Position numbers and translations under genes: made by a program. The notes below the pieces were generated by a model. The model worked only from the letters and a program-made list of their open reading frames with translations. It searched no databases and was not told the origin of the DNA. A stretch of 33,600 nucleotides of DNA from a candidate division CSSED10-310 bacterium (GTDB taxonomy: Bacteria; CSSED10-310). Each line of letters begins with the position of its first letter. Positions within the stretch are counted from its first letter, which is position 1. Where the stretch lies: NCBI GenBank assembly GCA_016927515.1, contig JAFGMN010000148.1, positions 1 to 33,600 on the forward strand, written 5' to 3'. Of this stretch, positions 1-33,600 are shown piece after piece.

Positions 1-13
1 GTGAGCGAGCGTG

Positions 14-763
14 ATGGTATCGGATAGATCACCCCAGCAGCTGGACCCACGGGGGGAGATGCCGATTCTCGCTCACCTGGAAGATATCCGCCGTCGCCTG
101 ATACGATGCTTGACGGCCATCATCGTCTGCGCCCTCATCGCCATGTGCTTTTCCGAGGAGTTGTTCCGATGGATCGCCGCTCCACTTATTGCGGCGTTGC
201 CGCATTCTGAAGATCAAATGGTTTTCACAAGTTTACCCGAAGTATTTGTCGTGTATCTTAAAATCGGCCTTTTTGCGGGGTTCATTGCTGCGATGCCGTA
301 CGTTCTTTTTCAGATCTGGCAGTTTTTTGTGTTGGGTCTCTACCCAACGGAAAGATCGCGCGTCATCGCTTTTGTCACGGTATCCACGAGTTTTTTTCTC
401 GCCGGTGCCGCATTCTGCTATTACCAGGTGTTTCCGTGGGGATTTCGATTCTTTATCGGATTTTCAAGCGATTCCATTGTTCCCATGATCACGATGAAAG
501 AGTATCTGAAGTTCGCTATTCGGCTGCTTCTGGCATTTGGTTTGATCTTTGAAATGCCTGTCATGTCGGCTTTTCTTGCCATGCTCGGAGTCTTGACGCC
601 GGAATACCTGAAGAAAAAAAGGCATTATGCTATCGTGATTATCTTCACAGTTGCCGCCTTCCTGACTCCGCCCGATGTCGTCACGCAGTTACTGATGGCC
701 GCTCCCATGCTCGTTTTATACGAACTGAGCATTCTGTCAGCGGCACTGTTCCGCAGAACCTAA
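14..763 (+). CDS. tatC: Sec-independent protein translocase subunit TatC
   Basis: TatC is the multi-spanning inner-membrane receptor of the twin-arginine translocase, which binds the RR signal of folded export substrates. The 249-residue protein has the usual family length and about six hydrophobic segments. It keeps the N-terminal HLEDIRRRL block, the block IWQFFVLGLYPTER around the first periplasmic loop and second helix, and the FEMPV motif, all characteristic of TatC. The ATG at 14 is chosen; a GTG at 11 gives one more residue. A different frame reads to a TGA at 12-14, so an upstream gene, perhaps tatA or tatB, may overlap the start by one base, but the window edge hides it. The TAA stop overlaps the stop codon of the convergent rnr gene at 760-763, leaving no room for a terminator. 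Confidence 0.95.
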   Translation: MVSDRSPQQLDPRGEMPILAHLEDIRRRLIRCLTAIIVCALIAMCFSEELFRWIAAPLIAALPHSEDQMVFTSLPEVFVVYLKIGLFAGFIAAMPYVLFQIWQFFVLGLYPTERSRVIAFVTVSTSFFLAGAAFCYYQVFPWGFRFFIGFSSDSIVPMITMKEYLKFAIRLLLAFGLIFEMPVMSAFLAMLGVLTPEYLKKKRHYAIVIIFTVAAFLTPPDVVTQLLMAAPMLVLYELSILSAALFRRT

Positions 764-2913
764 GCAGAAGGATCGGGTGACGCCGGTCTTACCAAATGAA
801 AATCCAACATGCCTCGATCCAGATCGGCGACAGCAACCCGAATAATCACGCGTTTTCCCGGTTTGAGAATCATACTGCCGTCCGGGTTCGATAATGTATT
901 GCCGACCGGATTGAAACGGTAGAATTCATCAAGGGTAGCGACAGGAATGAATCCATCAATAAACGGTTCATCCAACTCAATGTAAGCGCCATACTCCATG
1001 ACCTGCGTGACGGTGCCCGGATACTCCTTCCCAATACGGTGCGTCATGAACCGGATCTTCTCAATCTTCTGAGCTTCCCACTCGGCTTCCTGCGCTCGTC
1101 GTTCGCATTCGGACAGGTGCTTTGCCCGATCCGTAAGCTGTTCGACACTTCCCGTTGAATACCCGGGGATTTTTAGCGCGCATTTCAGCGAACGGTGCAC
1201 TTCCAGGTCAGGGTATCGGCGAATGGGTGACGTGAACTGCGTGTAATGATCCAATGCAAGCCCGAAATGACCGGATGATGTTGCGGAGTAGACTGCCCGC
1301 TTCATTGCTCGCAGAATCCTCTGGGATATAACAGACCGGATGGCGCTATTGTCGATACCGGCCAGCAATGCCCGAACCTGGTCTGGATCCAGCGGATTTT
1401 GCGGCGGCGCGATACCGAGCTGGGCGATGGCTGCTTTCAGCTCAGTGATTTCATCGACATCAGGAGGTTCATGCGTGCGACGGAGATATGGTATTGCAGA
1501 TCCCGAAAGGAATTCCGCGACAACGACGTTGGCTGCGATCATGAACTCTTCGATGGTCTGCTCCGCAATACTTCGTTTTTTCTTATGAATACCACACACT
1601 TGACCGCTCGCATCCAACTCAAAAAACGCTTCCGGCATGTCCAGATCGAGCGCTCCCCGTTGGACACGGCGCTGGACAAGTTTATGGCATATGGAAGAAA
1701 GACTAATACATAAATCGCGAACAGCTCCACGTGTGTCCAATGGAATTTCCTGCAGACAACCGGCTTGTGTTGATGTATCAGCGGGATCCATCGTGGCAGC
1801 GGCAAGAAACTGCTCATAAGTTAATCGAGCATCCGATCGGATCGTGCTTTCGAAGATATCACCTCCGATAATGTGTCCGGTTTCATCGATCGTGATAAAC
1901 ACCGAAACCGCCAGACGATCCTCGAGTGGTTTAAGGGAGCAGACATCGGTGGCGAGGGCTTCTGGCAACATATGAATGGCTCGTTCGGGTAGGTAGACGC
2001 TGGTTCCTCGCAGATACGCTTCGTGATCGACGGATGTGTTTCGCGGCACATAATGTGAGACATCCGCGATATGCACGCCGAGTCGATGGACTCCATCGCA
2101 AGTTTCGAGCGACAATGCATCGTCAAAATCCCGAGCGTTGATCGGATCGACGGTGATGGTCAGCACGGATCGGAGATCGATCCGGCCGGAGGATTGCGTG
2201 GCTCGGGCTTCAGTGATCAGTCGTTCAGCTTCCTGTTGGACGGCTTCAGGAATCTCGTCACGGACACCGAATTTCAAGGTGATGATTGTTGTTTGGACGC
2301 CGAAGGCGAATCGATCGCCGAGAATCCGGATGACTTTTCCTGATGGAAAATCTGCAGGATTGCACGCGGGATCTAATGAGACGATTACGACTTTGCTGGT
2401 CGCATGCTTGACGGACAGCTCCGGAACCGCAATCGCTCCACTGAGTCGCGGGTCCAGCGGTTGAACCACCGGTCCGGATGCTGATCGCCGGTAGTACCCG
2501 GTGATTGGTTCCTGCCGACGCGTGTGAATCGCTTTGATTGTTCCTTTGAGCTGGTTTTTTGCGTCCGGGTATGCAACGACATCGACGACATCGCCATCCA
2601 CCAGGTTCATGGCTTCACGCCGACTAATCACAATATCATCTGCCATAAGGTCCACGGATACCTGCCCGCTCCCAGATAGCTTTCTGCGAAAACGACCCCG
2701 ATGTATATTTTCCCGACGGGCAGCATAATACCGGTTGCCGATCCGGTCCACAGTTCCCTTTTTTTCGAGATGCCTGAGCAACGATTGCAGTTCTCCCCGT
2801 GATGTTTTGACCGTCCGGGCGAGCATCCCAACGGGGATCCCCCGGGGGTTTGCAATAAGAGCTGTGACCAGTCGCTCAGAAGCCGATTTTTCCGGATTGT
2901 TTTTTCTTGACAA
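760..2913 (-). CDS. rnr: Ribonuclease R (3'-5' exoribonuclease, RNB family)
   Basis: RNase R degrades structured RNA processively from the 3' end in the cytoplasm. The 717-residue protein shows an N-terminal winged-helix region (about 10-65), cold-shock-like RNA-binding segments (about 70-220), the RNB catalytic domain (about 245-575) and a C-terminal S1 domain (about 630-708). The catalytic block DPINARDFDDAL supplies aspartates 256, 262, 264 and 265, the metal ligands of the family. HIADVSHYV and FTSPIRRYPDL are further RNB signatures. The long basic tail of the E. coli enzyme is missing; the protein ends soon after S1. The start is a TTG at 2911-2913 (minus strand) preceded by a strong GGAGG five bases upstream. 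The start region overlaps the -35 box of the divergent tRNA promoter. The stop overlaps that of tatC. Confidence 0.95.
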   Translation of the reverse strand: MSRKNNPEKSASERLVTALIANPRGIPVGMLARTVKTSRGELQSLLRHLEKKGTVDRIGNRYYAARRENIHRGRFRRKLSGSGQVSVDLMADDIVISRREAMNLVDGDVVDVVAYPDAKNQLKGTIKAIHTRRQEPITGYYRRSASGPVVQPLDPRLSGAIAVPELSVKHATSKVVIVSLDPACNPADFPSGKVIRILGDRFAFGVQTTIITLKFGVRDEIPEAVQQEAERLITEARATQSSGRIDLRSVLTITVDPINARDFDDALSLETCDGVHRLGVHIADVSHYVPRNTSVDHEAYLRGTSVYLPERAIHMLPEALATDVCSLKPLEDRLAVSVFITIDETGHIIGGDIFESTIRSDARLTYEQFLAAATMDPADTSTQAGCLQEIPLDTRGAVRDLCISLSSICHKLVQRRVQRGALDLDMPEAFFELDASGQVCGIHKKKRSIAEQTIEEFMIAANVVVAEFLSGSAIPYLRRTHEPPDVDEITELKAAIAQLGIAPPQNPLDPDQVRALLAGIDNSAIRSVISQRILRAMKRAVYSATSSGHFGLALDHYTQFTSPIRRYPDLEVHRSLKCALKIPGYSTGSVEQLTDRAKHLSECERRAQEAEWEAQKIEKIRFMTHRIGKEYPGTVTQVMEYGAYIELDEPFIDGFIPVATLDEFYRFNPVGNTLSNPDGSMILKPGKRVIIRVAVADLDRGMLDFHLVRPASPDPSA

Positions 2914-2935
2914 ATTAACCTCCAGGTTGCACTAT
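2907..2935 (+). promoter_or_regulatory. Predicted sigma-70 promoter of tRNA-Leu
   Basis: A perfect TTGACA lies at 2907-2912, followed after 17 bases by CACTAT at 2930-2935, which keeps the two best-conserved -10 positions. Initiation would fall near 2942, about ten bases before the mature tRNA. The -35 box covers the TTG start codon of rnr on the other strand. Confidence 0.5.
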
Positions 2936-2951
2936 TCGATTCGGTCCCGAA

Positions 2952-3035
2952 GCCGAAGTGGTGGAATTGGCAGACACGCTAGGTTCAGGGTCTAGTGGGC
3001 GCAAGTCCGTGGGGGTTCGAGTCCCCCCTTCGGCA
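2952..3035 (+). tRNA. tRNA-Leu (anticodon CAG)
   Basis: This 84-nt class II tRNA folds cleanly. The acceptor stem pairs GCCGAAG (2952-2958) with CTTCGGC (3028-3034), with discriminator A at 3035. The anticodon stem CTAGG/TCTAG encloses loop TTCAGGG at 2984-2990, giving anticodon CAG at 2986-2988, which reads CUG. A long variable arm (GGGC-GCAA-GTCC) lies at 2997-3008 and the T arm GGGGG-TTCGAGT-CCCCC at 3011-3027. The 3' CCA is not encoded and must be added after transcription. The gene stands alone, with its own promoter and terminator. Confidence 0.97.
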
Positions 3036-3043
3036 ATCAGGTG

Positions 3044-3073
3044 ACGCCTTATGCTTGGCATAAGGCGTTTTTT
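3044..3073 (+). terminator. Intrinsic terminator of tRNA-Leu
   Basis: A perfect 11-bp stem, ACGCCTTATGC (3044-3054) with GCATAAGGCGT (3058-3068), has a TTG loop and runs into six T residues at 3068-3073. This is the only textbook intrinsic terminator seen in the window. The T-run also contains part of the stop codon of the minus-strand gene that ends at 3072. On the minus strand the hairpin lacks a T tract. Confidence 0.92.
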
Positions 3074-5222
3074 ATTGCATGAGGCCATTCAAATCCGGAC
3101 CGTCGCCATGCAGAAACGTGCAGTGATCTGTCTGGCGGGCAGATCGTGCAAATGTTTCGGCCAGGGTTGTCTGACCGATGGCCCGTGCCGCAATGGACTT
3201 GATATAATCCAACGTACCGCTGCCGATTCCGGTGGGATCCAATTCACTGATTCGATTGAATGTTTCAAGCGCTTCCGCCGGGTGTTCCAAAGCCAGGCGG
3301 CAGATACCGGCATTCAATAACCCACTTCGAGATGGCAACTCGCCATCGGATACCGTTTCGATGAGTGTCAGAATGAGATTATACGGAATACCGGGGTCGG
3401 CCAGCGGCAGGGTGACAGGTTGCCGGGGCATGTGCATTATAGCTTCGATGGGAACACCACTGCGATCGACCTGAACACGGATTTCTTCAGAAAGTTCGGG
3501 ATCACGCAGGATCCGCTCAGCGTCGATCCGCGATGAAACTGGCTGGTTTGCCAGGCGGATCAATCGATCACCTGCGTGAAACGGGGATGTTTCAGCAGGC
3601 CCACCCGGGATGATCTCTGAAATAACCGCATGGTCACCCACTGTTGTGATACGCAATCCCGATCTCAGCCGGCTGAGCACCGGTGTTTGCTGCAAAAACT
3701 CGGCGATTAATTTCGGTGGAGCGGATTCGGGTGAACCGGGAGGTAATGGTAGAATATCGGGCTTCTGTGAGTCTGTTCTGATTAGGATGAGATACCCGGT
3801 ATCCGAAGATTCGGCCGATACAAGCCGGGAAAACACCACCAGCGTAGCACCTGTTTCAAGCACGGTGGCGGTCATGTTGCCAACCTGGGTTTGCCAATCG
3901 ACACTCGATGGATCAAAACCCGGTTGCCCCATCCGTTCGAAGACGCCCGCAACGGATGGCCGATACCGAAACGCAGCCGCCCGGCTTCGCTCAACCAAGC
4001 TGAATCGTTCCGAATTTTCAAACCACTGCTCCATCGCGACAGCGCCTTCCAATGCCTGCACCCTATCTGCCGCCTCACATCCTAAAAACAGCACCTGGGG
4101 CCGCGGAAATGCAGAAAATGAATAGCTTTCGTTTTCTTGGATCCAGACCTGCTTTCTCCAAACCCGCCCGGCATCAAATTGGACTGACAGCGAACGACTT
4201 CCCGGACAGATTGCGGCATCCCTCACCGGCGTATGACCCAGATACAGGTCATCGACATAGACCGGCTGATTCGATGGTTCTGATTGGATAGTCAAAACAG
4301 CCGTTGCCGGTGTGAGTGCCATGATCGGAAGAAAGTAATCACCAATATCAACCTGCAAGCGATAATGAATCGGCTGATAACACGCACTTTCAATTCGAAG
4401 AATCCGCTCTCCCGGTGCAATACCATCGATGATGACAGGCTGGGAAAATGCCGGCGGATAAAATCCCATGGCTAAAAGAAGGGGATAAAGGGAAAAATGT
4501 ACTGGCTCGGTTCGGATGGCTCGGGAAAGCGTATCAAGCGAAATCTCGGCATCCGGTGGGGAAACCCAAACCATTAGTGTCCCCGCGTTCTTGCGCAGAT
4601 CCACATGAAGTTCAGCCGGAGCCGATGCTGAAACCGTTACCTTCCCAACCCATGTCGTATAACCCTTTTTTTGGATGAGGATTTCATGGTTACCTCGCGC
4701 AGCAAATACCTGATTTAATGGTGTAGATCCAAACTCCCGGCCATTCAAGAAAACAACAGCTTGATCCGGCCGGCTCGTTATCGTTAAAACCCCGACTGCC
4801 TGCTCGCGAATCTCCTCAAACCAGAGTGCACAGTCCGCCGACGCCAACCGCCCGGATAAGGCTACCCCGGGATTATCCAAAAAAACCCGCTCCGCACGCT
4901 CTTTCGCTTGCTGACGATCCCCCTGATTATAAAAAATCACCATCTCCACCAAGTAGACTCGCGTCTGATACCGATTGATAATATGCCTGTCTGCATCCGG
5001 TTCACGGGCTTTGAGAGCGCTCAACGCCTGAGTCAACTGGTCAATACGCGCTAGCGCTTCCACGGGTTCAAGCGTCAGCAGATCAGTCTCCAGTCTTTCT
5101 AGATCTGCGGCAATGGTCCGTAACGTGTGCAGTTGTGGAAGAAATTCCTCTTGAATCTGCCCGAAAACGGGAAGAGTGATCCAAAAGAGAAGCAAAATTC
5201 TAACGAAAACAAACGATCGCAT
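3072..5222 (-). CDS. Secreted PEGA/PDZ/TPR protein
   Basis: Not recognised as a named protein. The 716-residue product starts with a signal peptide (about 1-22, ending VFG-Q), so it is probably periplasmic. It then has an alpha-helical region, a PEGA domain at about 145-209 (VFLNGREFGSTPL followed by QKKGY), a diverged PEGA-like region at about 214-302 and another PEGA domain at about 308-370 (VYVDDLYLGHTPV). A PDZ-like segment follows at about 522-599 (AVISEIIPGGPAETSPFHAGDR), and a TPR-like helical tail at about 632-697. PEGA domains are small surface-layer-type beta domains; PDZ domains bind peptide C-termini. The ATG at 5222 with AGGA six bases upstream is preferred over an ORF start at 5276 because it begins the signal peptide. 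It overlaps the upstream propeller gene by 23 bases, suggesting translational coupling. No protease triad is visible. Confidence 0.75.
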   Translation of the reverse strand: MRSFVFVRILLLFWITLPVFGQIQEEFLPQLHTLRTIAADLERLETDLLTLEPVEALARIDQLTQALSALKAREPDADRHIINRYQTRVYLVEMVIFYNQGDRQQAKERAERVFLDNPGVALSGRLASADCALWFEEIREQAVGVLTITSRPDQAVVFLNGREFGSTPLNQVFAARGNHEILIQKKGYTTWVGKVTVSASAPAELHVDLRKNAGTLMVWVSPPDAEISLDTLSRAIRTEPVHFSLYPLLLAMGFYPPAFSQPVIIDGIAPGERILRIESACYQPIHYRLQVDIGDYFLPIMALTPATAVLTIQSEPSNQPVYVDDLYLGHTPVRDAAICPGSRSLSVQFDAGRVWRKQVWIQENESYSFSAFPRPQVLFLGCEAADRVQALEGAVAMEQWFENSERFSLVERSRAAAFRYRPSVAGVFERMGQPGFDPSSVDWQTQVGNMTATVLETGATLVVFSRLVSAESSDTGYLILIRTDSQKPDILPLPPGSPESAPPKLIAEFLQQTPVLSRLRSGLRITTVGDHAVISEIIPGGPAETSPFHAGDRLIRLANQPVSSRIDAERILRDPELSEEIRVQVDRSGVPIEAIMHMPRQPVTLPLADPGIPYNLILTLIETVSDGELPSRSGLLNAGICRLALEHPAEALETFNRISELDPTGIGSGTLDYIKSIAARAIGQTTLAETFARSARQTDHCTFLHGDGPDLNGLMQ

Positions 5223-6339
5223 GTTTTTTCCTGTCAGCGATAAAAATCCGGCCATCAGAGCCGACTGCGATGGCATGGGCTTCTCGAATAATGCCCCGGC
5301 CGGGATCTAGATGGATATGCCGGAGTCGAACGCCCTGGGGTGAAAAAATGGTTACGGTATGATCACTGCACAACACATACAGGTGTCCAAACCAGTCGGT
5401 GGCGAGATCAATGGGATCATCCAGTGCGTAACCTGGACCTTGAAACGGGATCGTAACAGGCAGTCCGGAGCCCATGAACAGGATCTGACGGCTTTCGGGT
5501 TTCATGAGCCAGTTTCCGCCGATATGTCCAGCCAGCAAGCGTTCGTTACCGTTAAGGGGAGGGATCTGCAAGGTATCGATGCGCGTGCCGTCGGCAGTAA
5601 ATTGGAGCATCTGAGCATGTCGGCGATCGAGGACCAGCCACGTGCTATGGGCGGTAAACACTGCGTCGATTATGCGGGTCAATTCATCTTGGTTCCCGAA
5701 ATGGTTCAACCGGTTCTGTTTCCAAAATCCGTATTGGGTGACCACAACCGGTTCACCGTCGACCAATTGTAGAGAACGCGAATCATCTGGAAGTGCCGAT
5801 GTGGGAGGTACGGGTCGATGGACACCGTCTGGGTTTTCCACCAATTGGATTAAGCGGTACCGATCCATGACGATGAGGCGATTGTCCGCTGTGATCTGAA
5901 TATCGACCGGGCTCTCCAGATCGATTCCCGTCAGGTGAAAGCGTGGATCGTGGTTGTAGGCGGTGTCCGGGAGATAAATCCGGTGCAGAAGGTGCAATCG
6001 CGCATCGATTCGAGCGCGTTGATCCGGAGAGGATTGGGTGAATTCCCGCAGTTGTTCGAGCCATTCCATGGCCATGGGTGCTTTATGAAGATAGATGCAG
6101 ATGCGACCCAATGTTTCCAGCACGGTTGTTGAATCGGAGCATGTTTGACAGTCCCAGATATTCCGCAATAACACCGATTCGGCGCGGGTCCAATCCTGTT
6201 GAGAAGTCAGTTGGGTCATTGTCATGGCTGGTGTTGGTGAAGGTGTTGGTTGGGATGATTGGGCGGAGACTGAGATAAGTAAAGCGACGGCTGGTATCAA
6301 TCCGATGACACGCATATGAAGTTTCCAAAAGGGAATCAT
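5200..6339 (-). CDS. Secreted NHL-type beta-propeller protein
   Basis: Function unknown. The roughly 379-residue product has an N-terminal signal peptide, a short Pro/Thr/Ser-rich linker (SSQPTPSPTPA), a helical region resembling a repeat scaffold (about 40-130), and a C-terminal half made of repeated strands typical of NHL or six-bladed propellers. Blade-like repeats include PVDIQITADNRLIVMDRYR, PIDLATDWFGHLYVLCSD and AIAVGSDGRIFIADRKKHA. Such propellers usually bind proteins or ligands and act as scaffolds. The ATG at 6339 is preferred; a second ATG at 6315, also with a GGA site, begins the hydrophobic signal core directly and is possible. The upstream PEGA gene stops at 6347 and the next gene overlaps by 23 bases, so the three form one operon. 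Confidence 0.7.
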   Translation of the reverse strand: MIPFWKLHMRVIGLIPAVALLISVSAQSSQPTPSPTPAMTMTQLTSQQDWTRAESVLLRNIWDCQTCSDSTTVLETLGRICIYLHKAPMAMEWLEQLREFTQSSPDQRARIDARLHLLHRIYLPDTAYNHDPRFHLTGIDLESPVDIQITADNRLIVMDRYRLIQLVENPDGVHRPVPPTSALPDDSRSLQLVDGEPVVVTQYGFWKQNRLNHFGNQDELTRIIDAVFTAHSTWLVLDRRHAQMLQFTADGTRIDTLQIPPLNGNERLLAGHIGGNWLMKPESRQILFMGSGLPVTIPFQGPGYALDDPIDLATDWFGHLYVLCSDHTVTIFSPQGVRLRHIHLDPGRGIIREAHAIAVGSDGRIFIADRKKHAIVCFR

Positions 6340-6346
6340 GGTCAAC

Positions 6347-7432
6347 CTATCTGCATCCGAAAACTCGGGGTAGCCGCCGTGTCTGGCCTGGAAGTATTTT
6401 CACCCATTGACTCTGCGTATCGTCACAACTCGACCATGTCAACTCGATATTGTAGAGACCGGGAGCGACGGAGAAGGTACCGGGAGTTTTCCCGAGGCGA
6501 TGTGATCCGGCCGTTACGTCAGCTCCGGATGGTTCTGATTCAACGATCAGTGTGCCCGGTTCATCCACTGTGATGGTAGAGGTCTGGTTATCACGAATCG
6601 TGATTGTATCGGTTTGATCTAGCAGATACTCGGTGTTGACGGTCCGAATTGTGTGGCGGCCTGGTTTGAGATGTGTAGAGAACGATTTCTTTCCGGTGGA
6701 TAACTGCTTTGAACCTGATAAAACAGTGACAGGATAAGGGCTTTTTACAAGAAGTTTCCCCTGGGGTTCGCGAGGCTTAGGTTGTTCTTTCAAAACGAGA
6801 ACCACAGGTTCGCCAGGACCCAGATCGGGCACAGTACAGGTTGTGTCCACGGAATCGAAGCCCTCTTTATGGACCGTAATCCGAACGGAACCGCCTGCAG
6901 GAAGCTCAAACGTCATCGGGGTTCGTTTTCCAGTATCCATCCCATCAATCGCGATGGATGCTCCAGAAGGCTTCGACCGGATTTCTATCGGAACGAACTC
7001 CGGCTTCATAATGGCATCAATAGTGATGGATTCTTCCGCGATGGTCACAGCTTCCGGGGACGGATTCACTGTTACCACCGGGATTTCTCCAGAGGATTCT
7101 GGTACATGAATAACGATTTTTATTGCCTGATAGGCAGGATGCGTTATTTCGAACACATGATCTGAGGGTCGAGACCATTCGATCGTTCGCGTGACGGGAT
7201 GTTGGGTGGATTGATAATCCATCAGCAAGATGGCATCTGCCGGTTGAATCCGGATATCCAGCGCTCCCTGATATGAATCATCAATCAATCCTGTCAGGCG
7301 CATAATTCCATCAGCTCCAAGGAAAAACGCCCCAAAACCACCCATAACCAAAATGACCACGCCGAAGATCACCATCATGCGCCATCGGTCCCAGAACGAG
7401 TTGTCCTGCCAGTCATTGTCCAGATGATTCAT
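6347..7432 (-). CDS. Membrane-anchored PEGA-domain protein
   Basis: No named family is recognised beyond PEGA. The 361-residue protein has one transmembrane segment at about 20-38 following a short charged N-terminus, consistent with an inner-membrane anchor and a periplasmic remainder. PEGA-type beta domains lie at about 147-215 (IRSKPSGASIAIDGMDTGKR, then HKEGF) and 293-355 (VESEPSGADV with LGKTP), with a diverged one at about 225-290 and another diverged strand-rich region at about 57-145. It is the first gene of a three-gene minus-strand operon with a secreted propeller protein and a second PEGA protein. The start is an ATG with GGAG ten bases upstream, slightly far. PEGA proteins are commonly envelope or surface components; a specific role cannot be read from the sequence. 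Confidence 0.75.
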   Translation of the reverse strand: MNHLDNDWQDNSFWDRWRMMVIFGVVILVMGGFGAFFLGADGIMRLTGLIDDSYQGALDIRIQPADAILLMDYQSTQHPVTRTIEWSRPSDHVFEITHPAYQAIKIVIHVPESSGEIPVVTVNPSPEAVTIAEESITIDAIMKPEFVPIEIRSKPSGASIAIDGMDTGKRTPMTFELPAGGSVRITVHKEGFDSVDTTCTVPDLGPGEPVVLVLKEQPKPREPQGKLLVKSPYPVTVLSGSKQLSTGKKSFSTHLKPGRHTIRTVNTEYLLDQTDTITIRDNQTSTITVDEPGTLIVESEPSGADVTAGSHRLGKTPGTFSVAPGLYNIELTWSSCDDTQSQWVKILPGQTRRLPRVFGCR

Positions 7433-7465
7433 CGTCGCTTATCTCCACCCTGTCCAGCGCTCTCC

Positions 7466-7495
7466 ATACTAGCCCGTTCAATCACTTTCTGGCAA
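7466..7495 (-). promoter_or_regulatory. Possible promoter of the PEGA/propeller operon
   Basis: On the minus strand TTGCCA (7490-7495) and TAGTAT (7466-7471) are 18 bases apart, giving a leader of about 25-30 bases before the ATG at 7432. The match is moderate. The rest of the 235-base divergent region 7433-7667 holds no clear promoter for glgA and no strong hairpin. Confidence 0.35.
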
Positions 7496-7667
7496 GCATA
7501 TTGCCATTCTTATCCAGAATACGCACAATACATCACCGGTGAACCATGGTTGCCGGCCGGTACCTGTTCCGGAAGGATCGGGGACTTTAAAGGGGGTTCA
7601 CGCATCGAATAGTCCAGGCTAAGCTGATCAAGCCAGCCGGTTTGGCCGGGGCGGGAAGGAGTCTATC

Positions 7668-9140
7668 GTGGAGCAGGTTTTGCGTATTGTTTTCATCGCT
7701 TCGGAATGTGTTCCGTTTGCCAAAACCGGGGGACTTGCGGATGTGGTCGGAGCTCTACCCCGCGTGCTGCGCGATCGCGGTCACGAAGTGATTGTGATTA
7801 TACCAAAATATGCTGAGATTCAATGGGGCTCATATGTGCCGGAACGTCTGCTGCATTCGATGGGAGTGTGGATGGGAAACGGTCAGGAATGGTGCGCTGT
7901 AGACGGCACTCACGTTGATGGTACGCCTATCTATTTTATTGAATTCGATCGATTTTTCCAGCGACCAGGTCTCTATCACGATTCCCGCTTCAATGACTAT
8001 TCAGATAATGCGCTCCGGTTTGGGCTGTTTACGCGAGCAGCTCTGCAGCTCATCATCGATCTACGTTTCCAGGCGGATATCGTTCACGTTCATGATTGGC
8101 AAACCGCCTTGGCACCTGCATATCTAAAAATATGGCACTGGAATCACGATATCCTGGGCCGGTGTGCTTCGGTTCTGACTATTCACAATATCGCGTATCA
8201 GGGAGTGTATCCGGCAGATTGCTACGAGTATTTGGGACTACAATGGTCCAATTTTTCATCCAACCGGTTTGAAGACCACGGGCGTGTCAATTTTCTGAAA
8301 GGCGGTATTCAGTTCAGCGACATGATCACAACGGTGAGTCCCAAGTATGCCCGTGAAACGCGATCCCCGGAATTCGCTCACGGAATGGCGCCCTATCTCA
8401 ATGATCGGGGTGACGCCTACGTGGGGATTTTAAACGGTGTCGATTATTCTACATGGAATCCGGAGATCGATCCGCTGATACCTGCGGTATATTCATCGGA
8501 CTCGATGAATGGGAAGCGAGTATGCAAGGAGGTTTTGCAGCGTCGGATGGGATTGGAAGAAGCGCCGGATGTTCCACTATTCGGCGTTGTCAGCCGGTTT
8601 GCGGAGCAGAAGGGATTGCATCTTTTGGGTGAAGCGCTTCCGCTCATGTTGGAAAAAATGCAGATGCAGTGCATCGTTCTGGGTTCCGGAGATCCGCGGC
8701 TTGAGCGCGTGTTTGCCGATATGCCGGCACGGTTTCCCGGGCGATGCGGTGTTTACATCGGCTACCATGATGAGTTGGCTCACTGGATCGAAGCGGGGTG
8801 TGACGGATTCATCATGCCGTCCATCTATGAACCATGTGGTTTAAATCAGATCTATTCGCTACGATATGGTACATTGCCAGTGGTCCGGGCGACGGGAGGG
8901 CTGGACGATACCGTCGAGCAATACGATGAATCCAGTGGTCGTGGAACCGGTTTCAAATTTACCGCTCCTCTCGCATCAGCGGTTTTCGATACCGTTGGGT
9001 GGGCAGTCAGCACATATTATGATCGGCCGCATCATTTTCAGTCCATGCAGAGGGCTGCCATGAGCCGGAGATTTTCGTGGGATGACAGCGTGACTCATTA
9101 TCTTGAAATTTATCGGGAAGCCCGGCGGCGGAAACCGTGA
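7668..9140 (+). CDS. glgA: Glycogen synthase (ADP-glucose type, GT5)
   Basis: GlgA transfers glucose from ADP-glucose to the non-reducing end of alpha-1,4-glucan in the cytoplasm. The 490-residue protein has the usual bacterial length and two Rossmann halves. The N-terminal KTGGLADVVGALP (K19) is the ADP-glucose-binding loop. HVHDWQTALAP and the SRFAEQKG block are typical of GT5. The C-terminal PSIYEPCGLNQIYSLRYGT, followed by RATGGLDDTV, carries the conserved glutamate and the second GGL. The start is a GTG at 7668 with an excellent GGAAGGAG six bases upstream. Two GlgC-type genes lie 2 kb downstream on the same strand, separated by a radical SAM gene and a GT2 gene. A promoter-like site just after glgA suggests those genes can be transcribed separately. 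Confidence 0.95.
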   Translation: MEQVLRIVFIASECVPFAKTGGLADVVGALPRVLRDRGHEVIVIIPKYAEIQWGSYVPERLLHSMGVWMGNGQEWCAVDGTHVDGTPIYFIEFDRFFQRPGLYHDSRFNDYSDNALRFGLFTRAALQLIIDLRFQADIVHVHDWQTALAPAYLKIWHWNHDILGRCASVLTIHNIAYQGVYPADCYEYLGLQWSNFSSNRFEDHGRVNFLKGGIQFSDMITTVSPKYARETRSPEFAHGMAPYLNDRGDAYVGILNGVDYSTWNPEIDPLIPAVYSSDSMNGKRVCKEVLQRRMGLEEAPDVPLFGVVSRFAEQKGLHLLGEALPLMLEKMQMQCIVLGSGDPRLERVFADMPARFPGRCGVYIGYHDELAHWIEAGCDGFIMPSIYEPCGLNQIYSLRYGTLPVVRATGGLDDTVEQYDESSGRGTGFKFTAPLASAVFDTVGWAVSTYYDRPHHFQSMQRAAMSRRFSWDDSVTHYLEIYREARRRKP

Positions 9141-9200
9141 CCGGGATGGAGCGGAATCGAAATCCGGGACGGTGGATCAGTGGATCATTCCCCAATTCAT

Positions 9201-9229
9201 TTGAACCCATCCGGAGTCTCCGATATATT
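9201..9229 (+). promoter_or_regulatory. Predicted promoter of the radical SAM gene cluster
   Basis: TTGAAC at 9201-9206 and TATATT at 9224-9229 are separated by exactly 17 bases in the 139-base gap after glgA. Initiation would be near 9236, giving a leader of about 44 bases before the ATG at 9280. It could drive the radical SAM, GT2 and glgC genes independently of glgA. Confidence 0.5.
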
Positions 9230-9279
9230 CGTGCTTTCGGGGCAATGAGTGCTTCGATCGAGGAGAGGCATGGCATTCG

Positions 9280-10392
9280 ATGAGTGTTCCAAGTTACCTC
9301 ACATTTGGTGCGCGGATTTTCCGAAAAACCGGAGTATTACCTCATTACCTGGTTTTTTTCGTGACGAAGAACTGTACGGCCAACTGTCGGCATTGTTTAC
9401 TGGGTGGGGGAGCCCATTCGGAAAACGAACTGACGGTGGAGGAAATTGAGCATTCGACACGCCACATGGATCCATTGTTATTTTTACTGATTACGGGAGG
9501 GGATCCCTTCATTCGGACGGATATTAGCGAGATAGTAAAAGCGTTTTACCGGCGACCGGGTTTCCGGAATCTCGGGATGCCGTCGAATGGATATCTGACG
9601 GATCGGATTGTGGGGGAAGCAGAGAGGATTTTGGTCGATTGTCCGGGAATTGATTTTGCCATCGATATTTCGATTGATGGGATTGGCGCTGATCATGATG
9701 ATATTCGGCAACGACCAGGCCTGTTCGACAGAGCGGTGGAAACATATCGTCGGTTGCAGGCACTGACGCGTAAATACGCTAACTTTAACTTGAATGTCGC
9801 CGTGACCGTTTCGAGTTTCAATCATGACAAGCTTGATGCGTTGTATGATTTCCTGAAGACCGAACTGGGTGTCGTCAACATCAATCATTTATTATGTCGT
9901 GGCAATCCGACTGATCCTCTGGCTCTGGATGTTGACATGGAAAAGTACCGGGCGTTTTCAGAAAGGCTGGACCAAGATTTACGGCAACATGCGCTTCTTG
10001 GTTATCACGGCTACCCGTTTGCGGATCTCGTGAATGCCATGAAGATTGTGCGGCAGAAGCTGATTCAGAAAACCCGCGTCGAAGATCGCTATCTGACGCC
10101 ATGTTACGCCGGTCGGCTGGGGGTCATTTTGTATCCGGACGGAGATATCGCTCCATGTGAACTTCGTAGTGAAGTCATGGGGAACCTGCGGGCGAACGGA
10201 TATCATTTCCGTGAGATTTTGGAATCGGAAACGGCGCACCGGATTCGCCGGATGATTGCTGATCAGCGGTGTCATTGTACGTATGAGTGTTTTCTTACCA
10301 ATGCTGTGATGTTCAATCCGAAATGGTTGTTTCGCGTATTGGTGGAATCCGCCCGGATCAAACTCAATCGAAGGCTTTCCGGAGGCAACTAG
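9280..10392 (+). CDS. Radical SAM protein with SPASM-like C-terminal cysteines
   Basis: The 370-residue protein has the radical SAM signature CX3CX2C (C32, C36, C39), which binds the 4Fe-4S cluster that cleaves S-adenosylmethionine, and the downstream GGDP motif (73-76). The C-terminus has a SPASM-like cysteine set: C275, C293 after a PDGDIAPCE segment, a GN pair at 301-302, and C331, C333 and C337. These would hold one or two auxiliary clusters, as in peptide-modifying maturases and some carbohydrate or cofactor enzymes. No small precursor peptide gene is evident nearby. The ATG has no ideally spaced ribosome site: GAGG is about 11 bases upstream. No other in-frame start is close. The GT2 gene follows with no gap. 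The substrate is unknown; the setting in a glycogen and glycosyltransferase cluster suggests, without proving, a role in sugar or lipid-linked metabolism. Confidence 0.85.
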   Translation: MSVPSYLTFGARIFRKTGVLPHYLVFFVTKNCTANCRHCLLGGGAHSENELTVEEIEHSTRHMDPLLFLLITGGDPFIRTDISEIVKAFYRRPGFRNLGMPSNGYLTDRIVGEAERILVDCPGIDFAIDISIDGIGADHDDIRQRPGLFDRAVETYRRLQALTRKYANFNLNVAVTVSSFNHDKLDALYDFLKTELGVVNINHLLCRGNPTDPLALDVDMEKYRAFSERLDQDLRQHALLGYHGYPFADLVNAMKIVRQKLIQKTRVEDRYLTPCYAGRLGVILYPDGDIAPCELRSEVMGNLRANGYHFREILESETAHRIRRMIADQRCHCTYECFLTNAVMFNPKWLFRVLVESARIKLNRRLSGGN

Positions 10393-11076
10393 ATGCGCGG
10401 TAACAAGAAAATTTCGGTCGTGATTCCCTGTTACAATGAAGAGGGTGGGATCGCACGGGTCATTCCGGCGTTGCCAGAATTCATCGATGAAATCATCGTG
10501 GTTGATAACAATTCATCCGATCGGACTGCGGAAGTCGCTCGGAATTTGGGTGCACGGGTGATTCTCGAACGGAAACAGGGATATGGTTGTGCCTACAAAG
10601 CAGGGTTACCAGCGGCCGAAGGTGACATCATCGTCACGATGGATGGTGATGGCACGTATCCGGCCCATGCCATTTCCTATCTGTTGGACACGCTATTGTT
10701 TGATAATCTGGATTTTGTTTCCGCGGCCCGTATCCCGGTTCAATGGATTCATTCGAGCAATATGATTAAGCGATACGTCGGAAACGTCGTACTGAGCATC
10801 GTTACGTGCATTTTGTTTGGCATCCATCTGCGGGACAGCCAGAGTGGGATGTGGGTATTCAGGCGCCCTGTTCTGGAAAAAATTCAGGTAATCAGCGATG
10901 GCATGCCGTTTTCCGAGGAGTTCAAAATTCGAGCATTTAAGCATCCCGAAATTGCGGCCCGGGAAGTGCCGGTACAGTTCAAATACATAACCCGAGTTGG
11001 TGAATCCAAACTGAACCTATGGGGTGACGGGTTTCGCAATCTGAAATACTTGTTTTCATTGCGGCGGGAAGTGTGA
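10393..11076 (+). CDS. GT2 glycosyltransferase, polyprenyl-phosphate sugar synthase-like
   Basis: This 227-residue family 2 glycosyltransferase begins with the classic VVIPCYNEEGGI fold start and has VVDNNSSDRTAEVA and the DGDGTYP metal- and nucleotide-binding motif. The overall pattern, with GYGCAYKAG before DGDGT and no transmembrane helices, resembles dolichyl or polyprenyl-phosphate mannose/glucose synthases, which load a sugar from a nucleotide donor onto a lipid phosphate at the inner membrane face. The start codon follows the stop of the radical SAM gene directly, with GGAGG seven bases upstream, so the two are very likely coupled. A large GT-C-like membrane protein further down the same strand could use the product as donor. 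Donor and acceptor specificity cannot be read from the sequence. Confidence 0.85.
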   Translation: MRGNKKISVVIPCYNEEGGIARVIPALPEFIDEIIVVDNNSSDRTAEVARNLGARVILERKQGYGCAYKAGLPAAEGDIIVTMDGDGTYPAHAISYLLDTLLFDNLDFVSAARIPVQWIHSSNMIKRYVGNVVLSIVTCILFGIHLRDSQSGMWVFRRPVLEKIQVISDGMPFSEEFKIRAFKHPEIAAREVPVQFKYITRVGESKLNLWGDGFRNLKYLFSLRREV

Positions 11077-11100
11077 TCGATTGCGTAAATGAGGTGATGC

Positions 11101-12402
11101 ATGTCGACGAGTTATCTGCTGCCACGCGATACGTTGGGATTGATTCTAGCCGGGGGGCGGGTTAATGAACTTGCGGCTCTGACTCTTCATCGACCCAAAT
11201 CAGCCATGCCATTTGGTGGCATGTATCGGGTTATCGATTGTGCCTTAACCAATCTGGCTCATGCAGGTATCGACCGGATTGGCATCTTGTCTCAATACCG
11301 ACCGTCCTCCTTGATGGATCACGTCCGGGACGGTAAATATTGGGATTTTCAAGGGTTTCAACGGGGTGTGTCCTTCCTTCCACCCCACACGGGAGATTCC
11401 GATTCGGACTGGTATAAGGGGACTGCCGATGCATTATACCAGAACATAGCCTTTCTTCAGCATTATCGAAAACCGTTGACTCTCGTTGTATCAGGCGATC
11501 ATATGTATCGGATGGACTATCGAGCGCTTTTTGATGTGCATATTCGAACGGGGGTCCATATGACCATGGCCGTGACGCGTGTTCCGATGGCACGTGCATC
11601 CCGGTTTGGTTTGGCGGATGTCGCCGGTGACGGTCGTGTACGGGCGTATCGCGAGAAGCCGGTTTTACCTTTCTCGGACCTGGCATCCATGACTGTATAC
11701 CTTTTTAATACGGATGTTCTGCTGGAAGAATTGCGGCAGAATGCACGGACCGGAGTGACCTTCCAGATTTATGACGAGATACTGCCCCGAATGGTGGACC
11801 GAGGGGTTGTATCGGCCTGTATTTACGAAGGTTACTGGGCTTATAGTAGAACACTCGAAGACTATTACCAGGCAAACATGGATTGTCTAGGCGATCAGCC
11901 GCCGGTGGATCTTTCGCAATGGAAGCTCAGCACAAACATGGATGCGGGGCGTATCGGCGATCCCTGTCCGATTCTGATTGGTCCCGACGCTTGCATCACT
12001 GAATCCATTGTATCACCGGGGTGCAGGATCAATGGTGTCGTTCACCGGTCGGTTCTTTCGCCTGATTGTGTGATTGAGACCGGTGCCCGGATTGATCATT
12101 CCGTCGTCATGGAAGGATCGCGGGTTGGTTCGGGATCCAGTGTTCACCGGGCGATTATTGATAAACATGTTCGAGTGGGTTGCGGAACCGATATCGGATG
12201 TGCTGCAAATAGTGCAAGTTCCGCTGAACCCAATCGGGAAATACCCGATTTGCTGTCATGTGGCTTGTCCGTCATCGGCAAACGCGTGACGATTCCAGGA
12301 GGGATAACGATCGGCACAAATGTGATTATTTATCCGGATGTCGATTCCACATCTCTGGCTTTCCCTGGGCTTCCTGATGGATCGACGGTTTTTCCAGTGT
12401 AG
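11101..12402 (+). CDS. GlgC homologue with degenerate catalytic motif, probable regulatory subunit of ADP-glucose pyrophosphorylase
   Basis: The 433-residue protein aligns along its full length with ADP-glucose pyrophosphorylase: N-terminal nucleotidyltransferase fold, SGDHMYRMDY (D133), REKP (K186) and a C-terminal left-handed beta-helix with hexapeptide repeats. However, the phosphate-binding loop, GGxGxRL in active enzymes, reads GGRVNEL (18-24), losing both the glycine and the essential arginine. RAKPAV has become RPKSAM, and the YWRDVGT segment is YWAYSRT (245-251). The pattern recalls GlgD of Bacillus and the non-catalytic subunits of plant enzymes, which modulate a catalytic partner. 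The partner is the next gene, 9 bases downstream. Start is an ATG with GAGG six bases upstream. Weak residual or altered catalysis cannot be excluded. Confidence 0.85.
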   Translation: MSTSYLLPRDTLGLILAGGRVNELAALTLHRPKSAMPFGGMYRVIDCALTNLAHAGIDRIGILSQYRPSSLMDHVRDGKYWDFQGFQRGVSFLPPHTGDSDSDWYKGTADALYQNIAFLQHYRKPLTLVVSGDHMYRMDYRALFDVHIRTGVHMTMAVTRVPMARASRFGLADVAGDGRVRAYREKPVLPFSDLASMTVYLFNTDVLLEELRQNARTGVTFQIYDEILPRMVDRGVVSACIYEGYWAYSRTLEDYYQANMDCLGDQPPVDLSQWKLSTNMDAGRIGDPCPILIGPDACITESIVSPGCRINGVVHRSVLSPDCVIETGARIDHSVVMEGSRVGSGSSVHRAIIDKHVRVGCGTDIGCAANSASSAEPNREIPDLLSCGLSVIGKRVTIPGGITIGTNVIIYPDVDSTSLAFPGLPDGSTVFPV

Positions 12403-12411
12403 GAGGAGACG

Positions 12412-13707
12412 ATGATGAACTTGCCGCCGGTGTGCATGATTCTTGCCGGAGGTCAGGGGTCCCGGCTGAATGCATTAGCCTGGCATCGGGCGAAACCCGC
12501 CGTGCCGTTTGCCGGAATCCATCGACTGATCGATTTCACACTGTCCAATGCTGCGAACTCCGGATTGATGCGCGTTGGTATTCTGACACAGTATTTACCC
12601 TTGTCGCTGATGGACCATATCGGGACGGGAGCGTCCTGGGATCTGGCGGCACGGACTCGAGAATGCCGAATTTTACCTCCCACCGAAGGCGCATCCGCCA
12701 AAGACTGGTATCAGGGAACCGGTCATGCCATCGCAGTCAACAGCGATTTTATTTCTCGCGGAAGCGAGAAAGAAATTCTGATTCTGTCCGGCGATCATAT
12801 ATACTTCATGGATTATCGGAAGATGATCGCATTTCATCGACAGAAAAAAGCACATTTTACGATCGCAACGATGCCGGTCCCCATTGAGGACGCGCATCGT
12901 TTCGGGATCGCCGTTACCAACGCCGATCATCGGATCATTGATTTTCAGGAAAAACCGGATCAACCGCGTGGCACGCTCGGATCGATGGGTATCTACGTCG
13001 CCGATGCCAGTGTCATGCTGAAGCGCATGAATGACTTGATCGCTAACGGAAAAAACGACATCGGCGCTCATCTGGTGCCATCACTGATCCAGGACTGCCG
13101 CGTTTTTGCCTATCCATTCGATGGATACTGGCGGGATGTCGGCACTCTTGATGCCTATTGGGATTCATCCATGGATCTGATCGATCCCGACCGGAGCGGA
13201 CTGCAGATGAACGAATGGAACATGCGCACCAATCTCTACGCCTCCCAACTCCATGAACGTGCTCCTGCCGCATTCGGATCCTCCGCTCGAGTGTCCGCCT
13301 CCTTTATCTCTCAAGGCTGTAGAATCAATGGGCACGTGCATCGCTCCATCCTTTCCCCCGGAGTCGTTGTCGAAAACGATGCCGTCGTTATCGATTCCGT
13401 GTTGCTTGATGACGTGTCCGTTGGATCCGGCAGTCGCCTGCAACGCGTGATCGCTGACAAACATACTGGTATTGGCAGCTACGCTCATCTCATTGGTAAC
13501 CATCAATCACCCCCAAACAACCTGTATCCCAATCACCTGTCTTCCGGACTGATCATTCTTGGCAATCGATCCGTTGTGCCGAACCATACCCGGATTGAGG
13601 GAAACTGCCTTGTTTTTCCATCAGTGACGGCGCGTGACTGGATTACCCCGGAACTCGCTGCAGGATCCACTCTGAAAGGATCTTCCCATATCATCCAGGA
13701 GCTTTGA
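12412..13707 (+). CDS. glgC: Glucose-1-phosphate adenylyltransferase (ADP-glucose pyrophosphorylase), catalytic
   Basis: GlgC makes ADP-glucose from ATP and glucose-1-phosphate, the committed step to glycogen. The 431-residue protein keeps every expected catalytic motif: GGQGSRL (R18), RAKPAVPF (K28), LSGDHIYFMDY (D128), FQEKP (K181) and YWRDVGTLDAYW (239-250), followed by a beta-helix domain. Length is typical. The start is one of two adjacent ATGs (12412, 12415) behind AGGAGGAG, which also contains the stop codon of the preceding degenerate homologue, so the two are translationally linked and presumably form a hetero-oligomer. The next gene starts one base inside its stop (TGATG). GlgA, which uses the product, lies upstream on the same strand. 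Confidence 0.95.
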   Translation: MMNLPPVCMILAGGQGSRLNALAWHRAKPAVPFAGIHRLIDFTLSNAANSGLMRVGILTQYLPLSLMDHIGTGASWDLAARTRECRILPPTEGASAKDWYQGTGHAIAVNSDFISRGSEKEILILSGDHIYFMDYRKMIAFHRQKKAHFTIATMPVPIEDAHRFGIAVTNADHRIIDFQEKPDQPRGTLGSMGIYVADASVMLKRMNDLIANGKNDIGAHLVPSLIQDCRVFAYPFDGYWRDVGTLDAYWDSSMDLIDPDRSGLQMNEWNMRTNLYASQLHERAPAAFGSSARVSASFISQGCRINGHVHRSILSPGVVVENDAVVIDSVLLDDVSVGSGSRLQRVIADKHTGIGSYAHLIGNHQSPPNNLYPNHLSSGLIILGNRSVVPNHTRIEGNCLVFPSVTARDWITPELAAGSTLKGSSHIIQEL

Positions 13708-14177
13708 TGGTGCGAGACAAGGATATCCGATCGTCCCGTAAAAAAACCGATGATTTGCAGTTGCCGAACGGTAAGTGGCCGTATCCGACACAACCGGGTC
13801 AGGCACCGTTTGCAGCGCTCGAGCGGCTCTTGGATATCGAGGCCGGGTCCGACGCGAGGGAAGTCGTTCGCGAAATCCGAGCACAAGCGACCCGAAAACT
13901 CGAATTGCTCGAAGTTATGTACCGAGATCTGATCAACCGGGCTCAGGTCATTGTCGAAAAGGCAAAGGAAGATTTGCATTTGCATTCGGTGAGGATGTAT
14001 TCGACCAAAATCAGGAACCGGGTATACTATCTTTATCGATACTCGGACGGGCTCGACGATGCCTTTTTTTCGATTCTGGAACCTGAAGAATATCTGCCGG
14101 CGGATCCCGATGCCCGGTTTGATGGTACCTATCACCTGAACGACGACGGTTCGTGGACACGTATCGACATCGCTTGA
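13707..14177 (+). CDS. DUF2452-like protein of unknown function
   Basis: A 156-residue, charged, soluble protein without signal peptide or membrane segment. Its YPTQPGQAPFAAL start, a central helix of the form REIRAQATRKLELLEVMYRD, and the late YYLYRYSDG...FSILEPEEY segment resemble my recollection of the DUF2452 family, whose members occur in several bacterial phyla and as human C1orf50; the biochemical role is not known to me. The ATG at 13707 overlaps the glgC stop by one base (TGATG) and has AGGAG five bases upstream, so it is co-translated with glgC. The family assignment is by pattern memory and should be treated as moderate. Confidence 0.7.
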   Translation: MVRDKDIRSSRKKTDDLQLPNGKWPYPTQPGQAPFAALERLLDIEAGSDAREVVREIRAQATRKLELLEVMYRDLINRAQVIVEKAKEDLHLHSVRMYSTKIRNRVYYLYRYSDGLDDAFFSILEPEEYLPADPDARFDGTYHLNDDGSWTRIDIA

Positions 14178-14208
14178 CGTCGGATGCTCATGGTATTAGG
14201 GTAAACAA

Positions 14209-16356
14209 ATGAATTGGACAGATATCCATTCAGCCCGGGCGTTCTTCAGTGTTGCCGTCCTGATCTTCTGTGTTTTTTTCAGCCCAATACTGCGATGGGA
14301 CGGAATCTTGTATGTAAATCCTGCGCGTTCCCTCATCATTGACAAGGACCTCAATACGATCAATGAGGATATCTATTATTCGCAACCTGGATGGAATGAT
14401 GTGTCAAAACGTTCCATTACCGGCCGCCCCGCGTTGTTTGTGAAGTATGCCGCTACACCGGATTACACGTCCCGCGGCTATCGCCATGTGGTGTTCCCCA
14501 TCGGCAATGCGCTGATTTGGCTTCCTCCGATGTCGATCGCTCATGTCTTGACCACGTGGACGGGAGGATTCCATGGCCGTTTTTCACCCGATGGATTCAC
14601 TCGGCCATACATTGTTGCTCTTGGTTTATGGTCATTCTTTCTGGCTGTTGTCGGCGCTCTCATTGCCTATCGCTTTCTGCGCCTTTGGCATTCACCCGCT
14701 GTTGCTTGTTGCGCGGTTCTTTTTGTCTTTGCGACAAGCAATCTGATTCCATTTTTCACTGCCGATGTGAGCTTTTCGCATGTCATCGATTTTGTCTTGA
14801 TCAATCTAACCGCCTGGGTTTGTGCTCACGTGCACCGGAACTTGACCGGAGAACAACCGATCCCGGATGGTAATCATGCGTCGGGTCCTCCGGTACAAGC
14901 GATGCTTGTCCTGGCAGGGATCACCTGCGGTTGGGCCGTTATCACGCGCTATCAGGATATTGTGCTGGTTTGTGTGCCCCTGGTCGTGATCAGTCTACAT
15001 GGGCTTCTCAGACACCGTAACCAGTTCCATCCCGCAGGATCCGGCACACATTTTCCGGTCCGTCACCTGGTGGTGTTCGTTTCTTCGTTTACCCTCGCCA
15101 TCAGCTTGCAACTTGTTTACTGGATCATCCAGTTTGGAACGATCCCGATGTCCGGATCGACGATTGGCACCGGTGATCTTCCATCATTCAACCTGCTTAA
15201 CCCACAGATGGTAGCGATGTTTTTTTCCCGCTTTCATGGTCTTTTCAGTTGGATGCCTTGGTTGCTTCCACTGATGCTGGCAGCATGTTTGTTTTACCGT
15301 CGAAATCGGGTGCTCGGCTGTCTTTTTGCTGCTGTTTTTATTGCCCAGATTTACTATAACGCAACCCGGACGGAATGGTGGAACATGGGGTTCTCGGTGC
15401 GCCGGTTTTCGGGTTGGATCCTGGTATTTATGGTGGGAGCGGCGGAATTGTTCGGTTTCGTGAAGCGCCGGTTAACCCGCTGGATCGGTGCTATTTTAGG
15501 GATCGGGATCATCCTCTGGCATTGGTTTTTCATGATTCATTATCTTATGGGAAGACATCCTCAGGGACTACTTTCAAAAATGCTCTCCGGTACAGGACCC
15601 TACGGGAGAGATCAGTATGGATTGATGATTCCCAAACTCAATTGGTTTGTTGAGGGGTGGGCCGGGGGGGTATCGTGGTTTCAATCGACAGCGTGGACGG
15701 CCGCGATTTGGGAGGCCTGGAATGCTGGTGATCGAGTCGATGTGTTGGGCCAAGCCATTGTGTATGTTTGTTTTTTCCTGGGAATTGGCATGGTGTGCCG
15801 GTATGGGACCTCCGGCAAATGGAATGGGTGGCGTGTCGGAGCGATTGCTGCGGTCGTTGCATGCGCCGGATCAGCTATTCTGCTGATTTACGCTGATTTA
15901 AATGCAGAAAACAGGTGGTTTCAGACGATTCGACGTGGAGTGGTGACTCCTTGCCATCAGGTGCTCCGCATGAATCCCGCAATCGATTACACAGGGGGAA
16001 ATGACTTCGTGACAATGGATCCGGATGGCATCATATGTCACCTTCCTCCGGGAATGCGATCCGGTTCATGCGAATGGATGGTTGGCATTCCTGTGGCTGA
16101 TCTGCCAGCCACTCAACCCACTGTGGAAGTGATATCTCCGGAAGGCGTCCTTCATCGCTGCATTGGCGACAATCCTGTGGATTCGTGTCGTCGGTTGACT
16201 CGGCCCTGGGGCGATGTTCACTATCAGCATGTCTGGTATACCGGATCGTTCCGAGTGGCTGAGACTGTGCCTGGATCCGGTGACTGGGTTGTTCGATGCC
16301 CGGGTATCACGGGAGCAAAACTAGCAGCGTTATCTTATCGTCCGGATTGTGACTGA
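14209..16356 (+). CDS. Large polytopic membrane protein, GT-C glycosyltransferase-like
   Basis: The 715-residue protein has about ten transmembrane segments through residue 560 or so, then a roughly 140-residue soluble C-terminal domain. The first extracytoplasmic loop starts with RWDGILYVNPARSLIIDKD, placing an aspartate just after the first helix as in GT-C glycosyltransferases, which use polyprenyl-phosphate sugars at the outer face of the inner membrane. No named family is certain. It follows the DUF2452-like gene by 31 bases, with AGGG seven bases before the ATG. With the upstream GT2 it could form a lipid-linked sugar donor and transferase pair. Its 3' end overlaps the convergent pepP gene by 22 bases. 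Confidence 0.65.
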   Translation: MNWTDIHSARAFFSVAVLIFCVFFSPILRWDGILYVNPARSLIIDKDLNTINEDIYYSQPGWNDVSKRSITGRPALFVKYAATPDYTSRGYRHVVFPIGNALIWLPPMSIAHVLTTWTGGFHGRFSPDGFTRPYIVALGLWSFFLAVVGALIAYRFLRLWHSPAVACCAVLFVFATSNLIPFFTADVSFSHVIDFVLINLTAWVCAHVHRNLTGEQPIPDGNHASGPPVQAMLVLAGITCGWAVITRYQDIVLVCVPLVVISLHGLLRHRNQFHPAGSGTHFPVRHLVVFVSSFTLAISLQLVYWIIQFGTIPMSGSTIGTGDLPSFNLLNPQMVAMFFSRFHGLFSWMPWLLPLMLAACLFYRRNRVLGCLFAAVFIAQIYYNATRTEWWNMGFSVRRFSGWILVFMVGAAELFGFVKRRLTRWIGAILGIGIILWHWFFMIHYLMGRHPQGLLSKMLSGTGPYGRDQYGLMIPKLNWFVEGWAGGVSWFQSTAWTAAIWEAWNAGDRVDVLGQAIVYVCFFLGIGMVCRYGTSGKWNGWRVGAIAAVVACAGSAILLIYADLNAENRWFQTIRRGVVTPCHQVLRMNPAIDYTGGNDFVTMDPDGIICHLPPGMRSGSCEWMVGIPVADLPATQPTVEVISPEGVLHRCIGDNPVDSCRRLTRPWGDVHYQHVWYTGSFRVAETVPGSGDWVVRCPGITGAKLAALSYRPDCD

Positions 16357-17597
16357 ACATTCCGGATCCAATTCTCCACATCTTTTGCTGTTTTAGGAAT
16401 GTCGGCGGACAAATTCTCGCTGCCGGAGTCGGTCACCAGGACATCGTCTTCGATTCGGATGCCGATTCCTTCATTTTCAAGATACAGCCCTGGTTCCACG
16501 GTAATGACCATACCGGGAACGAGCCTGTTGTCATCGGGATGTACATCGTGTGTGTCGAGTCCCAGCATGTGTGACACGCCGTGAGTGTAGTAATTGGCGA
16601 TTTCTGCTCCCTGCGTAATATAGCCCAAGCGCTGCATCCCTGCGGCGAGAACATTCCGGGTTATGTCGTTGAGTTCCATTAATGACATGCCTGGCTTCAC
16701 GGCTTTTATCGTTTCGACATTGGCTTCGAGAACGAGTGTGTATAAGTCCCGCTGCTGGGCAGTGAATGTGCCGTTAACCGGGAATGTTCGGCTGATGTCG
16801 GCGGAATAATGCATGTATTCGGCTCCCAGATCCAGAAGCAGTAAATCGCCGTCCTGCAGTGTATCGTTAAGTTGCGTGTAATGGAGAATGGTTGCGTTCT
16901 TACCTGTGGCTGCGATGGTGGGGAATGCCGGAACGGAGCGTTCGAGTTGAAGGGCGAGAGTAAACCAGGCATCAAGCGTGTATTCGGTTTTTCCGGGAGC
17001 CATTTCCTGGAGCATGCGGCTTAATCCGGTAAACGTCAAGCGGATAGCATTCTTCACTCGTTGAACTTCCCAGTCGGCTTTGATTGTGCGGAGCGGTGTC
17101 AGGATGGAGGCGGCATTTTTGATCGTCAGATGCGGGTTTCGAATCCGCAGGGATTCGGTGAGTTGAAGACTTTCTGTGAGAGGTTCGGTAGTGGAAACCG
17201 GAGAAAAATCAACGTACAGTATTTCCAGGTTTTGCAATATCCGATGGAGGGTATCTGGAAGGGAGTCGATGGATTTGACCGAAGAGATGCCGGTGAGTTT
17301 GCTGACTTCTTCCGGTCCTGGGATGGGACCCATCCAGTGAATTTGGAGAGGGGTCAAGCGAACGACGAACATCTGCGTTGTGGTGGTTGTACCTTTTTTA
17401 ATCAGAAGCAACGCTGCATGCCGTTGGTTATGTCCGGTCAGGTAATAGAAGTTTTTATCCTGGCAATAAGGATACGGCGTATCGCCTGATCGGATTTTGG
17501 GTGGCGCGGATGTTAGAAGGACTGCGCTATTGTTGGGCATCTGTTCGAAGACACGTTTTCGATTATCGGCGAATGCCTGAATCATCATCTGGTTCAT
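16335..17597 (-). CDS. pepP: Xaa-Pro aminopeptidase (M24B)
   Basis: This 420-residue metallopeptidase removes N-terminal residues preceding proline. An N-terminal creatinase-like domain (about 1-165) is followed by the pita-bread catalytic domain. The dinuclear metal ligands are all present with E. coli-like spacing: D256 (LLDLGAEY), D267 (ADISRT), H343 (HGVSHMLGLDTHD), E368 (VEPGLYL) and E383 (IRIEDD). No signal peptide is seen, so it should be cytoplasmic. The ATG has GAGG six bases upstream. It is 33 bases downstream of a small outer-membrane protein gene and probably shares its transcript. The 3' end overlaps the convergent membrane-protein gene by 22 bases. Confidence 0.95.
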   Translation of the reverse strand: MNQMMIQAFADNRKRVFEQMPNNSAVLLTSAPPKIRSGDTPYPYCQDKNFYYLTGHNQRHAALLLIKKGTTTTTQMFVVRLTPLQIHWMGPIPGPEEVSKLTGISSVKSIDSLPDTLHRILQNLEILYVDFSPVSTTEPLTESLQLTESLRIRNPHLTIKNAASILTPLRTIKADWEVQRVKNAIRLTFTGLSRMLQEMAPGKTEYTLDAWFTLALQLERSVPAFPTIAATGKNATILHYTQLNDTLQDGDLLLLDLGAEYMHYSADISRTFPVNGTFTAQQRDLYTLVLEANVETIKAVKPGMSLMELNDITRNVLAAGMQRLGYITQGAEIANYYTHGVSHMLGLDTHDVHPDDNRLVPGMVITVEPGLYLENEGIGIRIEDDVLVTDSGSENLSADIPKTAKDVENWIRNVQSQSGR

Positions 17598-17630
17598 AGA
17601 CGACCTCGAAAAATCGGTTATACCGGTAAA

Positions 17631-18176
17631 TCAGAACTTAAAACTCATACCAAACGTTGAGTTCACCCAACTCGTTCGAGGGGATCCATCACCCAGTTCC
17701 GCCGAATGATAGAGCGCTTGAAAACGGAATCCCCAACCGGTGACCGGGAAAAACTCGACACCGGCTCCACCGCTCCAGCCGATATCTTCCGAATCGTCAC
17801 CCCATCCGACGGGATCATCGTGTTGGGCGTAAAAATATGTGGGTCCAATCACAGCGAAAAATCGAAAATACCGGGGCATGACGTAATCCATGACGGCCCA
17901 GATACCCACCGTGTCGATCTCTAGGGGATCCGGACTGGTGTTGACGTCGTATTGGAACTCGGTGTGGTTGTATGCGATTCGGACGCCGAGATGATTTTCA
18001 GGAATGTAATCGACGTTGAGCCCATAGGTCATGTCGTCATCCATAATTTCATCAAATGATTCGGTTGGTACACCGGGTCCCGCTTCGAAAGCCAGGTATA
18101 GGTCGTAGGCATCCACCGATGCGGACAGGATACAAGAAATCAGGGTTACGAACATCAGAAGCAGTCTTTGTTTCAT
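17631..18176 (-). CDS. Small outer-membrane beta-barrel protein
   Basis: The 181-residue product has a signal peptide (about 1-23, ending SVDA) and then alternating hydrophobic/polar strands with aromatic girdles such as GVRIAYNHTEFQYDV, YFRFFAVIGPTYFY and GFRFQALYHS. It ends in Phe (GMSFKF), the usual C-terminal signal for BAM-dependent barrel insertion. Length suggests an eight-stranded barrel. No specific function is recognisable. The ATG has a perfect GGAGG seven bases upstream. pepP follows after 33 bases. The divergent adenosine deaminase gene lies across a 168-base regulatory region. Confidence 0.75.
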   Translation of the reverse strand: MKQRLLLMFVTLISCILSASVDAYDLYLAFEAGPGVPTESFDEIMDDDMTYGLNVDYIPENHLGVRIAYNHTEFQYDVNTSPDPLEIDTVGIWAVMDYVMPRYFRFFAVIGPTYFYAQHDDPVGWGDDSEDIGWSGGAGVEFFPVTGWGFRFQALYHSAELGDGSPRTSWVNSTFGMSFKF

Positions 18177-18269
18177 TTTGCCACCTCCAAGCGGACGGGA
18201 AGCATATTACTTGATCGAAAGGAAAAAATGAAGTGTCAGGTTCAAAGAGCGTCTCTTTTTCCATTTCAT

Positions 18270-18298
18270 TTGACCGTTCGGTCAGAGAACAGTAAAAC
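18270..18298 (+). promoter_or_regulatory. Predicted adenosine deaminase promoter
   Basis: TTGACC at 18270-18275 and TAAAAC at 18293-18298 are 17 bases apart, with initiation expected near 18305 and a leader of about 40 bases. The -35 box lies inside the palindrome at 18271-18284. Confidence 0.45.
18271..18284. promoter_or_regulatory. TetR-type operator-like palindrome
   Basis: TGACCG-TT-CGGTCA is a perfect inverted repeat with 6-bp arms and a 2-bp centre. It covers the predicted -35 box of the adenosine deaminase promoter, the usual position for a repressor operator. Short GACCG/CGGTC arms are common in TetR-family sites. No regulator gene is present in the window. Confidence 0.5.
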
Positions 18299-18344
18299 TC
18301 ATGAAATCCGTTTGGAGGAAAGACGGAATCAAGGAGAGGTTCAT

Positions 18345-19580
18345 ATGGAGATTACCCGAGAGTTTATCGAAAAGTTACCGAAGTCTGATTTGCATGTGCA
18401 TCTAGACGGATCGTTACGTCTGGAGACGTTGATTGATTTGGCAAAGCGGAAGAGTATTGAACTGCCGTCATATTCGATTGAGGGATTGCGGGAGTTGGTA
18501 TTCAAGGACCAGTATCGCAACCTGGGAGAGTATTTGACGGGGTTTGGATACACCACAGCGGTTATGCAGGATGTCGAATCGCTGGAGCGGGTGGCATATG
18601 AATTAGCGGAGGATTGTGCCGATGAGGGAATCCGCTACTTGGAGGTCCGATTCGCTCCTCAACTTCATGTGCATCAGGATATGCAGATGGAGGATGTTCT
18701 GGTTGCAGTCAACGATGGCCTGGCCCGATTTGCGGCGTCTTTCAATTGCCGGGTGGGTGTTGTGACGGGTGAAGAGCCGCCGTTCCGGTTTGGCATCATT
18801 TGTTGTGCGATGCGGATGTTTGATTCGCGATTTTCGACGTATTACCAGCGGTTTGGTGATCTGCACCATTTTTCTCCGCAGAAGCGATTGTACCGGTTGG
18901 CGTCAGAAGAGCTTGCGATGGCGGTGGTGCAGATCCGGGATCAGAAGGGATTGCCGATTGTCGGGTTTGATCTGGCGGGGCAGGAGGCTGGATATCCCGC
19001 TGAGGACCATCGTTCAGCCTATCATTATGCCCACCGGCACTTCCTGAAAAAAACGGTGCATGCCGGCGAGGCATATGGACCGGAGAGCATTTTCCAGGCG
19101 ATTACCGATCTGTATGCAGACCGGATCGGGCATGGGTATCACTTGTATTCGACGGATATCATTGCGAATTCGTCGATTCAGGATAAAGATGCCTATGTTC
19201 AGGAGTTAGCCAATTTCATTGCCGATCGCCGGATCACGTTGGAGGTGTGTCTGACGAGTAATTGTCAGACGATGCCGGAGTTAAAGCGGTTGGAAGATCA
19301 TTCACTGAAAAAATTTCTTAAGCATAATCTCAGTATCTCGCTTTGCACGGATAATCGAACGGTGTCGAATACGACGATTACGCGGGAGATTGGACTGGCG
19401 GTGGAGCATTTTGATGTTGGTGTCAAGCGGTTGAAGGATATCATCATCTATGGATTCAAGCGCAGTTTTTTCCCTGGTTCATACACTGAAAAGCGGGAAT
19501 ACGTGCGGCAGATAATTGATTATTATGAGAAGCTGGAACGAGAGGAGTCGTTGGCATGGAGCCGGGTTCAGGCCGAATAA
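18345..19580 (+). CDS. add: Adenosine deaminase family protein
   Basis: Adenosine deaminases hydrolyse adenosine to inosine using one zinc. The 411-residue protein shows the metal motif HVHLDGS (H17, H19), HAGEA (H239, catalytic E242), IGHG (H263) and SLCTDN (D336). In classical enzymes the last motif is TDDP; here the second Asp is Asn (N337) and the proline is missing (TDNRTVSNTT), so the purine contact may differ and another nucleoside or base is possible. It is longer than the typical enzyme of about 340 residues, with an insertion around 140-200. The ATG at 18345, with GGAGAGG five bases upstream, is preferred over an upstream in-frame start at 18168, because homology starts there. The 3' end overlaps the convergent HAMP gene by 13 bases. 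Confidence 0.85.
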   Translation: MEITREFIEKLPKSDLHVHLDGSLRLETLIDLAKRKSIELPSYSIEGLRELVFKDQYRNLGEYLTGFGYTTAVMQDVESLERVAYELAEDCADEGIRYLEVRFAPQLHVHQDMQMEDVLVAVNDGLARFAASFNCRVGVVTGEEPPFRFGIICCAMRMFDSRFSTYYQRFGDLHHFSPQKRLYRLASEELAMAVVQIRDQKGLPIVGFDLAGQEAGYPAEDHRSAYHYAHRHFLKKTVHAGEAYGPESIFQAITDLYADRIGHGYHLYSTDIIANSSIQDKDAYVQELANFIADRRITLEVCLTSNCQTMPELKRLEDHSLKKFLKHNLSISLCTDNRTVSNTTITREIGLAVEHFDVGVKRLKDIIIYGFKRSFFPGSYTEKREYVRQIIDYYEKLEREESLAWSRVQAE

Positions 19581-20137
19581 TGCCATCCTTTATCTTTGAG
19601 TTCATTGAGACGTTGGATTTCTTTTTTCAGAGCTAACGGGTCGGAAGTGGTATCGACGGATTCGTCAACCAGCGATTCAAGGTTTTCCGTGATGGCAGCC
19701 AGTGAGGTCATGAATTCTCCCAGTTGATCGATATGGTCGTTCAGAATGGTTTTGACATCCTGAAGCTGATCGTTTTTTCTCAACTGCATCCGGGATAACT
19801 CACCATTTTTTAGACGAGTGATATGCCGCCGGAATACAAATATCGGACCGGCGAATCGCTGCGTCATGATAATCGAATGCACGGCGATAACGATGACGAA
19901 AATGGCAAGAAGACCCCAGAAGTGGGAGTCGCCCATCACAAATCGTCCGACCGCCTCCATTTTTTTACTCTCGGTACCATCAACGCGCGTGACGATATAG
20001 CCGATGGGTACGGCGAACATGAGAACAAGAAACACCGTATACAAAAAGAGATAACTGATGATAATGCGTGCGAAACCCAACTGAATCCGATGATCAACAA
20101 GGTTCCGCGTTCTTCGGGAACGAATCGAATCAGCCAT
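19568..20137 (-). CDS. Short two-helix membrane protein with HAMP-like domain
   Basis: The 189-residue product has two transmembrane helices (about 25-50 and 73-92) with a short extracytoplasmic loop, followed by a HAMP-like segment (about 93-145; GPIFVFRRHITRLKNGEL) and a coiled-coil tail with ENLESLVDES and EIQRLNELKD. It looks like a truncated chemoreceptor or sensor kinase, but there is no signalling module after HAMP and no methylation region. Similar stand-alone proteins occur in several deep-branching Gram-negative groups; their function is unknown to me. The ATG at 20137 with AGGAG six bases upstream is preferred over an in-frame start at 20170. It overlaps the 3' end of the convergent deaminase gene by 13 bases. 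Confidence 0.7.
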   Translation of the reverse strand: MADSIRSRRTRNLVDHRIQLGFARIIISYLFLYTVFLVLMFAVPIGYIVTRVDGTESKKMEAVGRFVMGDSHFWGLLAIFVIVIAVHSIIMTQRFAGPIFVFRRHITRLKNGELSRMQLRKNDQLQDVKTILNDHIDQLGEFMTSLAAITENLESLVDESVDTTSDPLALKKEIQRLNELKDKGWHYSA

Positions 20138-20227
20138 ATCAGACTCCTTGAATAACGGGTTATAAAACATCCGCTCTCAGAGTAGGCGAAAATGCGGTCG
20201 GATGCAATTCCCGATTTCAGTTTCCAA

Positions 20228-20256
20228 TTGACATTCAGCCGACAGGCCGTTACATT
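20228..20256 (+). promoter_or_regulatory. Predicted promoter of fadL
   Basis: A perfect TTGACA at 20228-20233 and TACATT at 20251-20256 are separated by 17 bases. Initiation near 20263 gives a leader of about 55 bases before the ATG at 20318. This is the best promoter match in the window. The remainder of the 180-base gap shows no other element. Confidence 0.6.
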
Positions 20257-20317
20257 GCCTCAGTTACTTCAGGAATGAAGAGGCTTTTCGCGCGGGAATG
20301 ACAAAAGGAGTTGAGAT

Positions 20318-21610
20318 ATGCGTTCTGTTTGTATTCCCGTGTTTCTTTGCATTATCCTGATCATCGTCGCGAATTTCTCCGTTCACGGAGCCGGCTTTAG
20401 TGTGTACGAACAGGGAGCGACGGCGACGGGAATGGCCGGCGCATTTGCAGCTAAGGCTGACGATGCAACCGCCGTTTTTTACAATCCGGCGGGTATTTCA
20501 CAGCTTGAAGGAACTCACCTGAGCGTGGGTCTGACCTGGATTCCTCCCGAAACGGAAATGACCGATCCGTACGGTGGGACCTGGGAAACAGAATCGCAGG
20601 ATTTTCTCGTACCCAATCTTTATCTGACTCACGGATTCAATGATACCGTGGCGATCGGTCTCGGCATCTATGCTCCATTCGGCCTCGGTATGGACTGGAC
20701 AAAAGATGATGATTGGATCTATCGCTATCTCGTTAAGGACGTATCCGTTGAATCAATGTACGTCAATCCGGTCATCTCCTTCAGCCTCAATGAAAATTGG
20801 TCGGTAGCAGCTGGTGCTATTTGGGTTGCATCGGATGTCGAGTACGTTGCTGCGGTGGATATGACCCCGGTGGAAATCGCTTTAAGTGAGGCAATGGGAA
20901 TGGACTTTACGTTGCCAGACAGTGAGTTGCGCCTTGAGGGTGACAACGAGAATGGGGACTGGGGGTATTCTCTGGCGATTCATGGGACCATCAACCGGTT
21001 TCATCTCGGCTTAGCATATCGCAGCGCAGTGGAATGCGGCTACATTGGAGATGCGACATTTGATGTGCCGGCTTCGGGATATGGTTCGACAGTGGATGGT
21101 CTCATCAACGGTTTTTTCCCTGATACTCAAGGCACAACCTCCATCGAGATGCCTGCAAGCATTCAGCTGGGTCTCGGTTATGATGTGACGGATGCGTTCT
21201 ATGTTGAGTTTGACGTGCTCTGGCACGGCTGGTCTTCCTACAAATCGTTGGATATCGATTTCGAAGAGCCGTCCTTGACAGATGTGCAGCAAACCAAAGA
21301 CTGGGATGACGTGATGAGTTACAGGTTGGGCCTGTATTATCAGATGACGGATCAGGCGGCGATTTTTGGTGGTTATTACTTCGATGAAACACCGATTCCC
21401 GACCGAACACTGGATCCTATTCTTCCCGGTGCAGACAGAAATTCCTTCCAGGTTGGAGCAAGCTATGATTTCGGTGGGTTGAAGCTGGAGGGATCGTACA
21501 TGGCATTATTGTTCGATGATCGGGAAACTACGACCAATTACCGGGACGTCAACGGAAAATACGAGTCATCAACTCATATTTTTTCAGCCCAGGTTTCATA
21601 CAGCTTCTGA
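20318..21610 (+). CDS. fadL: OmpP1/FadL/TodX family outer-membrane transporter
   Basis: FadL-type barrels import long-chain fatty acids or other hydrophobic compounds through the outer membrane. The 430-residue protein has a signal peptide (about 1-25) and the family hallmark just after cleavage, GFSVYEQGATATGMAGAF followed by KADDATAVFYNPAG with the NPA motif, which forms the hatch. Many amphipathic strands follow and the C-terminus is VSYSF, ending in Phe as barrel proteins do. The ATG has GGAG seven bases upstream and a strong promoter at 20228. The next gene, a long-chain acyl-CoA synthetase, supports fatty acid uptake as the substrate class; hydrocarbons or aromatics remain possible. Confidence 0.9.
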   Translation: MRSVCIPVFLCIILIIVANFSVHGAGFSVYEQGATATGMAGAFAAKADDATAVFYNPAGISQLEGTHLSVGLTWIPPETEMTDPYGGTWETESQDFLVPNLYLTHGFNDTVAIGLGIYAPFGLGMDWTKDDDWIYRYLVKDVSVESMYVNPVISFSLNENWSVAAGAIWVASDVEYVAAVDMTPVEIALSEAMGMDFTLPDSELRLEGDNENGDWGYSLAIHGTINRFHLGLAYRSAVECGYIGDATFDVPASGYGSTVDGLINGFFPDTQGTTSIEMPASIQLGLGYDVTDAFYVEFDVLWHGWSSYKSLDIDFEEPSLTDVQQTKDWDDVMSYRLGLYYQMTDQAAIFGGYYFDETPIPDRTLDPILPGADRNSFQVGASYDFGGLKLEGSYMALLFDDRETTTNYRDVNGKYESSTHIFSAQVSYSF

Positions 21611-21632
21611 TCCGATCGGGACAGAGTGTTGT

Positions 21633-21670
21633 TTCCAGCAGAAACCGGTTGTATCCGGTTTCTGCTGGAA
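21633..21670 (+). repeat. Perfect 16-bp inverted repeat between fadL and the acyl-CoA synthetase gene
   Basis: TTCCAGCAGAAACCGG (21633-21648) pairs perfectly with its complement at 21655-21670 across a 6-base loop. No T-run follows on either strand, so it is not a standard intrinsic terminator. It starts 22 bases after the fadL stop and ends 12 bases before the GGAGG of the next gene. It may stabilise the upstream fadL message or lower readthrough. Confidence 0.9.
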
Positions 21671-21692
21671 GAGCGGAAAATGGGAGGAAATC

Positions 21693-23513
21693 ATGAAGCG
21701 CGACGAATATTCGACGTTGCCTCGCATTTTTCTTGAAACGGTTCAACGGTGGGGACTACGACCGGCGATTCGCTACCGTTCTCAGGAACGATGGATTGAC
21801 ATGACGTTAAATGATGTTCGAGAGCGGGTGTACCGCTGTACGGCGGCTCTGTTGGCGGCAGGTTGTTGCAAAGGGGATCACGTGGCCATCATGTCCAACA
21901 ACCGTCCCGAATGGTTCCTGGCGGACTTGGGAACACTGTGTGCCGGGGCTGCAACCGTTCCCATTTATTCGACGTTGAAACAGGATCAAGTCCGGTACAT
22001 TGTTGAACAGAGTGAAAGCCGGTTCATGTTTGTCGAAGATCGAGAACAACTGGGTAAGATTCGTCATGTTCTTCATGACGTTCCCAAGCTGGAGAAACTC
22101 ATTGTTTTCGATCCGGTGGGTGTTATCCTGGATAATCAGGTTATCTCGTTTCAGGAATTCCTCAGAGATGCTACCGGCGATCACGCGACGATTGAAAACA
22201 GAGTGCTGCAGTCGCTGAGTGCCATCCAGTCGGATGATCTGGCAAGCATCGTCTATACATCCGGAACGACAGGATCCCCGAAAGGCGTCATGCTATCCCA
22301 TGCTAACTTCGTCTCCAACATTCAGGATCTGAAAACGGTCATCGACATCAATGAACGTGATATCGTTCTCGGCATTCTCCCGCTATCTCATGTGTTGGAG
22401 CGATGTGCGGGATATTATACCGGTTTCTTGGCGTCGGGATCGATGTATGTGTTTACCGAATCAATGGAAACCGTCGCCAGAGACATGGGGGAGATACAGC
22501 CCACTATTATTGTGGCCGTACCCAGATTGTTTGAAAAAATATACATTCGAGTTATGGATATGGTTAAAAATGGAAGCGGTTTTAAAAAGGGTGTTTTTAA
22601 TTGGGCTCTACAGACCGGGCGGTCGTATTTCCTGGAGAGTCGATCCCGCGAAGTCAGTGTTTTTCTGAAGCAGCAGTATAAACTTGCGCATCGTCTGGTA
22701 TTCAAGAAACTGCATCAACGATTCGGAGGCAGGATCAAGTGTTTTGTATCGGGAGGGGCTTCACTTGAACCTCGTATCGCTCAGTTTTTTGCATCCATTG
22801 GCATAACGATCCTGGAGGGGTATGGATTGACGGAGACTTCGCCGGTGAATTCCGTTAACTACATGGGCGCTACGCGGTTGGGATCGGTGGGAAAGCCGTT
22901 GTCGAGTGTTTCGATCCGGTTGGCTGCTGATGGAGAGATTCTGGTGAAGGGGCCGAACGTGACCCGGGGTTATTATCGAAAACCGGAAGAAACGCAGGAG
23001 TTGTTTGATGGTGAAGGGTGGTTGAAGACCGGAGATATCGGTCGGATTGACGAAGACGGTTTTCTCTGGATTATTGACAGAAAAAAGGAAATCATTGTCA
23101 CGTCCGGTGGAAAGAATATCGCTCCTCAACCCATTGAATCCATGCTAACGGCAAATCCATTCATTAGTCATGCCATGCTGGTTGGCGACCGTCGCAATTA
23201 CATTTCCGCACTCATCGTCCCGAATTTCGACACGCTGAAAGCCTGGTGCCTGAAAACCGGATTGGGTGATCTTACGGCAGATCAGATGGTCCGAACGGAA
23301 GAAATATATCATAAGATCCAGGCCGAGGTGCTGGAAGTCATGGCTGTGCTTCCGCGGTATGAACAGGTTAAGCGAACCGTGCTGCTCAGCCGCCCCTGGA
23401 CTGTAGAGGGAGGGGAATTGACTCCGACGATGAAACTAAAGCGCCATGTAATTCTCAAAAAGTATGGTTCGCATATCGATGCGTTATACCGCGGCGATAT
23501 CAAGCAACCGTGA
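21693..23513 (+). CDS. Long-chain fatty-acid-CoA ligase (AMP-forming)
   Basis: The 606-residue enzyme activates fatty acids through an acyl-adenylate to acyl-CoA. The P-loop motif YTSGTTGSPKG (188-198), GYGLTETSP (377-384) and GWLKTGDIGRIDEDG followed by DRKKEIIVTSGGKNI are signatures of the AMP-binding superfamily. The C-terminal LTPTMKLKR holds the usual catalytic lysine region. Length and the early ARP-type long-chain features fit FadD15-like synthetases. There is no signal peptide; the enzyme is probably peripheral at the inner membrane. The ATG at 21693 with GGAGG five bases upstream is preferred over longer in-frame starts reaching into fadL. The FadL gene directly upstream suggests import coupled to activation. 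Its end overlaps convergent glmS by 14 bases. Confidence 0.93.
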   Translation: MKRDEYSTLPRIFLETVQRWGLRPAIRYRSQERWIDMTLNDVRERVYRCTAALLAAGCCKGDHVAIMSNNRPEWFLADLGTLCAGAATVPIYSTLKQDQVRYIVEQSESRFMFVEDREQLGKIRHVLHDVPKLEKLIVFDPVGVILDNQVISFQEFLRDATGDHATIENRVLQSLSAIQSDDLASIVYTSGTTGSPKGVMLSHANFVSNIQDLKTVIDINERDIVLGILPLSHVLERCAGYYTGFLASGSMYVFTESMETVARDMGEIQPTIIVAVPRLFEKIYIRVMDMVKNGSGFKKGVFNWALQTGRSYFLESRSREVSVFLKQQYKLAHRLVFKKLHQRFGGRIKCFVSGGASLEPRIAQFFASIGITILEGYGLTETSPVNSVNYMGATRLGSVGKPLSSVSIRLAADGEILVKGPNVTRGYYRKPEETQELFDGEGWLKTGDIGRIDEDGFLWIIDRKKEIIVTSGGKNIAPQPIESMLTANPFISHAMLVGDRRNYISALIVPNFDTLKAWCLKTGLGDLTADQMVRTEEIYHKIQAEVLEVMAVLPRYEQVKRTVLLSRPWTVEGGELTPTMKLKRHVILKKYGSHIDALYRGDIKQP

Positions 23514-25311
23514 CGGATTTTGCCAGACTTCGGGGTCGATCCACATTTCGCTTCAATACGACGGCTGAATAGTAACTGAAGAGCTGACCGAGGACGAGGA
23601 GAAGGATGGGAGCGGTCAGTGGATCGTAGTCGTCCAACCGGATCTGATGGTCAAAAAGATCGGATGGTTCGCCGAAACCGAAACCCACGATGAATCCATG
23701 CCGTGATTTGATTTCTTCGGCATTTGCGATGGAGTGGTGATACAAATTCGCTTCACTCTGCGGAGGAAGAAAGAAGATGGAGCCGAAGCCATCTTCAATC
23801 AGTGCAATGGTTCCGTGTTTCATGAAACCGCCCGGGATTCCTTCAGCGTGATGATAGGTCACTTCTTTCATTTTCAATGCGGATTCCATTGCCACCGCGC
23901 TATAAATACCTCGACCGATAAACAGCCAATTCCGGATCTTTTTCGTTTCGCGCGCGATAGTATTGACAAATCCTTTCGTTTCGTTGATCACACGCCTCAC
24001 TCTGGTCGAAAGTTTGTTCAGCTGTTCCAAATGATCGTTGAACGCATGAGTTGATAACTCGCCTGTCGCTTTGCCCACTTCTAATGCCAGACGCAGAGCA
24101 ATCACGATCTGAGCGATAGCCGCCTTTGTTGATAAAACACAGATTTCAGGACCGGATTGCTGCATGATCACCATTTCCACTTCGTGAACCATGGACGATC
24201 CCAGGACATTGATGATTGCAGCGGTATGACTTCCTGCGTTTTTAGCATACCGTAATGCATGAAGCGTATCGTACGTTTCCCCGGATTGAGAAAAAGCGAT
24301 CACAAGCGTGTGCTCGTCCACTTCCGCAACATGCTCAAACTCATCGGAGGATAACGCAATACAATGTCGCCCGGTCAATCGCCGGAAATAATACTGGGCA
24401 GTCAATGCAACATAAAACGTGGTTCCGACTCCGATCAGGTAGACACGACGGGCATTCTGAATCTTGATACACATCGCTTCCAATTTTTCGGGATCCATCG
24501 TCAGCGCGGCTTCAACCGTATTGGGCTGTTCATGAATTTCTTTCAGCATGTAATGGGGATAGCCGCCTTTTTGGGACAGTTCCGGATCCCAGTTCAATTT
24601 AACGAATTCCCGTTGGATTTTTTCACCTGTATCCAATCGGCGAATACTGACCGAATCACGACTGAGGATGACCAGTTCACCATCATGGATGGGGATCACG
24701 TTCCGGGTATAATCGAGAATCGCGTTAAAGTCAGATCCGATATAGTTTTCGCCGGTTCCGATCCCCACGATCAATGGGCTCTCGTGTCGTGCCGCGAAGA
24801 TTCGGTCGGGCTCATGATTACTGATAACCGCCAGGGCAAATGTTCCCTCGAGTTCCCGGCACATTCGCCGGATGGCTTCATCGAGGATTCCGGTTTCCGC
24901 ATATTTGTGAGCCAGTAAATGAACCAAAACTTCTGTATCGGTTTCAGAGAGAAACCGATGACCGGCGTGCTGAAGTTTTTGTCTCAGTGCACGATAATTG
25001 GCAATAATGCCATTGTGCACGAGAGCGAACTCACCGGAGTTATCCAGATGTGGATGGGCATTAGCTCGCGTCACGGTACCGGTGGTAGCCCATCGGGTAT
25101 GCCCGATACCGGCGCACCCATCCATTTCCGAGAATCGGAGTTGTTCGGCGACCTGATGAACGGGCCCGGTATCTTTCCGGACATCGATGACACCGTTATT
25201 CAGAATGGCCAGGCCGCACGAGTCGTATCCGCGGTATTCGAGGTTCAGGAGAGATTGGATCAATCGTGGACTGATCCGGGATGAACCGATGATTCCAACG
25301 ATACCACACAT
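23500..25311 (-). CDS. glmS: Glutamine--fructose-6-phosphate aminotransferase (isomerizing)
   Basis: GlmS makes glucosamine-6-phosphate from fructose-6-phosphate and glutamine, the entry step to UDP-GlcNAc. The 603-residue protein starts MCGIVGIIG, so Cys2 is exposed as the amidotransferase nucleophile after Met removal. EYRGYDSCGLA and HTRWATTG are class II glutaminase motifs. Two SIS sugar-isomerase domains follow, with SQSGETYDT and ESALKMKEVTYHHAEG, and the C-terminus LAKSVTVA matches the conserved LAKSVTVE tail except for the last residue. The ATG has GAGGA six bases upstream. The glmU-like gene ends nine bases upstream, so the pair is co-transcribed. No glmS ribozyme can fit in that gap. 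The 3' end overlaps the acyl-CoA synthetase gene by 14 bases. Confidence 0.97.
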   Translation of the reverse strand: MCGIVGIIGSSRISPRLIQSLLNLEYRGYDSCGLAILNNGVIDVRKDTGPVHQVAEQLRFSEMDGCAGIGHTRWATTGTVTRANAHPHLDNSGEFALVHNGIIANYRALRQKLQHAGHRFLSETDTEVLVHLLAHKYAETGILDEAIRRMCRELEGTFALAVISNHEPDRIFAARHESPLIVGIGTGENYIGSDFNAILDYTRNVIPIHDGELVILSRDSVSIRRLDTGEKIQREFVKLNWDPELSQKGGYPHYMLKEIHEQPNTVEAALTMDPEKLEAMCIKIQNARRVYLIGVGTTFYVALTAQYYFRRLTGRHCIALSSDEFEHVAEVDEHTLVIAFSQSGETYDTLHALRYAKNAGSHTAAIINVLGSSMVHEVEMVIMQQSGPEICVLSTKAAIAQIVIALRLALEVGKATGELSTHAFNDHLEQLNKLSTRVRRVINETKGFVNTIARETKKIRNWLFIGRGIYSAVAMESALKMKEVTYHHAEGIPGGFMKHGTIALIEDGFGSIFFLPPQSEANLYHHSIANAEEIKSRHGFIVGFGFGEPSDLFDHQIRLDDYDPLTAPILLLVLGQLFSYYSAVVLKRNVDRPRSLAKSVTVA

Positions 25312-25320
25312 GCAAAGTCC

Positions 25321-26532
25321 TCACTGTCGGGGTGGATAGGTACCAAAATGGGGTATAACGTGATGGGCGGGGATTTTCGTTCCGGGAAGAAACGTATGAT
25401 TCGCTCCGATCCACGCATGGTCCCCGATGAAGGAGCCGAGTTTTTTCAGTCCGGAATCTATTGGTTCACCACAGATGTCTACACTAACTGTTGCCTGATC
25501 CATTCGTACATTAACCATGATGGTAGCGGACCCGACCTCGACATGTTCACCGATCACGGAGTCACCGATAAAACTCAGCCGGCCGATTTCGGATCCTGCC
25601 ATAATAACTGAATTCTTCACTTCTACGCCGAAACCGATAGTGGAACCTGCTCCAATACATGTGCAATCCCGGAGAAGCGCATGATGTCCGATAAAACTGT
25701 TTTGACCAATGAAGCAGGGCCCAATTATGGAAGCGCCGGATTTGATCGTCACATGATCTTCGATGACGACCGGTCCCGAAATGTTGACACCGGATTCTAT
25801 CACAATGGACGTAGATTGAATGGTTTGATGCCACTCGCGCATCAGCATCTGATTCGCCGCCAAAACACTCCATGGATACGCTATATCAATCCATTCTCCT
25901 TCCCAGATGGATGCATATAACTCGGAAGAATGTAGAAATTTCGTGAATGCATCGATGATGTTTCCTCCGCAGTCCGCCAGCACCGAGATAAATCCTCCCG
26001 GCAAAATGAACGCTCCGGCAAGAACATAATTACCCAGTTTGCGCTGCTGAGGCTTCTCGATAATTTCCGTGATTCTCATCTCTTGATCCATGTAGATAAC
26101 ACCGAAATCACTGGAATCCCGGGTCAGGCACACAGCGGCAACCGGCTTGCGAATGCTGTTGAACGAATTAAGAAGGGATTGCAGCAGGTTGTCACTGAAC
26201 ATAATGTCGCCATAAGACAACATAAAATATTCTCCGGTATCGATATACGTCCGGGCAGCCAGCACACCGTTTCCAACCCCTAAACCCTCTGTTTGCTCAA
26301 ACCACGTAATCGATGGCAAGGCCGGGGAGACCAAGCGGTCGAAACGGTTGACCATGGAACGGTGCCTGGGATTGATGACCACGGCGGTTTCATGGCAGCC
26401 GATCCGGCTGAAAGACGTTAACAATCGGGCAAGCAACGGCTGACCACAGATCGTGATCATGGCCTTGGGATGACAATCCGTCAGCGGCTCCAACCGGGTA
26501 CCTTGTCCTGCCGTCAATACAATCGATTTCAT
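25321..26532 (-). CDS. GlmU-like sugar-1-phosphate nucleotidylyltransferase/acetyltransferase (archaeal-type)
   Basis: The 403-residue protein joins an N-terminal nucleotidyltransferase domain (about 1-225; AGQGTRLEPLT then HPKAM with K23) to a C-terminal left-handed beta-helix with hexapeptide repeats (about 245-400). The architecture, the RLEPLT-type N-terminus and the tail GSFIGDHAWIGANHTFLPGT resemble archaeal GlmU-type bifunctional enzymes more than classical bacterial GlmU, which is about 450 residues and starts LAAGKGTRM. It probably makes UDP-GlcNAc from glucosamine-1-phosphate, because glmS follows nine bases later; glmM is not in the window. The ATG at 26532 (GGAG 11 bases upstream) is preferred over a GTG at 26562, since it begins the conserved strand. 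Another UDP- or dTDP-sugar product is possible. Confidence 0.85.
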   Translation of the reverse strand: MKSIVLTAGQGTRLEPLTDCHPKAMITICGQPLLARLLTSFSRIGCHETAVVINPRHRSMVNRFDRLVSPALPSITWFEQTEGLGVGNGVLAARTYIDTGEYFMLSYGDIMFSDNLLQSLLNSFNSIRKPVAAVCLTRDSSDFGVIYMDQEMRITEIIEKPQQRKLGNYVLAGAFILPGGFISVLADCGGNIIDAFTKFLHSSELYASIWEGEWIDIAYPWSVLAANQMLMREWHQTIQSTSIVIESGVNISGPVVIEDHVTIKSGASIIGPCFIGQNSFIGHHALLRDCTCIGAGSTIGFGVEVKNSVIMAGSEIGRLSFIGDSVIGEHVEVGSATIMVNVRMDQATVSVDICGEPIDSGLKKLGSFIGDHAWIGANHTFLPGTKIPAHHVIPHFGTYPPRQ

Positions 26533-26667
26533 TATACCGACTTCTCCTTCCGAAAAACTCACCGATCTTCAACCTATTCATTCTACAATACCACAGCCCG
26601 TGCAACTCCGAAACACCCAAAAAAAAGGGGAATGAATTCTCCGTGATTGGGGGACAGTGTTCCCAAT

Positions 26668-26698
26668 TTGACAAAACGACTGATTTCCGACGTAAATT
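26668..26698 (+). promoter_or_regulatory. Possible promoter of the sigma factor gene
   Basis: A perfect TTGACA at 26668-26673 is followed by TAAATT at 26693-26698 with a long 19-base spacer. An inverted repeat, ATTGGG-N10-CCCAAT (26646-26667), abuts the -35 box. The rest of the divergent gap 26533-26811 holds an A8 tract at 26619-26626 and a weak minus-strand -10-like TAGAAT (26580-26585) for glmU. Confidence 0.4.
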
Positions 26699-26811
26699 AA
26701 AAATGAGGAAGTTTTAACGCCGCAAATCCTTGTGTTGCGAGCGGTTGCTTTCTGGACCATGTGTAACCTGGTACGTTCCTTGCTGTCTTAATCTTCATCT
26801 GGAGTTGTAAA

Positions 26812-28197
26812 ATGATTGATCGAGAGAAAAAGACAGATGATGGAGAGGAGATCATTGAGGGGATGAATCCTGGGGATGATGCGGGGAACGACTCGGGGCT
26901 TAAGGAAATCAGCCCTGACATTGTGGATCTCTATTTCGATGAAATGGGAGCTATATCCACGCTGACGCGACGGAAGGAAATTGAAGTCGCCAAGCGGATC
27001 GAGGAAGCTTCCATCGTTTTTCTGCACCGTGTTTCGGAATTGCCCAATGTACCGGCGCATATCATGCGATGGCAGAGGGAATGTGACAACAAGGCTCGGC
27101 GTTGGGATGAAACGTTCCGTGTGAGAACGTGCATGATAAACGGCAAGGAAAAGAGGATTGGCACATCTGAGCGGAAGATGCTTTTAGACCGGCTTGCAGC
27201 TGAAATTGCGCTGATGAATTCGGTTGGTCAACAGGGCTCCCGCAATCGCAAACAGCTGACGGCGCTGCGCAAGTTCCATCGCCGCCGGATATCCCAGTCT
27301 TTCCAGGAATTGGATCCAAGTCCCGATGCGCTGAATACGGTTCGCTTGGAGTTCCGTGCGTGGGTGAAGCAGTCTGCGGATCGGCATCGGAAAACCCTGC
27401 CCGGAAGTCCGCCGATGTCGTTGGATCGTGCGTGGGAAGCCCTGCTAGCCGTCGAAGATGCGTTTGATTTGATGATGATTGCGAAGAATGAATTGATCGA
27501 AGCCAATCTTCGCCTGGTGGTCAGTGTTGGGAAACGGTATCTGAATCGAGGGTTGCCGTTTTCCGATATTCTGCAGGAGGGAAATCTGGGTTTAATGAAG
27601 GCGGTCGATAAATACGATTACCGCCGGGGTTATCGCTTTTCAACTTACGCAACGTGGTGGATTCAGCAGTCCATTATCCGTGCTGTGGCTGAAGGCAGCC
27701 GCACGGTCCGGGTCCCTCTGTATGTCTCAGAAGCAGTATCGAAGATCAACAAGATCAGTTCCCGGTTGGAACAGACCTTCGGCCGTGAACCGACGCTGGA
27801 CGAAATCGCGAAAGCGTCCGAGCACACGGTGGAGAATGTTCATTTGTATTTCAATGTGATCAAGCTTCCGTATTCACTGGAAATGCCGATCGGCGAGGAT
27901 GAAGAGGGGCATCTGGGCGAGGTTCTGCCCGATGAGAGCATTGTATCACCCCTTGAAACCGTTCAGCGTTTGAATTTAAAACAACTTGTGCAGGAAGTGC
28001 TCGAATCGATCCCTGAACGGGAAAAGCTGATCATTAAAATGCGATTCGGTATTGATTCCGAACGAGAGTATACCCTGGAAGAGATCGGGAAGTTCATGGG
28101 GTTGACCCGGGAACGGATCCGTCAGATAGAACTCGACGCTCTGCGCAAAATGAAGAGCGCTTCGTTCAAATCACGGGTTCAGGATTGCCTGGTCTGA
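26812..28197 (+). CDS. RNA polymerase sigma-70 family factor (RpoD-like)
   Basis: The 461-residue sigma factor has region 1.2 (about 33-67; [13 protein letters not shown]), a non-conserved insert of about 150 residues, and regions 2 to 4: [19 protein letters not shown] and [20 protein letters not shown] (2.1-2.2), [15 protein letters not shown] (2.3-2.4), 3, and [20 protein letters not shown] (4.2). There is no long region 1.1. In region 2.4 the canonical WIRQAITR reads WIQQSIIR: Gln is kept at 286, but the Arg before it is Gln and the Thr that contacts the -12 base pair is Ile289. The region 3.0 PVHM is PLYV with Glu307 kept. It could be the housekeeping factor or a group 2 factor. The ATG has GGAG seven bases upstream. 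Confidence 0.9.
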
Positions 28198-28230
28198 AAT
28201 ACGAACGGGATTAACAAAACGAACAGAAAA

Positions 28231-28980
28231 TCAGGGGTTTTCCAATCGGTCTTTAGCGATGCGTGCCTCCGTGGAATACGGATAATCCTCAATCAGTTTT
28301 TCGAGTATCACCTGTCCGTCGTGAACATTGCCGGATTCGATCATGCACAACCCCTTTTTCAATGTCGCCGGCACAAACTTGTCTCCAGACGGGTACCGCT
28401 GGATCACCTTACCGAATTCCGTCAGGGCTTCATCAAAACGCTGTTGCGAATAGAAGCACTCGCCAATCCAGTACTGCGCATTGTCCGCCAAATCCGAATC
28501 AGGAAATGCGGCGAGGAAACTCTGGAATTCCAGCACAGCGAGATCATAATTCCGGCTCACATAATCGTTGTACGCTGTTTGGTACACGACTTCCGGCCGC
28601 TGATCCGGATCGCTTTCCCGGGGATTGATGGGATCCCCGGGAAATTCATTCAATTGATCACCGGGTTCCGGCAGTTGATGAAATGGTGTGGCGACGGTCG
28701 TGTGTTGTATATTTTCTATTGCGTTCTGAAGCAGGAGATTCTGCCGGTCCATTGCTTCCATCAGATCGGCTTGAGCCTTTGAGATGGTATCCAGACGAAT
28801 GCGGACGGACTCGATTTCCTTCTTGATCGCCTCCGTTTCCGCAATGCTTTCCGCACGTTCGGTCTGCTGCATCGTTTCGATTCGGCTCATCCGGTCCATT
28901 ATGGGCTGATTGGTTGCACATCCCACGAACGACCCAATACACACCACCAGACCGATTCCAATCGTCGATCGATTCATCAT
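28231..28980 (-). CDS. cpoB: Tol-Pal system protein CpoB/YbgF (lipoprotein form)
   Basis: CpoB links Tol-Pal with peptidoglycan synthesis at the division site. The 249-residue product has a signal peptide with a plausible lipobox SFVGC (C21), then a coiled coil (about 25-105), a proline-rich linker and C-terminal TPR repeats (about 130-249) with VVYQTAYNDYVSRNYDLAV, DNAQYWIGECFY and PATLKKGLCMIESGN, the YbgF pattern. The E. coli protein is soluble; here the cysteine suggests lipidation. The ATG at 28980 with GGAGGG six bases upstream is preferred over an in-frame start at 29037 that would overlap pal. It is the last gene of the tol-pal operon, 31 bases after pal. A 33-base gap without a terminator separates it from the convergent sigma gene. 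Confidence 0.88.
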   Translation of the reverse strand: MMNRSTIGIGLVVCIGSFVGCATNQPIMDRMSRIETMQQTERAESIAETEAIKKEIESVRIRLDTISKAQADLMEAMDRQNLLLQNAIENIQHTTVATPFHQLPEPGDQLNEFPGDPINPRESDPDQRPEVVYQTAYNDYVSRNYDLAVLEFQSFLAAFPDSDLADNAQYWIGECFYSQQRFDEALTEFGKVIQRYPSGDKFVPATLKKGLCMIESGNVHDGQVILEKLIEDYPYSTEARIAKDRLENP

Positions 28981-29011
28981 CTTAAGCCCTCCTGCAAGGC
29001 GTGTTCCTCGA

Positions 29012-29551
29012 TTATTCGCTGACCACAAACGCCGCACGCCGATTCAGTTTCCAGCAGGATTCACCGCTTTCCCGGCAAACCGGTCGTTCTTCGCCGAATG
29101 TCACCGTGTCGATGTTGGTGGTGTTGACACCGAAATTGACCAAGTACTTCCGCGCGGCAGCCGCTCGTCGTTCACCCAAAGCCAGGTTGTACTCGTTCGA
29201 ACCCCGCTCGTCGCAATGCCCTTCAATGACGACCTGAATGTCCGGATTATTGATCATATAGCCGGCTTTTTCGGCCAGAATGCTCCGCGCATCTTCGGTC
29301 AACATCGCCTGATCGTAATCGAAATAAATCGATTCGTTACTCAGCATTCCCCGGGCTTCCTCCAGTTTCATCAGACGCATTTCTTCGGGGGATGGCGTCG
29401 GAAGTTCGGTGGGAGCGGCAATGGGCGTGTTCGTAGGTACCGGTGTCGGCATCTCCGGACCTGCGCCCGGTGTTTTCTTATGACATCCACCGATCAGAAG
29501 TCCACCGCAAACAACAATCGCAGCCAGCAGTAAACAAGTTAAACGTGTCAT
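29012..29551 (-). CDS. pal: Peptidoglycan-associated lipoprotein Pal
   Basis: Pal anchors the outer membrane to peptidoglycan and is recruited by TolB. The 179-residue precursor has a lipobox LIGGC (C23), a Pro/Thr linker (about 26-55) and an OmpA C-like domain (about 70-179). The diaminopimelate-binding core is EGHCDERGSNEYNLALGERR, with D114 and R128/R129, followed by NRRAAFVV. The linker, rich in PTPVPT repeats, is longer than in E. coli Pal and matches the PTPSPTPA linker of the propeller protein at 5200-6339. The ATG has a near-perfect AGGAGGTGA six bases upstream, the strongest ribosome site here, fitting high expression. It is 100 bases downstream of tolB and 31 bases upstream of cpoB. 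Confidence 0.97.
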   Translation of the reverse strand: MTRLTCLLLAAIVVCGGLLIGGCHKKTPGAGPEMPTPVPTNTPIAAPTELPTPSPEEMRLMKLEEARGMLSNESIYFDYDQAMLTEDARSILAEKAGYMINNPDIQVVIEGHCDERGSNEYNLALGERRAAAARKYLVNFGVNTTNIDTVTFGEERPVCRESGESCWKLNRRAAFVVSE

Positions 29552-29651
29552 GGTTCACCTCCTGATTATAAAGAACGTTCCGCTATAACAGCTCGCTAAA
29601 AACAATATGGTAGTATGTTCCATTCCAATTCGCAAAGGTAAACCCGCATTG

Positions 29652-30959
29652 TTACCGGGACCAGGCCGGGTTGCCGCAGCCGCCCAACGACGGGATCACC
29701 CGTCGCACATGACGTCCCGATACATCCATGACATACAATCCCTTTACGCCATCCCGTGTCGATGTGAAAACAAGGTGACGGCCGTCCCGTGCAAAAGCGG
29801 GATCTTCATTGTGCCCGGCTTCCGATGTCACGGGATGCTCATCGGATCCATTGGGATGGATCATCCAGATATCGAACACGCCGTCCCGGCGACTGTGATA
29901 GGCAATCCAATCACCACGTGGAGACCAGTCGGGGGCTGTGTTGTATGTACCGACTGACGTCAATCGTCGCAGGTTGGCTCCCTCGATATCCATCACGTAA
30001 ACCTGCGGCTGGCCGGTTCGATCGCTGACGAATGCCAACTCTCTGCCGTTGGGAGCAAATGTCGGGTTGGTATCGACTCCGGGTGAAAACGTTATCCGGC
30101 GCTGTTTGCCCGTTTCCATATTGAAAATGAGTATTTCCGGATCCCCATCAAAACTCACCGAAAGTGCCAGATGAATGCCATCTGAACTGACCGCTGGAGT
30201 GATGTGCATGCCTCCGTGTAACAAAGGTGTGGTGGTGTTGGTAGCCAGTTCGACACTATACAGGTCCGGTTTGTTTTGCAAGTAACTTGTAAAGAACAGT
30301 TTCGTATTGTCCACGGACCAGGCCGGGGAAATATTAATCGTGTTGTTTTGCGTGATTTGCGCCAGATTGTTGCCATCGGGATCCACCGTGTATATCTCCG
30401 TTTGTCCGGTCCGGCGGCACGTGAATGCAATGCGCGTATCGTTGACTCCTCGCTCGCCGGTTAACCGGTACTGCACTTCATCTGCAAATTTATGTACCAC
30501 CGATCGGATTCCCGACACCGGGGTCGTGTATCGGATCCCAACAATCTGCTGTCCCATCCGGACATCGAACAGTCGCATACTGATTTTGTATTCACCATGT
30601 TCGGTCCGGCTGATATGACCGGTAACGAGGGACTGGATTCCCACGAGATAAAACTGACCGAAGTCCGGGTTGACGATTTCCGTTGTCGATGATGGATAGA
30701 ATGGCGATATATCAATGACATTGAAACGCCCGGAGAAATCAAAGTCCTGCTTGAATGTCTGGTGAATTTCACGAAGCAGGATTTCCTGCTCGTTGGTCTC
30801 GCAACTAAACAGTGGCAATGCGATATCGATTTTTTTCGCACCGGATGCCGTGATATCGAAATAGACGTCGGCAGCATAGCCAGCGGAAACCGTCAGAAAA
30901 ATCGCCGGAAGGAACATCATCACGCTTCGAAAGAAAATACTTCGTTTTGACTCATTCAC
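29652..30959 (-). CDS. tolB: Tol-Pal system periplasmic protein TolB
   Basis: TolB is a periplasmic beta-propeller that shuttles between TolA and Pal. The 435-residue protein has a signal peptide (about 1-30, ending AGYA-A), an N-terminal mixed domain (about 31-160) and a six-bladed propeller with repeated SPAWSVDNTKLFFTS, NPTFAPNGRELAFVSDRTGQ, APDWSPRGDWIAYHSRRDG and DPAFARDGRHLVFTSTRDG blocks. These WSPDG-type blades are diagnostic. The start is a GTG at 30959 with AAGGG seven bases upstream; that site overlaps the stop codon of the tolA-like gene, implying coupling. An ATG at 30920 would cut the signal peptide and is less likely. Length matches the family. Confidence 0.97.
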   Translation of the reverse strand: MNESKRSIFFRSVMMFLPAIFLTVSAGYAADVYFDITASGAKKIDIALPLFSCETNEQEILLREIHQTFKQDFDFSGRFNVIDISPFYPSSTTEIVNPDFGQFYLVGIQSLVTGHISRTEHGEYKISMRLFDVRMGQQIVGIRYTTPVSGIRSVVHKFADEVQYRLTGERGVNDTRIAFTCRRTGQTEIYTVDPDGNNLAQITQNNTINISPAWSVDNTKLFFTSYLQNKPDLYSVELATNTTTPLLHGGMHITPAVSSDGIHLALSVSFDGDPEILIFNMETGKQRRITFSPGVDTNPTFAPNGRELAFVSDRTGQPQVYVMDIEGANLRRLTSVGTYNTAPDWSPRGDWIAYHSRRDGVFDIWMIHPNGSDEHPVTSEAGHNEDPAFARDGRHLVFTSTRDGVKGLYVMDVSGRHVRRVIPSLGGCGNPAWSR

Positions 30960-30970
30960 AGTGAAACCCT

Positions 30971-31684
30971 TTACAGATGGCAGATAAATCCGAAATGCAC
31001 ACCCAGTGTTGCATCGGGATAACCTTCCGGCAATGGAGGAAACGGCCCGCTGACGATTACCGCACGCAGAGCGGACTGATCCAGCAGATCATCTCCTGAA
31101 GATTCCTCGATTTCCGGCGATAACACCATTCCCCACCGGTCAACCCGGAACCGGATCGTCACTTTCTTCGATTCATCAGCTGTTACTGAACCAAATGGAG
31201 GAATCCAATTCTCACTGATTCGACTTTTCATCATCGACAGATAATACACGAAAGGGAATTGAGCTGCATCCAGCTTGAGCGATCCTTTCGTTTGTCCACT
31301 GCCTCCAGGGAGAAATCCCGATTGCATACCGAATTCGGTTTCATCCTCTTTTTGCGGTGTCTGTTTGGGAATCTGGTCGCGTTTTCTCATCCGAGTCAGT
31401 TCCGCTTCGGACGGATCCGTCAGTTCGTCTTTTTTTTTCGCCACCGGTTTTTCCGGCTGAGTGGATTCTTTTTCCAGGCTCATCGCTGTTTCCGATCCGG
31501 TTTCTAACGAGGACATATCGAACAATGTGATGTCGATCACATCAAGCGGTACCGAGCTGTTCTTAGCGAACAGCGAAGACCATAACACCATGGTGAACGC
31601 AATCAGATGCAGACCGATCGATACGCCTGCCATGATCCATGTGATCCGGTTTCGATGTCCCAACTGATCCGCCAGAATCTCCAT
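30971..31684 (-). CDS. tolA: TolA/TonB-like energy-transducing protein
   Basis: The 237-residue protein has an N-terminal inner-membrane helix (about 15-36), a charged periplasmic linker with PEKPVAKKKDE and KQTPQKEDE, and a C-terminal TonB/TolA-type domain (about 140-237; SRISENWIPPFG, VTIRFRVDRWGMVLSPEIEESSGDD, ALRAVIVSGPFPPLPEGY). It transmits proton-motive force from TolQR to the outer membrane. The linker is much shorter than in E. coli TolA (421 residues), and the C-terminal sequence is TonB-like, so function is assigned by position between tolR and tolB. The ATG has GAGG six bases upstream and lies 13 bases after tolR; tolB begins 11 bases beyond its stop. Confidence 0.88.
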   Translation of the reverse strand: MEILADQLGHRNRITWIMAGVSIGLHLIAFTMVLWSSLFAKNSSVPLDVIDITLFDMSSLETGSETAMSLEKESTQPEKPVAKKKDELTDPSEAELTRMRKRDQIPKQTPQKEDETEFGMQSGFLPGGSGQTKGSLKLDAAQFPFVYYLSMMKSRISENWIPPFGSVTADESKKVTIRFRVDRWGMVLSPEIEESSGDDLLDQSALRAVIVSGPFPPLPEGYPDATLGVHFGFICHL

Positions 31685-31697
31685 TACGATCCTCTGT

Positions 31698-32192
31698 TTA
31701 CAAACCCTTCTTCTTTTGTTCCCGAGGCTTGGTGACCATGCCCAATGTTCGAATGCCGCTTTTTTTTACGATATCCATCACTGAAATCACATCACCATAC
31801 GGTAACTCCGTGTCCGCTTCCAGAAATAACGCGTGAATCGTCGTCGATTCATTTAATTGACGCAGTTTGAATTCTAAATGTTCCATCGGAATTCGCCGGT
31901 TATCGAGATAAACTTCTCCTTCCCGATCCATCGACAAAACGAACCGGTTTTCCGTCTCATCTGGAAACAGCCGCTCGGATGCCTGTGGCAATGCGATGTC
32001 GATACCCTGCTTGAGCATCGGCGTAGCAACCATAAAGATGATCAGCAGAACCAACGCGACATCAACCAGCGGCGTCACATTGATTTCATTCATCCCCTTG
32101 CCCGGTGGTTCGTATTCCCGCCGACGGTGGCTAAACTCTGCACCGTTCTCCTGACGCGCCATGGATGGATTGGCTTGTGACCGGTCTGTCAT
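31698..32192 (-). CDS. tolR: TolR/ExbD family proton-channel protein
   Basis: The 164-residue protein has one inner-membrane helix (about 42-60) with the essential aspartate D44 in NVTPLVDVALVLLIIFMV, the motif of TolR and ExbD, followed by a periplasmic domain (about 65-164; VYLDNRRIPMEHLEFKL, LEADTELPYGDVISVMDIVK). With TolQ it forms the proton-driven motor. The N-terminal 30 residues are longer and more polar than usual. The ATG at 32192, with GGAG eight bases upstream, is preferred over a GTG at 32201 that overlaps the tolQ stop (GTGA) but has no ribosome site. Tail ends in PREQKKKGL, basic. The context of tolA, tolB and pal supports TolR rather than ExbD. Confidence 0.95.
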   Translation of the reverse strand: MTDRSQANPSMARQENGAEFSHRRREYEPPGKGMNEINVTPLVDVALVLLIIFMVATPMLKQGIDIALPQASERLFPDETENRFVLSMDREGEVYLDNRRIPMEHLEFKLRQLNESTTIHALFLEADTELPYGDVISVMDIVKKSGIRTLGMVTKPREQKKKGL

Positions 32193-32197
32193 ACGAT

Positions 32198-32899
32198 TCA
32201 CTCCATGGCAGCAAGGAAACTTGAACGGAACCGCTCAAACATCTGGTGAGCTGAACGCAGATTACGCAGAAAATAATTATATGCCATCACAGCGGGGATT
32301 GCTGCGGCCAGGCCCGCAGCAGTCGTGATCAGCGCTTCGGCGATTCCGGGAGCCACTGCGGCGATGCTGGCCGAACCAGCCAGACTAATTCGACTGAACG
32401 CTGTAAGAAGTCCCCATACCGTTCCGAAAAGACCAATAAAGGGTGTCACGCCAGCACACGTTCCTAAAAATGCAATCCGGCGTTCCAGAACTTGCAACTC
32501 CACTAAGATTGCATCATCTAGAGCCATCTCCAGACGATGAGCATGCACCGGGACGAAGACCGGTTCACCCGGAATATCCCCGGTCCGCCGCTCCAACTGT
32601 CGATACCCTGCTATGAAAATGCGAACAAGGGGTCCAGGCTTGAGTTGTTTTAATCGATCCGCAAGATCACCCATGTGCCGAGATTGCTTGAACAGTCTCA
32701 TGAACTGTTTGCTGCTGCTATGCAACCGGTTGAACTGAAGCCACTTATCCAGGATTATACCCCAGGCTCCCAGTGAAAACAGAAGCAGAATGAGAAGCAC
32801 AATTTTTGCCAGGGGTCCAGCCTGCATGACCAGATGAACCACATTTTGGCCCATGGCGGTTCCACTGCCAAGTTGAACGGTTTCAATCATTGTATCCAT
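32198..32899 (-). CDS. tolQ: TolQ/ExbB family proton-channel protein
   Basis: The 233-residue protein has three membrane helices at about 29-50, 142-166 and 183-206. The family core is present: FLGTCAGVTPFIGLFGTVWG leading into TM2 and AVAPGIAEALITTAAGLAAAI for TM3, which line the proton path with TolR. A cytoplasmic loop of about 90 residues lies between TM1 and TM2. The ATG at 32899 with AGG eight bases upstream is preferred over a GTG at 32905 that leaves too little spacing. The stop lies six bases before the chosen tolR ATG. mltG stops 32 bases upstream, so they are probably co-transcribed. Confidence 0.95.
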   Translation of the reverse strand: MDTMIETVQLGSGTAMGQNVVHLVMQAGPLAKIVLLILLLFSLGAWGIILDKWLQFNRLHSSSKQFMRLFKQSRHMGDLADRLKQLKPGPLVRIFIAGYRQLERRTGDIPGEPVFVPVHAHRLEMALDDAILVELQVLERRIAFLGTCAGVTPFIGLFGTVWGLLTAFSRISLAGSASIAAVAPGIAEALITTAAGLAAAIPAVMAYNYFLRNLRSAHQMFERFRSSFLAAME

Positions 32900-32931
32900 G
32901 AACACTACCTGCTGAGAAAAAGAATTGGTTT

Positions 32932-33600
32932 TTACATCGGAGTGGAAGGTTTTCTTCCCCGACGATACGCGTTGACAGCCTGGTTATGTTCGGCGAGCGT
33001 TTGGCTGAAACGATGCCCGCCGGTGTGATCCGCTACAAAATACAGGAAATCTGAATCTGCCGGAAAGCAGGCAGCAGCGAGAGAGTCAGCACCGGGAGAT
33101 GCGATTGGGCCGGGTGGAAGTCCCGGATGAACATATGTGTTATACGGATGATCGATTTCCAAGTGTTTTTTCAACAATCGTCCCGGATACGCATCTCCCA
33201 TAGCAAAGACCACTGTTGGATCACACTGCAATAGCATACCTTTTTTCAGCCGGTTGTGAAAGACCGCCGATACAAGTGGACGCTCATCGGAAAGCCGGGT
33301 TTCCTTTTCAATCAAGGAAGCCAGCGTTACCAGTCCGTGCAGATCAAGTCTTCTCTCCCGCGCCGCCGCCCGCCACTCCTGACGAACAATCGTCTTGAAC
33401 TGCTCCACCATCCGTGCAATGAGTTCCGCCTCTGTAAATTGGGCCGGGAAAATATATGTTTCCGGGAAAAGATACCCTTCCCAACCGGTCGCTGGCACCG
33501 GGATATCGCGATCGCCGTAGGTCCTAACCGCATCCAGAAACCGCGCCGCAGTTCCATGTCCGGACCGCTCCCAGACAATTGCCATTTCCCGGCTGGTCAA
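32932..33600 (-). CDS. mltG: Endolytic murein transglycosylase MltG (YceG-like), 5' end beyond window
   Basis: Only the C-terminal 222 residues are inside the window; the reading frame is open to the edge and the true start lies beyond it. MltG cuts nascent glycan strands at the inner membrane. The fragment has the YceG signatures: GYLFPETYIFP, LASLIEKET with the catalytic Glu (E98 of the fragment), VFHNRLKKGMLLQCDPTV, YNTYVHPGLPPGPI and FLYFVADHTGGHRFS. It lies 32 bases upstream of tolQ. An mltG gene heading a tol-pal operon is unusual compared with E. coli, where it lies by pabC and tmk, but functionally sensible because both act on septal peptidoglycan. Confidence 0.95.
   Translation of the reverse strand: MTSREMAIVWERSGHGTAARFLDAVRTYGDRDIPVPATGWEGYLFPETYIFPAQFTEAELIARMVEQFKTIVRQEWRAAARERRLDLHGLVTLASLIEKETRLSDERPLVSAVFHNRLKKGMLLQCDPTVVFAMGDAYPGRLLKKHLEIDHPYNTYVHPGLPPGPIASPGADSLAAACFPADSDFLYFVADHTGGHRFSQTLAEHNQAVNAYRRGRKPSTPM

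Follow-up and report, generated by a model that had tools for sequence, protein, structure and literature searches.

On a contig of a candidate division CSSED10-310 bacterium (JAFGMN010000148.1, assembly GCA_016927515.1), two consecutive genes encode homologues of GlgC, the ADP-glucose pyrophosphorylase, and the first of these proteins (P1) differs from the second (P2) at several active-site motifs. Do the two genes encode a heteromeric ADP-glucose pyrophosphorylase with one catalytic and one modulatory subunit, and did this arrangement arise independently of the GlgC/GlgD pair of Firmicutes? Both possibilities had been raised in a reading of the window by its letters alone (hereafter the sequence-only reading), the window being the whole stretch of 33,600 nucleotides that was analysed. 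That reading was right on its main point and is corrected here in three respects, as the altered site is not simply destroyed, the arrangement is widespread, and the genome encodes another GlgC.

Identification of two full-length GlgC homologues

On the basis of ORFs, homology, and residues, P1 (positions 11101-12402, forward strand) was annotated as a GlgC paralogue with a remodelled active site and P2 (12412-13707, forward strand) as a GlgC with the full catalytic residue set; they are the proposed modulatory and catalytic subunits, respectively. Both proteins matched the Pfam model for NTP_transferase (PF00483; 137.5 bits for P1 and 178.2 bits for P2, cut-off 21.2) and models for a left-handed beta-helix (PF24894 on P2, 53.7 bits), and solved GlgC structures were matched by P1 at E = 2e-52 and by P2 at 1.6e-66. 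By these Pfam and solved-structure comparisons, P1 and P2 are full-length members of the GlgC fold, and P2 has the GlgC architecture of a GT-A nucleotidyltransferase domain and a C-terminal left-handed beta-helix. The NCBIfam equivalog cut-off for glgC (424.9) is missed by P2 (363.7 bits) and likewise by P1. An AlphaFold model of P1 built from 11 sequences was poor, with a mean pLDDT of 65.

The ORFs and motif differences from which the sequence-only reading started were found in place, with the residues that it described. Residues are numbered here as in E. coli GlgC. The G-loop of P1 reads GGRVNEL (11152-11172; canonical GGxGxRL), with Glu at the position of R32; RPKSAM (11191-11208; canonical RAKPAV) retains Lys42 and has lost Pro43; and YWAYSRT (11833-11853; canonical YWRDVGT) has Tyr for the Mg2+ ligand Asp276. 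The third and fourth motifs of P1, SGDH (11491-11502, where the position of the catalytic Asp142 is retained) and REKP, have SGDH and QEKP as their counterparts in P2, which carries GGQGSRL (12448-12468), RAKPAV (12487-12504), and YWRDVGT with Asp276 (13126-13146), all on the forward strand. The overlap of stop codon and ribosome site that had been described is also present (12400-12406, forward strand): the TAG that ends P1 shares bases with a Shine-Dalgarno-like AGGAGG (12401-12406) for P2, in the sequence TAGGAGGAGACGATG (12400-12414).

Distribution of the pair

A P1-type gene followed by a P2-type gene was found in the window's phylum, in candidate division KSB1, in Desulfobacterota, and in a fourth phylum, that of genome G019. 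Among the eight genomes of the window's phylum in the collection, the tandem occurs in the window's own genome (G000) and in G002, G005, and G006. Strong matches were obtained in 46 of the 82 genomes of KSB1 (the phylum of G052), with two same-strand neighbours in 39 of the 82, while the Desulfobacterota records with the pair include Desulfocapsa, Desulfobulbaceae, and others (L065-L071 and L073). About ten further genomes of the phylum of G019 have the same gene order, and their upstream genes carry a variant signature (GGxxxGY/F, often SxEH, and WxYL). A further record, L063 (JAACEJ010000484.1), is titled Actinomycetota, but its ORF lengths and scores equal those of G098 of the KSB1 phylum, and the title is probably wrong. 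The pair is an ancient duplication and a conserved unit over at least four phyla, not special to the window's lineage, and the recurrence of the same genes with the same residue pattern across phyla is far beyond chance.

Where the ORFs overlap, the commonest overlap is 4 bases (27 pairs). P1 and P2 might instead form separate homo-oligomers, with P1 a stand-alone sensor or scaffold, and in G019's own family the P1-type and P2-type genes do lie apart. Against this stand the tight tandem arrangement over several phyla, the known hetero-oligomer precedents within the GlgC fold, and a common tetramer-interface position (equivalent to A. tumefaciens D141), where all 40 downstream genes and all but one of the 41 upstream genes have Asp or Asn; we regard separate assemblies as unlikely.

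A neighbouring glycogen synthase gene (glgA) was found only in the window's family, and the neighbours of the pair vary elsewhere. In Desulfobacterota, a weakly DHH-family-like protein is encoded directly upstream on the same strand (L066:354-1379, L068:6623-7636, L070:1836-2855, and L071:6694-7857). In L069, the pair is flanked by genes for a glycosyltransferase resembling TreT (trehalose synthase) and for a protein of the alpha-amylase family (6059-7423 and 11041-12882), which suggests a trehalose or alpha-glucan route and would also fit a supply of NDP-glucose. Co-occurrence of GlgA with the pair in KSB1 showed no dependence and is uninformative for functional linkage, because GlgA is found in nearly all genomes there. 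GlgC-like proteins of about 35% identity were also seen in 23 phage-labelled records (e.g. MT836006.1), most of which are unannotated 'Bacteriophage sp.' entries from faeces and are perhaps mislabelled bacterial contigs.

Conservation of active-site residues

In GlgC, D142 and D276 chelate the Mg2+ ion and Arg32 has a critical role (PMC5474683); glucose-1-phosphate is bound by Glu194, Ser212, Tyr216, Asp239, Trp274, and Asp276 (PMC4890535). Among the residues of the site, P1 has V for G30, E for R32, S for P43, T for G214, and Y for D276, as well as Thr for D239, and keeps K42, D142, E194, K195, S212, Y216, and W274, so that the changes fall mostly on the nucleotide and Mg2+ side and much of the sugar-phosphate side is retained. 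In P2 and its orthologues, R32, K42, D142, E194, K195, S212, Y216, D239, W274, and D276 are all present. These residues bear out the earlier view of the pair as a putatively catalytic GlgC beside a catalytically crippled paralogue.

The same division holds across genomes when genes are chosen by gene order only (41 upstream and 40 downstream). Every one of the 41 upstream genes has Tyr in place of D276, and none keeps R32, where 38 have Glu or Asp; Val stands for G30 in 39 and Thr for G214 in 39; K42, D142, H143, E194, K195, and W274 are invariant. The downstream genes are catalytically intact, with every catalytic residue retained in 40 of 40. The upstream genes share a replacement set, GGRVDEL / RPKSA / SxT / YWGYTRT, and over six motif blocks their mean pairwise identity is 82%, compared with 53.5% elsewhere in the domain, a level of conservation that no set among 5000 random block sets reached. 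The same blocks in Firmicutes GlgD are not better kept than its domain (37% versus 41%). The dN/dS of P1 is 0.04-0.17, like that of P2, and indicates purifying selection.

The loop of P1 had been called destroyed. Catalytic residues are indeed lost, but a conserved motif has taken their place, and because purifying selection on the site is strong and the remainder of the domain is less conserved, the site is better described as remodelled; P1 would thus appear to carry a conserved pseudo-site. The loss of catalytic residues would also be expected of a functionless, decaying duplicate or pseudogene. Conservation across phyla, the dN/dS values, and the place of the altered site among the most conserved parts of the protein rule this explanation out, and we give it practically no weight.

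The replaced motifs could alternatively form a new active site, in which case P1 would be an independent enzyme whose chemistry or substrate has changed. Their high conservation and the retention of D142, K42, E194, and K195 in all 41 upstream genes speak for this reading. It would nevertheless have to work with one Mg2+-binding Asp lost in 41 of 41 genes and the catalytic Arg lost in all, with its charge reversed in 38, and D142 is itself replaced by Glu in seven of nine upstream genes of the fourth phylum. Several homologues require the Arg of the GXG[TS]R loop, activity falls about 100-500-fold in homologues in which it is changed, and in the potato large subunit replacing the loop Arg restored activity (PMC4643126). 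An independent catalytic role for P1 accordingly seems improbable to us.

Phylogeny and comparison with known systems

Maximum-likelihood trees were calculated under a mixture model with the six motif blocks removed. All P1-type and P2-type proteins formed a single clade (support 100/97 to 100/99), separate from Firmicutes GlgC, Firmicutes GlgD (100/100), and a tandem GlgC pair of Chloroflexota, so that the pair occupies a branch of its own in a phylogeny with GlgC, GlgD, and plant subunits, an outcome that the sequence-only reading had named as support for an independent origin. Comparison of the sequences in this way shows that P1 and P2 share an ancestor. Within the clade, a split close to the base separates upstream from downstream genes; of the downstream genes, two long ones (of G005 and G006) sit on the upstream side, and a clade of all upstream genes was not rejected (AU p 0.28).

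The closest known likeness is the GlgC/GlgD system of Firmicutes (TIGR02091/TIGR02092), in which a catalytic GlgC lies beside a paralogue without a working active site and GlgD modulates GlgC (PMC9093745). P1 shares with GlgD the loss of R32, G30, and D276 in a gene adjacent to glgC. It differs in that the inactive-type gene comes first, the protein is full length (433 aa, versus about 370 aa for GlgD), K42 and the EKP pocket are kept, and its altered site is conserved while that of GlgD is drifting; the two fall in separate clades in free trees. P1 might still be a member of the GlgD family, acquired or inherited, an ancestry that would be compatible with a heteromeric mechanism and would make the pair an instance of the known system. 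The G-loop and D276 are lost in both, and a tree constrained to unite P1 with GlgD cost 15-21 log-likelihood units and was not rejected (AU p 0.113, 0.177, and 0.164). On the other side, P1 scores 182.6 bits on the NCBIfam glgD equivalog model, below its cut-off of 236.6, joins P2 in the free trees with the support given above, and differs in gene order and in keeping the K42 that GlgD has lost. We hold a GlgD ancestry to have only a small chance of being correct. Since the AU test does not reject P1 with GlgD, the independent origin put forward earlier is favoured, not proven: the free trees place the pair apart from Firmicutes GlgC and GlgD, and the gene order and the K42 retained in P1 also argue for it.

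Plant AGPase likewise combines a catalytic with a modulatory paralogue in a hetero-oligomer, and its modulatory subunit retains most of the pocket. In the trees, the two plant subunits fall with GlgC of the cyanobacterial type and with the canonical GlgC encoded elsewhere in the window's genome (contig C290, see below), far from P1 and P2, and P1 lacks the grouping expected of a plant-type large subunit. The Chloroflexota pair (L075, L085, L086, and L092) also places a catalytic GlgC beside a paralogue with a broken G-loop, but there the catalytic gene comes first and the degenerate copy (GGDSPAL/RTEAAV or GGVSPGL/RSDAAL) is without K42. Its catalytic and degenerate members are sisters in the trees, it is apparently a separate duplication, and a direct relationship of P1 to the degenerate copy was rejected (AU p = 8e-5). 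In E. coli, GalU/GalF offers a same-superfamily paralogue that has very low activity and changes in its GXG[TS]R loop (PMC4643126); here the enzyme is one for UDP-glucose and lacks the beta-helix domain.

A recent paper assigns the inactive subunits of bacterial ADP-glucose pyrophosphorylases to Firmicutes and gives GlgD as absent from Actinobacteria and Proteobacteria (PMC9093745). Literature searches, with subscription papers beyond reach, found such pairs reported only from Firmicutes and plants, and no description of the Chloroflexota pair. In our reading so far, the pair is a real, conserved, and apparently undescribed variant of the known arrangement of catalytic and non-catalytic subunits.

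Proposed function of the pair

We consider it probable that P1 and P2 are the subunits of a heteromeric ADP-glucose pyrophosphorylase, P2 the catalytic and P1 the non-catalytic, modulatory one; that the two proteins assemble, that P1 modulates P2, and that ADP-glucose is the product are inferred. P2 would convert ATP and glucose-1-phosphate to ADP-glucose and PPi, supplying the nearby glycogen synthase. Because P1 has lost the Arg that contacts the triphosphate, the Gly of the G-loop, and one Asp of the pair that binds Mg2+, it should be unable to run the reaction itself. Its fold, lysines, and much of its sugar-phosphate pocket would persist as the conserved pseudo-site, through which P1 may tune the affinity, effector response, or specificity of P2.

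This proposal draws on the residue split between 41 upstream and 40 downstream genes together with nine upstream genes of the fourth phylum, the tandem genes, whose commonest overlap is of 4 bases, the purifying selection on P1, the conservation of its motif blocks, and the GlgA of the cluster, and the inactive GlgD that modulates GlgC in Firmicutes (PMC9093745) provides a precedent by analogy. Pointing the other way are the score of P2 below the glgC equivalog cut-off, the restriction of GlgA adjacency to the window's family, and the separated genes in G019's family. More tentatively, and as a reading somewhat less likely than not, we suggest that a heteromeric ADP-glucose pyrophosphorylase evolved here once more, independently of those of Firmicutes (GlgC/GlgD) and plants; its duplication would predate the spread of the pair over at least four phyla, and its non-catalytic subunit would bind a ligand of its own at the pseudo-active site (the replacement set above) as a dedicated sensor. 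The purpose of this site becomes testable because it is conserved. If confirmed, P1/P2 and the Chloroflexota pair would add two further lineages of such pairs, replicate experiments in the turning of an enzyme subunit into a regulator.

Genomic context

The same-strand cluster begins with glgA (7668-9140, forward strand), which encodes an ADP-glucose-type glycogen synthase (TIGR02095, 545.3 bits, cut-off 328.45). In the window's family, this adjacency lends indirect support to ADP-glucose as the likely product. Between glgA and the pair, also on the forward strand, lie genes for a radical SAM protein (9280-10392; PF04055) and a family 2 glycosyltransferase resembling dolichyl/polyprenyl-phosphate hexose synthases (10393-11076; PF00535, with NF041391 below cut-off). 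The same order of glgA, radical SAM, glycosyltransferase, and pair is found in G002, a genome of the window's family, with identities of 62%, 69%, and 81% for the first three proteins. The radical SAM protein and the glycosyltransferase (together 9280-11076) have no obvious role in glycogen synthesis.

Elsewhere in the genome, contig C290 encodes a third, canonical GlgC of plant/cyanobacterial type (L058:1912-3183, reverse strand; 432.3 bits, over the glgC equivalog cut-off), and contig C317 encodes a second GlgA, so the window pair is not the only ADP-glucose enzyme of this genome. A GH57 branching enzyme was sought in the genome and none was found, an absence that says little at 78% completeness, and a promoter and terminator scan of the cluster gave nothing above shuffled expectation. 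An ORF for a DUF2452 protein (13704-14177) begins within the 3' end of P2; no counterpart of at least 150 aa was seen at the same place in G002. The window also encodes a FadL-type outer-membrane protein, which fits a Gram-negative host.
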